The notes beneath the pieces are model-generated. The model was not told the origin of the DNA. It was given only the letters and a program-made list of their open reading frames with translations, and ran no database searches. From positions 62,001-126,000 of the forward strand of contig NZ_JACHTM010000003.1 in the NCBI RefSeq assembly GCF_015354055.1: a stretch of DNA of 64,000 bases, given 5' to 3'. Below are positions 1 through 64,000 of the stretch, piece after piece. This DNA is from Thermaurantiacus tibetensis (lineage in GTDB: Bacteria > Pseudomonadota > Alphaproteobacteria > Sphingomonadales > Sphingomonadaceae). The first letter of the stretch is position 1; each line of letters opens with the position of its first letter. The position numbers and the translations under genes were made by a program.

Positions 1-2
1 GC

Positions 3-3000
3 CGCGACATCGCGGTCGAGGTCCGGTCGGGGCCGCTGCTGCTCGACGACGCCCGCGCCGGAGACGACGTGCGGATCGCGGCCGCGGGCGATGTCTTCGT
101 CCTCGAGGCCGCCGCGCTCGGCAACGGGCCGGATGACGAAGGCGACGGCGCCCGCCTCCTGCTCTCCGGGGCATCGGTCGATGCCCAGACGCTCGCCGCC
201 ACCGGCGACATCGGGGTGCTCGCCCGCAGCGGCGCGGCGCGGCTCGGCGTGAACCCCGGCGCCAGCGTCACCGCCGGCGGCAGCCTCGAGGTGACCGGCA
301 CCCAGGTCACGATCGCGGCCGACACCGACATCGGCCTCGACATCCGCCTGACCGCGACGGCCGGCGACATCGGCGGCGGCACGCTTGCCGCCGTGCGCGA
401 TCTCGCGCTTGCTGCCACCGGCGACATCGCGCTTGCCTCGGCGACTGCCGGGCGTGACCTCGGCCTCGACGCCGGCGAAGGCGTGAACGTCGGGACCGCG
501 ACCGCCGGCCGGGACCTTGCCGCGCGCGGTGCAGCGCTTGCGCTCGGCGCGCTTGCCGCCGGGCGCGACATCGACCTCGAGACGACGCGCGACGACCTCG
601 CCCTCTCCGGCGGGCTCGCCGCCGCCGGCAACCTCCGGCTGGTCTCGGCGGCTGCCCTCTCCGCTGCCGGCCCGCTCTCGGCAGGGGGAGAGGTCACGCT
701 GCGTGCCCGGGACGATGCCCCCGCGGGCGTGATGGCGCTTGCGACCGTGACGGCCGGCGGCAACCTCGACGCGCGCGCCTGGACGGTCAGGGCGACGAGG
801 CTTGCGGCCGGCGGCTCGGCGCGGGTGACGGGCACGGGGCCGGGGAGCATCGAGGCCGACGAGATCGTCGCCGATGACGACGTCGACCTCGAAAGCCCGT
901 CGATCCGGGTCGGCCTCGTCCGTTCGACCGGGCTCGGGCCCGACACGGACGGCGACGGCTTCAACGTGCGCTTGGCCGGCGGGCTCGGCGATTTCGGCGC
1001 AATCGAGGCGCCGACCGACATCCGCGCGCGCATGACCGGGGCGCTTGCGATCGCCGATGCAACCGCCGGCCGCGACGCCGACCTCGAGGCGGCGAGCCTC
1101 CGCATCCTGACGCGCGCAACGGGCCTGGTTGCCGGGCGCGACGCGCGGCTGGTCGCGGCCGGTGCGCTGGAGGCGGGCCGCGTCTCGGCGGGCGACGACG
1201 TGACCATGGAGGCGGGAGGAGCAGCGGCGCTCGGCTCGGTCGAGGCGCGCGGCGACGGCGCGGACGCCGAAGGTGACGGAGCGAACATCCGCCTGGTTGC
1301 AGCCGGCGCCGACGCGCTTGCGCTCTCGGCCCCCGGCGACATCGCGGTCGATGCCACGACCGGCCCGGCCACCCTCGGCCGCGACGGCGGGGTGACCGCC
1401 GGCCGCGACCTCGCGGTCACGGGCACGACGCTCGACCTCACCGAGGCGAGCGCCGGGCGCGACCTCAGCCTTGCCGCAACCGCCGGCGACATCGTCGGCC
1501 CGGCCTTCGCAGCCGTCCGCGACCTCGCGCTTGCCGCCGCGGGCCGGATCGAGGCGTCGACCGTGACGGCCGGGCGCGACCTCGACCTTGCCGCCGGCGG
1601 CAGCCTCGAGATTCTCGACACGGCTGCCGCCGGTCGCGACGCGCGGCTGGCGGGCGCGTCGGTCCTCGGGCCGCTCGGCTTTCCGTTCAGCATCGCAGCC
1701 GGGCGCGACATCCGCATCGAATCGACGGCCGGCGATGTCAGCGTGCGCGCGACTGCCGGCGACGACGTCAGCGTGCGCGCGGCCGGCACGCTCGTCCTCG
1801 CGGCAACCGCCACCGGCGAGGGCGAGGACGCGGAAGGCGACGGCAGCCGGATCCTCGCCGAGGCGGCGGGCGCGGCCTTCCTCGAGGCCTCGAGCGCGGC
1901 CGGCGACTTCGATCTTGCCGCGCTCGGCAGCGTGCAGGCGCTCGCCGCGCCCACCGCTGGCGGCAGCCTGCGCATCACCGGCGCCGAGGTGCAGCTGCCG
2001 CTGGGCGCGACCGCCGGGACCGATGCCGAGATCCGGGCGACCGGGGGCCTCCTGTTCACGTCGGGCCTCGTCCGCGCCGGCCGCGACATCGCACTTGCCG
2101 GCGCCGACGGCGACCGGGTGAACGTGGGCGGCACAGGGCTCCTGGCCGGCCGCGACATCGCCGTCTCCGGGGACGAGATTGCCTTGAACTCCGGCGTCCT
2201 GCTCGCCGCGGGCCGCGATGCGCGTCTCCTGGCCACCGGCTTCATCGGCACGCGCGGGGCGAGCGTCGAGGCCGGCCGCGACGTCGAGCTCGCAACGGAT
2301 CGGGGCATCAACTTCGGGCGCCTTGCCGCCGGTGACGACATCCGGGTTGCCTCGAGCGCCAACCTCGTGCTGGGCGAGGAGGTGCTGACCACCGGCCTCG
2401 GGCCCGATACCGAGGGCGACGGCAGCACGGTCGGCGTCTCCGGCACCTTCGTCGAGATCGCGCGCGGCGCGTCTGCAGGCGACATGCGCCTCGAAGGCCG
2501 CGATGCCGTCTTCGCCGGCTTCCGCGACGGGTCGCCCGTCGCGCCGGGGCTGACGGCGGGGCGCGATCTCGTGGTGCGCAGCGACAGCGTTCGGCTCAAT
2601 CTTGCCGGAATCGGCCGCAACCTCGATGCCGAGGCGCGCACCGGCGGGATCGAGGTGGCCGGCAGCATCGCCGCGCCCGGCTCGGTCCGCCTCCAGGCCC
2701 TTCTCTTCGTCGACGTGGCCGGCGGGATCAGCGCCGGCGCGGATGTCGACGTGCGCTCGCGCGAAAGCCTCGTCCGGGTGGACGGGCCGGTGTCGGCCGG
2801 CGACGACCTCCGCCTTGCAGCAGGGGCGCCGGGGGTGCAGGCGGGCGCGCTCACCACCACCGGCCTCGGGCCCGACGGCGAGGGCGACGGGCCGGTGATG
2901 GAGGTGCGCGGCGGCACGATCACCCTCGGCCCGGTGACGGCGGCGCGGGATTTCCTCGCCGAGTCGCCGGGCGCGGTTGCCATCGAGCAGCTTGCGACCG

Positions 3001-4958
3001 TCCGCGACGCGCGGGTCACGGCGGCAAGCCTCGCGCTGGGGGCGACGGGCGGAATCGGCCGGGACCTCCTCGTCACGGCGACCGGCGCGGGCTTCACCGC
3101 GCCTGGGCCGCTTGCCGCCGGGCGCGACATCCGCGTGGAGGGCGCCGGCGACGTGCGGCTTTCCGCGCTCGAGGCCGGGCGCGACGTCGCGCTCGAGGCA
3201 GGCGGGAGCCTCGAGACCGGGGCGATTGCGGCGCCGGGGAGCCTTGCCGCCCGCGCCGCGCGCATGACGCTGGCCGGCGCGACCGTCGGCGGCGCGGCCA
3301 CGCTCGAGACGACGGCGGGCGAGCTGGCGCTTCCCGGCACGGTCTCGACCGGCGGCACGCTCCGGCTGCGCGCGCCCGAGGCAGCGGGCGGCATCCTCCG
3401 CCTCGGCCGGGTCACCGCCGGCGGGGCGGTCGATGCGCGCGCCTTCTCGATCCTCTCGGCGCCGGGCGGCGGTGTCGTCACGTCGCGCGGGAGCATCCGG
3501 ATGGTCGGCACCGGCAGCGCGACGATGGACCTCGAGGAAGTCGTCGCCGACGACGATGTCGATCTCGCAAGCCCCGTCATCCGCGTCGGCCGGGTGCTGG
3601 CCACCGGGCTCGGGCCCGATGGCGCAGGCGACGGGTTCAACATCCGCCTCGACGGCGGCACGGGCACGTTCGGAACGCTTGCCGCCCCCACCGACATCCT
3701 GGCCCGATTCACGGCGGGGCTCTCGCTCGGCGAAGCGACCGCCGGGCGCGACATGCTGCTCTCGGCCGGCAGCGGCCTGCTTGCCATCGGCCAGGCGACG
3801 GCGGCGGGGGTCGCAAGCCTGGTGGGCGGACGCTTCGAGCTGCGCGACCGCCTGGCCGGGCGCGAGGTCCGCTTCGTCGCCACCGGGCCGCTGCGCTTCG
3901 GCGGCGCCCCCGGCGGGCCCGGCTTCGTCGTCTCCGCGGCAGACATTGCCCGCATCGACGCGCCGGCCGGAATCTCCGCCTCGACCGGGGCGGTGCCGCG
4001 GGCGACCACGCCGCAGGGCCCGGCCAGCGCCGCCTTCGAGGCTGGCTTCGGAGTCGGCGGCACCGCCGACCTTGTCGTCGACCGCTTCGGCTTCGACCCG
4101 GCCAAGCAGCCGGTCTTCGGCTTCTACGCCGGGGCTGCCGCGCGCATCCGGGTGGTGGGCGACGTCACCCCGACCGAGGCCGGCGGCCGGCTCATCCTCG
4201 GCGCCAACCCGATCGAGGGGCTGACACCGGGTGCCGTGCTGGTGGCGGCAAGCCTGGGTGCCGGGGAACTCTTCCTGCAGGACTGCTACGCAGCGCTCGT
4301 GCCGCTCGCGAACATCTCGATCACTGCGCTCAGCAACGTGATCTTCGGTCTGGCAGACTTCCAGGTGGCCGTCGCTGCTGCCGATCCGGCGGCAATCGAC
4401 GTGCAGGCGGGCGCGCCGGGCCTGCCGCCGTCCCCCGCCGACGACCGGCTGTGGGTGGTCGCCGAGACGATGACCATCACGGCTCCGGGGCGCATCGTCG
4501 CCCAGAACACGAGCTCGGTTCCCGGCAGCTTCGCCGGGCTCGTGCTCGCCAACCGCCAGGCGGGCCCGCGGGTGCCGACCGTGCTCACCGTCAACGGCGG
4601 CAGCGTCGTCGATCTCTCCGGGGTGATCGTCAACGGCGAGGGCCGGGCCTTCTTCGGGCCGCAGGCCGCGCGCTCCGGCGCGATCCTGGCCGGAAACCCG
4701 GCAGCGCGGTTCAACGGCTGCAGCATCGGCGGCACCGAGAGCTGCCTGCCGCCGCTCGCCGACCCGGCGCTCGGCTTCCGCCTCGAGCAGTTCGCGCCGC
4801 TCGACCCCTTCGCCGGGGAGCCGGGTGCGCTGCGCGGCACGATCCTGCTCGAGCTTGCCGACCGCGGCACTTTCCAGGTGGGCGTCGAGGACGGCGCCAT
4901 CCTCATCCGCCGCGACGAGGAGGAGGATCGGCCCGACCGCCGGGCGCCCGGCCGCTAG
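3..4958 (+). CDS. Giant filamentous (beta-helical) adhesin/hemagglutinin-like protein, 5' end missing
   Basis: The frame is open from the first bases of the window, so the true start lies upstream; a GTG at 69 is internal. About 1,650 residues are visible. The chain is low-complexity, rich in Ala, Gly, Asp and Val, and built from hundreds of short strands with the recurring phrase TAGRDL/AAGRDI. This is typical of right-handed beta-helix filamentous hemagglutinins. Seven Asp-rich blocks of the form TGLGPDxEGDG recur near nt 120, 928, 1250, 1810, 2392, 2861 and 3603. A block of about 80 residues (nt 841-1080) is repeated at nt 3511-3750. No autotransporter barrel or LPXTG-like anchor is seen at the C terminus, so secretion probably uses a two-partner or separate exporter outside the window. 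The stop shares a CTAG palindrome with the convergent metallophosphoesterase. The family call is from architecture; ligand unknown. Confidence 0.85.
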   Translation, partial: RDIAVEVRSGPLLLDDARAGDDVRIAAAGDVFVLEAAALGNGPDDEGDGARLLLSGASVDAQTLAATGDIGVLARSGAARLGVNPGASVTAGGSLEVTGTQVTIAADTDIGLDIRLTATAGDIGGGTLAAVRDLALAATGDIALASATAGRDLGLDAGEGVNVGTATAGRDLAARGAALALGALAAGRDIDLETTRDDLALSGGLAAAGNLRLVSAAALSAAGPLSAGGEVTLRARDDAPAGVMALATVTAGGNLDARAWTVRATRLAAGGSARVTGTGPGSIEADEIVADDDVDLESPSIRVGLVRSTGLGPDTDGDGFNVRLAGGLGDFGAIEAPTDIRARMTGALAIADATAGRDADLEAASLRILTRATGLVAGRDARLVAAGALEAGRVSAGDDVTMEAGGAAALGSVEARGDGADAEGDGANIRLVAAGADALALSAPGDIAVDATTGPATLGRDGGVTAGRDLAVTGTTLDLTEASAGRDLSLAATAGDIVGPAFAAVRDLALAAAGRIEASTVTAGRDLDLAAGGSLEILDTAAAGRDARLAGASVLGPLGFPFSIAAGRDIRIESTAGDVSVRATAGDDVSVRAAGTLVLAATATGEGEDAEGDGSRILAEAAGAAFLEASSAAGDFDLAALGSVQALAAPTAGGSLRITGAEVQLPLGATAGTDAEIRATGGLLFTSGLVRAGRDIALAGADGDRVNVGGTGLLAGRDIAVSGDEIALNSGVLLAAGRDARLLATGFIGTRGASVEAGRDVELATDRGINFGRLAAGDDIRVASSANLVLGEEVLTTGLGPDTEGDGSTVGVSGTFVEIARGASAGDMRLEGRDAVFAGFRDGSPVAPGLTAGRDLVVRSDSVRLNLAGIGRNLDAEARTGGIEVAGSIAAPGSVRLQALLFVDVAGGISAGADVDVRSRESLVRVDGPVSAGDDLRLAAGAPGVQAGALTTTGLGPDGEGDGPVMEVRGGTITLGPVTAARDFLAESPGAVAIEQLATVRDARVTAASLALGATGGIGRDLLVTATGAGFTAPGPLAAGRDIRVEGAGDVRLSALEAGRDVALEAGGSLETGAIAAPGSLAARAARMTLAGATVGGAATLETTAGELALPGTVSTGGTLRLRAPEAAGGILRLGRVTAGGAVDARAFSILSAPGGGVVTSRGSIRMVGTGSATMDLEEVVADDDVDLASPVIRVGRVLATGLGPDGAGDGFNIRLDGGTGTFGTLAAPTDILARFTAGLSLGEATAGRDMLLSAGSGLLAIGQATAAGVASLVGGRFELRDRLAGREVRFVATGPLRFGGAPGGPGFVVSAADIARIDAPAGISASTGAVPRATTPQGPASAAFEAGFGVGGTADLVVDRFGFDPAKQPVFGFYAGAAARIRVVGDVTPTEAGGRLILGANPIEGLTPGAVLVAASLGAGELFLQDCYAALVPLANISITALSNVIFGLADFQVAVAAADPAAIDVQAGAPGLPPSPADDRLWVVAETMTITAPGRIVAQNTSSVPGSFAGLVLANRQAGPRVPTVLTVNGGSVVDLSGVIVNGEGRAFFGPQAARSGAILAGNPAARFNGCSIGGTESCLPPLADPALGFRLEQFAPLDPFAGEPGALRGTILLELADRGTFQVGVEDGAILIRRDEEEDRPDRRAPGR

Positions 4959-5833
4959 GCGGCAGGATAGGGGGCGGGACCGCCGGCGCGGTCGGCGGCG
5001 TGCTCGGCGAGGATGGGCGCGATCGCCTGCGCCATCCGCGTGTCGTGGCGGACGATCACGTCCGCGCCATCGGCCAGGCCGAAGTGGGTCACGAACTGCA
5101 CCCCATCCCAGACGTGGAGGGCAAAGCCCGGCGGCTCGTCGACCACCATCGGCCGGCCGTCGGGCACGGCAGGGTCGATCGGCGCGAGGTCGAGCGCCAG
5201 CTGCGGCGCCGAGGCCGGGCAGACCAGGAGCGGCCGCCCGGCGAAGGTCGTCGCCATGGTCCGGTGGATGTGCCCGGCAACCAGCAGCCGGACCTGCGGA
5301 TGGCGGGCGATGACCGCAGCAAGCCGCTCGGCCCAGGGCGCGTTGCGCGGTGCCGTCATCCAGGCAATGCCGGTCTCGACCGGGGGGTGGTGCAGCGCCA
5401 CGAGCGTCGGCCGGTCGGGCGCCTCGGCGAGCCGCGCCTCGAGCCAGCGTGCGCGCTCGGAGCAGAAGGCGCCGCTGTGCCGCCCCTCCTCCAGCGTGTC
5501 GAGCGCGACGATGCGGAGCCCGCCGATGTCGGCCGCATGGTGGACGAAGCCGTCATCGGCCTGCCAGCCGGGGAAGACGGCCGCGAAGGCCGCGCGGCAG
5601 TCATGGTTGCCGACGAGGAACCGGAACCGGAGTCCGGAGGCATCGAGAAGCGCGCGAAGCCTCGCATAGCCTTGTCCGTCGCCATGTTCGGTGAGGTCGC
5701 CCGTGGCGAGCACCAGGTCCGGCTGGAGCTCGGCAAGCCGCGCCAGCACGGCGGCCAGGCGGCGGGCGTTCTGCTCGTCGGGATTGTCCGGCTCGAACCC
5801 GATGTGGAGGTCGGTGATCTGGGCTATCCGCAT
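4955..5833 (-). CDS. Calcineurin-like metallophosphoesterase, CpdA-type (class III cyclic nucleotide phosphodiesterase-like)
   Basis: A 292-residue soluble protein with the dinuclear-metal phosphoesterase motifs in order: TDLHIG (residues 7-12), TGDLTEHG (about 44-51), GNHD (about 76-79), ALHHPP and GHIHRTM near residue 200. This order and length match the CpdA/Icc family, which hydrolyses 3',5'-cAMP, though relatives act on other phosphodiesters. It lies 100 nt downstream of, and on the same strand as, a class III adenylate cyclase, which strengthens a cAMP-turnover role by context. There is no signal peptide, so it is cytoplasmic. Its stop codon overlaps the stop of the convergent adhesin gene by four bases. 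Substrate assignment is inference; the fold is near certain. Confidence 0.9.
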   Translation of the reverse strand: MRIAQITDLHIGFEPDNPDEQNARRLAAVLARLAELQPDLVLATGDLTEHGDGQGYARLRALLDASGLRFRFLVGNHDCRAAFAAVFPGWQADDGFVHHAADIGGLRIVALDTLEEGRHSGAFCSERARWLEARLAEAPDRPTLVALHHPPVETGIAWMTAPRNAPWAERLAAVIARHPQVRLLVAGHIHRTMATTFAGRPLLVCPASAPQLALDLAPIDPAVPDGRPMVVDEPPGFALHVWDGVQFVTHFGLADGADVIVRHDTRMAQAIAPILAEHAADRAGGPAPYPAA

Positions 5834-5933
5834 GGCCCTCTGCCTCGGCGACTCGGTGGGCGGGCCGGAGTATGCCCGCGATGGGACGAATCTGCGTCAA
5901 TCATTGTTGCGCGGGGCGGAAGGGGCGCGCGGC

Positions 5934-8225
5934 TCACTTGCTCTCGGCCTCCGCCACGCCGTCCCAGCCTGCGCCCGGCGGGTTCGCGGCGAACCTTTCG
6001 ACCCGCGCCCGGTAGAGGGCGACAAGTTTCTCCAGGCCGAACGCGGGCGCGAGCGCGGCCAGCCGGTCGAGGTGCGCGGCCGCCTCCTCCCAGTGCTGCG
6101 CCCGGTAGCACTGCAGCATGGCCGCGTGGAGCTCCGCGAGCGCGCGGAACGCCGCCTGTTCCGCCATCTCCGGCGGGCCGAGCAGGGCGAAGATCGTCTC
6201 GGGGCGGTCGCGGCCCACCACCCGGAGCCGGTCGAGCTCGAGGAGCGCGAACCCCTCGAGGCGCCGCGCCGTCTCCTCGCCGATTGCGATCGTCACGCCA
6301 TAGGCCTTGGTCTGGCCCTCGATCCGGCTGGCGAGGTTCACCGTGTCGCCGATGAGGGAGTAGTTCAGCCGCTGCGCCGAGCCGATGTTGCCGACGCAGC
6401 AGGTGCCGGTGTTGAGCCCGATCCCGATGCGGACCTCGCCCGGCCACGGGCCGGGACCGCCGGCCTTCTCGGCGTTGAGCTCGGCAAGCCGCGCTACCAT
6501 CGCGAGCGTTGCGCGCGCGGCGTGCTCCGCATGGTCCGGGTCGTCGAGTGGCGCGTTCCAGAAGGCAAGGATGGCATCGCCGATATACTTGTCGATGGTC
6601 GCGCGATGGGCGAGCAGGATGTCGGTCATCGGAGTCAGGAACTCGACCAGGAAGGCGATGACCTCGCGCGGGCCCATCCGTTCCGACAGGCGGGAGAAGC
6701 CGCGCACGTCCAAAAACATGACGGTCATGTCGCGGTCCTCGCCGCCGAGCTCGAGCCGGCCGGGGTCGGCGGCGATCCGCTCGACCAGCTCGGGCGAGAG
6801 GTAGCGGTCGAAGGCGTTGCGGATGTAGGCGCGCTGCCGCTCCTCGCGCCAGAAGCTGGCGGCGGTGACCGCCACGTAGCTGCCGGTCGCTGCCAGCACC
6901 GGCCCGACCGGATCAAGGAGCAGGCCCCAGCGGCGGAAGGCAAGCCAGGACAGGGCGACGATGGCGGCGGTTGCCAGCGCGCCGATGATGCCGCTTGGCA
7001 GCGCACCAAGGCGCGGCAGAAGGAGCGCCAGCCCCAGCCCGAAGACGAGGAGCAGCAGCCGCTCGGCGCCGGCCGCCCAGTCCGGCCTGACCAGGAACCG
7101 GCCGAGGATCATCTGCTCGACCGCCTGGGCGTGCACCATCACGCCAAGCTCGCGCGCGCGCAGCGGCGTCGAGACGAGGTCGCGCAGACCCTGGGCGCCG
7201 GTGCCGACGAAGACGATGTGGCCCTCGAACAGGTCGCGCCGCTGGCTTTCGGAAAGCTGGCCTTCCATCAGCGTCCAGGCCGGCACCAGCCGCTCGGGCA
7301 CCGGCTCGGTGTAGTGCATCCAGAGCTCGCCACCGGCGTCGGTCGGGACCTCGAAGTCCCCGACCTTGAGGCCGACGACCGCGGCGTCCCCGCGCCCGCC
7401 GAGCTCGCCGCTGGCGTCGGACGCACGGATGAGGATGACCCCGGCCTGCTGCGCCACTCGGAGTGCCTCGAGCGAGAGCGCCGGAACCACGGTGTCCCCG
7501 ACGCGGGCGAGAAGGGGTGCGCGGCGGATGATGCCGTCGCGGTCGCCGGTCATGGTGAGGAAGCCCGCGCCGCTCGCCGCTTCCGCCAGCTCTGGCAGCG
7601 GGCTGATCGCGCCGGCAAAGACCGGGATGCTCGCCGGCAGGCTCCCGCCAATGGCAAAGCCGGCCGGCCGCTGCGGCGGCGGCCCGGTGGTCTCGCGGGC
7701 GAGGAAGAAGCCGAGTACCGAAGGCGCCCCGGCGAGCGCGGCAGCGAAGATGGCGTCGTGGTCGGCAAGGGCACGGATGTCGGCGAACGGCGCGCGCGCC
7801 TTCGGGTTGGCTTCGAGCATGTCCGCCACGCGCGCCGGCGAGGTCCGGTCGGGTTCGGCGAAGACGATGTCGAAGGCGATCGCAGCCGCGCCCGCCTCGG
7901 CGAGGAGCGAGGTGAGCCGCGCCACCTCGAGCCGCGGCCAGGGCCATTGCCCGAGCCGGGCGATCGTCTCGTCGTCGATGTCGACGATCCTGACCGGCGC
8001 GGGCGCGTAAGGGCGCGGCGCCGCGCGCTGGTAGGCATCGAACAGCAGCAGGCCGAGCTGCCGGAGCGGCCCCGCCTCGCTCCAGTGGAGCAGCAGCGCA
8101 AGCAGCGTCACGGCGACTCCCGGCAGCGCGGCGCCCAGCCGGCCGGGCAGGGCCAGACGCGGCGGGCGCGAGGGGCTCCGGTTTCCCCCGGTCGCCGGAT
8201 CGGTTGCTGTTCCGAACGGCCACAT
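5934..8225 (-). CDS. CHASE2-domain membrane adenylate cyclase (class III)
   Basis: 763 residues when started at the ATG at 8225; an ATG at 8291 would overlap the divergent gene. A membrane segment near residues 25-45 precedes an extracytoplasmic CHASE2 sensor (motifs VRIVDIDDETIARLG and AFDIVFAEPDR, roughly residues 60-340). Two or three membrane helices follow (about 360-440). The C-terminal cyclase domain (about 495-680) carries both metal Asp residues (FLDVRGFS near 506, KYIGDAILAFW near 550), the Lys expected for adenine selection, and the NLASR transition-state Asn/Arg pair, so it should be catalytically complete and make cAMP. The tail is alpha-helical. In alphaproteobacteria CHASE2 cyclases often neighbour FecR-domain and adhesin genes, as here. 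The signal sensed is unknown. Confidence 0.93.
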   Translation of the reverse strand: MWPFGTATDPATGGNRSPSRPPRLALPGRLGAALPGVAVTLLALLLHWSEAGPLRQLGLLLFDAYQRAAPRPYAPAPVRIVDIDDETIARLGQWPWPRLEVARLTSLLAEAGAAAIAFDIVFAEPDRTSPARVADMLEANPKARAPFADIRALADHDAIFAAALAGAPSVLGFFLARETTGPPPQRPAGFAIGGSLPASIPVFAGAISPLPELAEAASGAGFLTMTGDRDGIIRRAPLLARVGDTVVPALSLEALRVAQQAGVILIRASDASGELGGRGDAAVVGLKVGDFEVPTDAGGELWMHYTEPVPERLVPAWTLMEGQLSESQRRDLFEGHIVFVGTGAQGLRDLVSTPLRARELGVMVHAQAVEQMILGRFLVRPDWAAGAERLLLLVFGLGLALLLPRLGALPSGIIGALATAAIVALSWLAFRRWGLLLDPVGPVLAATGSYVAVTAASFWREERQRAYIRNAFDRYLSPELVERIAADPGRLELGGEDRDMTVMFLDVRGFSRLSERMGPREVIAFLVEFLTPMTDILLAHRATIDKYIGDAILAFWNAPLDDPDHAEHAARATLAMVARLAELNAEKAGGPGPWPGEVRIGIGLNTGTCCVGNIGSAQRLNYSLIGDTVNLASRIEGQTKAYGVTIAIGEETARRLEGFALLELDRLRVVGRDRPETIFALLGPPEMAEQAAFRALAELHAAMLQCYRAQHWEEAAAHLDRLAALAPAFGLEKLVALYRARVERFAANPPGAGWDGVAEAESK

Positions 8226-8289
8226 CCTTGCACTGTCGCACGAAAGAGGGCAACGGCAACAGGGGCGTGGGAAGCGCGGAGGTGGGTTC

Positions 8290-9747
8290 ATGGCGTGGGC
8301 CAGCCAGTCCGGGCGGAGGCGAGCGGCAAGTGGCTGGCGCGCGCTCTGTGCGGGCGTCCTCCTTCTCTGCCCCCTCCCCCTTGCAGCGCAGGAGGCGGTG
8401 CCCGAGGATCCCTTCGGCGCGTTCGAGCGTCCGAGAAGCCGCGAGGACGAGATCTCGATCGAGGCGACGCTCCAGGCCCGGGCCGAGGGCCGCGAGATCG
8501 TCATCTCCGGCTCCGGCGACCGGCAGTTCGATGCCGTGCTGCGGGCGCCCGACGATGCCGAGCTCAACCTGCGCTTCGCCCGCGACTCCGCAGCGGCGGG
8601 TGACCTTCTCTCGGCTGCCGCAGCGATCGAGCGGCTGCTGCTCGAGGAGCCCAACTGGCATGCCGCCCGCCTGCTCTATGCCGTCACCCTGTTCCGCATG
8701 GAGGATGTCGAGGCCGCCAGCCGCGAGCTCGACCTGCTCGACGGAGTCGAGCTCACGCCGCTGCAGCGGGCGGAGGTGGACAAGTATCGCCGGCTGATCG
8801 CAAGGCGCGACCAGCGCGTGAGCGTCTCGGGGTCGGTCAACCTTGGCCTTGCCTATGATGGCAACGCGACTGGGGCGATCGCCAACCTGGTCGATGTCGG
8901 CCTAGGCGGCGGGCAGAAGGACGATGGCCTCGGTTTCTCCGGCGGCGGCCGGCTGAAGCTGTCGGCGCGGCTGGCCGATGCCGAGCCGACCAGCGTCTTC
9001 CTGCTTGCCTCGGCGCAGGGCCGAAAGGACCTGTCCGGCCCCCGGTTCGAGACGCTGCTTGCCGACGTCTCGGCCGGGATCGCCGGCGAGATCGGCCCGC
9101 GCACCGCCTTCACTGCTGCCGGGCTGGTGCGGCACCTCGCGCTGTTTGCCGATCCCTACCTGACCGAATGGGGCGGCCGCCTGGCGATCAGCCGCCGGCT
9201 TTCCCACCTGACGACGGTGGATGCCTCGGTCGAGGTCACCGACCAGTCGTTCGACGAGCCGCTCCTTGCCGGGCTGGTGCCCGGGCTTGCTGCCGACGCC
9301 CGCTCAGGCGTGCGGGTCGCGCTTGCGGCCGGGCTTTCGCACCGGCTCTCCGGCGCGACCTCGCTGTCCGCCCAGCTGGGCTGGGAAGACAAGTCGGCCG
9401 ACTTCCGGCCGCTCGCCTTCTCCGGGCCGGGCTTCTCGGGGTCGCTGCGCCACCAGCTTGGCCGGGGCGCCTATTCGACGCTTGCCGGAAGCGTCCGCGT
9501 CCTCGACTTCAAGGCGCCTGACCCGCTGCTCGACGGGCGTGAGCGAAAGGAAACGCGAAGCTTCGTGCGCGCGGCGCTCGGGGCACCGCTGTCGGCCTTC
9601 ACCGATGCCGGTGCGACGGCCGATGTCCGCGAGGGGATGACCCTCGAGGCCGCACTGTCCTGGACCCGGAGGGACACCCAGCGACCCTATCTCGCCTACC
9701 AGTCGGTTGGCGGCGAGCTGCGGCTGATCTGGGTGTTCGGCGAATGA
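8290..9747 (+). CDS. Secreted TPR-domain protein with C-terminal outer-membrane beta-barrel
   Basis: 485 residues. A long N-terminal region with a signal peptide (hydrophobic stretch ALCAGVLLLCPLPLAAQ) is followed by about 100 residues of TPR-like helices (LNLRFARDSAAAGDLLSAAAAIERLLLEE region, about residues 95-170). From about residue 180 to the end the sequence alternates as expected for a transmembrane beta-barrel and ends in an aromatic-rich strand (RLIWVF). The architecture resembles TPR-barrel assembly modifiers such as Slam-like proteins, but I cannot assign that function. It starts 64 nt from the divergent cyclase gene and its stop overlaps the fecR-domain gene (ATGA), so the two are translationally coupled. 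It may help export or anchor the adhesin encoded nearby; this is inference. Confidence 0.75.
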   Translation: MAWASQSGRRRAASGWRALCAGVLLLCPLPLAAQEAVPEDPFGAFERPRSREDEISIEATLQARAEGREIVISGSGDRQFDAVLRAPDDAELNLRFARDSAAAGDLLSAAAAIERLLLEEPNWHAARLLYAVTLFRMEDVEAASRELDLLDGVELTPLQRAEVDKYRRLIARRDQRVSVSGSVNLGLAYDGNATGAIANLVDVGLGGGQKDDGLGFSGGGRLKLSARLADAEPTSVFLLASAQGRKDLSGPRFETLLADVSAGIAGEIGPRTAFTAAGLVRHLALFADPYLTEWGGRLAISRRLSHLTTVDASVEVTDQSFDEPLLAGLVPGLAADARSGVRVALAAGLSHRLSGATSLSAQLGWEDKSADFRPLAFSGPGFSGSLRHQLGRGAYSTLAGSVRVLDFKAPDPLLDGRERKETRSFVRAALGAPLSAFTDAGATADVREGMTLEAALSWTRRDTQRPYLAYQSVGGELRLIWVFGE

Positions 9748-10640
9748 GGGGGCGCAGCCTCGCACTTGCGCTTCTCGTCGCGGCCCTGCCGGCTGGCGCC
9801 CAGGCGCCGCCGGCGGTGGGAGTGAACAGCGCGATCCGCAACGAGGTCGCGATGCAGACCTTCCGCGATGCCGCGCTCCGGCCCGCCGTGCTGCGCGAGC
9901 CAGTGTTCCTCGGCACCCGGGTTGCCACCGGCGCCGCGAGCCAGCTGCAGCTCCTCCTTGTCGACCGCTCGGTCTTCACGGTCGGCGCCGGCGCGCGCAT
10001 GGTGATCGACCGCTTCGTCTACGACCCTGACCGCAGGACCGGCGAGGTCGCTGCCTCGGTGGCGCGCGGGGCCTTCCGGTTCATGTCGGGCCGGGCGGTC
10101 CGCGGCGAAGGCGGTGCTGCCGCCGTCTCGACTCCGGTGGCCAGCATCGGCGTGCGCGGCACCGTGCTCGAGGGACTGGTCGGGGGCGACGTGCCGGCCA
10201 TCCTCGCGCTCCTCGACGCGCCGCCCGAAATCCCGGCACTCGATCCGGAAGCCGCAACGCTGGTCGTTCTGCGCGGGCCGGGTCCGCGAACGCAGGGGCT
10301 CGACCGGCCGGGCCTGCTGACGGTGACGGCCGGCGGAGTGACGGTCCCGATCGACCGGCCCGGCTTCGCCATCCTTGTCCCGGCGCCGGGGGCCGCGCCG
10401 ATCGGGCCCTTCCGATTCTCGAGGGCCGCCTTCGCCCGCCTTTCCGAGCTGCTTCGGACCGTCCCCGACTCGGCGGGCGACGAAGGGCGCTGGCCCATCC
10501 CCTCGGCTGCCGTTCTTGCCTCCGCCCTCGAGGTCCAGCCCCCCGGGCGGGAGGTGACCGAGCTGCTGCCACCCAGCGCCGACAACCCGACCCGGCCGGC
10601 GACCAGGCCCTGCCCCCCCGGCGGGACCGTCTGCCCCTGA
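9744..10640 (+). CDS. Secreted FecR-domain protein
   Basis: 298 residues with an N-terminal signal peptide (LALALLVAALPAGAQA). A FecR domain covers about residues 35-150. It shows the family pattern of a strand-rich core (FLGTRVATGAASQLQLLLVD, then FTVGAGARMVIDRFVYDP) and ends with STPVASIGVRGT, a hallmark of stand-alone FecR proteins. Unlike the FecR anti-sigma regulator it has no cytoplasmic helix bundle or inner-membrane helix, so it is likely periplasmic or surface exposed. The C-terminal third is Pro/Gly rich and without recognisable domain. It is coupled by ATGA overlap to the TPR-barrel gene. FecR/CHASE2-cyclase/adhesin groups recur in alphaproteobacteria; the role of this FecR type is not established. 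Confidence 0.85.
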   Translation: MRGRSLALALLVAALPAGAQAPPAVGVNSAIRNEVAMQTFRDAALRPAVLREPVFLGTRVATGAASQLQLLLVDRSVFTVGAGARMVIDRFVYDPDRRTGEVAASVARGAFRFMSGRAVRGEGGAAAVSTPVASIGVRGTVLEGLVGGDVPAILALLDAPPEIPALDPEAATLVVLRGPGPRTQGLDRPGLLTVTAGGVTVPIDRPGFAILVPAPGAAPIGPFRFSRAAFARLSELLRTVPDSAGDEGRWPIPSAAVLASALEVQPPGREVTELLPPSADNPTRPATRPCPPGGTVCP

Positions 10641-10641
10641 C

Positions 10642-10658
10642 GCGGCCGGCGGGGCCGC
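10642..10658. terminator. Short GC hairpin between convergent fecR-domain and ccmI genes
   Basis: Arms GCGGCC and GGCCGC with a five-base loop lie in the 39-nt gap between two convergent stops. There is no T-tract on either side. It may terminate both units, but the stem is short. Confidence 0.35.
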
Positions 10659-10679
10659 CCAACGGAAATGGACCCCCGC

Positions 10680-11909
10680 TCAGGCGCCGGGGAGGCCCAC
10701 TTCGCGGGCGAACGCCTCGAGTGCGCGCAAGTCGGCGTCGCGGCCCGCGAAGGCCCGCCGCGCCTCGGCATAGGCGGCGCGCGCCCTTGCCTCCTCGCCC
10801 AGCACCATGCGCGCGCGGATCAGCCGCTGCCAGCCGCCAAGGTCGCGGGGGTTCTCCTTCAGCCGCGCCTCGAGGCCATCGACCATGCCGCGGATCATCG
10901 CCTGCCGGTCCTCGGGCGACATGGCGCTGGCCTCGGCCACCTGGTCCGGCGTGGGTGCGGCCAGCATGCCCGGCGGCAGGGCGGCAGCTGGCGGCGGCGG
11001 CAGCCGCGCGGCGACATCCAGTCCCGCTGCCTCGGCCCGGGCGAGGATGATGGACCGGAGGTCCGCCACCCAGGGTGCCGCCGGGTCCTCGGCCACCAGC
11101 TTCAGCCACTCCTCGACTGCCCCTCGCGTGTCGCCGTCCTGGTCGCGCGCTGCGGCCAGATAGTAGCGGGCGCGCGCATCCGTGGGATCGATCGCAAGCG
11201 CCCGGCGGAAGCTCGCGCGCGCGGCGGGGGTGATCGCGCCGTCGGCCGCCATCACCTGCGCCTCGCCGAGCGCCGAGAGATAGGCGGCGTTGCCAGGTGC
11301 AAGCGCCACCGCGCGCGCGTAGGCCTCCGCGGAACCGGCATGGTCGCCGAGCTCGAACCGGCTCCACCCCAGCATCCGCCAGCCCTCGGCATCCTCCGGG
11401 TTCCGCTGAAGCCGTGCCTCGAGCCGCTGGACGAGCTGCTGCACGTCCCCGGCGGTCGCAGCCGGACTTGCGGGTCCGGCGCCGCCCGCCTCGTCCCTGC
11501 CGCCTGCCTCCGCCCTCCCTCCGACCGCGTCGGGACGGCCCATCCAGCCGTAGAGGCCGGCCGCTGCCACGACCACGGTCGCGGCAAGCGCGTGCGGCAG
11601 CCATGCGGCACCTCCGGTTCGCGGCCCGTCCGGGCGTTGCCCTTCCGCGGCAAGGCGGTGTGCTTCCTCCTCGAGACGGCGGCGGACATTCCCCTTGAGC
11701 GCCGCGGCTTCGGCGGGCGCGAGCGTCCCTTCGGCGAGCTGCCGGTCGATGTCGGCAAGCTCGCGCGCAAGGCCGGCGAGGAGCGGGGCCATGCCGGAGG
11801 CAGCGGTCCCGTTCGCCGGGCGGCGACGCCCCGCCAGCGCCAGGACAACGGGGACGACGGCGCCCACGACGATCAGCGTCAGTGCGGCCCAGAGCCAGAT
11901 CCCGCCCAT
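10680..11909 (-). CDS. ccmI: Cytochrome c maturation protein CcmI (CycH), TPR apocytochrome chaperone
   Basis: 409 residues from the ATG at 11909, placed 1 nt after the ccmH stop. The N terminus (MGGIWLWAALTLIVVGAVVP) is the first of two membrane helices. A cytoplasmic helical loop separates it from the second helix near residue 100. The periplasmic remainder has TPR units (WRMLGWSRFELGDHAGSAEAY and similar) from about residue 150 to 400. CcmI binds the C-terminal tail of apocytochromes c and hands them to the CcmF/CcmH heme ligase. It is the last gene of the ccmF-G-H-I operon. The operon lies back to back with an operon encoding a ten-heme cytochrome, a likely client. Confidence 0.93.
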   Translation of the reverse strand: MGGIWLWAALTLIVVGAVVPVVLALAGRRRPANGTAASGMAPLLAGLARELADIDRQLAEGTLAPAEAAALKGNVRRRLEEEAHRLAAEGQRPDGPRTGGAAWLPHALAATVVVAAAGLYGWMGRPDAVGGRAEAGGRDEAGGAGPASPAATAGDVQQLVQRLEARLQRNPEDAEGWRMLGWSRFELGDHAGSAEAYARAVALAPGNAAYLSALGEAQVMAADGAITPAARASFRRALAIDPTDARARYYLAAARDQDGDTRGAVEEWLKLVAEDPAAPWVADLRSIILARAEAAGLDVAARLPPPPAAALPPGMLAAPTPDQVAEASAMSPEDRQAMIRGMVDGLEARLKENPRDLGGWQRLIRARMVLGEEARARAAYAEARRAFAGRDADLRALEAFAREVGLPGA

Positions 11910-11910
11910 A

Positions 11911-12339
11911 TCAGCGCTCCTGACCGGCCCCGTCAGGCTCTTCGTCGAGGTCCGGCCGCATCCGGCCGAGCCGCCGGACGAGAAGGCCGCCGGCCACGAC
12001 CAGCACGGCGAAGGGACCCACCCAGAGGAGGAGGGTGCGGCCATCGAACGGCGGCTTCAGCAGCACGAAGTCCCCGTAGCGCGCCCGAACCTCCGCGACC
12101 ACTTCGGCATCGCTGTCGCCGGCCGCGAGCCGTTCCCGCACCAGGCGCCGGAGGTCGCGCGCGAGCGGCGCGCTGCTCTCGTCGATCGACTGGTTCTGGC
12201 ACTGCACGCACCTCAGGCCCCGTGCGATCTCCCGCGCCCGGGCCTCGAGCGCCGGGTCGGCGAGCGTCTCGTCTGGCTCGACCGCGACGGCCGGGGCAGC
12301 CAGCAGGAGAAGGCTTGCGGCAACGGCGAGGCAGCGCAT
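11911..12339 (-). CDS. ccmH: Cytochrome c maturation protein CcmH (CycL)
   Basis: 142 residues from the ATG at 12339, which gives a clean signal peptide ([20 protein letters not shown]). The periplasmic motif RCVQCQNQS contains the CxxC that reduces the apocytochrome disulfide. A single membrane helix ([19 protein letters not shown]) near the C terminus anchors it with the active site facing the periplasm. Length matches the short one-domain CcmH of alphaproteobacteria, which works with a separate CcmI as found here. It starts 1 nt before the end of ccmG (stop at 12341). Confidence 0.95.
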
Positions 12340-12340
12340 C

Positions 12341-12895
12341 TCAGCCCGCCGCCCCCGCGCCGAGCCGCGCCAGCATCGGCCGAAGCGTGCCTTCCCACGC
12401 CTCGGCCGTGATCGGCCCGACATGCCGGTGGCGGATGATGCCGCGCCCGTCGATCACGAAGGTCTCGGGCGTGCCGGTCACGCCGAGCGCGAGGCCAGCC
12501 CGGCCGTCGGGGTCGCTGCCGACGGCGCGGAACGGGTTGCCCCGCGCCGCGAGATAGGCGCGCCCGTCTTCGGGCGCATCCTTCCAGTCGAGACCGTAGA
12601 GCGCGACGCCCTCGGCGGCGATCCGCATCAGCATCGGGTGCTCGAGCCGGCAGCTCGTGCACCAGGAGGCGAACAGGTTGAGGAGCTTGGGTTCCCCGTC
12701 GCCGGCAAGCGCCGAGGCGACGAGCGGCGCACCGCCGTCCAGCAGCGGGGCCAGCGCGAACTCGGGCACGGGGCGGCCGACCAGCGGCGAGGGAAGCCGC
12801 TTCGGGTCCCGCGTCATGCCGAGCCCGAGGGCCACCAGAAGGGCGGCAAGGCCGAGGAGCGGCAGCACGAAGGGAAGGCGGCCCACTGTCGTCAC
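12341..12895 (-). CDS. ccmG: Thiol:disulfide interchange protein CcmG/DsbE
   Basis: 184 residues with a GTG start at 12895 that overlaps the ccmF stop as GTGA; a second GTG at 12886 is possible. One N-terminal membrane anchor ([20 protein letters not shown]) precedes a thioredoxin fold with active site WCTSC near residues 78-82 and the cis-Pro segment [12 protein letters not shown]. The family keeps apocytochrome thiols reduced for heme ligation. The usual Pro between the two Cys is Ser here (CTSC instead of CxPC), a mild departure. It is the second gene of the ccm operon. Confidence 0.94.
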
Positions 12896-14886
12896 TCCGC
12901 CGGAACGGGCACTGCGGCCGGCGCTGCCCGGACCGCCGCCGGCAGGCGGAACCGCCGGTCGGCCATCGCCACGGCGCCGCCGAGCGCCATCGCCAGTGCG
13001 CCTGCCCAGATCCAGCCAACGAGCGGATGCCACCAGGCGTGGACTGCGAGCCGTCCGCCGGTTGCGTCGCCGACGGAGACGTAGACGTTGCCGAGCAGGC
13101 CGAAGGCGATTCCGGCCTCGGTCGTCTGCTGGCCGCTTGCCGGGTAGCGGCGCCGCTGGGCGACGACGGTGCGGCCGCCCGGGCCGTCCCCCAGCCGGAA
13201 GCGGGCCTCAAGAGCCTCCCAGTTCGGCCCCGTCACCCGCCCGACCGACTCGAGCGTCAGCCGGCGTCCGGCAAGATCGACCGCCTGCCCAGGCGCCATC
13301 GCTGCCACCTCGGAGACCGTGAACAGCGAGGCCGCCGTGATCCCGGCCGTGAGCATGCCGAGGCCGGCGTGCGCCAGCGCCATGCCCCACGCGGAGGCCG
13401 GCGTGGTCCGCACGAGGCGCAGCGCGAACCCTCCTCCGGGCACCCGGAAGCGGCGGAGAAGTGCCAAGACCGCGCCCCCCACCAGCCAGGCCGCAAGCGC
13501 GAAGCCGAGCGCGGCGAGCGCCGCCGTCCAGCCTGCGGACCAGAAGAGGGCGAAGGTCGCGGCCGCAGCGAGCAGGGCGGCGCCAGCGGCCGGACGCAGC
13601 CGGGCCATGACGTCGCGCAGGCGGTCGGTCTTCCACCGCGTCACCGGCCCCAGGCTGACGAGCGCGAGGAGCGGCACGACGAGCGGCACGAAGGTGAGGG
13701 CATAGTAGGGAGGGCCCACCGAGATCCGGTCGCCGGTCGCGAGGTCGATGACGAGGGGCCAGAAGGTGCCAAGCAGCACGGCGACTCCCGCGGCCATCAG
13801 GAAGAGGTTGTTGGCGACGAGGCCGGATTCCTTCGAGACGGGCGCGAAGGCGGAGCCCCGCTCGAGCGCCGGCGCGCGCCAGGCGAACAGCGCAAGCGCA
13901 GCGCCGGTGAAGCCGCCGATGATGAGAAGGATGATGCTGCCCCGCGTCGGGTCGGTTGCAAAGGCGTGGACCGAGGTGAGGATGCCGGACCGCACGAGGA
14001 AGGTGCCGACCATGCTCATCGCGAAAGCGGAAATGGCGAGAAGGAGGGTCCAGGAGACGAGGGTGCCGCGCGTCTCGAGGACGAGGGCCGAGTGGAGGAG
14101 CGCCGTTGCCACCAGCCAGGGCAGGAGCGCGGCATTCTCGACCGGATCCCAGAACCACCAGCCGCCCCAGCCAAGCTCGTAATAGGCCCAGAAGGAGCCG
14201 AGCGCGATTCCCGCAGTCAGCGCCGACCAGGCGGCGAGGATCCACGGGCGCACTGCGCGCGCCCAGGCCGAATCGACCCGCCCCTCGAGGAGGGCCGCCG
14301 CAGCGAAGGCGAAGGCGACCGACAGCCCCACGTAGCCGACGTAGAGGAGGGGCGGGTGAAGCGCGAGACCCGGGTCCTGCAGGAGCGGGTTGAGCTCCGC
14401 CCCCTCCGGAGCGGGAGGCCAGCGCCGCGCGAACGGGCCGGAGGTGAAGAGGAGGAAGGCGAGGAACGCAGCCGACAGCAGGCCGAGGACGGCGACGACG
14501 CGGGCGTGGAACGCAGGCCGCAGCTCCCTGCCGCCGATCGCCACCATCGCTCCGAAGCCGGAGAGCATCAGGATCCAAAGCAGCATGGAGCCCTCGTGGT
14601 TCCCCCAGGCTGCTGCCAGCCGGTAGACCGCGGGCTGGGCGGAATGGCCGTGCCGCGCGACCAGCTCGACCGAGAGGTCGAGGCGGACGAACAGCAGCAG
14701 GAGGACGAGGAAGGCGAGCAGCACGAGCGCGCCCTGCACCATCGCGGCCGCCCGACCGGCCGCGACGAGGGCCGGGTCGCGCCAGCGCGCGCCAGCGCCC
14801 GCGAGACCCGCCTGCACGACTGCCATGACCAGCGCGAGGATGAGCGCGAACTGGCCGATCTCCGCTGCCACGACGCCCGTCTCCAC
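12892..14886 (-). CDS. ccmF: Cytochrome c heme lyase subunit CcmF
   Basis: 664 residues when started at the GTG at 14886, which gives VETGVVAAEIGQFALILALV, the usual CcmF N terminus. It is highly hydrophobic with about 15 membrane helices. The heme-handling tryptophan-rich segment WGGWWFWDPVENA lies near residue 240, and WGNHEGSMLLWIL near residue 85. Conserved His residues flank these segments, as in the CcmF family that transfers heme from CcmE to apocytochrome c. It is the first gene of the visible ccm operon; ccmABCDE are not in the window. It is divergent from the redox operon at 15041, with 154 nt between the starts. Confidence 0.95.
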   Translation of the reverse strand: METGVVAAEIGQFALILALVMAVVQAGLAGAGARWRDPALVAAGRAAAMVQGALVLLAFLVLLLLFVRLDLSVELVARHGHSAQPAVYRLAAAWGNHEGSMLLWILMLSGFGAMVAIGGRELRPAFHARVVAVLGLLSAAFLAFLLFTSGPFARRWPPAPEGAELNPLLQDPGLALHPPLLYVGYVGLSVAFAFAAAALLEGRVDSAWARAVRPWILAAWSALTAGIALGSFWAYYELGWGGWWFWDPVENAALLPWLVATALLHSALVLETRGTLVSWTLLLAISAFAMSMVGTFLVRSGILTSVHAFATDPTRGSIILLIIGGFTGAALALFAWRAPALERGSAFAPVSKESGLVANNLFLMAAGVAVLLGTFWPLVIDLATGDRISVGPPYYALTFVPLVVPLLALVSLGPVTRWKTDRLRDVMARLRPAAGAALLAAAATFALFWSAGWTAALAALGFALAAWLVGGAVLALLRRFRVPGGGFALRLVRTTPASAWGMALAHAGLGMLTAGITAASLFTVSEVAAMAPGQAVDLAGRRLTLESVGRVTGPNWEALEARFRLGDGPGGRTVVAQRRRYPASGQQTTEAGIAFGLLGNVYVSVGDATGGRLAVHAWWHPLVGWIWAGALAMALGGAVAMADRRFRLPAAVRAAPAAVPVPAE

Positions 14887-15040
14887 CCCTGCCGGGAAGC
14901 CCCTGGCATCTAGGGGCCTTCGGGCGCGATCGTAAAGATCCGGGGCGGGCGCGCTGGCGCGGCGCGGGGCAAGAGCGGGACTGGCCCATGGGCGAAGCTG
15001 TGCTAGGCTTCCGCCGGACGCGACCGGAACGGGAGCCGTT

Positions 15041-17506
15041 GTGGAGCCAAGCGAAGAGCTGCTGGACGTGGCCATCGTCGGCTCGGGCCCGGCCGGCCTT
15101 GCTGCAGCCGCCCGCGCGGCGCGGCGCGGCATGCGCCATCTCCTCCTCGAGAAGACCGACCATCTCGCCGACACCATCTTCCGCTACCAGAAGGGCAAGC
15201 ACGTGATGGCGACTCCGCCGCAGCTCCTGCTGCGCTGCGATCTCGCCTTCGAGGCTGGCGCGCGCGAGACGGTCCTCGCCCGCTGGGCAGAGGACGCCGC
15301 CGCGGCCGGAATTGCCGTGCGCCACCACGCCGAGGTGACGGAGATCTCCGGCACGCGGGGGGATTTCACGCTGGGACTCGCCGACGGCACGCGCATCCGC
15401 GCCGCCCATGTGGTGCTTGCCATCGGCACCCAGGGCAACCCCAACCTGCTGAAGATCCCCGGCGTCGGCGCGCCCGGCGCGCCGGTGGTCCAGTACACGC
15501 TCGACGACCCCGCCGCCTTCGTCGACGAGCACATCGTCGTGGTTGGCTCAGGCGATGCCGGGATCGAGAATGCGCTCGGCCTCGCCGCCGACCCGGCGCA
15601 GGGCAACCATGTCACCCTCCTCAACCGCTCGGCCGACTTCGCCAAGGCCAAGGACGCCAACGTCAAGGCGCTGATGGCAGCGCGAGACGCTGGCCGGATC
15701 GCGGTGCTGACCGAGACGGCGCCCAACCGGCTGGAGGCGGGCCACATGGTCGTCGACACGCGCGACGGCGAGGCACGCCTGCGCTGCGACCGGGTGATCG
15801 CCCGGCTTGGCTCGGCGCCGCCCCGGGCCTTCGTCGAAAAGGCCGGGGTCGCCTTCACCTCTGCCGCGCGCGAGGCCTTTCCGCTGCTCTCCCCCCAGTT
15901 CGAGACGAGCGTGCCCGGCCTCCACGTCATCGGCGCGCTCGCCGGCTACCCGCTCATCAAGCACTGCCTGAACCAGGGCCATGATGTCATCGAGTTCATC
16001 GCCGGGAATACCGACCTCCGGCCGGCCGACGAGCCGATCCTCGAGCGGGTGTTCGCCGGCCTCCAGCCGGCACGCCCGGTCGACGACTGGATCGCCTTCC
16101 TGCGCGCGCGGGTCTCGATCTTCCGCCCGGTCTCGCCGCTGCAGATGCGCGAGCTGCTGCTCGATGCGACCGTCCGCCGATACGCGGCCGGCGAGGTGGT
16201 GTTCGTGAAGAACGACGTGGGCGCCTCGCTCTTCGCCATCGCCGAAGGCGCAGTCGAGGTCGAGATCGACCCGGGACCGCCACGCCGCACGGCGACCATC
16301 GGCGAAGGCTCGATCGTCGGCGAGGTCGGCCTCATCTCGGGCCGGCGGCGCGGCGCGACGGTGCGCGCGGCAACCCCCGCCATCCTCGTCGAGCTTCCGC
16401 GCACGGCGGCGCTCCGCCTCATCGGCACCGTGCCCGACGCGGGGGCGGAAGTGGACCGGATCACCACCACGCGGCTTCTGCTGCAGATCTTCCAGTCCGG
16501 GCTCGTCGCCGAGGATCTCGCGCCCATCCTCGAGACCGCCCGGACGGTCACTGCCCGCGCAGGCGAGGCCATCGTCACGGAGGGCGAGACCGGCGACGAC
16601 ATGTTCGTGATCCGCCGCGGCTCCTGCACGGTCGAGAAGCGCATTGGCGGCCGGCCGGTCTTCCTCCGCTACCTTCCGGCCGGCTCCTACTTCGGCGAGA
16701 TGGCGGTGCTCGACGGCACCCCCCGCACGGCAACGGTGCGCGCGGCAATCCGCTCCGAGCTCATCCGGCTCGACGGCGCCGCCTTCCGGAGGCTGTTCGA
16801 GGCCCGGCCGGAACTCCGCGCCCGCACGCTTGCCGAGATGGCCGCGCGCCGGGCCCTCAACGCCTTCATCGAGGAGCGCAAGGACCGGTTCGGCAGCGCG
16901 GTCGACCTCTACAGCGAGACGGCGGCCTTCCTCGTCGAGAACGGCCTCGGCGAGGCGACCGACGCGCTCCTCATCGACGAGCGGCTGTGCGTCGGCTGCG
17001 ACAACTGCGAGAAGGCCTGCGCCGACAGCCACGACGGCCTCTCCCGCCTCGATCGCGAGGCCGGCCGCACCTTCGCCTATCTCCATGTCCCCACCTCCTG
17101 CCGCCACTGCGAGCACCCGCACTGCATGACCGACTGCCCGCCGGATGCCATCCGCCGCGGGCCCGACGGCGAGGTCTCGATCAACGACAGCTGCATCGGC
17201 TGCGGCAACTGCGTGCGCCACTGCCCCTATGGCGTCATCCGGATGGACTCGCCGCCGCCCCGGAAGCCCGGGCTCCTGTCCTGGCTGCTGCTCGGCCGCG
17301 GCCCGGGCCCCGGCGAGCCGCCGAAGGCGTGGGCGAAGGCCGAGCGGGCCCGGCTCAGGACCGAGGCGCCGCCCAAGAAGGCGGTGAAGTGCGACATGTG
17401 CGCCGGCAAGGCCGGCGGGCCGGCCTGCGTGCGCGCCTGCCCGACGGGCGCTGCGATCCGCGTCTCGCCCGAGACCTTCCTCGCGCTGGCAGGGCGGCGG
17501 GACTGA
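15041..17506 (+). CDS. Multidomain redox protein: FAD/NAD(P) oxidoreductase + two cNMP-binding domains + polyferredoxin
   Basis: 821 residues from a GTG at 15041 preceded by GGGAG. Domain order: a thioredoxin-reductase-like flavoprotein (FAD motif VGSGPAG near residues 13-19, second nucleotide motif VVGSGDAG near 165-175) up to about residue 320. Two CAP-type cyclic-nucleotide-binding domains follow (about 365-465 and 480-600). The second has an intact phosphate-binding cassette (FGEMAVLDGTPRTATV); the first is VGEVGLISGRRRGATV. A four-cluster ferredoxin segment (about 645-810) has CVGCDNCEKAC, CRHCEHPHCMTDC, CIGCGNCVRHC and CDMC...CVRAC groups. It has no signal peptide. It probably moves electrons from NAD(P)H through FAD and Fe-S clusters to the membrane cytochrome encoded next, under cyclic-nucleotide control; that chain is inference. 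Confidence 0.88.
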   Translation: MEPSEELLDVAIVGSGPAGLAAAARAARRGMRHLLLEKTDHLADTIFRYQKGKHVMATPPQLLLRCDLAFEAGARETVLARWAEDAAAAGIAVRHHAEVTEISGTRGDFTLGLADGTRIRAAHVVLAIGTQGNPNLLKIPGVGAPGAPVVQYTLDDPAAFVDEHIVVVGSGDAGIENALGLAADPAQGNHVTLLNRSADFAKAKDANVKALMAARDAGRIAVLTETAPNRLEAGHMVVDTRDGEARLRCDRVIARLGSAPPRAFVEKAGVAFTSAAREAFPLLSPQFETSVPGLHVIGALAGYPLIKHCLNQGHDVIEFIAGNTDLRPADEPILERVFAGLQPARPVDDWIAFLRARVSIFRPVSPLQMRELLLDATVRRYAAGEVVFVKNDVGASLFAIAEGAVEVEIDPGPPRRTATIGEGSIVGEVGLISGRRRGATVRAATPAILVELPRTAALRLIGTVPDAGAEVDRITTTRLLLQIFQSGLVAEDLAPILETARTVTARAGEAIVTEGETGDDMFVIRRGSCTVEKRIGGRPVFLRYLPAGSYFGEMAVLDGTPRTATVRAAIRSELIRLDGAAFRRLFEARPELRARTLAEMAARRALNAFIEERKDRFGSAVDLYSETAAFLVENGLGEATDALLIDERLCVGCDNCEKACADSHDGLSRLDREAGRTFAYLHVPTSCRHCEHPHCMTDCPPDAIRRGPDGEVSINDSCIGCGNCVRHCPYGVIRMDSPPPRKPGLLSWLLLGRGPGPGEPPKAWAKAERARLRTEAPPKKAVKCDMCAGKAGGPACVRACPTGAAIRVSPETFLALAGRRD

Positions 17507-17525
17507 GGATCGGGGAGATGGAGCC

Positions 17526-18392
17526 GTGAACGCCCCCGCGCGCCCGAGCGCCCCTTCCACGACCGCACGGCGCGCGCCACAGGCCATCCACGAAGGCTTC
17601 CTCGCCCATCGCCGCTACCGCTGGGCGTGGATCGCCGCGCTGCTGGCCGGCAGCAGCGTCCTCCTCTATGCGCTCGACGATCCCTGGCCCCGGCCGAACG
17701 GCGGCACCGCGCTCGGCTATGCGCTGGGCACGCTCTCGGCCGGGCTCATCGTCTGGCTCTCGCTGCTGGGCATCCGCAAGCGGCGTTTCACCGACGGGCC
17801 TTGGTCGCTCAAGGCCTGGGTGTCGGCGCATGTCTGGCTCGGCCTCGCCCTTGCCATCATCGCCACGCTCCACGCCGGCTTCCAGTTCGGCTGGAACGTC
17901 CACACGCTCGCCTGGGCGCTCATGATGGGCGTCATCCTCTCCGGAGTCTGGGGCGTCGTCCTCTACCAGCGCCTGCCGCGGCAGCTCTCTGACAACCGGG
18001 CCACGGCCAGCGAGCGCGCCATGGCCGCAGCGCTGGCCGAAAGCGACCGCGCGCTCGAGGCCGCCGCGCGCCCGCTCGGGGACCGCGAGGCCGCCCTCGT
18101 CCGGGACGCGCTGGCGACACCCGCGGTCGGCCGAAGCCTCGGTTCACGGCTCGCCGGGCGCGTCCCGCGCTGCGGCACCGCGGCCGCGCTCCGCGCCCTT
18201 CCCGAAGGCGACCCGGAGCTTGCGCCGCTTCGCGACCTTCTCGCCGCGCGCTCCGTGCTTCTCGCGCGCATCCGCACCAACGCGCGCCTCAAGACCTGGC
18301 TCCAGGTCTGGCTGCTCGTCCACGTGCCGCTCACGGTCGCGCTGCTCGCCGCGCTCCTCGCCCACATCGTCTCGGTCTTCTTCTACTGGTGA
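17526..18392 (+). CDS. Four- or five-helix membrane protein, probable cytochrome b-type electron carrier
   Basis: 288 residues. Predicted membrane helices lie at about residues 33-52, 64-86, 100-122, 128-148 and 258-286, with a soluble helical loop between 150 and 250. Histidines sit in pairs inside or at the ends of helices (SAHVWLGLALAIIATLHAGF and LLVHVPLTVALLAALLAHIV), the pattern of a diheme cytochrome b. The start is 19 nt after the flavoprotein stop, and its stop overlaps the next gene's GTG (GTGA), so the three genes form one unit. Its likely role is to pass electrons across the membrane between the cytoplasmic polyferredoxin and the periplasmic decaheme cytochrome. Heme binding is inferred from His placement only. 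Confidence 0.7.
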   Translation: MNAPARPSAPSTTARRAPQAIHEGFLAHRRYRWAWIAALLAGSSVLLYALDDPWPRPNGGTALGYALGTLSAGLIVWLSLLGIRKRRFTDGPWSLKAWVSAHVWLGLALAIIATLHAGFQFGWNVHTLAWALMMGVILSGVWGVVLYQRLPRQLSDNRATASERAMAAALAESDRALEAAARPLGDREAALVRDALATPAVGRSLGSRLAGRVPRCGTAAALRALPEGDPELAPLRDLLAARSVLLARIRTNARLKTWLQVWLLVHVPLTVALLAALLAHIVSVFFYW

Positions 18393-20194
18393 GCATGCCG
18401 CCCCCGCCCGCCCGCTTCCGCCTCCGCCAGGTCAGCCAGCGCCTCGCCGGCGGCGAGATCGTTCGCGAGCGGGACCTCGGGCCGGGGCCCGTCACCATCG
18501 GCCGGGCGACCGACTGCGACATCGAGATCCCCGATCTCGCCGTCGCACTCCGCCACCTCATGCTGGCCGCGGGCGCCGGCGGCGAGGTGGTGCTGAGCCC
18601 CGAGGCACCCGTCCTCGTCGATGGCCATCCGGCCTCGCCCGGCCCGCTGCCGCTCGCCGAGCCCCGGACCATCGCGCTCGGCAGCTACCGGCTCACCATC
18701 GCGCGCGATGCCGCCGAGGCTGGCGCCATCCTCCTCACCCTCGAGCAGGCCCCGGTCGACCGCGCGCTGCCCGACAGGCTCACGCCGCCCGTCGCCGGGC
18801 GGCGCACGGCGGCCTGGGTCCTCGGCCTCGTGGTGCTGCTTGCCTTCCTCGCCTGGCCGATCGCCGGCTTCCTCGCCCGCCCGCTGCCGCCAACGGCTGC
18901 CACGGCGCGGGCGCTGGCCGCCGAGCCGCACTTCGCGCGCGCGGGTCCGAGGTCCGACCGGGCCTGGCTCTCCGGGCCGATGAGCTCGGCCCACGCGCGG
19001 CTGGTGGCCGACTGCAAGGCCTGTCACCAGGCCCCCTTCGAAAGCGTGACCGACTCCACCTGCCGCAGCTGCCACGAAGACGCCCACGACCACGCGCGGC
19101 CCGACCGCCTCCTCGCCGTCCTGGCCGAGCCCCCCGGGCCGGTGGCCGCGGCGCGCGCCATGGCCGGCCTGCCGCCCGGGCGCTGCACCGTCTGCCACAC
19201 CGAGCACGAGGGCCCGAAGCTCCTTTCCAACCCCGAGACCAGCGGCTGCGCCGGCTGCCACCGGGACCTCTCCCACCGCCTTTCCGACACGCCCCTCCGC
19301 GATGCCGGCGACTGGCGGGAAGACCACCCCGAGTTCCGCCCGTTCGTGGTCGCTGGCTTCGAAGGCCCCAGGCCGCTCCTCCGGCAGGTCCCGCTCGACC
19401 GCCGGCCCGAGGACCGCAACGGCCTCCGCTTCAGCCATGCCCAGCATCTCTCGGCCGCGAACGCGGTTGCCCGCATGGCCCAGCGCCTTCAGGCCTATGG
19501 CAGGCCGCTCGGCTGCGCCGACTGCCACCGGCCCGAGAAGACCGGCCCGGGCTTCCTGCCGGTGGCGATGGAGCGGGACTGCGGTGCCTGCCACAGCCTC
19601 GCGGTTGCCGACGCCTCGGGCCGGATCGTCGAGCTGCCGCACGGCAAGCCGGCCGAGGTGGTGGCAACCCTCGCTGGTCTCGGGCCGCCCGTGGCCCCGC
19701 GTCCCACGGTCGCCGGCGCAGCCCGGGCGCTTCCGGGGGCCGGGCCCGCGAGCCCCGGCCTCGCGCCTGCGGCGGACCTTCGGGCGGCCGCCCCCTTCCT
19801 GCCCGGCGGAGTGTGCCGGGATTGCCACGAGGTGCAGCGCGACTCCGCGCAGGGCCGCCTCACCTTCGCAATCGCCCCGGTCCACCTCATCGGGCGCTTC
19901 TACCAGCGCAGCCAGTTTCCCCACGGCCAGCACAAGACGGTGCGCTGTGCCACCTGCCACGCGGCAGGCACGAGCGAGCAGGCCGAGGACCTGCTGCTGC
20001 CGGCCATCGCCACCTGCCGCCAGTGCCACGGCAATGCGGACTGGGCGGCGCGGCACCCGGAGACGAAGGCCTCGGGCGCCTGCGCGACCTGCCACTGGTT
20101 CCACCCCGATGCCCGCGCGCCGGGTCCCGACGCACGGGGGATCGTCCGCACGGCGCGCGGCGCGGTTGCGGATGCCGGTCGGCGCGCGGGGTAG
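18389..20194 (+). CDS. FHA-domain, membrane-anchored decaheme cytochrome c
   Basis: 601 residues from GTG 18389 (ATG 18395 is an alternative). The N-terminal 115 residues look like a forkhead-associated domain (VTIGRATDCDIEIPDLAVALRHL, with the Arg and His of the family but no Ser before the His). One membrane helix follows near residues 142-165. The periplasmic part holds ten CxxCH heme motifs: CKACH, CRSCH, CTVCH, CAGCH, CADCH, CGACH, CRDCH, CATCH, CRQCH and CATCH, between about residues 208 and 570. The N terminus would be cytoplasmic and the hemes periplasmic. Heme attachment would need the Ccm system encoded divergently. The combination of a phosphopeptide-recognition domain and multiheme cytochrome is unusual. 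The electron acceptor is unknown. Confidence 0.88.
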   Translation: MSMPPPPARFRLRQVSQRLAGGEIVRERDLGPGPVTIGRATDCDIEIPDLAVALRHLMLAAGAGGEVVLSPEAPVLVDGHPASPGPLPLAEPRTIALGSYRLTIARDAAEAGAILLTLEQAPVDRALPDRLTPPVAGRRTAAWVLGLVVLLAFLAWPIAGFLARPLPPTAATARALAAEPHFARAGPRSDRAWLSGPMSSAHARLVADCKACHQAPFESVTDSTCRSCHEDAHDHARPDRLLAVLAEPPGPVAAARAMAGLPPGRCTVCHTEHEGPKLLSNPETSGCAGCHRDLSHRLSDTPLRDAGDWREDHPEFRPFVVAGFEGPRPLLRQVPLDRRPEDRNGLRFSHAQHLSAANAVARMAQRLQAYGRPLGCADCHRPEKTGPGFLPVAMERDCGACHSLAVADASGRIVELPHGKPAEVVATLAGLGPPVAPRPTVAGAARALPGAGPASPGLAPAADLRAAAPFLPGGVCRDCHEVQRDSAQGRLTFAIAPVHLIGRFYQRSQFPHGQHKTVRCATCHAAGTSEQAEDLLLPAIATCRQCHGNADWAARHPETKASGACATCHWFHPDARAPGPDARGIVRTARGAVADAGRRAG

Positions 20195-20281
20195 CCGCAC
20201 GGCGACCGCTGGCGCGAGGTGCCGCGCCGGGCGGAAGACGCAGCGGCGGGCGCCTGCCGCCGCCGCGCATGTTGCCTGCCG

Positions 20282-22390
20282 TCAGTAGACCGCCCGAACC
20301 GACAGGCGGACGTTCCGTCCCTGCTCCGGAAAGCCGAACGCGAGCTGGTAGTTGGCATCGGCGAGGTTGTTCGCAGCGGCCGCCACCTCGAGCCCCGGCC
20401 GGGGCCGCCAGGCGAGGCGGAGGTTCAGGAGCGCGTGGCTGCCATCGCGAATCCAGCGGTTGCCGGCAGTGTTGACCAGCCAGCGGTCTCCGGCGAGTTC
20501 GAGGCTGGGGAGGAGGAACAGGGCGGGGAGCGGCTCCCATTCGGCCCAGAGGAAGGCCGAGATGTCGGGGACGCCCGTGGGTCGCCACGCCGGATTGTTC
20601 GGATCGGCGATGTCGCGCTTCACGAAGGTGAGGCTGGCACCGGTCCTGAGGCGTGACGTCAGCTCGGCCGACAGCGCCCCTTCCGCACCCCAGTAGCTGC
20701 CCCGGCCGACGTTCCGGCTCTGGCTCACCGGCTGCGGCTCGCAGCCGAGGGTCGGAACTGGCGGCGGCACGGTGGAGGCGGTGCAGGGATAGAAGAGGGC
20801 GGGAACGGAGAAGATCGCATCGCGCACGTCCGCCACGAACAGGGCGCCCTCGGCCCGCCAGCGCGCCGCCTCGCGGGCCCCGGAGAGTTCCACCTGGGTG
20901 GCGCGCTCCGCGCCGAGGTCGGGGTTGGAGGTGGCGCCGCCGAAGCGCGACGAGAAGCGCTCGAAGAGGGTCGGGAAGCGGGCCCGCGAGGAGACGGCGA
21001 GCGCAACGCGGCTCGCCGGGTCGGGCCGCCAGTCGAGCTTCCCCTGCGCGTTCCAGGCCTGGCCGTTGGCAGTCGGGTAGGCGAAGACGCGTGCCGGGCC
21101 ACCGCCCGGCGGCGTTCCATAGTCCTCCGCCCGGTGGAGGTCGCGCCAGTCGAAGCTGCCGCCGACCGCAAGGAAGAGGACGGGGGAGACGGCGAAGCGC
21201 CATTCGCCGGCCGCGCTCCAGGTCGTCTCGCGCGAGGTCTGCGGCGGCTCGATGACGCGCGACGGGAAGACCTGCTGATATTCGACGTGCTCGTCCTCGC
21301 GCACATGAAGCGCGAGGCCAAGGGCATGATGCGGCGCGAGATCGGCGTCGAAACGCACGAAGCCGCCGACCGCCTCGTCCTCGTACCAGCTGTTGAAGGC
21401 GCGTGGCAGGGTCTGGGTCGTCTGGCTGCGGCTGTCGAAGGCGCGGAGCAGGTTGTCGAAGCGCGAGCGGTAGGCCTGGGCGCGCAGCCTTGCCGAGTCC
21501 CCCAAGGGAAGCGCGGCGAACAGGGCGATGGTCTCGACATTCCATTCCGGCCAGGCCCAGAAGCGCTGGACCGGCAGCGGGAATGTCGTCTCGAGCGGGG
21601 CGTTCTTCGACCCTTCCTGGCGGGTGTAGCTGACGGCGATCTCGCCGCCCTCGATCGGGGCAAAGCCGATCCGGGCGTTGACCCGCCAGTCGCGCGCGTC
21701 GGAGAAGTCGCGGCGGCCGGCGGCCTGGTTGGGCGTAGGGGTGAAGCCCTTCGCGAGCGTGAAGAAGTCGCGGTCGTTGCGGGCGCCCGAGACCTGCGCA
21801 TGCCAGCGGCCCAGGCGCGTGCCCGCGTAGCCGAAGAGGTCGTGGCCTGAGAGATCTCCCCGGCGGTCGAGGGAAAGCCCGGCGCGCCCTTCGAGATCAA
21901 GCCGGTCGCCGGGCGTGCGGGTGACGAGGTTGACGGCGCCACCCATGGCCCCGGGACCGTCGAGGACCGACACATGGCCCTTCGCGACCTGCACCTCGGC
22001 GATGTCGCCGGTCACGAAGCGCCCGAAGTCGAGGCGGTTGTCCGCCGGCAGATAGACTCGGATGCCGTCGATCGAGAGGGGCACCTGGAGCCGGTCGAAG
22101 CCGCGCACGAAGATGAGCCGCTCGTTCCTCGAGCCGCCGCTGTTGGAGGCCGTCGCGCCGGGAACGAGCTTCAGCGCCTCGTCAAGGGTGAGGCGCTCGA
22201 AGGCGAGGATGGCCTCGGCCGAAAGGCTGCTCCCGGAAATGTCGATGCCAGGCTGGCGGGTTCCCGAGACCGTGATGGTGCCGAGCTCGAAGGGACGCGG
22301 AGAGGCCGCAGCCGGCGGGCTCGCAGGGGCCGACTGGACCGCGGCCGGGGCGGCGAGAAGAAGTGCAAGGGCGATGGAATTCCTGGGCAC
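20282..22390 (-). CDS. TonB-dependent outer-membrane receptor (siderophore/heme class)
   Basis: About 702 residues. I chose the GTG at 22390 because it yields a compact signal peptide (VPRNSIALALLLAAPAA); GTG 22408 would leave only 4 bases to the inverted repeat upstream. After the signal come a TonB-box-like segment (GTITVSGTRQPGI), the plug domain (LDEALKLVPG, IFVRGFD, IDGIRVYLPADN, DGPGAMGGAVNLVTR) to about residue 170, and a 22-strand barrel ending in a terminal aromatic (VRAVY). This is the FecA/FhuA-like length class. The divergent neighbour is a secreted protein of unknown role. The palindrome between them suggests joint control. The ligand cannot be read from sequence. Confidence 0.9.
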   Translation of the reverse strand: MPRNSIALALLLAAPAAVQSAPASPPAAASPRPFELGTITVSGTRQPGIDISGSSLSAEAILAFERLTLDEALKLVPGATASNSGGSRNERLIFVRGFDRLQVPLSIDGIRVYLPADNRLDFGRFVTGDIAEVQVAKGHVSVLDGPGAMGGAVNLVTRTPGDRLDLEGRAGLSLDRRGDLSGHDLFGYAGTRLGRWHAQVSGARNDRDFFTLAKGFTPTPNQAAGRRDFSDARDWRVNARIGFAPIEGGEIAVSYTRQEGSKNAPLETTFPLPVQRFWAWPEWNVETIALFAALPLGDSARLRAQAYRSRFDNLLRAFDSRSQTTQTLPRAFNSWYEDEAVGGFVRFDADLAPHHALGLALHVREDEHVEYQQVFPSRVIEPPQTSRETTWSAAGEWRFAVSPVLFLAVGGSFDWRDLHRAEDYGTPPGGGPARVFAYPTANGQAWNAQGKLDWRPDPASRVALAVSSRARFPTLFERFSSRFGGATSNPDLGAERATQVELSGAREAARWRAEGALFVADVRDAIFSVPALFYPCTASTVPPPVPTLGCEPQPVSQSRNVGRGSYWGAEGALSAELTSRLRTGASLTFVKRDIADPNNPAWRPTGVPDISAFLWAEWEPLPALFLLPSLELAGDRWLVNTAGNRWIRDGSHALLNLRLAWRPRPGLEVAAAANNLADANYQLAFGFPEQGRNVRLSVRAVY

Positions 22391-22412
22391 GGGGCTTTGC
22401 TGCGGCACGAGT

Positions 22413-22434
22413 CCTGTATAGCAGGGTATACAGG
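22413..22434. promoter_or_regulatory. Perfect 8-bp inverted repeat (operator-like) between divergent TonB receptor and secreted protein
   Basis: Arms CCTGTATA and TATACAGG are exact reverse complements separated by six bases (GCAGGG). One arm contains GTATAC, shared with palindromes at 29694 and 31103. It lies just ahead of both start codons, where a repressor would block both genes. The binding protein is unknown; the GntR-family regulator encoded at 30387-31043 is a candidate. Confidence 0.6.
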
Positions 22435-22461
22435 TCTCTTGGTTCAAGGAAAGGCCCACCC

Positions 22462-22980
22462 GTGAACATGCCGATGCGTCTCTCCCTTGCCCTTGCGCTG
22501 GTCGCCGCGCCGGCCGCAGCGCAGATGGCAGCCCCCGCCTGCAAGGAAGTTTCCAACGCCAACCTGCCGGCCGATCTCGCCGCCTGGGCAGGCGAGGCCG
22601 TGGCCGTGGCGGCGGCGCAGTCGGGCGCGGGGACCCCGGTTCCGATAGGGGCGCCAGTCGCGGTCACGCTCCATCCGTCCGGGGACGTCACGCTCCGTCA
22701 GCCGCCCGAGCAGGAGCGAAAGCCCGCGAACCCGCACGCCGGGCTTCTCGCGGTGGAGGTGCCCGAGGCCGGAACCTGGCGGCTGTCCGCCTCGACCGGG
22801 CTCTGGGTCGACGTCATCAGCCCGAACGGCCTCGTGAAGTCCACCGCCTTTGGGGCACTCGCGCCCTGCACCAGCATCCGCAAGGTGGTGGAGTTCCCGC
22901 TCGGCCCCGGGCGCCACACGCTCCAGCTTTCGGGCAACCCGGGGCCGGAGACGCGGCTGATGCTGAGCCGCAAGCCCTGA
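22462..22980 (+). CDS. Secreted hypothetical protein paired with the TonB receptor
   Basis: 172 residues from the GTG at 22462 (ATG 22468 is equally plausible), with an AAGGA 11 nt upstream. The N terminus MRLSLALALVAAPAAAQ is a signal peptide. The mature part is about 150 residues with one conserved-looking Cys pair (PACKEV and APCTSI) that could form a disulfide. It is strand-rich, with a GxW-containing middle (AGTWRLSASTGLWVDV) and an ending like a small beta-sandwich. No family is recognised. Position opposite a TonB-dependent receptor and a shared operator-like repeat suggest a periplasmic or surface accessory to uptake. Confidence 0.7.
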   Translation: MNMPMRLSLALALVAAPAAAQMAAPACKEVSNANLPADLAAWAGEAVAVAAAQSGAGTPVPIGAPVAVTLHPSGDVTLRQPPEQERKPANPHAGLLAVEVPEAGTWRLSASTGLWVDVISPNGLVKSTAFGALAPCTSIRKVVEFPLGPGRHTLQLSGNPGPETRLMLSRKP

Positions 22981-22987
22981 GCGGCGG

Positions 22988-24181
22988 CTAGATCACGCCC
23001 TGTTCGGCAAGCGCGGCCTGCTCGGCCTCCGAGAGGCCGAGCGCGCCAAACACCTCGGCATTGTGCTCGCCCACACGCTGCGGCGCGAGGCTGCGCACGC
23101 CGCCTGGCGTCTTCGAGAACTTCGGGAAGCTGTTCTGCATGGTGATGGTGCCCCAGCGCGGGTGGGGAAGCTCGATGAGCGCTTCGCGGGCCTCAAAGTG
23201 CGGGTCCTCGAGCATGTCGGGGGCGCGGTAGATCCGGCCGGCGGGGACGCCTGCCTCGACCATCTTCGTCTCCAGCTCGGCGACCGTCAGCGTCCGCGTC
23301 CACTCGGCAATCAGGTCGTCGAGCTCCTTCTGGTGGCGGCCGCGCGCGATATGGGTGGCATAGCGCGGGTCGTCCTTGAGCTCGGGGCGGCCCATGGCGG
23401 CGCACAGGCGCGCGAACACCGTGTCCTGGTTGGCGCCGATCAGGAATTCGCCATCGGCGCACGGGTAGACGTTGGAGGGGGCGACGCCTGGCAGCACCGA
23501 GCCCGATCGTTCCCTCAAGTAGCCGGAGACGGTATATTCGGGCACGAGGCTCTCCATCACCTGCAGCACCGCCTCGTAGAGCGCGCTGTCGATGATCTGG
23601 CCCTCGCCGGTAAGGTCGCGGTGCCGGAGTGCAGCAAGCGCCCCCATGCAGCCGTAGGTGGCGGCAAGCGAATCGCCGATGGAGACGCCCATGCGCGCCG
23701 GCGGCCGGTCAGGGTCTCCGACGATCGCGCGCCAGCCGCCCATGGCCTCGCCGATGCCGCCGAAGCCGGCGCGCTCGGCATACGGGCCCGTCTGCCCGTA
23801 GCCTGACACGCGCACGACGATGAGCGAGGGCTTCTCGGCGAGAAGGTCGGCTGGCGCCAGGTTCCAGCCCTCGAGGGTTCCGGGGCGGAAATTCTCGATG
23901 AGGATGTCGGCGCCCATGATGAGGCGCCGCGCGAGCGCCTGGCCTTCGGGCACCCGCAGGTTGAGCGAGACCGATTTCTTGTTGCGGGCGACGATTTCCC
24001 ACCAGAGGGGATATTCGCCGCGGCCCCAGTCACGCATCGGGTCGCCCTTGCCGGGCGGCTCGATCTTGATGACGTCGGCGCCCATGTCGCCGAGGAGCTG
24101 GCCGCAGAAAGGGCCTGCAATCAGCTGGCCCATCTCGACGACCTTGAGGCCCGCAAGCGGACCAGACCCTGCTTGCCCCAT
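22988..24181 (-). CDS. Class III CoA-transferase (CaiB/BaiF family)
   Basis: 397 residues, the full length of the family. Recognisable segments are MGQLIAGPFCGQLLGDMGADVIKIE at the N terminus (in the known nucleotide-binding half), RNKKSVSLNLR near residue 70, and GVSIGDSLAATYG near residue 165 with the catalytic Asp that forms the acyl anhydride. These enzymes move CoA between carboxylic acids such as succinate, carnitine or mesaconate. It is the last gene of a tightly packed minus-strand operon behind HyuB-like, SRPBCC, HyuA-like and HMG-CoA-lyase-like genes (4-nt gap to hyuB). It probably activates the carboxylate product of the upstream hydrolysis. Substrate unknown. Confidence 0.93.
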   Translation of the reverse strand: MGQAGSGPLAGLKVVEMGQLIAGPFCGQLLGDMGADVIKIEPPGKGDPMRDWGRGEYPLWWEIVARNKKSVSLNLRVPEGQALARRLIMGADILIENFRPGTLEGWNLAPADLLAEKPSLIVVRVSGYGQTGPYAERAGFGGIGEAMGGWRAIVGDPDRPPARMGVSIGDSLAATYGCMGALAALRHRDLTGEGQIIDSALYEAVLQVMESLVPEYTVSGYLRERSGSVLPGVAPSNVYPCADGEFLIGANQDTVFARLCAAMGRPELKDDPRYATHIARGRHQKELDDLIAEWTRTLTVAELETKMVEAGVPAGRIYRAPDMLEDPHFEAREALIELPHPRWGTITMQNSFPKFSKTPGGVRSLAPQRVGEHNAEVFGALGLSEAEQAALAEQGVI

Positions 24182-24185
24182 GTCG

Positions 24186-26063
24186 TTACTCCGCAGCCTG
24201 CCTCAGGTGGTGCCACACGGGCGGCTTCGGCGGGGGCAGGCCAGTCTCGGCCTCGCACCGGGCGCGCAGCTCCTCGATGGTGCCGCCGAAGTCGAAGAGC
24301 GCGTTGCTGGTGGCCTTCGCCCGCATCTCGGCGCGGAGCGCCTCGGTTGCGGCCATGTCGAGCCGGCCCTCGCCGTCGCAGACGACCCCGTAGCGCCGCG
24401 CGCCCTCGGGAGTCACGAGGCCCTGCCGCACCTCCTTGGCCACGAGCGCCGGGTCGCGCTCGAGCGGGTCGCCCCAGCCGCCGCCGCCCCAGGTGATGAA
24501 GTGGAGCACATCGCCCTCCTCCACCCTGAGGCTGTCGATCTTGTTGGGGACGACCTTCGTCGTGCCGTCGGCCTTCTCGAGGATCTTGCGCGCCCGCGCA
24601 CCCGGCTTCCCGCCATTCACCCCCCAGGGGTAGGTGAACCAGCGGTCGTCGTGGATGGAGACGGTGCCGGGCTCGAGGAAGCGATAGCTCATCTTGATGC
24701 CGTTGCCGCCGCGGAACTTGCCCGGGCCGCCGCTGTCGGCGAGCGCCTCGTAGCGCTCGATCCGGAGCGGGAAGTAGCGCTCGAGGAACTCGTTGGGGAC
24801 ATTGGTGAAGCCCGGCCAGAGCGAGTGGCCGTCGGGCCCGTCGCCGAAGGGCTTGCCCGGAATGCCGCCGAAGCCGATCTGGAAGAGCTGGAACCACTCG
24901 CCCTTGCGGTCGCGGCCCGAGTACATGAGGTGGGGCGAGGAGGAGAAGCCGGCCGCGCACAGGAACTCGGGCGTGCGCTGGCCGAGAAGGCCGCCCAGGA
25001 TGTCGAAGATTCGGCCCAGCGCATGGGTACGGCCCGAGAGTGCGGCGGGATAGCGGGGCTTGAGCAGCGAACCTTCCGGGATGCGCACCTCGATGAGGTC
25101 ATAGAAGCCGTCGTTGAACATGATCGCCGGGTCGAAGACCATGATCATGTAGATGCCGAAGAACATCTTGAACATGTTCTCGTTGAGATAAAAGTTGATC
25201 GAGGCCTCGGACTGCGGGTCGGTGCCGTCGAAGTCGAGGATGACCTTCGAGCCCTCGCGCCACATCGCGCAGCGGATGCGGTAGGGCCCGTAGCCGACCC
25301 CGTCGTCGCAGACATAGTCCTCGAAGGTGACGCGATCGGTCGACACCGAGCTTTCGATGAGCGCCTTCATCGCGCGATAGTTGCGCTGGAGGAGCGCCTC
25401 GGTCGCCGAGACATAGACGTCGTCGCCGAAGCGGTCGCACATCTCCTGCACGCGGCGGGCAGCCACCCGGCACGAGGCAATGAGGGCGTTGAGGTCGGCC
25501 GCGCACCAGTCGGGCTTGCGCGTCTGGTGCATGACGAGCTTGATGAGCTCGTGGTTGTAGACGCCGCGCGCGTAGAGCTTGACCGGCGGAATGCGCACCC
25601 CCTCCTCGAAGATGGAGCTGGCATCGATCGGCATCGAGCCGGCGACCTTACCGCCGATGTCGGACTGGTGGCCGAACATCGCCGTCCACGCCACCAGCCG
25701 GCCGGAGCGGAAGACGGGGAGGAGCACCAGCCAGTCGTTCGAATGGGAGATCGCGCCCTCGCAGCTGTAGGGGTCGGACAGGAAGATCATGTCCCCGTCC
25801 TCGATGTCGCCGTCGTAAGCCTTGAGGAAGCCGTCGATGAAGCTTCCGAACTGGCCGACGATCATGCGCCCCTTGTGGTCGGCAATGAGCGGGAAGGCGT
25901 CGCCCTGCTCGCGAATCCCCGGCGACATGGCGGTCCGCGTCAGCGTCGCGTCCATCTCGATCCGGGCGTTGCGCAGCGCGTTCTCGATGATGTCGAGGGT
26001 CACAGGGTCGATGTTGACGGCCGCGAAGGGCTTGGGGTTGGTCTCGACGATGCGGGCGGGCAT
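24186..26063 (-). CDS. Hydantoinase B / oxoprolinase family subunit
   Basis: 625 residues from the ATG at 26063. Family landmarks include TRTAMSPGIREQGDAFPLIA near residue 40, GQFGSFIDGFL, DGDMIFLSDPY near residue 95, HSNDW, and HQSDIGGKVAGSMP. HyuB-type subunits work with HyuA-type subunits in ATP-driven opening of hydantoin, 5-oxoproline or lactam rings, or in acetone/acetophenone carboxylation. The HyuA partner is encoded upstream but separated by a secreted SRPBCC gene; the gaps are 2 nt and a 4-nt overlap. Start choice is supported by GGAGCCC shortly upstream. Substrate is not determined by sequence. Confidence 0.93.
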   Translation of the reverse strand: MPARIVETNPKPFAAVNIDPVTLDIIENALRNARIEMDATLTRTAMSPGIREQGDAFPLIADHKGRMIVGQFGSFIDGFLKAYDGDIEDGDMIFLSDPYSCEGAISHSNDWLVLLPVFRSGRLVAWTAMFGHQSDIGGKVAGSMPIDASSIFEEGVRIPPVKLYARGVYNHELIKLVMHQTRKPDWCAADLNALIASCRVAARRVQEMCDRFGDDVYVSATEALLQRNYRAMKALIESSVSTDRVTFEDYVCDDGVGYGPYRIRCAMWREGSKVILDFDGTDPQSEASINFYLNENMFKMFFGIYMIMVFDPAIMFNDGFYDLIEVRIPEGSLLKPRYPAALSGRTHALGRIFDILGGLLGQRTPEFLCAAGFSSSPHLMYSGRDRKGEWFQLFQIGFGGIPGKPFGDGPDGHSLWPGFTNVPNEFLERYFPLRIERYEALADSGGPGKFRGGNGIKMSYRFLEPGTVSIHDDRWFTYPWGVNGGKPGARARKILEKADGTTKVVPNKIDSLRVEEGDVLHFITWGGGGWGDPLERDPALVAKEVRQGLVTPEGARRYGVVCDGEGRLDMAATEALRAEMRAKATSNALFDFGGTIEELRARCEAETGLPPPKPPVWHHLRQAAE

Positions 26064-26065
26064 GG

Positions 26066-26611
26066 TCAGGGCTCCTTCTGCGCAGGCTCGGCGGATGGGG
26101 GCGGCGGGGTGTGGGCAAGAAGCCGGGCGAAGGCTTCGGGGAAGAGGGCATTGACAGGCGCGGCGAGGCTGTCGAGCTTCGCGGAGGCAGGCCCGCCCAC
26201 CCGGCAGGTGAGGGTCAGGCGCGTGCCCTGCCCTTCGGGCGCAAGCGCGAACTCGAGGACGCCGGCGACGGACAGCGCCTGGAGCGCACCGAAGGCGGCG
26301 TGCCTGCGCAGGAGCTTGGGCGGCATGGCGAGCACCACCTCGCCGTGGCTGGCCCAGCCGCCGTCCCATTCCTCCTCGAGCTCACCGTCGGCCTCGGCCC
26401 CGAAAGAAAGATTCGCCGCCTTGCCGGAGAAGGTCTGGGCGTCCGGCCACCAGCCGCTCCAGTCGGCGAGCGCCGCCCAGGCCTCCGCGGGCGGCCTCGG
26501 CGAGAGGCCGGAGAAGCGCAGGGTGAAGCCGTCGGGCGCGGACGCCACCACTTCGGCCGCAGCCTGCGCGGGTGCGGCGAGCAGGGCAGCGAGGAGAAGC
26601 GCGCGCATCAT
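26066..26611 (-). CDS. Secreted SRPBCC/START-like protein inserted between hyuA and hyuB
   Basis: 181 residues from the ATG at 26611, whose ATGA overlaps the hyuA-like stop. A signal peptide (MMRALLLAALLAAPAQAAAE) precedes a SRPBCC-like fold: FSGLSPRPPAEAWAALADWSGWWPDAQTF at about residues 35-63, strands through the middle, and a long C-terminal helix (LFPEAFARLLAHT). The family binds hydrophobic ligands. The tail is Pro-rich. An exported ligand-binding protein inside an operon of cytoplasmic ring-opening subunits is odd and suggests substrate capture in the periplasm. Function is otherwise unknown. Confidence 0.75.
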   Translation of the reverse strand: MMRALLLAALLAAPAQAAAEVVASAPDGFTLRFSGLSPRPPAEAWAALADWSGWWPDAQTFSGKAANLSFGAEADGELEEEWDGGWASHGEVVLAMPPKLLRRHAAFGALQALSVAGVLEFALAPEGQGTRLTLTCRVGGPASAKLDSLAAPVNALFPEAFARLLAHTPPPPSAEPAQKEP

Positions 26612-28644
26612 GCGGGCCGGATGAGGATGTTGCCGAAGGGGTCGACGGTGGCGAGATGGCCGGTGTGGACGAGGGTGGTCGAGTCCATCTCGCAGATGAT
26701 GGCGGGTCCGGGCACCCGGTCCCCGGCGCGCAGGCGCGCGCGGTCGTAGATTGCCGCCTGCTGCGCCCTGCCGTCCATCCACAGCTCGTGGTCGCGCAGC
26801 TTGGCGGCAGACGGGTCGCCGTTGCCTTCCGCAATCCGCTCGGCCGTCACGTTCGCGGCCTTGCCGAGTGCGACCACGCGGATGTTCACGAGCTCCTGCG
26901 GCACGGGCAGGTTGAAGGTGAAGAGCCGGAGGTGTTCGGCATCGAACCGGGCGGCAAGCTCGGCGATCGAACCGCCCCGGGCGAAGGGCAGCGGGACCTC
27001 GAAGGCCTGGCCCGCGTAGCGGACATCCACCTCGACCGCGAGCTCGATCTCGGCAGGGGCCACGCCTTCGGCCGCAAGCTCCGCCGTCACCTCCTTCGCG
27101 ATGGTGTCGATGACGGCCTCGACCTCCGCCTCGTTCGTCTGCGTCACCAGCCGGTTGAAGCTCCGCTGGGCATCGACGCGCAGCCGCGTGGTGGCGTCAC
27201 CATAAGCGCAGAGGATGCCCGGCGACGGCGGGATGATGACCGGCCAGGAGCCCATGAGAATGCCCATGGCATTGCCGTGGAGCGGCCCGGCGCCGCCGAA
27301 GGCCATGAGGGCGAAGTCACGCGGGTCATAGCCCTGCTGCACCGAGACCAGCCGGAGCGCCCCGAACATGGTCTCGTTCACGATCGAGATGATGCCGGCA
27401 GCGGCGTCCATGAGGCCGAGACCGAGCGCATCGGCAATGGTCTGGACCGCCCGGCGCGCCGCCTCGCGGTCGAGCCGGAAGCTGCCGCCGAGCAGGTTCT
27501 CGGGCAGGTAGCCGAGGACAACGTTGGCGTCCGTCACCGTCGGAAGCTCGCCGCCGCGGCCGTAGGCGGCAGGGCCGGGCACGGCGCCGGCCGACTGCGG
27601 CCCAACGCGAAGCGCCTTGGTGAGCTCGGGCACGCTCGCGATCGAGCCGCCGCCTGCCCCCACCGTCTTCACGTCGAGCGACGAGGCTCGCACCGTCAGA
27701 TGGCCCACGCTCGTCTCGCGCCGCAGCCGCGGGGCATAGTTCTCGATGAGCGCGACGTCGGTCGAGGTGCCACCCATGTCGAGGGTGAGAACGTTCGGAA
27801 AGCCGGCGTTCTTCGCCACGAAGACGGCACCGGCGACGCCACCTGCAGGCCCCGACATGAGGAGGTTGACCGGCGCCTCGGCGCTCTTCTCGGCCGTCAT
27901 GAGGCCGCCGTCGGAGCGGAGCAGGTGGAGCTTGGCAGAGGTGCCCCAGGCCTTCAGCTCGCGGTCGAGGTTGCCGACGTAGCGGGCAACGGTCGGCCGC
28001 ACGGCCGAGTTGGCGACCGTCGTCAGCGCCCGCTCATACTCCTGCATTTCGGGCAGGATGTCGGAGGAAAGGCTCACCGGCACGCCCGGAAGCTCCTCGG
28101 CGAGAATAGCGCCGACGCGCTTCTCGTGCGCAGGGTTCACATACGCGTTGATGAGGCAGACGGTCACCGCCTCCACCTTCTCCTCGCGCAGCCGCTCACA
28201 GGCCCGCCGGAGTGCCGCTTCGTCGAGCGGGCGCACCACCGAGCCGTCGGCGGCGATGCGTTCGGGCACCTCGATGGTGGCCTCGAGCGGGGCCATCGGC
28301 TCGGGCTTGGGCCAGACGATCCAGGCGGCAAGCCCGCCGGGCACCAGGCTGCGCGCGATCTGGAGGATGTGGCGATAGCCCTCGGTCACGACGAGCCCCA
28401 CGCGCGCGATCTTGGCCTCGAGCACGGCATTCGTCGCCACCGTCGTGCCGTGGAGGAAGAGCGAGAGGGACTCCGGCGACACGCCGGCCTTCTCGCAGAC
28501 GGCCCGGGCGCCGGCGATCACGGCGCGCGACGGGTCGTCGGGCGTGGAGGGCACCTTCTCCCGCCAGGTTTCGCCGCTCTCCTCGTCGATGACGAGAAGG
28601 TCGGTGAAGGTGCCGCCGACATCCACCCCCAGACGATAGCTCAT
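26608..28644 (-). CDS. Hydantoinase A / oxoprolinase family subunit (ATP-dependent)
   Basis: 678 residues. The N-terminal phosphate loop GVDVGGTFTDLLVID, the second ATP-site motif DMGGTSTDVALI (near residue 290) and the adenosine-region glycines GAGGGSIA place it in the ASKHA-fold HyuA family. It starts by ATGA overlap with the HMG-CoA-lyase-like stop and ends overlapping the SRPBCC start. With the HyuB-like subunit it would hydrolyse a cyclic amide at the cost of ATP. Together with the nearby isochorismatase-fold amidase, this resembles the N-methylhydantoin to N-carbamoylsarcosine to sarcosine route, but other lactams are possible. Confidence 0.94.
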   Translation of the reverse strand: MSYRLGVDVGGTFTDLLVIDEESGETWREKVPSTPDDPSRAVIAGARAVCEKAGVSPESLSLFLHGTTVATNAVLEAKIARVGLVVTEGYRHILQIARSLVPGGLAAWIVWPKPEPMAPLEATIEVPERIAADGSVVRPLDEAALRRACERLREEKVEAVTVCLINAYVNPAHEKRVGAILAEELPGVPVSLSSDILPEMQEYERALTTVANSAVRPTVARYVGNLDRELKAWGTSAKLHLLRSDGGLMTAEKSAEAPVNLLMSGPAGGVAGAVFVAKNAGFPNVLTLDMGGTSTDVALIENYAPRLRRETSVGHLTVRASSLDVKTVGAGGGSIASVPELTKALRVGPQSAGAVPGPAAYGRGGELPTVTDANVVLGYLPENLLGGSFRLDREAARRAVQTIADALGLGLMDAAAGIISIVNETMFGALRLVSVQQGYDPRDFALMAFGGAGPLHGNAMGILMGSWPVIIPPSPGILCAYGDATTRLRVDAQRSFNRLVTQTNEAEVEAVIDTIAKEVTAELAAEGVAPAEIELAVEVDVRYAGQAFEVPLPFARGGSIAELAARFDAEHLRLFTFNLPVPQELVNIRVVALGKAANVTAERIAEGNGDPSAAKLRDHELWMDGRAQQAAIYDRARLRAGDRVPGPAIICEMDSTTLVHTGHLATVDPFGNILIRPA

Positions 28645-29645
28645 GCTGCTTGCCTCTCCGCCACCACGAAATCCCCGGCGCGACCCACCCGGCTCGGGAG
28701 CGCCCGGCCCATGACGCCCGCGAACCAGCGGTTCGCCTCCAGCGCGGCCTCGAGCCGCAGGCCGGTTGCAACGCCCGAGCGTTCGAAGAGGTAGACCAGC
28801 TCTTCGGTTGCGACGTTGCCGGTGGCCTTGGGTGCGAACGGGCAGCCGCCAAGACCGCCCAGCGCCGAGTCGAACACCCTGACGCCCGCTTCGTACGCCG
28901 CCCAGGCGTTGGCGGGGGCCAGGCCGCGCGTGTCATGAAGATGGATCCGCACCGGGACATGGCCGACCGCCTCGCGGACGCGGGCGACAAGGTCGGTGAC
29001 CTGGGCGGGCACCGCCACGCCGATGGTGTCGGCGAGTGCAATCTCCTCCGCCCCCGCCTCGGCCATGGCTTCTGCCAGCGCGACCACCCGCTCAGGGGGC
29101 ACCGCGCCCTCGAACGGGCAGCCGAAGGCCGCCGAGATGGTCACCTGCGCGAACAGGCCGCCGGCCTTCGCTGCCTTCAGCATCGCGCGGTTGGCGGCGA
29201 TGCCGTCGGCCACCGTCTGGCCCTGGTTGCGGATTCCGAAGGCGTCGGTCGCCACTAGCACGCAGCCGGCCTCGTCAAGCCCGCCGTTCGGAAGCTCGCG
29301 CGTGGCGAGCGCGCGCTCGACGCCGCGCGGGTTCAGGCACAGCCCGATGGCGGAATAGCCACGGGCAGGCCTGGGAGGGAGGGCGGCAATCACGTGTTCC
29401 GCATCGGCCATCTGCGGCACGCGGCGCGGGTTGACGAAGCTTGCCACCTCGATCCGGGTGGCGCCGAACCCGGCCAGCCGGGCGATGAGCGCCACCTTGT
29501 CGGCGGTGCCCACCATTTCCTTCTCGTTCTGGAGGCCGTCGCGCGGCGCCACTTCGACGATGGTGACCGACGGCTTTCCCGCCACCCCCTCGCCGGCCCT
29601 GTTGCCTGCCCCGTCGCCCACCGAACGGCCCACTGCCGGATCCAT
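28641..29645 (-). CDS. Hydroxymethylglutaryl-CoA lyase family aldol-type lyase
   Basis: 334 residues from the ATG at 29645; an in-frame GTG further up would cross the operator. A TIM barrel with HMG-CoA-lyase hallmarks: VAPRDGLQNE (catalytic Asp/Arg), SFVNPRRVPQMAD, HLHDTRGLAPANA (metal His pair) and GLGGCPFAPKATGN with the catalytic Cys loop. Such enzymes split 3-hydroxy-3-methyl acyl-CoA compounds to acetyl-CoA plus a keto acid. It is the first gene of the operon running to the CoA-transferase, so the true substrate may be an operon-specific hydroxyacyl-CoA. A TGTATACA palindrome lies about 50 nt upstream. Confidence 0.92.
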   Translation of the reverse strand: MDPAVGRSVGDGAGNRAGEGVAGKPSVTIVEVAPRDGLQNEKEMVGTADKVALIARLAGFGATRIEVASFVNPRRVPQMADAEHVIAALPPRPARGYSAIGLCLNPRGVERALATRELPNGGLDEAGCVLVATDAFGIRNQGQTVADGIAANRAMLKAAKAGGLFAQVTISAAFGCPFEGAVPPERVVALAEAMAEAGAEEIALADTIGVAVPAQVTDLVARVREAVGHVPVRIHLHDTRGLAPANAWAAYEAGVRVFDSALGGLGGCPFAPKATGNVATEELVYLFERSGVATGLRLEAALEANRWFAGVMGRALPSRVGRAGDFVVAERQAA

Positions 29646-29693
29646 GCGCGCCTCCACTCGGCGAGACGGAACCACCCCCTCGCGTCCGCCTTC

Positions 29694-29701
29694 TGTATAC
29701 A
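29694..29701. promoter_or_regulatory. TGTATACA palindrome, putative GntR operator, divergent promoter region
   Basis: An 8-bp perfect palindrome, extended as TCTGTATACAAA, lies between the divergent starts of the HMG-CoA-lyase-like gene (29645) and the amidase gene (29761). The same core forms the perfect 12-bp palindrome in front of the racemase-like operon at 31103. FCD-type GntR regulators bind short palindromes of this kind. Confidence 0.65.
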
Positions 29702-29760
29702 AAACCTCTGCGCCTGCCTATACCTCCGGCCGGCGAGACCGCAAGCGGAAAGGACGCGCG

Positions 29761-30435
29761 ATGGCGAAGGACGATGTGAGCGACGTGGCAGCCGACTATC
29801 GCGCCGCCGGGTTCGGCGGCACCCTGCCCTGGGGCACGAAGCCCGCCCTCCTCCTGGTCGACTTCGCTGCCGCCTACTATGTCCGCAGCTCCCCGCTCTA
29901 TGCTGGCGTCGAGGACGCCCGCGCCGCCGCCGCGGAGCTGGCGGATGCCGCGCGCGCCGCAGGCGTTCCGGTCATCTTCACCCGCGTCGAATATGTGCCG
30001 GGCGACCCGGCCAGGAACGGCGGGCTCTTCTACCGGAAGATCGCAGCGCTGTCCTGCTTCGATGCCGGGAACCCGCTCGGCGACTTCACGCCCGAGCTCG
30101 CGCCGCAAGCGGGCGATATCGTGGTCACCAAACAGTATCCGAGCGCCTTCTTCGGCACCAGCCTTGCCGACATGCTGCGCAGCAAGGGCATCGACACGCT
30201 GGTCATCACGGGGCTCTCGACGTCCGGCTGCGTGCGCGCCTCGGCCGTCGACGCGCTCTGCCACGGCTTCGTGCCGCTCGTCGTCCGCGACGCCTGCGGC
30301 GACCGGGACCGCGCGATCCACGAGGCCAACCTGTTCGACCTTGCCGCCAAGACCGCCGACGTGATCGGGCTCGCCGACGCGCTGGCCTATGTGGCGCGGG
30401 CCGGATCGCTTCCGGAGGCGTCCACGAAGGCGTGA
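29761..30435 (+). CDS. Isochorismatase-fold amidohydrolase (N-carbamoylsarcosine amidase-like)
   Basis: 224 residues from the ATG at 29761, preceded by AAAGGA. The catalytic triad of cysteine hydrolases of this fold is complete: Asp in LLLVDFAAAYY, Lys in VVTKQYPSAFFGT and Cys in STSGCVRASAVDA. The N-terminal extension (about 30 residues before the first strand) and the FYRK segment resemble N-carbamoylsarcosine amidases and maleamate amidohydrolases rather than isochorismatases. It is divergent from the HyuA/HyuB operon and likely acts on the ring-opened product, releasing ammonia. Its last 49 nt overlap the convergent GntR gene. Confidence 0.87.
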   Translation: MAKDDVSDVAADYRAAGFGGTLPWGTKPALLLVDFAAAYYVRSSPLYAGVEDARAAAAELADAARAAGVPVIFTRVEYVPGDPARNGGLFYRKIAALSCFDAGNPLGDFTPELAPQAGDIVVTKQYPSAFFGTSLADMLRSKGIDTLVITGLSTSGCVRASAVDALCHGFVPLVVRDACGDRDRAIHEANLFDLAAKTADVIGLADALAYVARAGSLPEASTKA

Positions 30436-31043
30436 TAGGCCCGGCGAATGTGGCCGGTCATCACGGCCCGCGCCCATTCCGGGTCGTGCGCGGCGAGCGC
30501 CCGCACCAGCTCGGCGTGCTCGGCAGCCGATCGCTCGAGCGCGTCGCGTCCGTAACGCTGGGCGGTGCGCCGAACGACCGGCTGCTCCACGAGAAGCGAG
30601 AGGATTGCGGGCAGGCGCGGCGAGGCGGCGGCTGCCAGGATCCGGGCATGGAAGGCGCGGTTCGCCTCGAGGAAGGCCTGGATGTCGGCGCTCGGCCGCG
30701 CGATGGCCGCCTCGAGCCTCGCGTTGATCGCCCGCAACTCCTCGAGCGCTTCGGCGTCGATCCGCGTCGCAGCGCGCGCTGCGGCATGCGCTTCGACCAT
30801 GCTTCGCAGCGCGAACAGCTCCTCCACGTCTTCCGCCCGCCAGTCGGCAACCTGCATGCCGCTGCCGTTGCGCACCACGTAAAGCTCGCCCTCGAGCCGG
30901 CGCAGCGCGTCGCGCACGGGCGTGCGGGAGACACCGCAGCGGGCAGCCAGCTCCTCCTCCTTGAGCCGCGTGCCCGGCGGTGCCTGGCCCGAGAGGATGA
31001 GCCCGCGGATCTCGGCATAGGCGATGTCGGCCGCGCGCGACAT
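30387..31043 (-). CDS. GntR-family transcriptional regulator, FCD subfamily
   Basis: 218 residues from the ATG at 31043, with a good AGGAAAGGG site upstream. The N-terminal winged helix (IAYAEIRGLILSGQAPPGTRLKEEELA, then GVSRTPVRDALRRLEGE) is canonical GntR. The C-terminal all-helical FCD ligand domain begins near residue 85 (DVEELFALRSMVEAHAA). Conserved metal ligands of FCD domains fit Asp/His in ANRAFHARIL, the SAAEHAELV segment and GHIRRAYH. It is embedded in the catabolic island and probably represses it. TGTATACA-type palindromes sit next to its own start, in the racemase-side promoter, and in the amidase/lyase promoter. Confidence 0.93.
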   Translation of the reverse strand: MSRAADIAYAEIRGLILSGQAPPGTRLKEEELAARCGVSRTPVRDALRRLEGELYVVRNGSGMQVADWRAEDVEELFALRSMVEAHAAARAATRIDAEALEELRAINARLEAAIARPSADIQAFLEANRAFHARILAAAASPRLPAILSLLVEQPVVRRTAQRYGRDALERSAAEHAELVRALAAHDPEWARAVMTGHIRRAYHAFVDASGSDPARAT

Positions 31044-31102
31044 GGGCTGCCCTTTCCTTCCTCCCCTGTCAAAACCGTTGGGTGACGGCCATCCTGAGCC
31101 TC

Positions 31103-31114
31103 TCTGTATACAGA
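31103..31114. promoter_or_regulatory. Perfect 12-bp palindrome TCTGTATACAGA, putative GntR operator
   Basis: It lies between the divergent GntR gene (start 31043) and the racemase-like gene (start 31144), 30 nt before the latter ATG. The core matches the palindrome at 29694-29701. The position allows autoregulation and control of the downstream four-gene operon. Confidence 0.7.
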
Positions 31115-31143
31115 AACGGTCGCCGTTGCCAGCCGGGGAGCCC

Positions 31144-31896
31144 ATGTCCGAGACCCGCAGGATCAAGGTCATCGTGCCGATCCCGATGGACGCCACCGGC
31201 GTTGCGGCCCGGGCAGCCCAGCTTCCGGCACATCTCGTCTCTCCCGGTTACGCCCCCGAGTTCGTGGCCGTCCCCTGGGGCGCGGCGCTCGGGGACAGCT
31301 ACCACGACATGCTCCTCATGGACTGGACGGTGTTCCAGGCCGGGATCGACGCCGAGCGGGAAGGCTATTCCGGCGTGCTCATCGACACCGTGTCGGACAG
31401 CGGTCTGCGCGCGCTGCGGTCGGCGCTTTCCATCCCCGTCGTCGGGCCCGGCGAGGCGGCGTTCGCAACCGCGATGATGCTCGGCAAGCGGTTCACCATC
31501 CTCACCATGTGGCCGCAGTGGTTCCCGCTCTACGAGAAGACGCTCACCGAATATGGCTGGTGGGACCGGGTGGCCTCGCTCCGCTCGATCGACACCCGGC
31601 CCGACGTGACCGAGCTGCTCGCGGGCAAGGAAGAGGTGATCTTCGCGAAGCTCAAGGCCGAAGCGGAAGCTGCCATCGCCGAGGACGGGGCCGACGTCAT
31701 CGTCCTCGGCTCCACCACGATGCACCAGTCGGCCGCCTATCTTGCAGCCGAGCTGCCGGTTCCCGTCATCAATCCCGGGCAGGTGGCGTGGAAGCATCTC
31801 GAGCTTTTGCTGTCGCTCGGCCTTTCGCACTCGAAGCGGGCGTTCCCGGCCCCGGAAGTGGAACGGCGCGAGCAGATCCGGAGGGCCCTGCCATGA
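31144..31896 (+). CDS. Asp/Glu/hydantoin racemase-superfamily protein lacking catalytic cysteines
   Basis: 250 residues from the ATG at 31144, preceded by GGGGAG. The fold is recognisable from IKVIVPIPMDATG, SGVLIDTVSDSGLRALR, IPVVGPGEAAFATAMMLGK and DVIVLGSTTMHQSA. In active racemases and hydantoin racemases the two acid/base Cys sit in the NCxxDPG and LGCxGM positions. Here these read DTVSDSG and LGSTTM, and the whole protein contains no Cys. It therefore should not racemise by the two-cysteine mechanism. It may use Ser/Asp for a lyase, isomerase or decarboxylase reaction. First gene of an operon with two SnoaL-like proteins and a TonB receptor. Confidence 0.87.
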   Translation: MSETRRIKVIVPIPMDATGVAARAAQLPAHLVSPGYAPEFVAVPWGAALGDSYHDMLLMDWTVFQAGIDAEREGYSGVLIDTVSDSGLRALRSALSIPVVGPGEAAFATAMMLGKRFTILTMWPQWFPLYEKTLTEYGWWDRVASLRSIDTRPDVTELLAGKEEVIFAKLKAEAEAAIAEDGADVIVLGSTTMHQSAAYLAAELPVPVINPGQVAWKHLELLLSLGLSHSKRAFPAPEVERREQIRRALP

Positions 31897-32324
31897 CGTG
31901 GACCGAGGGCGGAGCGGGCCAGCGCCCCCTCCCCTACCCCTTTTACGTGGACATCGTGACGAAGCGCTACTTCGACGGTGTCGACAACAAGAACCTCGAG
32001 CAGGTGCTCGACTGCTTCACCGAGGATGCGGTGCTGACCGAGGTGACCTCGAACACGGTGCATGCAGGGCGCGACACGGCCATCCGCGCGATGTTCCAGA
32101 AGCTCTTCGCCGACTTCGAGTCCATCTGGCACGGCAACTTCGTGCACGTGGCGGACCCTGCGAGCAATGCGATCTGCTCGCAGTTCACCGTGCTCATCAC
32201 GCCGAACGGCGGCAGCGAGCTGCGGTACGAGAATGCCAACCGCTTCTACCTGAAGGACCGGCTGTTCCACCGCGTCTACGTCTACATGAGCGGCGACAAC
32301 CTGCTGAAGCCGGGAGACGCCTGA
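31893..32324 (+). CDS. SnoaL-like (NTF2 fold) small protein, first of a pair
   Basis: 143 residues, started by ATGA overlap with the racemase-like stop. The NTF2-like cone shows in YFDGVDNKNLEQVLDCFTEDAVLTE, a middle TVHAGRDTAIRAMFQKLF and the terminal strand RVYVYMSGDNL. SnoaL-like proteins are isomerases, cyclases, dehydratases or binding proteins with no signal peptide, so it is cytoplasmic. It shares the plan and the closing VYVYMSGxN segment with the protein encoded next, suggesting tandem duplication and a possible heteromer. Reaction unknown. Confidence 0.85.
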   Translation: MTWTEGGAGQRPLPYPFYVDIVTKRYFDGVDNKNLEQVLDCFTEDAVLTEVTSNTVHAGRDTAIRAMFQKLFADFESIWHGNFVHVADPASNAICSQFTVLITPNGGSELRYENANRFYLKDRLFHRVYVYMSGDNLLKPGDA

Positions 32325-32722
32325 TGCAGTATCCCTGCTTCCTCGACCGCGCCGGCCTCGTCGATCTTGCCATCCACCGCTATTTTGCTGCCGTCGACCG
32401 GAAGGATCTCGCAGCAACGCTGGCCTGCTTCCACGAAGAGGCGCTCTTCACCATCCAGACGAGCTTCACGACCCACGCCGGCAAGGCGGCCATCGAGCGG
32501 ATGTTCGTGGACTTCTTCGGCGCGTGGGAGACCATCGTCCACAAGGATTTCGTGACGACGGTCGATGCCGCGCACGGCCGCATCGCGGCCAGCTTCGAGG
32601 CGGTGCTGACCGCGGCCGACGGCTCGGTCACCCGGCTTTTCAACACCAACTTCTGGCGGATCAGGGGCGAGCGCTTCCAGGAGGTCCATGTCTACATGAG
32701 CGGCGCGAACGTCCTCGTCTGA
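32324..32722 (+). CDS. SnoaL-like (NTF2 fold) small protein, second of a pair
   Basis: 132 residues. Start and previous stop share one base (TGATG), so translation is coupled. The same plan as its neighbour: HRYFAAVDRKDLAATLACFHEEALFTI, FTTHAGKAAIERMFVDFF and VHVYMSGANVLV. It appears to be a diverged paralogue. An Asp/His-lined pocket is typical of the fold, but no catalytic set can be assigned. The operon context places it in the same pathway as the cysteine-free racemase-like protein. Confidence 0.85.
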   Translation: MQYPCFLDRAGLVDLAIHRYFAAVDRKDLAATLACFHEEALFTIQTSFTTHAGKAAIERMFVDFFGAWETIVHKDFVTTVDAAHGRIAASFEAVLTAADGSVTRLFNTNFWRIRGERFQEVHVYMSGANVLV

Positions 32723-32758
32723 GAAGGCCGGGCGCTGCCAAGCGAAGGGGTGAAGACG

Positions 32759-35260
32759 ATGCGTGCCATGCTGCTTCTCGGCGCCGCCCTTGCGGCCTTC
32801 CCCGCGACCGAAGGCCGGGCGCAGACCGCTGCCGGAGCCGCGGAGGGCGCCGGAGAGGAGATCATCGTCACGGCGCGCCGGCGCGACGAGCGGCTGGCCG
32901 ACGTGCCGGCCTCGGTGACCGTGCTCACCGCCGATACCATCCGCACCACGGGCATCCAGACGGCGGATGCCTTCGTGCAGCTGACCCCTGGCGTGACCAT
33001 CGTCACCGGTACCGCCGAGGCGGGCGACACGCAGATCAACATCCGCGGCATCAACGGCGCGCGCGACGCGGAGAGCTCGGTTGCCCTCGTCGTCGACGGC
33101 ATCCTCAAGACCAACGTGGCGCAGCTCAACCAGCGCCAGGGCACGCTCCGGCAGATCGAGGTGCTCAAAGGGCCGCAGGGCGCCTACTACGGCCGCAACG
33201 CCGCGGCAGGGGCGATCGTGATGTCGACGGTGAAGCCCGGCGACACCCTCGAGGCCGGAGGTCGCGCGCTCTACGCCAACAACCGTACCTTCGAGGCGGA
33301 TGCCTTCGTCGCCGCCCCGCTCAACGACCGCGTGGGGGCGGTGCTGTCGGCCTGGTACCGCACGACCGACGGCTGGTGGACCAACCGCTTCCTCGGCTCG
33401 AAGACCATCGATGACCAGGAGGTCTTCGCAATCGACGGCCGCTTCGTCATCGAGGCGGGCGATGCCACCGAGATCGACATGAAGGGCCGCTTCTCAACCC
33501 TGCGCGGCGCCTCGATCGCCTTCAACGCCGCCTTCCACCTGCCGAACTTCGCTGGCGCGAACCCGGCCTTCTTCGAGGACGTGAACGCGCACCGGTTCGA
33601 CTTCTACTCGAACATCCGGCCCACCAACGCGCAGGACACGTTCGAGTTCTCCGGCAAGATCGACCATGACTTCGGGCCGGTCCGGCTGACCGCCTGGGCG
33701 CTCTACTCGAACGTGAAGCAGAATCTGGTCGCCGACGGCACGTCCGCGGACTTCGCCCGCTATATCTCGGCCGTGAACCCGGCGGTCGCGTCGACCGTCA
33801 ACGCCTGCTTCGCCTCGACGGCGGCGTTGACTGGCTATCCTCTCAACCCGCCGGCCTTCATCGGCCAGATCCCGGTGCCCTTCATCTTCGCCCCCGCGAA
33901 CGGCTCGACGTTCGGCCCCTACTCGCCGACCACCTGCGACGGCACGCAGTACCAGAAGCGCGACCAGGAAGACGTGAGCGCCGAAATCCGGCTGGTCTCG
34001 AACACCGATGGTCCGCTCTCCTGGCAGGCGGGCTTCTACTTCCTTCACATCGACCGGACGGTCGCGATCAACCTGGCCGGCGACACGGGCAATGGCGTCA
34101 TCCGCCAGATCTACAACCCGCCGACCTCGACCAACCCCACCTCCCAGCTTCTGGCCGACAACTTCCGGACCAACGTCTACGCAGTCTTCGGGGCGGTCGA
34201 CTGGGACGTGACCAGCCGCTTCACGGCCGGGGCGGCACTCCGCTACGACATCGAGAAGCGCCGGGCGATCCCGCTCGTCCCGAACGTGACTGACCCCTTC
34301 ACGGGCGGCCCCATCAACCCGGGCCAGGCGTTCGGACCGCTGGTCGAGAAGTCCGATGACTGGTCGCAGGTGCAGCCCAAGGTCACGCTCAGCTTCCGGC
34401 CGACGCCTGCCACCAACATCTACGCCAACTGGGGAATCGGCTTCAAGTCGGGCGGGTTCAACAACCAGGGCTCGGCGACAATCGTCCAGCAGAACTTCGT
34501 CGACTTCATCGGAGCGCAGGTGCGCATTCGCGACGATTACGACAAGGAGACCTCGAACGCGGTCGAAGCCGGCGTCAAGGGCACGCTCTTCGACGGACGC
34601 CTCTCCTATGACGTCGCCGGCTACTTCACGAGCGTGAAGGACATGCAGTTCTTCGAGTTCTTCGTGGGCGGGTTCGGCCTGCTCCGCGTCGTCTCGAATA
34701 TCGACAAGGTCCACATCTGGGGCGGCGAGTTCAACCTTTCGGCTCAGGTGCGCGACGGCTGGACGGTGTTCGGCGCAGCCAACATCCTCGGCAGCGAGAT
34801 CCGCGCGAACAGCTCGCGGCCCGACACGGTCGGCAACAAGTCCCCCTACACCGCCGACTACACGGTGAACGTGGGCACGCAGGTTCGCCAGCCCCTCGGT
34901 TTTGGCGGGCTCTCCGGCCTGCTCCGGTTCGACTGGCGGCTTACCGGCCCCACCTGGTTCCACACGGTGCAGGCGCAGGAGAAGCCCACGCTCTTCTCGG
35001 GCCTCCTGCCCGGCTCGGCGCTTGGTCTCCCGGCCTTCGTCGGCAACGCCAACTACAGCATCGCCCGCCGCGACGCCTTCGGCATCTTCAACCTGCGCGC
35101 CGGGATCGAGACCGGCCGCTGGAGCCTCGTCGGCTTCGCCGAGAACCTGACCGACCGGCGCTTCGTTGCCGAGGTCATTCCCGCGGTCGAGTTCGGCGGC
35201 TCGTTCATCTCGCCGGGCGCGCGGCGGCTGGTGGGGGTTGAGGGAACGATCCGTTTCTGA
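32759..35260 (+). CDS. TonB-dependent outer-membrane receptor of the catabolic island
   Basis: About 833 residues. The ATG at 32759 is preferred because AAGGGG lies 8 nt upstream; GTG 32750 overlaps that site. A signal peptide (MRAMLLLGAALAAFPATEGRAQ) is followed by the TonB-box region EEIIVTARRRDERLADVP and a plug domain (LTPGVTIVTG, INIRGINGARD, VLKGPQGAYYGRNAAAGAI) to about residue 150. A long barrel ends in EGTIRF. The plug wording is typical of the large sphingomonad receptor group used for organic substrates. It is the last gene of the racemase-like/SnoaL operon, so its ligand is probably the substrate degraded by the island. Confidence 0.94.
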   Translation: MRAMLLLGAALAAFPATEGRAQTAAGAAEGAGEEIIVTARRRDERLADVPASVTVLTADTIRTTGIQTADAFVQLTPGVTIVTGTAEAGDTQINIRGINGARDAESSVALVVDGILKTNVAQLNQRQGTLRQIEVLKGPQGAYYGRNAAAGAIVMSTVKPGDTLEAGGRALYANNRTFEADAFVAAPLNDRVGAVLSAWYRTTDGWWTNRFLGSKTIDDQEVFAIDGRFVIEAGDATEIDMKGRFSTLRGASIAFNAAFHLPNFAGANPAFFEDVNAHRFDFYSNIRPTNAQDTFEFSGKIDHDFGPVRLTAWALYSNVKQNLVADGTSADFARYISAVNPAVASTVNACFASTAALTGYPLNPPAFIGQIPVPFIFAPANGSTFGPYSPTTCDGTQYQKRDQEDVSAEIRLVSNTDGPLSWQAGFYFLHIDRTVAINLAGDTGNGVIRQIYNPPTSTNPTSQLLADNFRTNVYAVFGAVDWDVTSRFTAGAALRYDIEKRRAIPLVPNVTDPFTGGPINPGQAFGPLVEKSDDWSQVQPKVTLSFRPTPATNIYANWGIGFKSGGFNNQGSATIVQQNFVDFIGAQVRIRDDYDKETSNAVEAGVKGTLFDGRLSYDVAGYFTSVKDMQFFEFFVGGFGLLRVVSNIDKVHIWGGEFNLSAQVRDGWTVFGAANILGSEIRANSSRPDTVGNKSPYTADYTVNVGTQVRQPLGFGGLSGLLRFDWRLTGPTWFHTVQAQEKPTLFSGLLPGSALGLPAFVGNANYSIARRDAFGIFNLRAGIETGRWSLVGFAENLTDRRFVAEVIPAVEFGGSFISPGARRLVGVEGTIRF

Positions 35261-35288
35261 GGGCGCGCTGTCCGTCTGGCGCGCCCTC
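35259..35288 (+). terminator. Hairpin after the TonB receptor gene
   Basis: Arms GAGGGCGCGC and GCGCGCCCTC (10 bp, perfect) enclose a ten-base loop and begin inside the stop codon. There is no T-run, so termination strength is uncertain; the gap is between convergent genes. Confidence 0.5.
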
Positions 35289-35383
35289 CGCTCGCCCCCA
35301 ACGGAGTGTCGCCGATCGCCTTGCCGGGCCGGTCGTGGGTGCGGCTTCCGTGGCCGTCGTCGGCGATGCAGGCCCGCCAGTCC

Positions 35384-36244
35384 CTAGCGGGTCGGGACCG
35401 GCCGCTCGCCCGAATAGTCGTAGAAGCCGCGGCCCGACTTCCGGCCAAACCAGCCGGCCTCGACATATTTGGTGAGAAGCGGTGCCGGGCGATATTTGGG
35501 ATCGCCCGTGGCCTTCAGCATCACGAGCATGATGGCGTGCAGCGTGTCGAGGCCGACGAAGTCGGCAAGGGTCAGCGGGCCCATCGGGTGGTTGGCGCCG
35601 AGTCTGAGGCCGGCATCGATGTCCTCGACCGATCCGACCCCTTCGCCGAGCGCGAAGATCGCCTCGTTCATCATCGGGCACAGCACCCGGTTGACGATGA
35701 AGGAGGGGGAGTCGGCCGAGACGATCGCGGTCTTGCCGAGGCCCTCGACGAAGCTGCGGGCGGTGGCTTGCGTGTCCTCGGAGGTGGCAAGCCCGGGGAT
35801 GATCTCGACCAGCTTCATGACCGGGACGGGATTGAAGAAGTGGAGGCCGATGAAGCGGTCGGGCCGGTCGGTCGCGGCGGCCAGCCAGGTGATCGAGATC
35901 GACGAGGTGTTGGTGGCAAGCACGGCGTGGGGGGCGAGCGCGAGGCCGGAGAAGATCTTCCGCTTCAGCTCCTCATTCTCGGTCGCCGCCTCGATCACGA
36001 GATCGGCTTCGGCAAGCGGCGCGGTGTCTCCTGCCGGGGTAATGCGGGCGAGCAGCGCCGCGGCCGCCGCCGGATCAAGGCTGCCCTTCGCCACCTGGCG
36101 GTCGAGCGCCTTCCCGATCCCCGCCCTGCCCGCCTCGGCGCGCTCGAGGGCAATGTCGGTCAGCGTGACCTGGTGCCCGGCCGCCGCGGCGACCTGGGCG
36201 ATCCCCGACCCCATGATCCCCGCACCGATGACCCCGACCTTCAT
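35384..36244 (-). CDS. 3-hydroxybutyryl-CoA dehydrogenase
   Basis: 286 residues, a single-domain-pair 3-hydroxyacyl-CoA dehydrogenase. The NAD site [16 protein letters not shown] is at the N terminus with DIALERAEA after the second strand. The catalytic His lies in [15 protein letters not shown] near residue 140, and [19 protein letters not shown] opens the C-terminal domain. It interconverts acetoacetyl-CoA and 3-hydroxybutyryl-CoA in butyrate or polyhydroxybutyrate metabolism. In many alphaproteobacteria it follows etfB-etfA directly; here a nuclease, a phytase-like gene and an HPF-like gene lie between. Confidence 0.95.
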
Positions 36245-36307
36245 GCCCCTGCCTTTCGTCGTGCCGGCGCCCTGCTAGCCAGCCGCCCGGAGGTGGGCAA
36301 GCCGGGC

Positions 36308-36631
36308 TCAGTGACCCTTGCGGCTGGTGATTCGGCCCTGCTCGCGAGCGAAGGCAACGAGCAGCTTCTCGGCAGCACCCACCGCGGCGAGATCGACCGT
36401 CGGGGCGTCGTGGCTGACGACGATGGGGTCGCGACCCTTCGGGCGCGCCTCGAGGCGGGCGCGCTTGCCGGCCGCGTCGCGGGCGCGGCCGTCGGGGTCG
36501 GAGAGATGCAGCTCGACGCGCGTGAGCGCCGGGGCAATCCGCTCGAGCTTCTCGCGAACCGCCGCCTCGATCCGGGCGCGCACGTCATCGTCCCCGGTGA
36601 TCTGGTTCGACGTGTAAAACAGGAACTCCAT
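36308..36631 (-). CDS. HPF/RaiA-family ribosome-associated protein (short form)
   Basis: 107 residues. The strand-helix-strand start MEFLFYTSNQITGDDDVRARIEAAVREKLERI and the following VELHLSDPDG match the ribosome hibernation factor fold, though the C-terminal dimerisation domain of long HPF is absent. A Lys/Arg-rich segment (AGKRARLEARPKGRDP) would bind rRNA at the decoding site. The family silences or protects ribosomes in stationary phase. It has its own small gap on both sides (63 and 80 nt). Identification is from pattern, with moderate certainty about the precise subfamily. Confidence 0.75.
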   Translation of the reverse strand: MEFLFYTSNQITGDDDVRARIEAAVREKLERIAPALTRVELHLSDPDGRARDAAGKRARLEARPKGRDPIVVSHDAPTVDLAAVGAAEKLLVAFAREQGRITSRKGH

Positions 36632-36711
36632 GCCGTCTCCCTTTCCGGGAACCGGATGGCGAGAGGACGCTGAACCGGTGCCGAACGCCGCGCTGGGGAG
36701 AGCGGGGACGA

Positions 36712-38190
36712 TCAGGCGGCGCGAGCCGGCCTGCGCCGCCGCGCCGCCAGACCGACGAGGCCGAAACCGGCGACGAGCATCGCCCAGGTTCCGGGTTCGG
36801 GGATGCCGGCTGCGACCAGCGACTGGCCCGAGGCGCGGAAGACGTAGGCGAAGCTCGGCAGCAGGGCGAGGCCGGACGGGCAGGCGGCGCCGAGCGCGAC
36901 CTGCACGGCGGTCGAGCCCGCAAGGTTGGTGCAGACGTCGAACTGCGTGCCACCGCCGGTCTGGGTGACCGAGAAGTCGTTGTCGGTCACGACGACGAAG
37001 GAGAGGCCGCCGTCGATCCAGGGACCGAAGGCGATGCCTTCCATCTTCTCGCCGACCGGCACGCCGGCGCGCTCGAGCTCGGCCTGGATGTCGAGCCAGA
37101 GCGTCTTCGTCGCCGGGATGACCCCGGGCGGGAGCGCGTTGGAGCCGGCGAGGCTGATGGTCGAGACGTCGGTCGCGCCGGCAAAGTCGACGAGCCAGAC
37201 GCGCTTCGAGCCCACGGGGAGCAGCCCTTCGAGCACCGGGTCCACGCCCAGGCCGCGGTTGTCGCGCTCGAGCACCAGGAACTTGCCGTTGGGCAGCGCC
37301 ATGATGCCCGACAGCCCGATGTTCCGCCCCTGCGAGGTGGCCGGGAAATCGTCCGCCGTGCCGGGGATGCGAGCGTTGATGTCGGCAAGCGCCTCGAGCT
37401 GGTAGATGTACTGGGCGACGGGCTTGCCGCTGGCGATGTCGTAGACCACCACGCGGACGTTGCGGCTGCGCCGGCCTTCCCGGCCGCCCGGGCCGCCTTC
37501 CTCCATCAGCGGGTCCTGGAGGACGGCGATGGCCTGCTTGCCATCGCGCGAGAGGGTGAGGCCTTCGAAGCCGCGATTGTCCTGCCGGCCGGTCTCCACC
37601 CGCTCGCCCGCGGGCGCGCCGCGGCCGTCGACGAAGTTCAGCGTGCCGTCCGCCCGCCGCGGCAGGAGGTTCGATGGCGTCTCGAAGGCGCGAAGGAACA
37701 CGCCGTTCGCGTCGAATTCGTAGAGGGAGGGGCCATATTCGTCGGCAACGAGGAAATGCCCGTTCGGCAGCACGACCAGCCCCTCGGGATCGTGGCTGAG
37801 GCCGAGCACCGACTTGTCGCCGTTGAGAAGGAGAGGATTGAGCCCATCGAACGGCCGGCCGTCGGGGTGGGTGAAGGTGACGGTCTTCAGGAGCGAGAAG
37901 CCGGTGACCGAGCCGTCGGGCTGGATGTCGAGGGTGAACTGGTGCACCCGCGGCTGGAAGCTGATGACGCCGCCGCCGGGCCCACGGTCGGTGTTGCCCC
38001 AGAAGGTGCCGGACGCCCGGTCGTAGAAGAGGTCGGAGCCGAAGGAGAGGCGGTTGCCGGCGAACGCCGGGCTGATGCCCGACAGGTCAGTGGCGCCACC
38101 TGGCACGGCCCACATGCCGGTGAAGGTGACGGACGCGAGCGCCGGTGCCGAGGCCAGCAGCGCGACGGATGCGAGAACGGTACGAATCAT
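36712..38190 (-). CDS. Esterase-like phytase-domain PEP-CTERM protein
   Basis: 492 residues from the ATG at 38190. A signal peptide (MIRTVLASVALLASAPALAS) precedes a beta-propeller-like domain with the phytase-like esterase features GISPAFAGNRLSFGSDLFYD, DPEGLVVLPNGHFLVADEYG (near residue 150), NRGFEGLTLSRDGKQ and MEGIAFGPW. The C terminus is a PEP-CTERM sorting tag: IPEPGTWAMLVAGFGLVGL followed by RRRR. The protein is thus exported and processed by an exosortase such as the one at 58295. A textbook Pho box stands about 60 nt upstream, so it is probably induced by phosphate starvation and releases phosphate from organic esters. Activity itself is inferred from the domain. Confidence 0.88.
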   Translation of the reverse strand: MIRTVLASVALLASAPALASVTFTGMWAVPGGATDLSGISPAFAGNRLSFGSDLFYDRASGTFWGNTDRGPGGGVISFQPRVHQFTLDIQPDGSVTGFSLLKTVTFTHPDGRPFDGLNPLLLNGDKSVLGLSHDPEGLVVLPNGHFLVADEYGPSLYEFDANGVFLRAFETPSNLLPRRADGTLNFVDGRGAPAGERVETGRQDNRGFEGLTLSRDGKQAIAVLQDPLMEEGGPGGREGRRSRNVRVVVYDIASGKPVAQYIYQLEALADINARIPGTADDFPATSQGRNIGLSGIMALPNGKFLVLERDNRGLGVDPVLEGLLPVGSKRVWLVDFAGATDVSTISLAGSNALPPGVIPATKTLWLDIQAELERAGVPVGEKMEGIAFGPWIDGGLSFVVVTDNDFSVTQTGGGTQFDVCTNLAGSTAVQVALGAACPSGLALLPSFAYVFRASGQSLVAAGIPEPGTWAMLVAGFGLVGLAARRRRPARAA

Positions 38191-38249
38191 GGAATGCCCT
38201 CCTGTGCCCCGTTCATGCGCGGGCAAGGTTACCGGACAGTTTCCATGGG

Positions 38250-38267
38250 GTGACAGGAGCGTGACAG
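38250..38267 (-). promoter_or_regulatory. Pho box (PhoB operator) upstream of the phytase-like gene
   Basis: On the minus strand it reads CTGTCACGCTCCTGTCAC: two identical CTGTCAC heptamers with a four-base spacer, 11-bp periodicity, the known PhoB consensus. It ends 60 nt upstream of the ATG at 38190 and lies after the nuclease stop, so it marks an independent phosphate-responsive promoter. Confidence 0.85.
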
Positions 38268-38285
38268 GCTGGAGCCCGGGCGCGT

Positions 38286-39080
38286 TCAGGGCGCGTCGAA
38301 CAGCCGGTTGAGCCAGGCGGCCAGCCGCAGGCCCCCCTTGGCGAGCTGGGCATCGAGCGTTTCGCGCTGCGCGAACACATAGTCCCATGCGAGGTCGGGA
38401 CGGTCGGGGTAGAGGCCGGCGCGGATGGCGACCGCGTCATCCACCCACTGCTCCGGGTCGGGGCTGGACCAGGCGCGGAGCTGTTCCGGTGTCAGCCGCC
38501 GGTGGAGCCGGGCGGCCCACTCGCTGAACGACAGCCGCTCGTGGTCGATGAGGTCGCTGTCCCACACGGCGTGAAGGTTGGTCTCGCGGCCGAAGAAGCG
38601 GACCTTGACGTCGTTGCCGCCGCGGTCGCCGGGGCGGCCCACGTGCAGCGGCTGGGCGAGATCGCCGACGATGTGGATGGCAAAGCGCAGCGCGAGCGCC
38701 TTGTCGGAAGGGCTCGCGGCCGGGTCACGGATGGTGCGGGCGAAGCGGTCGAGCGCGGTGACTGCGTCCCCTTCGGCCGGCGCCGGCTGGTCGCGCCAGC
38801 GGCGGCCGTCGGGCACCGTCACATAGTGCCAGGGGCTGGCGGTGACCCGCCAGAAGAGGCCGGGGGCCGAGCGCATGTGGTCGGGCCAGGTGGAGGCTTC
38901 CTCGAGGCTCTCGGTGCCGAGGATCTCCATGACGCCCGCCCGGGCCCTGGGCGAGAGATAGTGCTCGGCGAGCGCGCCGGTGATGCGGTGGCCGGTGGGA
39001 CCCCAGGCGGCCGCGGGCACGGCGGAGGCGCCGAGAATGGCCAGCGCCACCAACCGGACTACGGCCGCGAGACGACGCAC
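38286..39080 (-). CDS. S1/P1-type nuclease (secreted, zinc-dependent)
   Basis: 264 residues from the GTG at 39080, preceded by GGGGAGGG. A signal peptide (LVALAILGASAVPAAA) is cut just before the Trp that serves as N-terminal zinc ligand in mature P1 nucleases (AWGPTGH). The other zinc ligands are visible: EASTWPDHMR, SPWHYV, HIVGDLAQPLHVG and GGNDVKVRFFGRETNLHAVWDSDLI. Such enzymes cut single-stranded nucleic acids and remove 3'-phosphates from nucleotides. The gene precedes the Pho-box-controlled phytase-like gene on the same strand, and the pair fits extracellular phosphate scavenging. No Pho box is seen in front of the nuclease itself. Confidence 0.93.
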   Translation of the reverse strand: MRRLAAVVRLVALAILGASAVPAAAWGPTGHRITGALAEHYLSPRARAGVMEILGTESLEEASTWPDHMRSAPGLFWRVTASPWHYVTVPDGRRWRDQPAPAEGDAVTALDRFARTIRDPAASPSDKALALRFAIHIVGDLAQPLHVGRPGDRGGNDVKVRFFGRETNLHAVWDSDLIDHERLSFSEWAARLHRRLTPEQLRAWSSPDPEQWVDDAVAIRAGLYPDRPDLAWDYVFAQRETLDAQLAKGGLRLAAWLNRLFDAP

Positions 39081-39190
39081 CCGCTTGCCCTCCCCGCTCG
39101 CCCTGCTCGCTCGCCGTTCCCCTGCGGGAAGCGCGGCGCGCCCTGCTTCCGCTCCGCCCGCTCCGCTCGCGCCCGCCCGCGCCCGCCCGC

Positions 39191-39217
39191 GCGCCCGGCC
39201 GCGTGCCCGGCCGGCGC
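39191..39217 (-). terminator. GC-rich hairpin after etfA
   Basis: An inverted repeat (GCGCCCGGCC against GGCCGGCGC, one bulged base) directly follows the etfA stop. It is embedded in a C/G-only low-complexity gap (39081-39217) that shows no other feature. No T-run, so a weak call. Confidence 0.35.
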
Positions 39218-40162
39218 CTAGAGCTTGGCGGTCAGCTCGGGCACCACCTGGAACAGGTCGCCCACGAGGCCGAAGTCGGCCACCTGGAAAATGGGGGCTT
39301 CCTCGTCCTTGTTGATGGCGACGATGATCTTGGAGTCCTTCATGCCGGCGAGGTGCTGGATGGCCCCCGAGATTCCGACCGCCACGTAGAGCTCGGGCGC
39401 AACGATCTTGCCCGTCTGACCCACCTGATAGTCGTTCGGCACATAGCCGGCATCGACGGCCGCGCGCGAGGCGCCGACGGCGGCGCCGAGCTTGTCGGCC
39501 AGCGGCTCGATGGTCGTGTGGAAGGCCTCGCTCGAGCCCAGCGCCCGGCCGCCCGAGACGATGATCTTGGCGGAGGTGAGCTCCGGCCGTTCGGAAGCGG
39601 TGAGTTCCGCGCCCCGGAAGACGGCGAGGCCGGAGTCGCCGGGGCCGGAGACCGTCTCGATCGCGGCCGAGCCCCCGGTCATGGCCGCCTTGGGAAAGGC
39701 GGTGCCGCGCACGGTGATGACCTTCTTCGCGTCCTTCGTGCGGACGGTCGCGATCGCGTTGCCCGCATAGATGGGTCGGGTGAAGGTGTCGGCGCCCTCG
39801 ACCGAGAGGATGTCGGAGACCTGCGCGACGTCGAGCATGGCGGCCACCCGGGGCGCCACGTTCTTGCCGCGCGAGGTCGCAGGCGCGACAAAGGCGTCGT
39901 AGCCCGCCATCAGGCTGGCCACGAGCGGTGCGACATTCTCGGGCAGCGCGTGGCCATAGGCCGGGTCGTCGGCGCACAGCACCTTGGCCACGCCTTCGAC
40001 CTTCGCTGCGGCTTCCGCAACCGCGCGGCAGCCTTCGCCCGCCACGAGAAGGTGGACCTCGCCCCCGGCGTGCCCGGCAAGCTGGCGCGCCGCCGTCACG
40101 GCCGCAAGGGTCGCGTCCTTGAGCTGCGCATTGTCGTGTTCGGCGAGGACGAGGATGCTCAT
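39218..40162 (-). CDS. etfA: Electron transfer flavoprotein alpha subunit
   Basis: 314 residues. The C-terminal FAD domain has the family signature: [20 protein letters not shown] (near residue 197), [34 protein letters not shown] and [16 protein letters not shown] accepts electrons from acyl-CoA and other dehydrogenases and passes them to ETF-quinone oxidoreductase. Its ATG overlaps the etfB stop (ATGA), giving balanced synthesis of the heterodimer. The neighbouring hydroxybutyryl-CoA dehydrogenase and nearby cobalamin adenosyltransferase are usual company in alphaproteobacteria. Confidence 0.97.
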
Positions 40163-40908
40163 GCGATCGCTCCGGCTTCCTTCAGCTTGGTCACGAGTTC
40201 GTCGACGGTCTTCACCTTGATGCCCGCGCTGCGCCTGGGCGGCTCCGTCACCTTCAGCACCTCGAGCCGCGGCGCGAGATCGACGCCATAGTCGGCAGGC
40301 GTCTTCATCGCGATCGGCTTCGACTTCGCCTTCATGATGTTGGGAAGCGAGGCGTAGCGCGGCTCGTTGAGGCGTAGGTCGGTGGTGATGACGGCAGGCA
40401 GCTTCAGCTCCACCGTCTCCAGGCCGCCGTCCACCTCGCGCGTGACGGTGACATGCCCGTCACCGGGCTCGACCTTCGAGGCGAAGGTGCCCTGCGGCCA
40501 GCCGAGCAGGGCGGCCAGCATCTGCCCCGTCTGGTTCGCGTCATCGTCGATCGCCTGCTTGCCGAGGATGACAAGGCCCGGCTGCTCTTCCGCCGCGATC
40601 TTCGCCAGCACCTTGGCAACCCCGAGGCTCTCGGTCGGAACATCGGTCACGACGAGGATGCCGCGATCCGCCCCCATGGCGAGCGCGGTGCGGATCGTCT
40701 CCTGGCACTGCTGCACCCCGATCGAGACGACGACGATCTCGCTCGCCACGCCCTTTTCCTTCAGGCGCACCGCCTCCTCGACGGCGATCTCGTCGAACGG
40801 GTTCATGCTCATCTTGACGTTGGCGAGTTCGACCCCGCTCTGGTCGGACTTCACCCGCACCTTCACATTGTAGTCCACCACCCGCTTGACGGGCACGAGG
40901 ATCTTCAT
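40159..40908 (-). CDS. etfB: Electron transfer flavoprotein beta subunit
   Basis: 249 residues from the ATG at 40908. Typical segments: [41 protein letters not shown] (near residue 35), the AMP-binding part [32 protein letters not shown] near residue 125, and the recognition-loop end [12 protein letters not shown]. It pairs with EtfA encoded immediately downstream with a 4-nt overlap. The gene begins 61 nt after the antiporter gene end. Confidence 0.97.
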
Positions 40909-40969
40909 GGGCTGGCTCCCTGCGCGCGTGTTCCGTGCCCGCGTCCCATGCGGAAAGGGGGCGGGCCTG

Positions 40970-42805
40970 TCAACGAACGCCAGGCCGCTCCGCCTTCCGT
41001 GACGCCCGCTTCTCTGCCGCGGCAAGGAGCCGCTGCGCCGCCTCCTCGGCTGCGTCGGCGAAGGGCTCGAGGACGAGGTCGGCACCGGCGCGCGCCAGGC
41101 GCTGCGCATCACGCGCATGGACGGCAGTGACCGCAACGATGCCCGAGAAGCCGGCGGCGCGCAGCGCCTGAAGGAGCGCCTCGCGATCATCTGCCTGGGT
41201 GAGTCCTTGGGCGGGATGGTCCCGGATGGTCGAGACGACGAGCCGCACGCCCGCGAGCGGCAGGTGGGCAAGGAACTCCGGGTCGACCACGTCGCCGTAG
41301 ACGGCCTCGCCTCCGCCCGCACGCCAGTCGGCAAGCGCCTCGGGGCTGAAGTCCACGCCGAGGACCGAGAGCCCGGCCGCGCGGAGCCTGTGGCCGATGG
41401 CGGCGCCGTACCGGCCGAGCCCGAACAGCAGCACGTCATGCCCGCGAGTGCGTTCGCCTTCCTCCTCGCGGGCCTCGCGCGGGGCCGGGCGCTCGAACGG
41501 GCGCAGCAGCGGCTCGATCCTCGCCCAGAGCAGGTGCGACCAGGTGATCATGTAGGTGGAGACCGCGATGGTCACGAGGCCGATCATGGTCACCAGGCCC
41601 AGCGCGGCCTCCTCCACGTGCCCGAGCGCGACTCCCACCCCCATGAAGATGAGGGAGAACTCGCTGATCTGGGCAACCGTCAGCCCGGCAAGGAAGCCGG
41701 TGCGCATCCGGTAGCCAAGGCCGACCATGATGGCGAGGACGATGAGCGGGTTGCCGACGAGGACGAAGGCGGAGAGCACCGCTGCCGCGAAGAGGTCGTC
41801 GCCGAGGCGGCCGAGGTCGAGCCGGCTGCCGAGCGCGATGAAGAAGAAGAGGAGCAGGAAGTCGCGCAAGGGGGCAAGCCGCGCGGAGATGGCATCGCGC
41901 CAGGGGGTCGATGCCAGCGCCACGCCCGCGAGCAGGCCGCCCAGTTCCTTGCCGAAGCCGAAGCTGTCTCCGAGAGCCGCGAGAAGGGCGGCAAGCGCGA
42001 TCGCGAAGGCGATGAGGAGCTCGGGCGTGCGGGCGAGCCGGGTGGTCAGCGGGTCGGCGAGGTAGCGGATGAAGAGCAGGACGAGGCCGAGCGCGCCGAG
42101 GCCCGCGCCGAGCACGCCCAGCGCATCGGAAAGGCCGCCGCCCGCGCGGGTGCCGACACCGATCGCCGAAAGGCCGATCATGGCGAGCACCACCACCAGG
42201 TCCTGGACGATGAGGAAGCCGAGCGCGATCCGGCCATGAAGGCTGTCGATCTCGCGCTTGTCGGACAGGAGCTTCACGATGATGATCGTGCTCGAGAAGG
42301 TAAGCGCGACCGCCACGTAGAGGCTGGTCACCGTGTCGAACCCGAGGGCGAGGCACAGCAGGAAGCCGATGCCGGCCGTGAACACCACCTGGCCGAGACC
42401 GGTGGCCAGCGCGACGGGCCCGAGCTCGCGCACCAGCTTCACATCGAGCTTCACGCCGACGAGGAAGAGAAGGATGGCGATCCCGAGCTCGGCCAGCAGC
42501 TCGATCGGCGCGCTCGAGCGCGCGATGTCGAGGACGGACGGGCCGGCGAGGATGCCGACGGCAATGAAGCTCACGATGAGCGGCTGCCGCAGAAGGCTGC
42601 CCGCGAACCCCACGAGCGCCGCCAGCACGAGCAGCGCCGCAATCTCGTTGAACAGCGAGGCGGTGGCCCAGGCGGTCAGCGCGCGTCTCCCGGCAAGGCG
42701 GACAGGGGTTGGGAGCGAGTCCCGGTTGAGGGGGAGCCCCGGCGTCTCAGCCGGAAAAGCCGGTCTCGAGAAAGCGGAGGGCGAGCGCGGCGTGGAGGGC
42801 CGCAC
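40970..42805 (-). CDS. Kef-type monovalent cation:proton antiporter (CPA2) with TrkA-N domain
   Basis: Up to 611 residues. The only conventional start before the first membrane helix is the GTG at 42805, which overlaps the upstream amidohydrolase by 59 nt; a rare CTG near 42677 would give a more usual N terminus, so the start is unsure. Twelve or so membrane helices follow, with the CPA2 signature [30 protein letters not shown] and [14 protein letters not shown]. The C-terminal Rossmann TrkA-N domain starts at [17 protein letters not shown] and ends in [22 protein letters not shown]. It probably exchanges K+ or Na+ for protons under nucleotide control. Confidence 0.88.
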
Positions 42806-43940
42806 CGCGCGCCATCACCCGCTCATCGAGCACCATGCGGGTGGAGTGAAGCGGGCAGCACTGCCGCCAGTCCGCCCCCTCCTCGCTGACGCCGAGGAAG
42901 AACATGGCGCCCGGCACCTTCTCGAGCACGTAGGAGAAATCCTCCGCGCCCATGATCGGCTGCTCGAGGTCGCGCCAGGCACCGGGGAACAGGGCCTCGA
43001 CCGTCTCGCGGCCAAAGGCGACCGCCCGGGCGTCGCAGACGGTCACCGGAAAGCCCTCGGTGAGGCGCACCTCGGCCGTCGCGCCATGGGCGGCGGCAAT
43101 GCCTTCGGCAACGCGGCTGAGGCCCTTGCGCATCGCCGCGCGCCGGGTGCGCGAGAGCGTGCGGATGGTGCCGAGAAGCCGGGCGCTGTCGGCAATCACG
43201 TTGTCGGTGGTGCCGGCCTCGATGCGGCCGATGGTGACGACCGCCGGGTCGAACACCGGCACCTCGCGGGTGACGAAGGTCTGGATCGCCGTCACGATGG
43301 CGCAGGCGATGGGCACCGGGTCGAGCGCGTCGTGCGGCATGGAGGCATGGCCGCCGCGGCCGCGCACGATCACCTCGATCCGGTCGGCCGAGGCGAGCAG
43401 CGGCCCGGCCCTGCCACCCACCATGCCGTGCGGCGCATTGGGCATGACGTGGAGGGCGAAGGCGGCGTCCGGCAACGGGTCGAGAAGGCCGTCCTCCAGC
43501 ATGAAGCGGGCACCGTGGTGCCCCTCCTCGCCGGGCTGGAACATGAACAGGACCGTGCCGGCCACACGGTCGCGCATTGCGCACAGCAGCCGCGCCGCGC
43601 CGGCCAGCATGGCCGTGTGGCTGTCGTGCCCGCAGGCGTGCATCGCACCCTCGACGCGGCTGGCGTAAGGCAGGCCCGTCTCCTCGGGCATGGGAAGCGC
43701 ATCCATGTCCCCGCGCAGCAACACGGTGCGGCCGTTGGCACCACCCTCCAGCACGGCGATGAGGCCGGACGTGGACGGCCCCTCGCGCCAGACGAGCGGG
43801 AGCCCGGCCAGGGCCTCGCGCACCTTGGCCGACGTCCGCGGCGTGAAGAGCCCGAGCTCGGGCTCCGCGTGGATGGCGCGGCGCAGCGCGACCATCTCGG
43901 GCAGCAGCGCCTCGGCCGCCTCCACCAGGTCCTGCATCAT
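42747..43940 (-). CDS. M20-family amidohydrolase (hippurate hydrolase-like)
   Basis: 397 residues. Metal-binding and catalytic motifs of M20D peptidases are present: LLRGDMDALPMPE, GAMHACGHDSHTAMLAGAA (near residue 95), FMFQPGEEGHHGARFML (near 130), LHVMPNAPHGMV and the C-terminal MGAEDFSYVLEKVPGAMFFLG. The family hydrolyses N-acyl amino acids such as hippurate or indole-acetyl amino acids. Its ATG overlaps the stop of the adenosyltransferase gene (43937), so the two are coupled. No signal peptide; cytoplasmic. Confidence 0.94.
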   Translation of the reverse strand: MMQDLVEAAEALLPEMVALRRAIHAEPELGLFTPRTSAKVREALAGLPLVWREGPSTSGLIAVLEGGANGRTVLLRGDMDALPMPEETGLPYASRVEGAMHACGHDSHTAMLAGAARLLCAMRDRVAGTVLFMFQPGEEGHHGARFMLEDGLLDPLPDAAFALHVMPNAPHGMVGGRAGPLLASADRIEVIVRGRGGHASMPHDALDPVPIACAIVTAIQTFVTREVPVFDPAVVTIGRIEAGTTDNVIADSARLLGTIRTLSRTRRAAMRKGLSRVAEGIAAAHGATAEVRLTEGFPVTVCDARAVAFGRETVEALFPGAWRDLEQPIMGAEDFSYVLEKVPGAMFFLGVSEEGADWRQCCPLHSTRMVLDERVMARGAALHAALALRFLETGFSG

Positions 43941-44515
43941 GACGACTCCCGGTTGGCCGCAGGAACCCAGAGCACGTCTCCTGCGCCGCCGTGGGCAGGG
44001 AGATTGGCGTGCCGGGCCATCACGAAGAGATGATCCGAGAGGCGGTTGAGATACTGGAGCGCGAGCGGGTTGATGGCGCCTTCGGCGGCCGCGGTCACGG
44101 TCTCGCGCTCGGCGCGGCGCACCACGGTGCGCGCCACGTGGAGATGGGCGGCAAGCGCCGTGCCGCCGGGCAGGACGAAGCTCGAAAGCGGCGCAAGCTC
44201 GGCGTTCATGCGGTCGATCTCGGCCTCAAGGCGGGTGACCTGCGCTCCGACGATGCGCAGCGCATTCCAGCCCTCCGGCTCGCCAGGCGTGGCGAGATCG
44301 GCGCCGAGGTCGAAGAGATCGTTCTGGATGCGGAGCAGCATCTCCCGGTGGGCCCCTTCCGCATGGAGCAGCGCGACGCCGATCGCGGAGTTGGCCTCGT
44401 CGACGCTGCCGTAGGCGGCCACGCGCGCGGCGTCCTTCGCCAGCCGCGAGCCGTCGGCAAGGCCGGTGGTCCCGTCGTCCCCGGTCTTCGTGTAAATGCG
44501 GTTCAGCTTCACCAT
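43937..44515 (-). CDS. Cob(I)alamin adenosyltransferase, PduO type
   Basis: 192 residues. The ATP-binding N terminus YTKTGDDGTTGLADGSRLAKD, VAAYGSVDEANSAIG (near residue 35), RTVVRRAERETV (near 130) and LNRLSDHLFVMAR are the conserved PduO/ATR segments. The trimeric enzyme makes adenosylcobalamin for enzymes such as methylmalonyl-CoA mutase. It lies 2 nt after the twin-TM gene. The twin-TM/ATR/etfB/etfA/hydroxybutyryl-CoA dehydrogenase order is common in alphaproteobacteria; here an amidohydrolase and an antiporter are inserted. Confidence 0.96.
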   Translation of the reverse strand: MVKLNRIYTKTGDDGTTGLADGSRLAKDAARVAAYGSVDEANSAIGVALLHAEGAHREMLLRIQNDLFDLGADLATPGEPEGWNALRIVGAQVTRLEAEIDRMNAELAPLSSFVLPGGTALAAHLHVARTVVRRAERETVTAAAEGAINPLALQYLNRLSDHLFVMARHANLPAHGGAGDVLWVPAANRESS

Positions 44516-44517
44516 GC

Positions 44518-44727
44518 TCAGCCCCCCGCGCCGCGGCCGTAGAGCAGGAAGAGGATGACGACGAGCAGGATGGCAACCGCCTGGAGCACGACCCGGGCGG
44601 TCATCAGCCGGTTCGACTTCACGCCCGAGACGTCCCTGCCCGAAGCCATGGTGAAGATGCCCCTGACGAGCGTGACCGCAACCGCCGCGGCGGCAACGAC
44701 GATGAGGGCGATGATGACCTTGTCCAT
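44518..44727 (-). CDS. Small twin-transmembrane protein
   Basis: 69 residues with two membrane helices (VIIALIVVAAAAVAVTLVRGI and VLQAVAILLVVILFLLYG) joined by a polar loop containing KSNRLMTARV. The loop motif and hairpin shape recall HIG1-domain and alphaproteobacterial twin-TM proteins that sit next to cobalamin adenosyltransferase genes. It is 2 nt from that gene, so co-translated. Function is unknown; association with respiratory complexes is only a guess from HIG1 resemblance. Confidence 0.8.
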   Translation of the reverse strand: MDKVIIALIVVAAAAVAVTLVRGIFTMASGRDVSGVKSNRLMTARVVLQAVAILLVVILFLLYGRGAGG

Positions 44728-44803
44728 GGAGCGAACCTAGGCGCGCCGCGCGCGGAATGCACGCCCCAACCGAGAGTGCGGATGCCGAGAACTGCCGCGG
44801 GGC

Positions 44804-45640
44804 TCAGAGGCAGAGGTGGAGGTCGGGCCCGGTCGAGGCAAGCGCGCCGAGCCGGTCCGCAAGGGCCGTCCCGTCCACCCCCCGCTCGCGCAGCGCAGCC
44901 AGCGTCTCGGCGCGGTCGCGCTTGGCGAGCCTGCGGCCATCGGCCGCGAGCAGAAGCCGATGGTGGAGATAGGCGGGCGCCGGGAAGCCGAGGAGCTCCT
45001 GAAGCAGGCGCTGGAGGGGCGTGACGGCGGCAAGGTCGCGGCCACGGACCACGAGCGTCACGCCCTGGGCGGCATCGTCTGCCACGCAGGCGAGGTGATA
45101 GGCGGGCCAGCCGTCCTTGCGCCAGAGGATCGGGTCGCCCGCCAGGTCGGCACGGCCCTGCTGCGGGCCCGCGGCCACGTCCTGCCACTGCTGTACGAGG
45201 GAGAGACCGGTCTGCGCGAGGTCGAGGCGCCAGGCGAAGGGCGTGCCGTCAGCAGGCGGCGGCCTGCCGCGGCACGTGCCCGGGTAAGGCACGGTCTCGC
45301 CCGCATGCGGTGCAGCTGCCGCCTCGATGGCGCCCCTCGTGCAGGTGCAGGCGTAGACGAGCCCGCGTGCGACGAGTTGCTCAAGGATGGCGCGGTGACG
45401 GGCGCGCGCGTCCGACTGGCGGAGCGGTGGCGCATCTGGCATCAGGCCGAGCCAGGCGAGGTCAGCGAGGATGGCCGCCTCGAACGCGGGCCGGCAGCGG
45501 GTGCGGTCGATGTCCTCGAGGCGGAGCAGGAACCGCCCGCCTGCCTCGCGCGCGAGGCGCGTGGCATGGACGGCCGAGAAGGCGTGCCCGAGGTGAAGCA
45601 GCCCGGTGGGGCTCGGGGCGAAGCGGGTGACCAGGGTCAT
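44804..45640 (-). CDS. gluQ: Glutamyl-Q tRNA(Asp) synthetase
   Basis: 278 residues from the ATG at 45640, the short GluRS-like form without anticodon domain. The class I HIGH-type motif is in TRFAPSPTGLLHLGHAFSA, the KMSKS-like loop in LAKRDRAET near residue 233, and zinc ligands in VYACTCTRG and YPGTCRG. The enzyme loads glutamate onto queuosine at position 34 of tRNA-Asp. The gene is divergent from an HNH nuclease gene, with 161 nt between that hold no clear promoter match. Confidence 0.95.
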   Translation of the reverse strand: MTLVTRFAPSPTGLLHLGHAFSAVHATRLAREAGGRFLLRLEDIDRTRCRPAFEAAILADLAWLGLMPDAPPLRQSDARARHRAILEQLVARGLVYACTCTRGAIEAAAAPHAGETVPYPGTCRGRPPPADGTPFAWRLDLAQTGLSLVQQWQDVAAGPQQGRADLAGDPILWRKDGWPAYHLACVADDAAQGVTLVVRGRDLAAVTPLQRLLQELLGFPAPAYLHHRLLLAADGRRLAKRDRAETLAALRERGVDGTALADRLGALASTGPDLHLCL

Positions 45641-45801
45641 GCGGCACGCCTGCGCTTGACCCCCACGAGATGTGGTGCTGTCATACGCGCGACATACAGC
45701 CTCTGGTATAGGGGCGGCGCAGGCGGTGGGAGCCACCTGCCCGAGGTGCGATAGGGCCGGATTTCCAGACCTGCGCGAGCGCAGAGGGAGGTCGTGCCGG
45801 C

Positions 45802-46386
45802 ATGTATCATCCCGAGATCCTCGAGCGGCTGGAGCGCAACGTCTCGCCGGAAGCCTGCCCGGCCCTCGTGCTCAACGCCGACTATACCCCGCTCTCCTAC
45901 TATCCGCTTTCGCTGTGGTCGTGGCAGGATGCAATCAAGGCAGCGTTCCTCGAGCGGGTGGACGTGGTGGCGGAGTATGAGCGGGAGATCCGCTCGCAGA
46001 GCTTCGCGATGCGGCTCCCTTCCGTGGTGGCGCTCCGGCAATATGTGAAGCCCTCGGCCAACCCCGCCTTCACCCGCTTCAACCTGTTCCTCCGCGACAA
46101 GTTCACCTGCCAGTATTGCGGCAGCCGCGAGGATCTCACCTTCGATCACGTCGTGCCGCGCGCCTACGGCGGGCGCACCACCTGGACCAACGTGACGACG
46201 GCCTGCGCGCCCTGCAACCTCAGGAAAGGCGGGCGGACGCCGGCCGAGGCGCACATGATGCCGCGGCAGCGGCCGTTCCAGCCGACCAGCCACCAGCTTC
46301 AGGAGAACGGCCGGGCCTTCCCGCCGCACTACTGCCACGAGACCTGGCGCGACTATCTCTACTGGGACGTCGAGCTCGAGGCCTAG
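45802..46386 (+). CDS. HNH endonuclease
   Basis: 194 residues from the ATG at 45802 with GAGGGAGG upstream. The HNH/zinc core is CQYCGSREDLTFDHVVPRA (near residue 108) followed by NVTTACAPCNLRKGGRTP, including both CxxC knuckles. The N terminus with VLNADYTPLSYYPLS is characteristic of a widespread bacterial HNH protein of uncertain role, usually single-copy and housekeeping-like rather than mobile. No partner methylase or toxin immunity gene is nearby. Confidence 0.92.
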   Translation: MYHPEILERLERNVSPEACPALVLNADYTPLSYYPLSLWSWQDAIKAAFLERVDVVAEYEREIRSQSFAMRLPSVVALRQYVKPSANPAFTRFNLFLRDKFTCQYCGSREDLTFDHVVPRAYGGRTTWTNVTTACAPCNLRKGGRTPAEAHMMPRQRPFQPTSHQLQENGRAFPPHYCHETWRDYLYWDVELEA

Positions 46387-46464
46387 GCCGAGACTCCGGC
46401 CGCTGTCGACCAGGGCCCGGCCGCGCCGGCGCGGAAGGGAGGCGGCGGGCCTGCGAGGGGCGAT

Positions 46465-46484
46465 TGCGGCGGGAGTTCGCCGCA
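46465..46484. terminator. Hairpin between convergent HNH and ndk genes
   Basis: Arms TGCGGCG and CGCCGCA (7 bp, perfect) with a six-base loop lie in the 118-nt gap between convergent stops. It could stop transcription from both sides; no T-run is present. Confidence 0.4.
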
Positions 46485-46504
46485 CGCCGGAGCCGTTCCC
46501 CCGT

Positions 46505-46927
<423 letters not shown>

Positions 46928-47043
46928 CGCCTCGGTCCTTGCTGCAGGCATTGCGGAAACGCGCGGGCGCCCTAGCCGCCCATGGTGCGATGCACAAGTG
47001 CGGGCACCTTGACCCGGGAGGGCGCGTGGGCCAGATGGGTGCT

Positions 47044-47430
47044 GGGCCACATGTCCGGGCAGCCGCGCGGGCGCACGCCCTCGAGGAAAGTCCGGGCTCC
47101 ACGGATCGGCGGTGGCGGGTAACACCCGCCGGGGGCGACCCCAGGGAAAGTGCCACAGAAAGCGAACCGCCGCCCGGCCCTTGCGAAAGCGAGGGTGGCG
47201 GCAAGGGCGAACGGGTGCGGCAAGAGCGCACCGCGGCCCCGGCAACGGGGACGGCAGGGCAAACCCCACCGGGAGCAAGACCGAATAGGCGCGCACGGCC
47301 CCTCGGGGCCACGGCTCGATCCGGCCGGCGCGCGGGTTGGTCGCTGGAGGCGGCTGGCGACAGCCGCCCGAGAGGAATGGCTGCCCCCCGACGAGGGGAC
47401 AGAACCCGGCTTACAGGACATGTGGCCCCA
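47044..47430 (+). ncRNA. rnpB: RNase P RNA (bacterial class A)
   Basis: About 387 nt. Conserved regions occur in the right order: GAGGAAAGTCCGGGCTCCAC near 47082, the CACAGAAAGCGAACCGCC block near 47153, GGCAAGAGCGCACCGC near 47219, GGCAAACCCC near 47258 with AGCAAGACCGAATAG following, and the 3' ACAGAACCCGGCTTACA near 47399. The ends pair exactly: GGGCCACATGTCC at 47044-47056 with GGACATGTGGCCC at 47416-47428 form helix P1. The RNA is the catalytic part of RNase P for tRNA 5' processing. A hairpin array follows directly. Confidence 0.95.
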
Positions 47431-47440
47431 CCTTTCTTCT

Positions 47441-47707
47441 TGCGGCCCGGCAGGCAGCCGCCACACCAACCCTCCCTGCCGGGCCGAGGAGACGCGGCCC
47501 GAGAGGCAGCCGCCACACCCACCCTCCCTGCCGGGCCGAAAGCTACGCGGCCCGAGAGGCGCCGCCCCTCCTCCCTGCCGGGCCGAAAGGTACGCGGCCC
47601 GAGAGGCAGCCGCCCCTCCTCCCTGCCGGGCCAAGGAGACGCGGCCCGAGAGGCGCCGCCTCTCCTGCCTGCCGGGCCGGAGAGAGGCGCGGCCCGGCAC
47701 GGAGCGG
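47441..47707 (+). repeat. Tandem array of five GC-rich hairpin units downstream of rnpB
   Basis: Five units of 52, 53, 47, 47 and 48 nt start at 47441, 47493, 47546, 47593 and 47640, with a partial sixth at 47688. Each begins CGCGGCCCGAGAGGC (first unit GCGGCCCGGCAGGC) and ends CTGCCGGGCC, so each can fold into a long hairpin through GGCCCG/CGGGCC and flanking purine/pyrimidine complementarity. Units differ mainly in the loop and in the short A/G-rich linker. The array ends 41 nt before the transporter gene. There are no unique spacers, so it is not a CRISPR array. Confidence 0.9.
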
Positions 47708-47747
47708 GCCGTTCCCCCCGCCAGCCGGGCACGCTAGGCAGGTGCCG

Positions 47748-48797
47748 ATGACCCTCCCCCGGGCACGGCCCCTGCCCCAGGCCGCCGACCTCTTCGGCGA
47801 CATCGAGCCCACGCCGAAGGCGCGGCTTGCCGACCACCTGCCCGGTCTCCTCGTCGCGCTGCTCGCAGTGCTCGCCGCCGCTTTCCTCTCCGCAAGCTAT
47901 GGCCTTCCCCTGCCGCTCATGGCGCTCCTCGTGGGACTGGCCCTCAATTTCCTCTCGGGTGACCCCCGGCTGGTGCCCGGCCTTGCCGTTGCTGCCGGAC
48001 CGCTGCTGCGCCTTGGCATCGTGCTCCTTGGCACGCGCATCGCCGTTGCCGATCTTGCCGCCATCGGCGCGCCCGGTCTTGGCCTGCTCCTCGTCGTGAT
48101 CCTGCTTGCCCTGGGGTCCGGCGTGCTCCTTGCCCAGCTGCTGGGCTTCTCGCGCTGGTTCGGGCTTCTGGCCGGCGGGTCGGTCGCCATCTGCGGCGGC
48201 TCGGCGGCGCTCGCGCTTGCCGCAACGCTCGGCGACCGGCGCGTGCCCCGCGGAGAGCTCACCATGGTGCTCGTCGGCATCTCCGCCGTGGGGGCGGCCG
48301 CCATGGCACTCTACCCGGCGCTCGCGGCTGCACTCGGCCTGGGCGACGTGGCAGCGGGCTTCCTCATGGGCGCGGCCGTTCACGACGTGGCGCAGGCCGT
48401 GGGCGCGGGCGCTGCGGTGTCCGAAGGTGCTGCGCGCACGGCAACGCTCGTCAAGCTGACGCGAGTCGCGCTGCTCGCGCCGCTGCTGCTTCTCGTGGCG
48501 GCGCTTGCCGGCCATCCGCACGGGCGGCGGGTGGGCGTGCCTGCGTTCCTCCTGGGCTTCCTGGCCGTTGCCGCCGCCTCCGCCGGCGGACTCGTGCCCG
48601 AGGCCCTGGCGGCGCGGGCGGGGCAGGTCTCGGGCTGGCTTCTCGCGCTCGCCATCGCCGCCTCGGCCATGCGCTCGCCGATGCGGGACCTGCTGGCAGC
48701 GGGCCCCCGCCCCCTGCTGGTGGTGCTCGGGGCCTCGCTCGTCGCGCTTGCCGTGGCGCTCTCAGGCGCGCTGCTGCTGTTCGGGCGCGCGGCCTAG
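47748..48797 (+). CDS. YeiH-family putative sulfate exporter
   Basis: 349 residues from the ATG at 47748 (GTG 47742 is possible). Nine or ten membrane helices with family motifs [51 protein letters not shown] (near residue 140) and [29 protein letters not shown] (near 210). The YeiH/PSE family is annotated as putative sulfate exporters, with little direct proof. The gene is alone between the rnpB-linked repeats and the convergent aroC, whose stop it overlaps by 4 nt. Confidence 0.9.
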
Positions 48798-49873
48798 CGG
48801 CCGGTCTGGCCGCGGTGCATGAGCTTGGCGTCGGCAAGCACGAGCGCCATCATTGCCTCGGCAACGGGCGCCGCGCGGATGCCGACGCAGGGGTCGTGCC
48901 GGCCCTTCGTCACGATCTCGGTCGCCTCGCCCGTGGTGGTGATGGTCTCGACCGGGGTGAGAATGGAGGAGGTGGGCTTGAGCGCGAGCCGCACCACGAT
49001 CGGCTGGCCCGTGCTGATTCCGCCTGCCGTGCCGCCCGCGTGGTTGGAGAGGAAGCGGGGGCCCTCCCCTTCCGCGCCCGGGCGCATGCGGTCGGCATTC
49101 TCCTCGCCCCTGAGCCGCGCGGCTGCGAAGCCGTCGCCGATCTCGACGCCCTTGACCGCGTTGATGCCCATCATCGCCGCCGCAAGCTGGGAGTCCAGCT
49201 TCATGTAGACCGGGCTTCCCCAGCCGGCCGGCACGCCTTCCGCCACCACCTCGACGACGGCGCCGAGCGAGGAGCCCGCCTTGCGCGCGGAGTCCAGCAG
49301 CCCTTCCCAGCGCGCGGCGGCGTCGCGGTCTGGGCAGAAGAAGGGGTTACGGTCCACTTCGGCCAGGTCAAAGCGGCTGCGGTCGATCGGGTCCCCGCCC
49401 AGTTCGACGAGATAGGCGTGGATGCGGACGCCTTCCCCCAGCACCTGCCGCGCCACCGCGCCGGCGGCAACGCGCGCCGCGGTTTCGCGCGCGGAGGCAC
49501 GGCCGCCGCCGCGCGGGTCGCGCAAGCCATATTTGGCATCATAGGCGAAGTCGGCGTGACCCGGGCGGTAGGCGCGGGCGACCGCGGCATAGTCCTTCGA
49601 GCGCTGGTCGACGTTCCTGATGAGGAGCGAGATGGGCGTGCCCGTCGTCAGCCCCTCGTAGGTGCCGGAGAGGATTTCCACCTGATCCGGTTCCTGGCGC
49701 TGTGTGGTGAAGCGCGACTGGCCGGGCCGGCGGCGGTCGAGGAAGGGCTGGATGTGGCCCTCGGTCAAGGGGAGGCCGGGCGGGCAGCCGTCCACCACCA
49801 CGCCAATGGCGGGCCCATGGCTCTCCCCCCAGGTGGTGATCCGGAACAGGTGGCCGAAGCTGTTGTGGGACAT
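48794..49873 (-). CDS. aroC: Chorismate synthase
   Basis: 359 residues. Full set of signatures: [18 protein letters not shown] near residue 16, [36 protein letters not shown] near residue 125 and [16 protein letters not shown] near 270, plus the [15 protein letters not shown] ending. The enzyme uses reduced FMN to convert EPSP to chorismate, the last common step to aromatic amino acids. Position next to fabI, yihY, dnaJ-like and pdxH is typical of alphaproteobacteria. Confidence 0.98.
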
Positions 49874-49934
49874 GGCCCGTGCCTGCCGGAACGACCGAAC
49901 GGCGACAAGCTTCGATGCGCTGGCGCTTGGATAA

Positions 49935-50399
49935 TCAGTAGGAGATGGTTTCTGCCGTGAGGGCCTGTACGACCTGACCCGGAATCATGACCGCCGACCG
50001 GCCAGATATGATGACCGAGCCAAGTACGGCCCCCAAAGTATTGCCCCGGCCTTCCTGTCGATGCTTGCCCATCAGGCGAAACCTGTTGCCGTCGACCACG
50101 ACCTCATCGAATGTCACGTCGAACTTGCCCGACTTGCCGCCGACGGCCTTCCCGGTCTTCCAGGTGATTGTGCCGGTCGCCGGGGAGCCGCGCGGGATCA
50201 CGACGACACCTCGGTTGATAATGTCTTCTGCCACGCTAAACCGAACGCGCGTGCCGACCTGAAGCCCGCTCGACGAGACTTCCTCAAGCGCAACAAGGGG
50301 AATGGGCGTATTCGCCGGAAGCAAACGCTCCTGCGCATGCGCGTGAACCGCGAGCCCTGCGGACAAGAGAAAAGACGCCGCTAGTCGCAGGAAGTCCAC
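49935..50399 (-). CDS. Secreted hypothetical protein in a lower-GC patch
   Basis: 154 residues from the GTG at 50399 (AAAGGG 6-7 nt upstream; an in-frame stop sits just before). Signal peptide [23 protein letters not shown] is followed by a strand-rich domain: [42 protein letters not shown], then [20 protein letters not shown]. The pattern of a leading LPxGTP-like turn and a GxxVIPRG turn resembles small periplasmic beta domains seen in VirB10-like proteins, but no firm family is recognised. The gene and its upstream region use visibly more A/T than the surroundings and split the aroC-fabI neighbourhood, which suggests recent acquisition. Confidence 0.75.
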
Positions 50400-50426
50400 G
50401 AATCACCCTTTCGCAAATCTCTCCTC

Positions 50427-50455
50427 CTAATAGCACCGAGTTACGGGATGAACAA
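50427..50455 (-). promoter_or_regulatory. Possible sigma-70 promoter of the low-GC secreted protein
   Basis: On the minus strand TTGTTC and TATTAG are 17 nt apart, ending 27 nt before the GTG at 50399. The match is decent for -35/-10 boxes and stands out in an otherwise GC-rich window. Confidence 0.35.
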
Positions 50456-50492
50456 TGGCCATAGAAACGCGTTCGTCAATAAGTAACGGCGA

Positions 50493-51299
50493 TCAGTCCT
50501 TCGCGAGCGCGATGTCGGGAGCGTCCACCGCCTTCATGCCGATGATGTTGTAGCCCGAGTCGACGTGGTGGATCTCGCCGGTGACGCCGGATGAAAGATC
50601 GGAGAGGAGATAGAGGCCGGCGCCGCCGACGTCCTCCAGCGTGGTGTTGCGCCGGAGCGGGCTGTTCAGCTCGTTCCACTTGAGGATGTAGCGGAAGTCG
50701 CCGATGCCCGAGGCGGCCAGCGTCCGGACCGGGCCGGCGGAAATGGCGTTGACCCGGATGCCGCGGGGCCCGAGATCGACCGCCAGATAGCGGACCGAGG
50801 CCTCGAGCGCGGCCTTGGCAAGGCCCATCACGTTGTAGTGGGGCACCACCTTCTCGGCGCCATAGTAGCTAAGGGTGAGCAGAGCCCCGCCCCGCGTCAT
50901 CAGGGGAACCGCCCGCTGGGCAACGGCGGTAAAACTGTAGCAGGACACCTCCATCGACAGGCGGAAGTTGGCCCGCGAGGTGGCAAGATAGGGGCCGCGC
51001 AGCTCCTCCTTGTCGGAGAATCCGATGGCGTGGACGAGGAAGTCGAGCCGGTCCCAGTGGCAGGCGAGCGCGGCGAAGCAGGAGTCGATCGAGGCGTCGT
51101 CGGCCACGTCGCAGTCGAGGACGAGGGCGGAGCCGATGCTGTCGGCAAGCGGCCGCACGCGCCGGGCGAAGGCCTCGCCAGGCGTGGAGAAGGCGAGCTC
51201 CGCCCCCTCGCGGTGGAGTGCGGAGGCGATGCCCCAGGCGAGCGAACGGTCGTTCGCCACCCCCATGACGAGCCCGCGCTTTCCTGCCATCAGTGCCAT
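50493..51299 (-). CDS. fabI: Enoyl-[acyl-carrier-protein] reductase (NADH) FabI
   Basis: 268 residues from the ATG at 51299 (51290 is also possible). The SDR-like FabI signature is seen in GKRGLVMGVANDRSLAWGIA, VHAIGFSDKEELRGPYLATS and the active-site pair SYYGAEK and HYNVMGLAKAALEASVRYLA, with the Tyr-x6-Lys spacing of FabI near residues 154-161. The end GVTGEIHHVDSGYNIIGM is conserved. It catalyses the last step of each fatty acid elongation round. It overlaps the end of the yihY-like gene by 10 nt, indicating co-transcription with the dnaJ-like and yihY-like genes. Confidence 0.97.
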   Translation of the reverse strand: MALMAGKRGLVMGVANDRSLAWGIASALHREGAELAFSTPGEAFARRVRPLADSIGSALVLDCDVADDASIDSCFAALACHWDRLDFLVHAIGFSDKEELRGPYLATSRANFRLSMEVSCYSFTAVAQRAVPLMTRGGALLTLSYYGAEKVVPHYNVMGLAKAALEASVRYLAVDLGPRGIRVNAISAGPVRTLAASGIGDFRYILKWNELNSPLRRNTTLEDVGGAGLYLLSDLSSGVTGEIHHVDSGYNIIGMKAVDAPDIALAKD

Positions 51300-52147
51300 G
51301 CGGAAGTCCCCTTGGTGCTGCCCGCTTCTAGGCGGGCGCGGCGGCGTCTGGAAAGGGCGCCGTTGGTCTCCGCTCCAAGCACCAGCGCGAAGCCGAGGAT
51401 GTAGAAGAAGAGGAGCGCAAGCATGATCCCGGCGAGCGCCCCATAGGTGCGAGCGAGGCCGCCGGCGAGGGCGACAAGCGGGTCCGCGAGTGCAAGGGCG
51501 ACCGCCCAGATCAGGAGCACGAGAAGCGCGCCGGGCCAGTGCGGCCCAGGGGCGCTCCGCGGAGCAAGCCCGGCAAGAAGCGTCCACAGCGCAAGGAAGC
51601 CGACGCCGAAGGGCACGAGGCGGGCGAGGCCGGAGACGAGCGGGGCCAGGTGGAGGAGTCCGAGCAGGGTCCGCGCCAGCGCGAGAAGGACTGCGATCGC
51701 GACGCTCAGCAGCACGGAGGCAGCGGCGGCCAGGCCCGCCGCCGCCATCAGCAGGCGGGTCTGCCAGAAGGGCCGGTCATCCTCAGCGCCGTGGGCCTTG
51801 CGCACGAGGCTGCGCAGGGTCTCGAGGAAGCCCGAGACGGTCCAGAGGGCAACCAGCGCGGAAAGCCCGAGCGCGCCCGCCGGCCGACCTTCGACCACCT
51901 CGGCGACGAGGGGCCTGAGAACGCCGGCCACCGAAGGCGGCAAGAGCGCAAGGAAGCCCGCGATCGCCTCCTGCCCGGCATCGGAGCGGCCGAGGAGCCC
52001 CGCCACCGCAGTGACCAGGATGGTCGCCGGGAACAGGGTCACGAGCGCGAGATAGGCAAGGTTGCCCGCGTGAACGGCCCCGTCGCGCCAGGCGGCCCCG
52101 AGGACTTCCCTGACCAGGCCTGCCAGGGGCCCGGGCCGCCGGCCCAC
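51290..52147 (-). CDS. YihY/BrkB-family inner-membrane protein
   Basis: 285 residues from the GTG at 52147. Six membrane helices. The family segments are DGAVHAGNLAYLALVTLFPATILVTAV at residues 22-48, ALVALWTVSGFLETLRSLVRKAH and the C-terminal YGALAGIMLALLFFYILGFALVLGAE. Family members were once called RNase BN, which is now considered wrong; a role in envelope biology is likely but undefined. It lies 4 nt after the dnaJ-like gene and overlaps fabI. Confidence 0.92.
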   Translation of the reverse strand: MGRRPGPLAGLVREVLGAAWRDGAVHAGNLAYLALVTLFPATILVTAVAGLLGRSDAGQEAIAGFLALLPPSVAGVLRPLVAEVVEGRPAGALGLSALVALWTVSGFLETLRSLVRKAHGAEDDRPFWQTRLLMAAAGLAAAASVLLSVAIAVLLALARTLLGLLHLAPLVSGLARLVPFGVGFLALWTLLAGLAPRSAPGPHWPGALLVLLIWAVALALADPLVALAGGLARTYGALAGIMLALLFFYILGFALVLGAETNGALSRRRRARLEAGSTKGTSAWH

Positions 52148-52151
52148 CTCC

Positions 52152-53039
52152 TCAGCCTGCCGCCGCCTGCCGGTCGCGGAACAGCTTCTCGAGCGCCGCG
52201 TCCCCCACCGGCACCTCGACCATCACGCGGGCGAGGAGGTCGCCCCGCGTGCCGTCGCGCCGGGTCCAGCCCTTGCCCCTGAGCCGCATCACCTTGCCGG
52301 AACTCGTGCCCGGCGCGATGGAGAGCATCACGTCGCCATCGGGCACAGGGGTGCGCACCTGGCCGCCGAGAACCGCGGTTGCGAGCGGTACCGAAAGATC
52401 GACGCGGATGTCGTCTCCGTCACGCGTGAAGCGCGAATCCGGCTGGATGACGAGCGTGACGAGCGCATCGCCCGGGCCGGCCGGGCCCGGCTCGCCTTGG
52501 CCGGCAAGCCGGAGCTGCTGGCCGTCTTCCACGCCCGGCGGCAGCTTGAGGTCGATCGTCTTGCCCGATCGCAGCGTGATGCGCTGCGGCCGGGCGAGCG
52601 CTGCATCGACGAAGGGGATGGCGAGCCGGTAGGCCACATCCGCCCCCCGCGCGGGTGCGCGCGGGCCCGCGCGGCCGCCGCGCGCGGCACCGAACAGCTC
52701 GGAGAGAATGTCGCCGAAGTCGGCCTCGAACCCGGCCGAATCGCCCGGCGGGGGGCGGAACCCTCCCCCGGGGCGCGCGCCACGCGCGAAGCCGTCGAAC
52801 CCGCGCGGCATTCTTGGGTTGCCATCGGCGTCGATCTCGCCGCGGTCGTAGGCTGCGCGCTTTTCCTTGTCGGAGAGGAGTTCGTAGGCCGCGGTCACCG
52901 CCTTGAACCGCTCGGCAGCCCTGGGGTTGTCGGCATTCCGGTCGGGGTGGAGCTCCTTCGCGAGCTTCCGGTAGGCGCGCTTGATCGCGGCCTCGTCGGC
53001 GGTGCGGTCCACGCCAAGAGTCGCGTAGGGGTCGGTCAT
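52152..53039 (-). CDS. DnaJ C-terminal-domain co-chaperone (CbpA-like)
   Basis: 295 residues from the ATG at 53039. A J domain (DPYATLGVDRTADEAAIKRAYRKLAKELHPD, with the HPD tripeptide near residue 35) is followed by a Gly/Phe-rich linker (GGGFRPPPGDSAGFEADFGD) and two peptide-binding beta domains (IPFVDAALARPQRITLRSGK; LVIQPDSRFTRDGDDIRVDL). The zinc-finger domain of DnaJ proper is missing, as in CbpA. It would stimulate DnaK ATPase. It is divergent from pdxH, with 102 nt between. Confidence 0.94.
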   Translation of the reverse strand: MTDPYATLGVDRTADEAAIKRAYRKLAKELHPDRNADNPRAAERFKAVTAAYELLSDKEKRAAYDRGEIDADGNPRMPRGFDGFARGARPGGGFRPPPGDSAGFEADFGDILSELFGAARGGRAGPRAPARGADVAYRLAIPFVDAALARPQRITLRSGKTIDLKLPPGVEDGQQLRLAGQGEPGPAGPGDALVTLVIQPDSRFTRDGDDIRVDLSVPLATAVLGGQVRTPVPDGDVMLSIAPGTSSGKVMRLRGKGWTRRDGTRGDLLARVMVEVPVGDAALEKLFRDRQAAAG

Positions 53040-53141
53040 CTGCGGCCGTGTCCGGAAGGTTCTGTGCCTGCTGTTGCCGTGCAGCCACAGCGATGTAGGT
53101 CGCATTGCACCCGGGCACAAGCCGCCCTAGGCCCTCGCACC

Positions 53142-53726
53142 ATGATCGATCCCTTCGAACGCTTTGCCCGCTGGCTGGCAGACGCCGAAGCCACCGAACC
53201 CAATGATCCCAACGCCTGTGCCCTTGCAACCGTCGCGCGCGAGCAGGATGGCAGGGTCTGGCCCGACGTGCGCATGGTGCTCTTGAAGCGCTTCGGGCCC
53301 GACGGCTTCGTCTTCTTCACCAACCTCGAAAGCGCCAAGGGCCGGCAGCTCGCAGAAACGCCGGAAGCGGCGCTCTGCTTCCACTGGAAGGCCCTCAAGC
53401 GACAGGTGCGGCTCCAGGGGCCGGTGACGCAGGTTCCGGATGCCGAGGCGGACAGCTATTTCGCGACCCGGCCGCGGGCGAGCCAGCTCTCGGCCTGGGC
53501 TTCGGCCCAGTCGCAGCCGCTCGACCGGCGGGAGACGTTCGAGGCGCGCCTCCTCGAGATGGCGGCCCGCTTCCCCGGCGCGGTGCCGCGCCCCCCCTTC
53601 TGGTCGGGCTTTCGGCTGAGGCCGCGCTGGTTCGAGTTCTGGGAGGACCGCGAAGGGCGACAGCACCATCGGGAGCGCTGCTGGCGGACCGAGGGCGGCT
53701 GGGTTTCAGGCCTCCTCTATCCCTGA
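53142..53726 (+). CDS. pdxH: Pyridoxamine 5'-phosphate oxidase
   Basis: 194 residues from the ATG at 53142. FMN/PLP-binding segments are in order: ACALATVAREQDGRVWPDVRMVLLK, GFVFFTNLESAKGRQL (near residue 63), AALCFHWKALKRQVRLQG, ASAQSQPL and the C-terminal FRLRPRWFEFWED ending RCWRTEGGWVSGLLYP. The enzyme makes pyridoxal 5'-phosphate. Length is at the short end of the family (about 200-215). A strong hairpin terminator follows. Confidence 0.97.
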   Translation: MIDPFERFARWLADAEATEPNDPNACALATVAREQDGRVWPDVRMVLLKRFGPDGFVFFTNLESAKGRQLAETPEAALCFHWKALKRQVRLQGPVTQVPDAEADSYFATRPRASQLSAWASAQSQPLDRRETFEARLLEMAARFPGAVPRPPFWSGFRLRPRWFEFWEDREGRQHHRERCWRTEGGWVSGLLYP

Positions 53727-53734
53727 CGCACGAA

Positions 53735-53762
53735 GGGCGGGCCTCCCGAAGAAGGCCCGCCC
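53735..53762. terminator. Bidirectional hairpin between pdxH and PEP-CTERM gene
   Basis: Arms GGGCGGGCC and GGCCCGCCC (9 bp, perfect) enclose a ten-base loop, 8 nt after the pdxH stop and 21 nt beyond the convergent PEP-CTERM stop. Confidence 0.7.
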
Positions 53763-53783
53763 CCTGCGGACGAAAGGGTGAGG

Positions 53784-54473
53784 TCAGGCGATCGTCGCGA
53801 TGGTGCGACGCCGGCGGGCGGCGAAGCCGACCATGCCGAAACCCGCGATCAGCATGGCCCAGGTGGCCGGCTCGGGAACGAACGCCGCGAACGTGCCGGT
53901 GCCGGCATAGGGGCCCCCGATCGCGTCACCGCCCGAGAAGCTCAGGGCGAAGTTGTTGACGTTGGAGAGCGCAATCCAGCTCTGGGGCGCGTAGCTCGTC
54001 GCATAGGTGATGAACGGCCCGCCGGGGATGGACGGAACCTTGGGAGCCGCAAGGGCCATCGCCGCCGCCCAGTTGGCGCCCGACTGCTCGAACTGGGCAA
54101 CCGCACCCGAGAAATTGACGGTCAGCAGGTTGCCACCGGGAACGAGCGGGTCGGTCGAGGTCAGCGTGATGGTCCCGGCCCAGCCCGCCTGCGCGAAGGT
54201 GGTCGGCGACATCATCATGAGCGGAGCGGTCGTCGACGCCGAGATGGTGACGGTCACCGGGAAGAAAATCGGCGGCACGCCGAACCGCGGCGTCGAGAGC
54301 GCCAGCGCATAGCTGCCCGAGAAGGTGCTGGTTGCCCCGTTCACATACGAGAAGGGCTCAGCCGTCGGGACCGCCTGCTGGAACTGGCGGAAGGTCGTCA
54401 CGGCGGCAGCCGGGGCAGCGATGGCGCCGGCGCACGCCGCCACAATCGCGCCGAGCTTCAACATGCGATTCAT
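53784..54473 (-). CDS. PEP-CTERM sorting-domain protein (paralogue 1)
   Basis: 229 residues from the ATG at 54473 with GAGGAG upstream. Signal peptide (MLKLGAIVAACAGAIAAPAAA), then a beta-rich body of about 180 residues (FFPVTVTISASTTAPLMMM; GTITLTSTDPLVPGGNLLTV) with no Cys, and a C-terminal PEP-CTERM tag: VPEPATWAMLIAGFGMVGF followed by Ala-Ala and an Arg run. Exosortases cut at such tags after export, delivering the protein to the outer surface or matrix. It is a close paralogue of the product of 54703-55398. An RpoN promoter and an upstream palindrome precede it. The body matches no known enzyme; a structural or matrix role is likely. Confidence 0.92.
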   Translation of the reverse strand: MNRMLKLGAIVAACAGAIAAPAAAVTTFRQFQQAVPTAEPFSYVNGATSTFSGSYALALSTPRFGVPPIFFPVTVTISASTTAPLMMMSPTTFAQAGWAGTITLTSTDPLVPGGNLLTVNFSGAVAQFEQSGANWAAAMALAAPKVPSIPGGPFITYATSYAPQSWIALSNVNNFALSFSGGDAIGGPYAGTGTFAAFVPEPATWAMLIAGFGMVGFAARRRRTIATIA

Positions 54474-54525
54474 GCCTTCAACTCCTCAGTGCGCGGCCGG
54501 ACCCCCCGACCGTTGCCCCTGTCTC

Positions 54526-54541
54526 TGCAAAAAGCGTGCCA
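54526..54541 (-). promoter_or_regulatory. Sigma-54 (RpoN) promoter of PEP-CTERM paralogue 1
   Basis: On the minus strand TTGGCACGCTTTTTGCA fits the -24/-12 consensus TGGCACG-N4-TTGCA exactly. The ATG at 54473 lies about 50 nt downstream. The same element precedes paralogue 2. Confidence 0.85.
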
Positions 54542-54602
54542 ACCGTTCTGCTCGCGTAAGTGGTTGAACGGCTTGAGTCATCAGTCGGTCATCAGGCTCC
54601 GG

Positions 54603-54620
54603 CTGTAAGAAAGTTTGACA
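54603..54620. promoter_or_regulatory. Upstream activator palindrome of PEP-CTERM paralogue 1
   Basis: CTGTAAGAAAGTTTGACA, an imperfect palindrome, lies 62 nt upstream of the -24 box. It matches 15 of 18 bases of the element at the same distance before paralogue 2, as expected for an enhancer-binding protein site such as PrsR. Confidence 0.7.
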
Positions 54621-54651
54621 GGTGCAGCATGTCTGTCGGGCTGGAAGCCAA

Positions 54652-54682
54652 AGCGCCAGGCCCGCTTCGCGGACCTGGCGCC
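54652..54682 (-). terminator. Hairpin after PEP-CTERM paralogue 2
   Basis: Inverted repeat with arms GCGCCAGG (54653-54660) and CCTGGCGC (54674-54681), extended inward by CCGC/GCGG, 20 nt after the stop of the 54703-55398 gene. It would insulate that gene from the next promoter. Confidence 0.6.
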
Positions 54683-54702
54683 TCAAAGCCAGACCGGAGA
54701 AC

Positions 54703-55398
54703 TCAGGCGATCGTTGCGGCAGCCCGACGCCGGCGCGCCGCAAGCCCCACCATCCCGAACCCGGCGATGAGCATGGCCCAGGTCGCCGGCTCCGGCACGA
54801 GGGCCGCGAAGGTGCCCGTGCCCGCGTACGGACCGGAGATGGTCGCGCCGCCCGAGAAGCTCAGGGCGAAGTTGTTCGCATTCGAGCTCTCGATCCACTT
54901 TTGCGGAAGATAGTCCGTCAGATAGGCGATGAACGACCCGCCGGGACCCGGGACCTTCGGGGCCGCAAGCGCAAGTGCCGCGGCCCAGTTGCCAGGGCCG
55001 CCGTCGCTCTCGAACTGTGCGACCGCTCCGGCGAAGGTCACGGTCAGCAGGTTGCCCCCCGGGACGAGCGGATCGGTCGTGGTGAGCGTGATGGTGCCCG
55101 CCCAGCCCGTCTGCGCAAAGGTGGTGGGCGTCATCATCATCAGCGGGTCGGTGGAGGTCGCCGAGATCGTGACGGTCACCGGGAAGAAGATGGGCGGGAT
55201 CCCGAACCGCGGCGTCGACAGGCCGAGGGTATAGGTCCCGGTGAAGCTGCTCACCGGCCCGGCCGTGTAAACGAACAGTTCGTCGGACGGATTGGCCTGC
55301 TGGAACTGACGGAAGGTCGACACCGCAGCGGCGGGCACCGCCGCGAAGGCGAGGGCAAGGCCGGCGACGGCTGCCCGGGACACGAGAGACAGGTTCAT
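54703..55398 (-). CDS. PEP-CTERM sorting-domain protein (paralogue 2)
   Basis: 231 residues from the ATG at 55398 with GGAGG upstream. Signal peptide ending AFAAVPAAA, the same beta-rich body as paralogue 1 (STFRQFQQANPSDELFVY; RFGIPPIFFPVTVTIS; GWAGTITLTTTDPLVPGG) and a nearly identical tail VPEPATWAMLIAGFGMVGL plus Ala-Ala and an Arg run. The two proteins align over their full length with few gaps, pointing to tandem duplication including the promoter region. It sits beside the exosortase/EPS genes and is almost surely their sorting substrate. Function beyond sorting is not known. Confidence 0.92.
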   Translation of the reverse strand: MNLSLVSRAAVAGLALAFAAVPAAAVSTFRQFQQANPSDELFVYTAGPVSSFTGTYTLGLSTPRFGIPPIFFPVTVTISATSTDPLMMMTPTTFAQTGWAGTITLTTTDPLVPGGNLLTVTFAGAVAQFESDGGPGNWAAALALAAPKVPGPGGSFIAYLTDYLPQKWIESSNANNFALSFSGGATISGPYAGTGTFAALVPEPATWAMLIAGFGMVGLAARRRRAAATIA

Positions 55399-55430
55399 GC
55401 CATCCTCCAACGGTTGCATAACCGACATGA

Positions 55431-55446
55431 TGCAAAAACCGTGCCA
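55431..55446 (-). promoter_or_regulatory. Sigma-54 (RpoN) promoter of PEP-CTERM paralogue 2
   Basis: On the minus strand TTGGCACGGTTTTTGCA, a full -24/-12 match, about 33 nt before the ATG at 55398. Confidence 0.85.
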
Positions 55447-55507
55447 ACTTCTCCGCATGGCTAATAGACTGAAATGGCGAGGCTCTGCGCGCCGCCTGAT
55501 CGGCCAC

Positions 55508-55525
55508 CTGTAAAAATTTTTGACA
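55508..55525. promoter_or_regulatory. Upstream activator palindrome of PEP-CTERM paralogue 2
   Basis: CTGTAAAAATTTTTGACA lies 62 nt upstream of the -24 box, the same spacing as at paralogue 1. It is an A/T-rich island in GC-rich DNA and a likely enhancer-binding protein site. Confidence 0.7.
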
Positions 55526-55567
55526 ACTCGCGCCCATCGTCCCCGACGAACGCGCTGGCAGGCCCGG

Positions 55568-55587
55568 AAAAAGCGGACGCCTTCCGC
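55568..55587 (-). terminator. Intrinsic terminator after the glycosylphosphotransferase gene
   Basis: On the minus strand GCGGA-AGGCG-TCCGC is followed by TTTTT, 2 nt past the stop. The stem is only five pairs but the T-run is clear. Confidence 0.55.
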
Positions 55588-55589
55588 CT

Positions 55590-57065
55590 TCAGAAGGCGT
55601 TCTTGGGCGCGATGACCGCAAAGATGGTGCGGAAGAGGATGTAGAGGTCGAAGCCGACCGACCAGTTCTCGATGTAGTGGAGGTCGTGCTCGATCCGCTT
55701 CCGGAGCTTGTCTTCCGTGTCGGTCTCGCCGCGGAAGCCGCAGACCTGCGCCCAGCCGGTCATCCCCGGCTTCACCTTGTGGCGCGCGGCATAGGTCTGG
55801 ACCACCTCGTGAAACAGCCGCCCGGCTGCCCGGGTCGAGGGGGCATGCGGGCGGGGACCGACGAGCGACATGTCGCCCTTCAGGACGTTGAGGAGCTGGG
55901 GGAGCTCGTCGATCGAGGTGCGGCGGATGAAGGCGCCGACGCGCGTCACCCGCTTGTCGCCCCGGGTTGCCTGGCGGATGCCATCGGTCTCGCAGAGCTC
56001 GTGCGTCATCGAGCGGAACTTGAGGACCTCGAAAAGGCGGTTGTTGAACCCCTCGCGCGGCTGGCGGAAGAACACCGGGCCCGGGCTGTCGAGCTTGATC
56101 GCGATCGCCGTGACCACAAGGACGGGCCAGATGACGGCAAGGATGAGGAGCGTCAGGATCACGTCCTCGGCGCGCTTGATGATGGCGTCGGTGCCCGAGA
56201 TGGGCCGCTCGAAGAGGGTGAGGACGGGAAGGTCGCCGAGAAGGACAAGCGGGCGGTGGGCGAAGGCGAAGCTTGCGAGATCGGGCGCGAGGCGGATTCG
56301 CACCGGCGTCAGCGCGAGCTTGGCGACAACCTCCCGGATGCGCTCCTCGGCCGACCATGGAAGCGCGACGATCACCTGGTCGATGAGGCCCTCGCGGATC
56401 GCCGCCACGAGGTCGTCACAGGTGCCGAAGACGGGAAGGTCGCCAAAGATGACCGGCACGCGGCCATCCCGGCGGTCGTCGAAGAAGCCGAGGAGCGAAA
56501 TGGTGAGCCGATCGTTCCCCCGAATGTAGTCGGCCAGCCGTTGGCCCTGCTCACCGGCGCCGAAAATGACGGCGCGGCTGTCGAAGACGCCGTGGCGCTT
56601 GAGGCGGCGAAGCCAGATGGTAAGCGCAGCCCGGCTGCCGGCCAGCATCACCCCGCCCGTCACGAACCAGGTGAGGGCCCAGCCCCGCGAGAATTCGGCC
56701 GAGACCTTGAGCAGGAAGGCGGTGGTGACGAGGAACAGCGCCGTCATCCCCCAGCTCGTGAACAGGCGCTGCCAGGCGCGGCGCAGCGAGAACTGGGCGT
56801 CGAGATCATAGGTGCCGATGATCTCGGCAACGAGCGCGAACAGAAGACCCGCCCCAAAGATCGCGCGGAGATAGTCGGCGAGGCCGGATCCGGGGATGAC
56901 ATCGCTCCAGAGATAGAGGGCGACGGCCCCGGAGCCGAGAACCAGGAGAAACTCGAGCACCCTGATGATGAAGACCATGAGGTCGAGGGGAACCTTGGCT
57001 TCCTCGACCGCCGGCACGCGGGTGACGGGGGCTGCTGCGGTCATGGCCGACGTCATGCCGTGCAT
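55590..57065 (-). CDS. Polyprenyl glycosylphosphotransferase starting exopolysaccharide synthesis (EpsB/WcaJ type)
   Basis: 491 residues from the ATG at 57065, chosen for GGGAG 8 nt upstream; ATG 57056 is an alternative. Four or five N-terminal helices, a Rossmann-like CoA-binding middle (AVIFGAGEQGQRLADYI near residue 175) and the C-terminal bacterial sugar transferase domain: one helix, then DSPGPVFFRQPREGFNN, VLKFRSM, RTSIDELPQLLNVLKGDMSLVGPRP. It links the first sugar phosphate to undecaprenyl phosphate on the inner membrane. It neighbours the exosortase and polymer-export genes, as in EPS/exosortase loci. Confidence 0.95.
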   Translation of the reverse strand: MHGMTSAMTAAAPVTRVPAVEEAKVPLDLMVFIIRVLEFLLVLGSGAVALYLWSDVIPGSGLADYLRAIFGAGLLFALVAEIIGTYDLDAQFSLRRAWQRLFTSWGMTALFLVTTAFLLKVSAEFSRGWALTWFVTGGVMLAGSRAALTIWLRRLKRHGVFDSRAVIFGAGEQGQRLADYIRGNDRLTISLLGFFDDRRDGRVPVIFGDLPVFGTCDDLVAAIREGLIDQVIVALPWSAEERIREVVAKLALTPVRIRLAPDLASFAFAHRPLVLLGDLPVLTLFERPISGTDAIIKRAEDVILTLLILAVIWPVLVVTAIAIKLDSPGPVFFRQPREGFNNRLFEVLKFRSMTHELCETDGIRQATRGDKRVTRVGAFIRRTSIDELPQLLNVLKGDMSLVGPRPHAPSTRAAGRLFHEVVQTYAARHKVKPGMTGWAQVCGFRGETDTEDKLRKRIEHDLHYIENWSVGFDLYILFRTIFAVIAPKNAF

Positions 57066-57217
57066 CTGCAGCGCTCCCACAACCGCTGCAGGACCGAAAC
57101 ATGGCTAACGGAATGATACGCGCGTTGCAGGCGACGCGTGTTGCCGCTAGCGCGGGGGCGTTCGGGCGCGGACGTCACGACCGTCCAGTGCCGGGAGTTT
57201 CGGGAGGCCGGCGGCAG

Positions 57218-57478
57218 ATGGAGACGGTCTACGACTGGGTGACGGTTGGCATCTTCGCCGGGCTCATCGTCCTGTTCCTGCAGCGCTCGGTCGGGCCGCC
57301 GCGCGACAGCCTCTGGCAATATCTCGGCGCCTCCGTGGCGCTTGCCGTCCTCAACCAGGTGGGCAATGCGGCGGTCGAGCAGGACAACCTCCTCTACCAT
57401 CTCGTGGCGACGGGCGGCATTGCCGGCGTGCTCGCCTTCATCCACTTCGTGCTTCGGCCGTTCACCAACTCCGACTGA
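57218..57478 (+). CDS. Small two-helix membrane protein, probable exosortase-system accessory
   Basis: 86 residues from the ATG at 57218 with GGGAGG upstream. Two to three helices: VYDWVTVGIFAGLIVLFLQ, LGASVALAVLNQVGN and HLVATGGIAGVLAFIHFVL. It is the only plus-strand gene in the exosortase locus, between the divergent glycosylphosphotransferase gene and the convergent epsI. I recall small proteins of this type being annotated as XrtV sorting-system accessory proteins in sphingomonads, but cannot verify this here. Function unknown. Confidence 0.72.
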   Translation: METVYDWVTVGIFAGLIVLFLQRSVGPPRDSLWQYLGASVALAVLNQVGNAAVEQDNLLYHLVATGGIAGVLAFIHFVLRPFTNSD

Positions 57479-57609
57479 CCAAGCGGGCGCGGACGGAAGG
57501 GGACGGCGACAGCAGGGCCAGGAGACAAAGGGCGCAATGCGGCCTTCCGCCCTCCAGACGGCAGGCGCCAGCCTCGCCGCGTTGTCAGCTGCGGTGCTGG
57601 TCCAGGCCC

Positions 57610-58311
57610 TCATGCCCGCACTCCCCGGATCGCTGCCGCCGTCGGCCTGCCGACCAGCGCGACGAGACCAGGACCGGTGATGTCCTGCAGCATGGCCCGC
57701 GCGAACGCCTCGAGCACCGCGAAGACCTCGGGAGTCGGCTCCGCGACGGTGGACAGGCGCACCAGCACGCCGTCGGCGATGTAGCCCTGCATCTCCGTCC
57801 TGAGCTTCATCAGCCGCTGTTCGTTGTTGCTGGTGGGAAGGAGATCGCCGAGCCGGGTCCAGTAGAGGATGGGCTCGACCCGGTCGTTGGCGCGGGCGGT
57901 CAGCGCCCGCATCGGCACCCGGGCGTTGCCCACGGCCACGTCCACCCGCTCGGACCGGTCGATCGAGAAGCCGACGGCACGGTAGCAGACCTCCGGCCGG
58001 TGGAGCTGGAGGAGATCGCTCTGGGTGCTGCCGTAGGCAATGACCAGCATGACCGGAAGCAGACTGGCACCGGTGTAAAGGCGGGAGAGCTGCTGGTCGT
58101 AGAGGGTGGCGGCCAGACTTCCCTCGCGGGCCTCGGGCAGGACGAACGCGTTCGACGGAGTGACCTCCCAGTCACCGATTCGCTCGGGCACCACGGTCTC
58201 GAGGCTTGCGTCCCCCAGCAGGTTCATCCGGTTGCGCGGTTTCAGCGCCCAGGCGCCGCCCGCCGCAGCCAGGAGCGGCGCGCCCAGGAGGAGATCACGC
58301 CGCCGGAGCAT
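57610..58311 (-). CDS. epsI: EpsI-family exosortase-associated protein
   Basis: 233 residues. An N-terminal twin-Arg-like start (MLRRRDLLLGAPLLAAAGGAWA) anchors or exports it. The EpsI domain follows: PERIGDWEVTPSN, then LPVMLVIAYGSTQSD, LQLHRPEVCYRAVGFSI near residue 105 with its conserved His and Cys, and PILYWTRLGD. In many exosortase loci this domain is fused to, or encoded next to, the exosortase and supports polymer or protein processing. It overlaps the exosortase gene end by 17 nt. Confidence 0.93.
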   Translation of the reverse strand: MLRRRDLLLGAPLLAAAGGAWALKPRNRMNLLGDASLETVVPERIGDWEVTPSNAFVLPEAREGSLAATLYDQQLSRLYTGASLLPVMLVIAYGSTQSDLLQLHRPEVCYRAVGFSIDRSERVDVAVGNARVPMRALTARANDRVEPILYWTRLGDLLPTSNNEQRLMKLRTEMQGYIADGVLVRLSTVAEPTPEVFAVLEAFARAMLQDITGPGLVALVGRPTAAAIRGVRA

Positions 58312-59188
58312 CCGACCTCCGTGTCAGCATCCGGCGGACCGGGGTCAGCAGCCCGTCGATCATGAAGATGAGAAGAAGCGCCGAGACGAAGGTCACGATG
58401 CCTGCCGTGTCATGAAGGTAGCCCTGCGCCATCTCGTCCCCGAGATAATAGGTGATGAGCACCAGGATGATGACGCGGATCACGTTGGCAGCAATCGCAA
58501 TGGGCAGCACCAGCGCCACGAGCAGGAGCGCGTAGCGCCACGACGCGTTGTGGAAGAGGTAGATGTAGAAGAGGCCGATGGCGGTGAGGCTGATGATCGA
58601 GTTGAGACCGGCGCAGGCGTCCTCGACGAGGAGCTGGTACTGGGCGATGTAGAGCGTGACCCCAACCTGCACGATGGGGTAGCCCACGGCCTGGAGCAGG
58701 CGGGTCACGATGTCCGAGACCAGATACTTGAGCGGGAGGGTGATCGAGTCGAGCAGCCACCCCGGCAGCGGCACCGCGAAGCCGAGGTAGAGGATGGGGA
58801 ACCACAGCTTCCGGAGCAAGCGGAAGCCGATGAAGCCATAGGCAAGCGAAATGCCCGCAAGGTAGACGGCGCCGACCTCCAGCACGAGGAAGCCGTAGGC
58901 ACGGCCGAAGGTGTAGATGGCGGCAGCCACGAGCAGGCCTGCGAGCGTCAGCCAGAAGTTGCCCGGGACGGCCTCGCGCCGGATCTCGTCCGCCCGGCGC
59001 CAGATAAGCCAGAAGCCGGTTGCGAGAACGATCGGCCCGTGGACTCCTTCTTCCCGCGTCCAGCTCTGGCTGGCCATGGCGACGAGTGTGGGGATACCCA
59101 CGGCGAGGAGGCCGAGCACGAGCGCCGGGTTGCGGGCGGCGAACTGCCTCAGCCCCACGGTTTCCATCGGCGTCATCGCAACCTGCAT
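58295..59188 (-). CDS. Exosortase (XrtV-like/EpsH family)
   Basis: 297 residues from the ATG at 59188 (GGAAGG and GGAG upstream; a TTG at 59203 is less likely). Eight membrane helices. The catalytic triad of exosortases is complete: Cys in VEDACAGLNSIISL near residue 193, Arg in ANVIRVIILV near 238 and His in QGYLHDTAGI near 262. It cleaves PEP-CTERM proteins after their export. Substrates in the window are the two paralogues at 53.8-55.4 kb and the phytase-like protein at 36.7 kb. The V-type label is from recalled context and is tentative. Confidence 0.93.
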   Translation of the reverse strand: MQVAMTPMETVGLRQFAARNPALVLGLLAVGIPTLVAMASQSWTREEGVHGPIVLATGFWLIWRRADEIRREAVPGNFWLTLAGLLVAAAIYTFGRAYGFLVLEVGAVYLAGISLAYGFIGFRLLRKLWFPILYLGFAVPLPGWLLDSITLPLKYLVSDIVTRLLQAVGYPIVQVGVTLYIAQYQLLVEDACAGLNSIISLTAIGLFYIYLFHNASWRYALLLVALVLPIAIAANVIRVIILVLITYYLGDEMAQGYLHDTAGIVTFVSALLLIFMIDGLLTPVRRMLTRRSDAPAA

Positions 59189-59238
59189 GGCTCCGCCTTC
59201 CAACGCCGGGACCGGCGCGACCCGCTTCCCTCAAGGGA

Positions 59239-60135
59239 TCAGGGCGTTTCGTAGTCGTTCAGCACCGACCCCACGATCGTCGCGCGTGCGGCCGCAAGCT
59301 GGGCCGCGAGGGCCTGCACGTCCTTCACGAACGCCGTGTCGCGCCGCGCGACGACCAGCGCGTAGCCCAGCACCCCGGCAACCGTCAGCGCGTCGGCGTT
59401 CTCGTTCGTCGCCGGCGTGTCGAAGATGGCCACGTCGAACTCGCGCAGCACGATGTCGACGCCAGCGCGAAACCGTGCGCCCGAGAGCAGCTCCTGCGGA
59501 CGCGCGACCGGCGGGCCGGAGGGAATGATGGAGAGGTTGGGCAGCACATTGGGATAGATGACCCGCTCCGGCCGGTTGGCCTGCAGCGCGAGATAGGAGG
59601 TGAGGCCCGGACCGCTCGGATCGATCCCGAAGATGGCGTCGATCCGCGGGTTGCGGAGGTTGGCGTCGACCAGCAGCGTCTTGTAGCCGACCTGCGACAG
59701 GGCGGCCGCGAGGTTGGCGGCGATGTAGGTCGCGCCCGACCCATCGACTGCCGCGCACACGGCAAGGGCCCGGCGGCCGGCGCTCACATGCTGGGAGATG
59801 ATCTGGGTGCGAAGCAGGCGAATGGCCTCCGCCCTTGGGCTCGCCGGGTCGGACAGGACCACAAGCTCGTCGGAGACCTCGGACGACGGAGCAAGGCTGA
59901 GGGCGAGGCTGCCCTGAAGCTGGGCGCGGGCCTCGGCGACGTCCTCGGGCGTCGCGAGGGCAAGCTCCACGGCCGCACGGTCGAAGTCGAGGCCGGTGCG
60001 CGCCTGGTGCTCGGCGACGCGGCGGGCATCCTCGTCGGAGAGCATCCCCGTCTGGAGCAGGGCATCGCCCATGGGGACGGCCTCGCGGCCGCTGACGTCG
60101 GCCGGATCCACGGCAAGCTGGGAGGGGTCGGTCAT
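59239..60135 (-). CDS. EpsG-like/CpsD-family P-loop protein with altered Walker A
   Basis: 298 residues. Residues 20-75 form a small helical domain (MGDALLQTGMLSDEDARRV) like the N-terminal part of EpsG and MshEN proteins. The ParA/BY-kinase fold follows: Walker A position DGSGATYIAANLA (near residue 132), Walker A' LLVDANLRNP and Walker B VAIFDTPA. The Walker A lysine is replaced (GAT for GKT). EpsG-type chain-length kinases also deviate here, so activity is doubtful but not excluded. No tyrosine-rich tail is present. It works beside the Wzz-like protein encoded 2 nt upstream. Confidence 0.87.
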   Translation of the reverse strand: MTDPSQLAVDPADVSGREAVPMGDALLQTGMLSDEDARRVAEHQARTGLDFDRAAVELALATPEDVAEARAQLQGSLALSLAPSSEVSDELVVLSDPASPRAEAIRLLRTQIISQHVSAGRRALAVCAAVDGSGATYIAANLAAALSQVGYKTLLVDANLRNPRIDAIFGIDPSGPGLTSYLALQANRPERVIYPNVLPNLSIIPSGPPVARPQELLSGARFRAGVDIVLREFDVAIFDTPATNENADALTVAGVLGYALVVARRDTAFVKDVQALAAQLAAARATIVGSVLNDYETP

Positions 60136-60137
60136 GA

Positions 60138-61547
60138 TCAGATCGCCTGCAGTTCGCTTTCGTCGTCACGCTCCGTCCGCCGCGCGAGGAGGCGCCGCAG
60201 CTGGAGCCTGAGGGGCGACGGAGGCTGCGAGGTCACCGTCACCAGCACCGGAGCGCCGGTCGCGTAGGCGAGGTCCTCCGCCCCGCGAACCCGGCGGGCG
60301 ACGAACTCCGCGACGAGCGCCGCAAGCAGCCCGAGGATGAGACCGAAAATCCCCGCGAGCGTCACGATCCGCCCCATCTTCGGGTAGGAGGGGGTTTGCT
60401 CGGCGATCGGATCCCCCATCAGCACGAACGAGGTTTCCGAGACGTCGGACTCGAGCCGCAGATCGGCGGCACGCGCCAGTGCCCGCTCATACTGCGCCCG
60501 CCGCAGCTCGACCTCGCGGTCAAGCACGGTAAGCTCGTCGTAGATGGGCTTGCGGGCAATCACGAGCTGCTGCTGGGCGGCCAGTTCGCGCTCGAGTTGC
60601 GCGATGGACCCTCGCGCAATGTTCGCCGCCGCCGCCCGGTTGGCCTCGCCCTGGCGGGTGACGTTCGCGAGCTGCATCTCGATGGCCCGCTTGCGCGCCA
60701 GCGCCGCCTTGTAGGCGGGGTGTTCGGGCCCGAGCTGCTCGGAGGCCCGGGCGATCTCGTCCTCGATCGAGGCCAGCTGCACGCGGAGCTGGTCGGCCGC
60801 CGCATTCGGTACGCTCTCGCCGGCCGCCGCAAGCGTGGTGCCAGTCGACCCGCGCGCCGCCGCCAGCGCCGCCTGAAGCGACTCCAGCTTCTTCATCTCG
60901 GTGTCCGGGCTGCCGGGCCCGGCCGTCAGCGTGATGTTGTTCTCGCGCATGAAGGCGGTCCGACGCTCCTCCGCCTTCTCGAGCAGCGCCTTCTCCTTCT
61001 CGGCCTGCTCGGCGTACCACGCCCCCGTCCGCGCCGCCGCGTCCGTCTTGATGCGCAGCGTCTCGGCGATGTAGGCATCCCTGAGCGCCCCCACCACCGC
61101 CTTCGCATACTCGGGCGTCGGCCCCTCGAAGACGATCTCCATCATGGACGATTGGCCGACCTGACCGGCCGCCACGCGCTGCGCGATCTGGTTCCCGAGC
61201 CAGCGGCGGATGCCTCCGTCCTCCTCGCGGAACCCCGAGGCCTGGTAGGCCGCGATCGTCGCCGGGTCATTGGCGAGACCCAGACGGTCGACGACCGCGC
61301 CAGTCACCCGAGGATCGCGCAGCACCTCGACCTGGGTCTGGATGAAGGGCCGCGCTTCGCGCATCGAGATCCCGGTACCGGTCACCGGGTCGGGCTTGAC
61401 CGTGTCGAGCATGACCCGGGCCGTTGCCGGGTAACGCTTCGGCAGCGTCGAGGCGACAAGGGTGGCAACCAGCAGGGACGCCAGCGTGGTGCCGAGCACC
61501 AGCCACCGTCGCGCCCAGAAGATTCTCAGGAACTGGATGAGGTTCAC
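60138..61547 (-). CDS. Wzz/EpsF-like polysaccharide chain-length determinant protein
   Basis: 469 residues. An N-terminal helix (WLVLGTTLASLLVATLVAS) and a C-terminal helix near residue 405 (IVTLAGIFGLILGLLAALVA) frame a large periplasmic part. It has long coiled coils (YAEQAEKEKALLEKAEERRT; ARASEQLGPEHPAYKAALAR) and a GNVR-like loop before the second helix (YERALARAADLRLESDVSE). Such proteins set polymer length and bridge to the outer-membrane exporter. Its stop is 2 nt from the EpsG-like start, so the two are coupled. Confidence 0.94.
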   Translation of the reverse strand: MNLIQFLRIFWARRWLVLGTTLASLLVATLVASTLPKRYPATARVMLDTVKPDPVTGTGISMREARPFIQTQVEVLRDPRVTGAVVDRLGLANDPATIAAYQASGFREEDGGIRRWLGNQIAQRVAAGQVGQSSMMEIVFEGPTPEYAKAVVGALRDAYIAETLRIKTDAAARTGAWYAEQAEKEKALLEKAEERRTAFMRENNITLTAGPGSPDTEMKKLESLQAALAAARGSTGTTLAAAGESVPNAAADQLRVQLASIEDEIARASEQLGPEHPAYKAALARKRAIEMQLANVTRQGEANRAAAANIARGSIAQLERELAAQQQLVIARKPIYDELTVLDREVELRRAQYERALARAADLRLESDVSETSFVLMGDPIAEQTPSYPKMGRIVTLAGIFGLILGLLAALVAEFVARRVRGAEDLAYATGAPVLVTVTSQPPSPLRLQLRRLLARRTERDDESELQAI

Positions 61548-61764
61548 GCCCGTCCTCCTGCGACACCTGCAACCGGCAACCCGGCCGGCCGGCGCGATTC
61601 CCGACCCGCACCCGCCATCACGGCCCCGTTAGCGCGGTTTTCGCGCCGCGTCATCCTTGCCGACTGGTTAAGATTCGACCGCCAGCAGATCAGCGGCACC
61701 CGCGTGCCCCGCCCTGCGGCGGGCGCCATGTCCCGCCTGTCGCGCCTTCCCGCCGGCGCCCGCA

Positions 61765-62583
61765 TCAGAAGCTTGCCTGACGGAGCGTGATCACATCCCC
61801 GGCCTTGAGCGGCGTGTCGAGCGTCGCGTCGCGCAGGAGCTTGCCGTCCCGCTCCAGCCGGAACCGCCGCGGGTTTCCGTCGGTTGCGCCGCCCGCCATG
61901 CCGATCAGGCGGCGCACCGTCATGCCCTCCAGCAGCGGATAGCCGCCCGGACGCCCCACGCCGCCCATGACGTAGACGAGCTCGGGCTCGGGGACGACGA
62001 CGGTGAGCCCGGGCTCCATGGGCACGTCCGCCGCCGGGTCCCCCTTCAGGAGCGCGTCGATGCTGATCTCCCGGTCGGGGACGCCCGCGCGGCGGACGAT
62101 GATGTTGCGCGAGCCGTCGCCGCGGACCCAGCCGGCCTTCAGCAGCACGTCCAAGAGCGTGTAGGGCTGGTCGAGGGGGATGATCCCAGGGCGCGAGACC
62201 TGCCCCACCACGCGGACCGTGCGCGACTGGTAGTCGCCGATCTCGACGTTGACGATCGGGTCGCGGAGCAGCCGCGCCTCGGTCAGGCGCCGGCTGATGT
62301 CGGCCGCAAGCGTCACCACCGTCCGTCCCGCCGCCGGGATCTGGCCGACGAGCGGCATCGAGATGGTGCCGTCGGGCTTGATCCGCGTCGTGACGTTGAA
62401 GGCGTCGTGGCCGTAGACGGTGACGGCAATGGCGTCCCCCGGGCCGAGCACATACCCCTGGTAGGCCGGCGCGGGGGTCTGCGCTCCAGCCGGCGGCACG
62501 ACGGCGCAGGCCGAAAAGGCGGCTGCGGCAAAAGGCCACAACCGGCGCAGGGCGGGCCGGAAGACGACGGGAAGGTCGGGCAT
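61765..62583 (-). CDS. Polysaccharide export outer-membrane protein (Wza/EpsE type, SLBB domains)
   Basis: 272 residues from the ATG at 62583 with GGGGAG upstream. Signal region ends FSACAVVPPAGAQ; the Cys suggests a possible lipoprotein, though the box is not perfect. The Poly_export domain (YVLGPGDAIAVTVYGHDAFN near residue 45; DGTISMPLVGQIPAAGRT) is followed by SLBB-like parts (VRVVGQVSRPGIIPL and VYVMGGVGRPGGYPL). It would form the export portal. The gap to the Wzz-like gene (217 nt, 61548-61764) shows no clear feature. Confidence 0.95.
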   Translation of the reverse strand: MPDLPVVFRPALRRLWPFAAAAFSACAVVPPAGAQTPAPAYQGYVLGPGDAIAVTVYGHDAFNVTTRIKPDGTISMPLVGQIPAAGRTVVTLAADISRRLTEARLLRDPIVNVEIGDYQSRTVRVVGQVSRPGIIPLDQPYTLLDVLLKAGWVRGDGSRNIIVRRAGVPDREISIDALLKGDPAADVPMEPGLTVVVPEPELVYVMGGVGRPGGYPLLEGMTVRRLIGMAGGATDGNPRRFRLERDGKLLRDATLDTPLKAGDVITLRQASF

Positions 62584-62699
62584 GGCTTTCTCCCCAGGAT
62601 GCCGGCGGGCGGGGCGCTCGACCCGCCGGGCGGATGGCACGCCGGCAGGGCTAACGGCAGCCCTGCGCGGGACTTGATCAGGTGCTGACGGCCAGTCGG

Positions 62700-64000
62700 T
62701 CATCGGAAGACGAACCGGAGCGCGCCCGTCACGGTATTGGCATGCGCACGGCCCGGCAGGAGATCGAATTCGCGGGTCTGGTGACCATAGTCGACGGACA
62801 GGTCGAGGCGCTGGGCGAGCGCGACGTCGGCGCCAACCGATGCACGCCAGTTCCTGTCAACGAGGGACAGGAACGCGCCCGGCCCGATGACGATGCCCCG
62901 GCGATCCGGATGCTGGTAGTCGAACCCGCCGGTCGCCGACACCCTCCGGGTCAGCCGGTAGGTGACAGCCGCGTTGAACACCTCGTCGACCACGAACCTC
63001 GCCAGCGGATCCTGCCCGAGCGAGACGTTTCGGGCAAAGCCCGCCGAAGCCCCCCAGCGGGAAGCATTGTAGGCGAGGCTGACATTGCCGGTCCAGCCGG
63101 AGAAGTCATCGGCGACGGGATCGCTGGAGGTCGTCCGGGTCCAGCCAATGCCGGCACTCGCCACGAGATAGCGGGTGAAGCGGTAGGTCGCCACCCCGGA
63201 GACCCCGATGCTCTCGGTCCGATCGTTCCCTGCGACCACTGGCACCGGCACGACGCCGGGAGAGCCGAACGGGAACACGGCATTCTGATAGCGTGCCTCG
63301 ACGCCGACCTGGCCACGCCGGCCGAGGGCGTAGCCAAGCGAACCGCCGGCGGCCCAGAAGTTCGAGCCGAAGTCGACGCCGCGGGCCAGCTCGAAGCGCT
63401 GCCGCCCGCGGGTGTGACTGGCAGACGCCAGAAGGCCGGAGTCCAGCCGGCAGGCGCCGCTCAACAGCAACGTGGTGGTGCGGTTGGTCTGGTCGCGGCG
63501 GACCAGGAGGTCGGTCGACAGCACCCGCCCGGTCGTCCAGGCGCCGGCGACCCGCCCGTCGCACTGCCGACCCAGCCGCCACGCCATGCCGCCGTTGAGG
63601 GCGATCTGGTTGGCGGAGCGATCGCGGTTCTTGATTGCCTCGCTCCTGCCAAGGGACGTGTCGAGATAGAAGAGCTGGCGCCCCACGCGCCGCCCGATGG
63701 CCGCGACGATCGACGGTTCGAGCAGGACCTCGCTTGGATCGTCGACGACGTCCCGATCGGGAAGAAGGCCGAAGTTGTCGAGGTAACGCGCGCGCAGGAC
63801 CGCCGACAGGCGCAGGCCGGAGGCTGCCGCCACCGCCTCGCCGACTGCAGGCAGCGCATCCGCTCCGAGCACCCGCCGCGGGTCCGCCACCACCAGCCCC
63901 GCCTCCGCGGCGCCGGGCACCGTGGGCGCCACGCGCCCGCCCTGGCGCAGGTCGACCGGCGGCGGGCCCACGGGCGCCGGCGGTGGTTCTGCGCCGGGTT
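62700..64000 (-). CDS. EpsL-like outer-membrane beta-barrel protein, 5' end beyond the window
   Basis: The frame is open to the window end; a GTG at 63971 is probably internal because upstream codons continue (Pro-rich). About 433 residues are visible. From residue 50 on the sequence is an amphipathic beta-barrel (LSAVLRARYLDNFGLLPDRD; LGYALGRRGQVGVEARYQN; ATYRFTRYLVASAGIGWTRT) ending GALRFVFR with terminal aromatic. This matches the BBP2/EpsL type barrel proteins found in exopolysaccharide loci upstream of epsE. It may help polymer cross the outer membrane. Confidence 0.85.
   Translation of the reverse strand, partial: PGAEPPPAPVGPPPVDLRQGGRVAPTVPGAAEAGLVVADPRRVLGADALPAVGEAVAAASGLRLSAVLRARYLDNFGLLPDRDVVDDPSEVLLEPSIVAAIGRRVGRQLFYLDTSLGRSEAIKNRDRSANQIALNGGMAWRLGRQCDGRVAGAWTTGRVLSTDLLVRRDQTNRTTTLLLSGACRLDSGLLASASHTRGRQRFELARGVDFGSNFWAAGGSLGYALGRRGQVGVEARYQNAVFPFGSPGVVPVPVVAGNDRTESIGVSGVATYRFTRYLVASAGIGWTRTTSSDPVADDFSGWTGNVSLAYNASRWGASAGFARNVSLGQDPLARFVVDEVFNAAVTYRLTRRVSATGGFDYQHPDRRGIVIGPGAFLSLVDRNWRASVGADVALAQRLDLSVDYGHQTREFDLLPGRAHANTVTGALRFVFR

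Follow-up and report, generated by a model that had tools for sequence, protein, structure and literature searches.

A protein of the Asp/Glu racemase family was found that carries hydroxyl residues at both positions of the catalytic cysteines and is encoded within a conserved gene cluster. The protein, here termed RAC (250 aa), is encoded at 31144..31896 on the + strand of the window, i.e., the whole analyzed stretch of 64,000 nucleotides from Thermaurantiacus tibetensis, and has Thr82 in place of the first cysteine (Cys1) and Ser190 in place of the second (Cys2). Our reading of RAC as a thiol-free isomerase or lyase with an allantoin/hydantoin-racemase fold and a hydroxyl pocket, borne on an accessory cassette, is tentative and taken as a whole stands a little short of even. 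What is new is the gene setting of RAC; neither a described Cys-less member nor this gene cluster was found in the open-access PMC literature.

The open reading frame starts with an ATG at 31144 and stops at 31896, and a ribosome-site-like stretch (GGGGAG) lies 5′ of the ATG. Starting at an alternative in-frame ATG, at 31024, would lengthen the protein to 290 aa; this extension crosses a palindrome at 31105–31112, and the alignments of relatives with RAC begin at about residue 1–5, not in the extension. RAC matched PF01177 (Asp/Glu racemase family) with 110.5 bits (Pfam cut-off 31), no NCBIfam model supplied a name, and the best relatives of solved structure were allantoin racemases (phmmer, E 2e-19). 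An AlphaFold2 model of RAC, built from 28 window and relative sequences (pLDDT 87.7), adopted a pseudo-symmetric two-domain fold with Z scores of 28.2 to 5lfd and to 3qvk, 22.6 to OpaE, 16.2 to arylmalonate decarboxylase (3dg9) and 14.9 to 5elm. The allantoin racemases KpAllR/HpxA (3qvj, 3qvk) and AllR of P. fluorescens (5lfd) are PF01177 members like RAC and match it with Z of about 28 over 234–240 residues at 27–30% identity. The fold motif VVGPGEAA, pointed out in an earlier note on this DNA, is indeed present (residues 99–106). Confidence in the model was low in the loop with Lys162-Glu163, the block 151–160 having a mean pLDDT of 60. The other PF01177 member in the same genome has the motifs ACNTAS and ACTHF, which we take to be the usual two-Cys glutamate-racemase motifs.

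In the phmmer alignment, DTVSDSG (residues 81–87, codons 31384..31404, + strand) and LGSTTM (residues 188–193) fell on both Cys regions of the Klebsiella allantoin racemase, which read iacfgdpg and vlgcggm in 3qvj; 3qvk, an engineered variant, has Ser at both. The earlier note's observation that both catalytic Cys positions are changed is confirmed; comparisons of sequence, profile, and fold spoke against a misplacement of the catalytic residues. Exactly DTVSDSG and LGSTTMHQS (residues 188–196, codons 31705..31731, + strand) were present in all 85 distinct close orthologues (86 alignment rows, the window gene being included twice). Ser84, Thr191, Thr192, Trp123, Lys162, Glu163 and His194 were likewise found in 85/85. 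As codons 82, 84, and 190 vary synonymously among close orthologues and the median dN/dS was low (0.13, 70 random orthologue pairs), these three residues are held by selection. The headline of the earlier note, that there is no cysteine at all, is true of the 250 residues of RAC, but such an absence has a probability of about 10% by chance (2.3 cysteines expected, P(0) = 0.098, at the rate of 17 window genes), and 54 of the 85 orthologues carry at least one Cys elsewhere. With only 31/85 orthologues wholly Cys-free, what matters is the site-specific replacement, and the overall number of cysteines does not define the trait.

A scan of species genomes yielded 80 RAC loci, 74–92% identical and nearly all from Sphingomonadales, plus Eilatimonas; Blastomonas natatoria and Erythrobacter dokdonensis are among the carriers of the cluster. 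Profile searches returned matches in 56 of 396 genomes of the order (E ≤ 1e-28), 51 of 385 of the class (E ≤ 1e-20), and 7 of 398 of the phylum (E ≤ 1e-28), tallies whose weakest matches include Cys-bearing relatives. Among the fetched loci, matches of at least 205 bits all had Ser in place of Cys2, with Thr, Ser, or Ala in place of Cys1; this did not hold for degenerate tandem second copies, which nest among the Cys-less rows, nor for a single A/G row (L130). The next group, at 115–154 bits, included a Thr/Cys type and was otherwise mostly Cys/Cys. In the wider family, Ser84, Ser190, Thr191, and Glu163 were kept in 48/48 non-redundant rows (three degenerate paralogue rows and the A/G row being omitted) and Lys162 in 45; His194 was exchanged for Tyr or Ser in four rows and position 82 was Ala in one. 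All 18 C/C rows have Cys at the second position.

The earlier note had proposed a phylogeny to see whether the Cys-free clade is large, and this is the case; the Cys-less family stands separate with a support of 99. The midpoint-rooted tree was calculated from 75 representatives of 167 distinct rows, cut at 80–90% identity. Cys-less rows split from the Cys-bearing rows, to which the A/G row was joined, with UFBoot 99; this value belongs to the bipartition of 51 Cys-less rows (including three degenerate second copies) against 24 others, while the node of all 51, as rooted, has 66. By sequence comparison, the exchange of the cysteines is old, extends over the whole lineage, and is under selection. 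Since a large selected lineage lacks both cysteines, the name “aspartate/glutamate racemase family protein” misleads here.

The Thr/Cys branch (NTVGDYG or NTFGDYG with LGCTCM; L155, L156, L157, L118, and L119) groups in the tree with the Cys-bearing rows, suggesting a separate loss of the first Cys in this branch, with the second kept. Cys-less relatives also occur as tandem pairs or triplets (L131–L135, L185–L187). In Tistrella and Neorhizobium petrolearium a second copy lacks both motifs (in Tistrella, e.g., ADPGDYG and LWQPLTAAA), as if the tandem decayed copies formed hetero-oligomers.

RAC is followed on the + strand by two genes for SnoaL-like proteins, SnoaL_a (NTF2-type, 31893..32324) and SnoaL_b (32324..32722), and by a TonB-dependent receptor (32750..35260, start codon uncertain). 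The SnoaL_a start and the RAC stop share 4 bases, pointing to coupled translation. A GntR/FCD-type regulator (30387..31043, − strand) is divergent from RAC, and IsoC, an isochorismatase-fold, amidase-like cysteine hydrolase, is encoded at 29761..30435 (+ strand). IsoC keeps D34, K124, and C157, presumably the Asp-Lys-Cys triad of isochorismatase-fold amidases. On the − strand lie an HMG-CoA-lyase-like protein (HMGL, 28641..29600, start uncertain), HyuA and HyuB of the hydantoinase A and B/oxoprolinase families (26608..28644 and 24186..26063, respectively), and a family III CoA-transferase (22988..24181). HMGL scored 288.8 bits against NF004283, above the cut-off of 246, an assignment at subfamily level only. 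For HyuA and HyuB the best models were caprolactamase alpha and beta, and CapA/CapB and other HyuA/HyuB operons are among the systems nearest to the cluster; as their scores of 530.6 and 212.4 bits are far under the equivalog cut-off of 1000, they were not assigned to caprolactamase. The CoA-transferase scored best with short dicarboxylate CoA-transferases, the nearest models being succinate-glutarate and succinyl-CoA:mesaconate CoA-transferase, though it reached the cut-off of neither. Between HyuB and HyuA lies a small ORF (26066–26620, − strand), by eye a possible secreted SRPBCC-like protein; it is present at 82% in one genome of the same genus, is matched more weakly in a few further genomes, and is absent from most relatives.

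Across the 80 loci, some of which are cut by contig ends, the regulator and the TonB receptor were each present in 78, SnoaL_a and SnoaL_b each in 76, HyuA in 74, HMGL in 72, HyuB in 69, the CoA-transferase in 65, and IsoC in 48. These neighbor assignments were made by tblastn or Pfam matches; the gene-cluster grouping and the search for replacements (see below) used a simple gene caller, which gives only rough calls in GC-rich DNA and does not work on low-GC loci.

The cluster probably encodes a core pathway for a cyclic amide- or imide-type compound. A cyclic amide, imide, or ureide would be taken up and opened, ammonia would be released through IsoC, and the resulting acid would be activated with CoA and then cleaved by the HMG-CoA-lyase-like enzyme. 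HyuAB, IsoC, the CoA-transferase and HMGL, together with the distant settings, would fit such a ring-opening and a subsequent C-C cleavage, the latter acting on a branched dicarboxylate. Among these distant settings, whose protein families were scanned for Neorhizobium and Variovorax only, Cys-less relatives in Neorhizobium are accompanied by HyuAB, a RutB-like hydrolase, and PrpB-like, MmgE/PrpD-like, and TcuA-like FAD proteins, those in Variovorax by a PuuE-like protein and a RutB-like hydrolase; those in Tistrella have PrpB-like, MmgE/PrpD-like and TcuA-like FAD proteins. The PuuE-like and RutB-like neighbors in Variovorax offer a lead, at most, to allantoin or purine use by the wider family, as all scores were below cut-offs. 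Since some members sit in unrelated settings, such as one in Novosphingobium EMRT-2 amid a Rieske oxygenase and a P450, a single class of substrate may not suit the whole family. Among the carriers are many from genera that, we assume, include aerobic anoxygenic phototrophs (Erythrobacter, Porphyrobacter, Blastomonas), and from these genera a pigment breakdown product was raised as a possible substrate. Degradation of auxin (IAA), with HyuAB, the CoA-transferase, and the lyase opening oxidized IAA, was considered and dropped, the available part of the iad paper (PMC12633357) being without such genes.

The same steps, i.e., ring-opening, half-amide hydrolysis, CoA transfer, and a lyase, would also suit a route from a substituted maleimide, on which RAC would act as a maleate-isomerase-like cis-trans isomerase on a substituted maleate produced by HyuAB and IsoC; the PrpB-like and MmgE/PrpD-like proteins of related operons are in line with this. 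However, maleate isomerase forms a covalent succinyl-cysteine, according to the title of entry 2xed, and RAC has no Cys that could serve as the active-site nucleophile. We regard this route as quite improbable.

The RAC and SnoaL genes can be absent from an otherwise complete cluster. We searched 149 genomes of the family and found a close HyuA (E ≤ 1e-200) in 38. Of these 38, 11 contained core-type RAC, and exactly these 11 also contained SnoaL_a, a co-occurrence with a chance probability of 8e-10 if the genomes were independent, which they are not, the genes also being physically linked. Two of the 38, counted as lacking RAC, have a distant relative in the Cys-less range (318–329 bits) that is not on the HyuA contig. 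Loci were inspected in 22 of the 27 genomes negative for core-type RAC: none contained RAC or SnoaL, 18 had all seven other genes, and 19 kept the palindrome described below. No gene regularly replacing the cassette was common to more than three of the 22 loci, and a crotonase stood beside the cluster in two only. Genera g332 and g502 each show both states, so gain or loss of the cassette is recent. This distribution shows that RAC and the two SnoaL-like proteins form one accessory three-gene cassette on a self-standing seven-gene core. The pathway thus stands complete without RAC in the RAC-less loci, with RAC-SnoaL-SnoaL as an extension, and because nothing regularly replaces the cassette, it is most simply read as converting an isomer or a precursor. 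RAC together with SnoaL_a and SnoaL_b would then convert an alternative isomer or a precursor into the core substrate.

The perfect co-occurrence and the gene overlap with SnoaL_a would also suit a RAC that is a pseudoenzyme, binding a ligand or playing a structural part alongside the SnoaL pair, and related operons in Tistrella, Neorhizobium, and Variovorax contain tandem second copies with both motifs decayed. Yet the main copy shows no variation in its pocket motifs in 85/85 close orthologues, a conservation beyond what a scaffold would need, and some members of the wider family have no detected SnoaL neighbor. We consider a pseudoenzyme rather unlikely.

Returning to RAC as an active, thiol-free enzyme, the replacement of both catalytic cysteines means that the family's two-thiol 1,1-proton transfer is unavailable, and the earlier note's exclusion of the standard two-base thiol mechanism is well supported. 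Ser mutants of OpaE and EcL-DER (the L-Asp/Glu-specific racemase of E. coli) agree with this. In the available part of PMC12661438, where the Cys pairs are called “conserved across the superfamily,” the OpaE variants C199S and C90S/C199S have ≤ 0.3% activity; in that of PMC12838360, EcL-DER C197S is inactive, while RacX functions despite having Ala at its first site and its C193S variant is markedly reduced, kcat and Km showing mixed effects. As OpaE, RacX, and EcL-DER show, the second Cys is the more important one in the superfamily; RAC has Ser there. For another racemase family, the accessible portion of a review (PMC8142540) describes a Cys-to-Thr exchange that turns an epimerase into a dehydratase.

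RAC differs from each of the known systems compared. KpAllR has two cysteines (79 and 184), whereas RAC has Thr82 and Ser190 in another gene setting; the catalytic Cys pair of hydantoin and allantoin racemases is thus missing. EcL-DER and RacX, of the same superfamily but more distant in fold (5elm), have Thr and Ala, respectively, at the first position and keep the second cysteine (Cys197 and Cys193); Thr82 of RAC agrees with the EcL-DER type, Ser190 does not. OpaE and NozR belong, like RAC, to the hydantoin-racemase subfamily and act on non-classical substrates, but OpaE needs both cysteines.

RAC likely catalyzes a different reaction from that of the two-thiol racemases. The lineage has exchanged both thiols for the hydroxyls of Thr82 and Ser190, alongside the invariant Ser84, Thr191, and Thr192, and the hydroxyl-lined pocket may bind and stabilize an enolate or a carboxylate. 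Proton steps would fall to non-thiol groups, with Lys162-Glu163 on a flexible loop, His194, and water as candidates; by residue count only, Lys162-Glu163 fall in the region of substrate loop B of OpaE. RAC could instead still be a racemase or epimerase, its Thr82 and Ser190 hydroxyls acting, with Lys162 or water, on an unusually acidic C-H such as that of a cyclic imide or ureide. Its closest relatives in fold and sequence are allantoin/hydantoin racemases, and an enantiomer converter would be expected to look like this, an optional cassette that adapts isomers to an already complete pathway. However, Ser at the second Cys position abolishes activity in OpaE and EcL-DER, according to the portions cited above, and INPNT of several C/C relatives is IVPIP in RAC, making this unlikely in our view. 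A cofactor-free decarboxylase of the arylmalonate decarboxylase kind, with a hydroxyl dioxyanion hole and water protonating the product, appears very unlikely. RAC resembles arylmalonate decarboxylase in the superfamily fold (Z 16 to 3dg9), in lacking the first Cys, and in a Thr/Ser-rich anion-binding site, and the available part of PMC4996985 places Thr75/Ser76 in the dioxyanion hole, but the Gly74 of that enzyme is Thr82 in RAC, its sole proton donor Cys188 is Ser190, and RAC falls in the hydantoin-racemase branch by sequence, not with the decarboxylases. The Cys-less lineage is a natural experiment on how the chemistry of a proton-transfer fold can change.

RAC and the core operon share a palindrome. 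TGTATACA occurs twice in the window, between GntR and RAC (31105..31112) and between the HMGL-HyuA-HyuB operon and IsoC (29694..29701), against 0.01 expected, and none of 100 shuffles reached two sites. In the 80 related loci we counted 149 sites (1.7 expected under a first-order Markov model), distributed over 79 loci; a site lay within 250 nt upstream of RAC in 74 loci, with no such site in the other six, and an extended consensus of approximately ATTGTATACAAT was seen at both site classes. The whole genome (2.75 Mb) has three TGTATACA sites, two of them at this cluster. Ten other carriers had 15 TTGTATACAA sites in eight genomes; 11 of these sites lay no more than about 4 kb from RAC, and of the remaining four one was located between HMGL-HyuA and CoA-transferase-IsoC on another contig. 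In 10 RAC-less genomes the pattern occurred three times in three genomes, twice in RAC-less copies of the cluster. A scan of 30950–31200 for sigma-70 promoters and terminators found nothing. The palindrome marks the promoters of RAC and of the HyuA-HyuB-HMGL-like operon and would serve as a shared switch, the GntR protein being the obvious candidate to bind it. A defined regulon of palindrome, seven-gene core, and optional cassette opens a genetic route to the substrate through related strains with and without the cassette.

The third TGTATACA site (C13:335480-335487) is outside the window and precedes a second TonB receptor; the large subunit of a molybdenum hydroxylase comes next, with a luciferase-like monooxygenase and an alpha/beta hydrolase nearby. 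This locus is a possible third member of the regulon and might hint at an N-heterocycle as substrate. In a same-genus genome (L208), the arrangement of site, receptor, and regulator is identical.

Follow-up and report, generated by a model that had tools for sequence, protein, structure and literature searches.

A tandem array of fixed-loop hairpins directly behind the RNase P RNA gene of Thermaurantiacus tibetensis

The window, the 64,000-nucleotide stretch of Thermaurantiacus tibetensis DNA analysed here, belongs to a genome of 2.75 Mb with 71% GC. Its + strand harbors rnpB (47047-47429), encoding a class A RNase P RNA (Rfam RF00010, RNaseP_bact_a, 244.7 bits). The gene runs into a linker, ACCTTTCTTCTT (47430-47441, +; ACC-TTTCTTCTTG from the rnpB end onward), that is T-rich by letter count. 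On the + strand of the window, just 5 of 63,991 positions hold a 10-mer with at least seven T, and the linker is proposed here as a candidate cleavage region for an RNase E-type endonuclease. The next gene downstream (47748-48797, +), delineated by its open reading frame and translation, is co-directional with rnpB and encodes a long hydrophobic product, presumably a membrane protein of the YeiH/UPF0324 type. It lies 320 nt from rnpB, with the array described below in between. A longer open reading frame (47337-48797) spanning this array was rejected as a GC-rich artefact, and the start of the gene was placed at 47748. On the other side, divergent from rnpB, lies a putative nucleoside diphosphate kinase gene, ndk (46505-46927, -), named from its sequence. 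In four other genomes of the genus, ndk is directly downstream of rnpB, co-directional and 60-110 nt away; three of them display the order aroC-rnpB-ndk. Compared with these four genomes, rnpB and a promoter-like box are flipped relative to ndk, and the membrane-protein gene is now on the 3' side (46505-47748). The possibility that rnpB had flipped through breaks in its P1 arms was rejected: the TTGACC promoter-like box was carried along with the gene (judged by eye), which rules out these arms as break points.

The array (47442-47711) is composed of five units of 46-53 nt, with a period of 47, and a sixth half-unit. The original prediction had placed a five-unit array within a dozen bases of the rnpB 3' end; both points are confirmed, the gap being 12 nt. 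The units start with GCGGCCCG at positions 47442, 47494, 47547, 47594, 47641, and 47689, hence spacings of 52, 53, 47, 47, and 48 nt. Tandem Repeats Finder scores the array at 265/293 and the runner-up tandem in the 64 kb at 67. Unit 1 (47442-47493, +; model score 70 bits) is the canonical one, with a stem of 15 bp and one mismatch (47443-47457 paired with 47472-47486) capped by the loop CCGCCACACCAACC (47458-47471). Unit 2 (47494-47546, +; 60.8 bits) has the loop CCGCCACACCCACC, with one change, and a mutated left arm, the GAGAGG variant. Units 3 (47547-47593, +), 4 (47594-47640, +; 33.7 bits), and 5 (47641-47688, +; 27.9 bits) keep the outer GGCCCG/CGGGCC pairs; their loops are shortened and C/T-rich, those of units 3 and 4 being C-rich. 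The half-unit (47689-47711, +) forms a hairpin of 7-8 bp, GCGGCCCG-gcacggag-CGGGCCG, followed by TTCCCCCC.

When folded singly, units 1-3 form the long hairpin at -28, -19, and -18 kcal/mol, whereas units 4 and 5, with degenerate arms and loops, prefer other local pairings. The claim that each unit forms a GC-rich hairpin is thus correct in outline, but the canonical hairpin is unit 1, and units 3-5 show decay. Compared with dinucleotide shuffles, folding of 47425-47725 gives z = -4.4 for the + strand RNA and only -1.8 for the - strand. The units share 66-97% pairwise identity, and since they differ from each other the array is not an assembly artefact of duplicated identical copies. A derivation of the GAGAGG left arm from rnpB was judged to be a chance resemblance: 12 of 13 letters match the interior of the gene (47363-47375), the only match in the comparison of the array with rnpB, and none was found to the rnpB end.

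When the genome is searched with the whole array, a single further strong match emerges; it lies directly behind tRNA-Leu(CAA) and has CAGCCGCCACACCAACCCT in common with the array, on a different stem. The exact 17-mer CAGCCGCCACACCAACC (the loop plus CAG of the stem) is found only at these two sites of the genome, its reversed control pattern having 0 occurrences there, and none of the others among some 293 genomes from the family contains it. The 14-mer GCAGCCGCCACACC is found at the same two sites (unit 1 in the case of rnpB) and in rnpB unit 2, which has one change relative to the 17-mer. Degraded relatives of the hairpin stand behind tRNA-Tyr and tRNA-Thr. At the tRNA-Thr locus the loop is lost yet a 13-bp hairpin is kept, and the stem is therefore retained independently; likewise, units 3-5 of the array, without the loop but with the outer stem, imply that the stem has a value of its own. 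Convincing copies in this genome are confined to rnpB and three tRNAs, the other 37 of its 40 tRNAs being without such a hairpin.

Within the genus, the hairpin behind tRNA-Leu is present as three tandem units in one relative (G002) and as two or more in another (G003). It is also found behind tRNA-Tyr in G002 and behind tRNA-Thr in both, always on the strand of the tRNA, while genus members G001 and G004 have none behind tRNA-Tyr, tRNA-Thr, or rnpB. A search for the unit in the genome and its relatives returns matches behind tRNA genes, but no array behind rnpB in any of the four relatives; the rnpB array has so far been seen only in the genome holding the window. It had also been considered that the unit might be a dispersed repeat unrelated to rnpB. 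Dispersed it is, but its convincing copies in this genome all lie directly behind stable RNA genes, on the same strand. Run over the five genomes, a covariance model built from ten units matches 11 sites at E < 1e-4. Each of them follows rnpB or a tRNA; ten are training sequences, and one, behind tRNA-Thr of G002, is new. The tRNA-Thr(TGT) gene has no encoded CCA in the three hairpin carriers (the genome of the window, G002, and G003), and CCA is encoded in G001 and G004. In G003, a 3' half of tRNA-Leu is followed by hairpin units and, ~6 kb further on, by another hairpin, which precedes the gene located immediately after tRNA-Leu in the genome of the window; it looks as if an integrated element sits in the tRNA-Leu/hairpin locus.

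The motif common to these loci is a stem of free sequence capped by a fixed loop, CCGCCAC(A/G)CCAACC. In the ten-sequence alignment, 6 of the 15 pairs are changed on both sides, and the covariation score is 0.280, compared with 0.085 +/- 0.028 for shuffled sequences and at most 0.051 for slid partners. Genomes and phages together supplied 56 distinct stem arms, in which 321 of 392 cells are paired, against 214.5 +/- 8.5 (maximum 244) when partners are shuffled. A compensated stem, the loop, a T-rich linker, and a stable RNA on the same strand are all present for units 1 and 2, and units 3-5 retain only parts of this set. The conserved 14-nt loop, and its spread far beyond the genus, had been overlooked in the original prediction.

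With one genome taken per species, the 19-mer CAGCCGCCACACCAACCCT occurs in at least 117 stretches, a lower bound as are all counts of the collection scans: exact patterns miss loop variants, and several of the genomes are metagenome bins. Nearly all are alphaproteobacterial among the matches listed, where the carriers include many Acetobacteraceae as well as Rhizobium, Stappia, Devosia, and Chelatococcus. Because the search pattern fixes the loop, its conservation outside the genus is shown by the number of exact hits, set against a reversed control pattern that is absent (0) from every genome tested individually, and not by the alignment. The distribution is patchy, with the loop in 4 of 240 genomes of a class-wide sample and 33 exact copies of it in Rubritepida flocculans.

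The tRNAs that precede the hairpin in other alphaproteobacteria are those for Ser, Leu, Ala, Met, and Phe. ARAGORN places a tRNA 15-26 nt upstream, on the same strand, at five loci outside the genus (Ser, Phe, Met, Leu, and Leu), far above the chance expectation of about 0.1 estimated from 22 tRNAs in 868 kb. An independent sample of 297 genomes from another order, that of one carrier, contains 13 exact tips at 11 loci and 0 occurrences of the reversed control pattern. At six of these 11 loci, a tRNA on the same strand ends 14-15 nt upstream (Ser four times, Leu, and Ala), and at one tRNA-Leu locus at least four units are arranged in tandem with a period of 41. Overall, the hairpin lies 12-24 nt behind rnpB or tRNA genes, on their strand. 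Linkers at tRNA loci elsewhere consist of CCA and ~10 T-rich letters (CCA-TTTCTGTTTG, CCA-TATTTCTTTG), with 5-8 T in 10, and resemble the rnpB linker. The tandem units behind tRNA-Leu, three in G002 and four in the other order, fit the suggestion that a repeat family is expanding at rnpB, and the suggestion of RNA-stability elements fits the same evidence. At tRNA loci, a T-arm-like stretch (GGCTCCGAGTTCGAAC...CTCCGCCA) ending in CCA has also been observed 3' of the hairpin, resembling a duplicated tRNA 3' arm. Y-RNA-like (YrlA) sequences flank the hairpin in Rhizobium sp. G21, where the gene ahead of it encodes a product with a putative Ro60/TROVE-like C-terminal end.

The loop also occurs in two other settings. 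In Acetobacteraceae, the T-rich linker and the hairpin stand between two more palindromes (ATACC...GGTAT), forming an element of ~150 nt whose ends read TCATACC...GGTATCA. Of 124 copies, 121 are intergenic; the gene on their 3' side is mostly convergent (81 vs 29) and the upstream gene shows no bias, these counts being approximate as they rest on a home-made gene caller. In IMG/VR phage contigs, the same tip sits between late genes, on stems that are unrelated and for the most part well paired. Usually it lies a few tens of nt downstream of a gene and ahead of the following gene on that strand; in two contigs the hairpin directly follows a major head protein gene. T-richness is not seen in the phage linkers. 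Downstream of three phage copies stands CTAGGTTGGCTAGG(C/T)GGTG, which is partly complementary to the loop, and in two of the three cases the left arm then recurs, which may allow a bistable or pseudoknot form. A presence of the element in isolate phage and plasmid collections was rejected, a 30-nt query giving only weak matches, mostly inside genes.

Several known tandem or palindromic families were compared with the array. A CRISPR array was rejected, as the units are near-complete repeats with 7-9 nt between stems and no unique spacers. Type III toxin-antitoxin systems (ToxI type) contain several tandem structured RNA units. The array resembles them in having tandem units of similar length and differs in that single units occur behind tRNAs; a type III antitoxin was rejected, the directly downstream ORF (47748-48797) encoding a long hydrophobic membrane-type protein and not a ToxN-like RNase. 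The E. coli rnpB and tyrT (rtT) tandem repeats have much longer units (about 113 and 178 bp), which duplicate part of the end of their own gene. As in the present case, they directly follow RNase P RNA and a tRNA gene; the units here, however, are 47 nt long, hold no copy of the rnpB end, and carry a fixed loop that recurs across the class and in phages.

Rfam 15 contains no family that reaches its gathering score over the hairpin; with a relaxed E-value, only sub-threshold sX11 (in a neighbouring region) and sX4 (at two tRNA-Ser loci) appear. The loop string has 0 matches in the literature searched, which does not cover most subscription journals. REP elements, divided into the GTAG and CGTC superfamilies, mostly have loops of 2-5 nt and family-specific fixed stems (PMC3733652). 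Like the present hairpins, they are short palindromes, mostly behind genes and likely transcribed, and their CGTC type is common in alphaproteobacteria (PMC3733652); in contrast to their short loop and fixed stem, a fixed 14-nt loop is combined here with 56 distinct stem arms. An assignment to REP was rejected on these grounds, together with the low copy number in the genome, the lack, in the units and the tRNA-associated copies, of any unpaired tag (GTAG or CGTC) next to the stem, and the absence of a RAYT transposase (Pfam Y1_Tnp) from the genome, G002, G003, and Rubritepida, such a transposase being found in some other carriers. Br-REP1, a three-palindrome element of Bradyrhizobium 3'-UTRs with a plain central palindrome, CCGGAATCTCGAGATTCCGG, resembles the Acetobacteraceae form in its three adjacent hairpins near gene ends, but has another sequence and, in the part of the source consulted, is not reported behind stable RNAs (PMC5082802). 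In Methanopyrus kandleri, a palindrome ~10 nt behind about half of the tRNA genes has been proposed as a 3' maturation signal; its distance is comparable, whereas the short palindrome, CGTTA(N)9TAACG, is reported as specific to this one archaeon and differs in sequence and loop (PMC5217627). These two, both with other sequences, are the nearest printed ideas found (PMC5217627, PMC5082802). The loop that the array shares with hairpins following tRNA genes of distant alphaproteobacteria and lying between phage genes points to an undescribed RNA trailer element, not a local oddity.

Hairpins with compensated stems and a fixed loop thus stand behind stable RNA genes at a limited distance, on the same strand, after a T-rich linker, and have expanded in tandem at several loci. 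The succession of stable RNA, U-rich linker, and GC hairpin is the usual layout in which a cut of the RNase E type is followed by exonucleolytic trimming, as for E. coli tRNA and M1 RNA. The array may be seen as a hairpin type widespread in alphaproteobacteria that has multiplied locally and is transcribed, as a 3' trailer, with the stable RNA ahead of it; this is our leading explanation, put forward tentatively and somewhat short of probable. An RNase E-type endonuclease would cut the U-rich linker, thereby starting 3' maturation, and until then the hairpin would hold off 3' exonucleases or slow or end transcription. The fixed loop suggests a binding partner and may be a docking site for a putative factor. 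Tandem duplication would stack extra units behind rnpB, the later ones keeping their stems and losing the loop. From this layout we infer a function in marking or protecting stable-RNA 3' ends. The hairpin is not needed for 3' maturation, because most tRNAs of the genome and rnpB of the four relatives have none, and for a pure exonuclease barrier a fixed loop would be unnecessary. Against a trailer stands the phage linker, and it is awkward for a sense-strand role that the orientation of the Acetobacteraceae repeat is tied to the convergent gene and not to the upstream one. A role of the sense-strand RNA is less than certain everywhere, mainly because this form resembles a dispersed repeat. 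A bolder version, possible but to be held more loosely, is that of a class-wide RNA tip read by a dedicated factor, a mark of 3' ends or stability on the precursors of RNase P RNA, tRNA, and Y RNA, which phages would have taken over for their late mRNAs and which would have been amplified in tandem behind rnpB.

The dispersed copies could also belong to mobile or self-spreading palindromic DNA, REP- or MITE-like, that lands preferentially at the 3' ends of stable RNAs and other genes, any RNA function being incidental. The 33 copies of Rubritepida, set in the ~150-nt three-hairpin element, the intergenic position of Acetobacteraceae copies, the patchy occurrence, the copies in phage contigs, and the tRNA-Thr genes that lack an encoded CCA where the element stands are in favour of this. 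A spreading family, however, should have stems alike, whereas here they are unrelated between loci and it is the loop that is fixed; the missing Y1 (RAYT) transposase and an orientation that never varies at tRNAs also count against it, and we regard such an origin as rather unlikely.

Termination has been invoked as well, and here the original prediction of stacked terminators finds no support in its classical sense: no T-run directly follows the GC stem of any unit on the + strand of the array, the half-unit having only TTCCCCCC, though ordinary U-tract terminators occur elsewhere in the genome. A factor-dependent terminator, using Rho via the C-rich loops or a GC hairpin without U-tract and stacked to shield the downstream gene, would suit loops that are C-rich, nearly G-free on the transcribed strand, and still C/T-rich when degenerate, as well as an array that parts rnpB from a co-directional gene and a hairpin that follows the phage head protein gene. 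But half of each unit is a G-rich stem, and Rho sites require no fixed 14-nt loop, which leaves this explanation improbable. Least probable by far is a switch in which the loop pairs either with a second RNA or, forming a pseudoknot, with the sequence downstream of it. Its attraction lies in CCGCCACACC, a perfect complement of GGTGTGGCGG in tRNA-Leu(CAA), and in the GGTTGG...GGCGGTGG that follows some phage copies. The loop, however, is unchanged whichever tRNA precedes it, and phage complementarity is only slightly above shuffles (5.17 vs 4.48). A pseudoknot with a downstream GGTTGG was rejected, as the 109 genome copies do not rise above shuffles in downstream complementarity (3.94 vs 3.97 shuffled).

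Tandem growth of hairpins behind rnpB and tRNA genes, an oddity of E. coli, has a counterpart in another bacterial class. A loop kept letter for letter on a freely changing stem, across several alphaproteobacterial orders and phages, usually means that something binds it, and there is a real chance that the array hairpin is a new RNA motif with a partner of its own. If the loop is bound, this would reveal a new partner in stable-RNA maturation or transcript protection, for which the unit would be a small bait.
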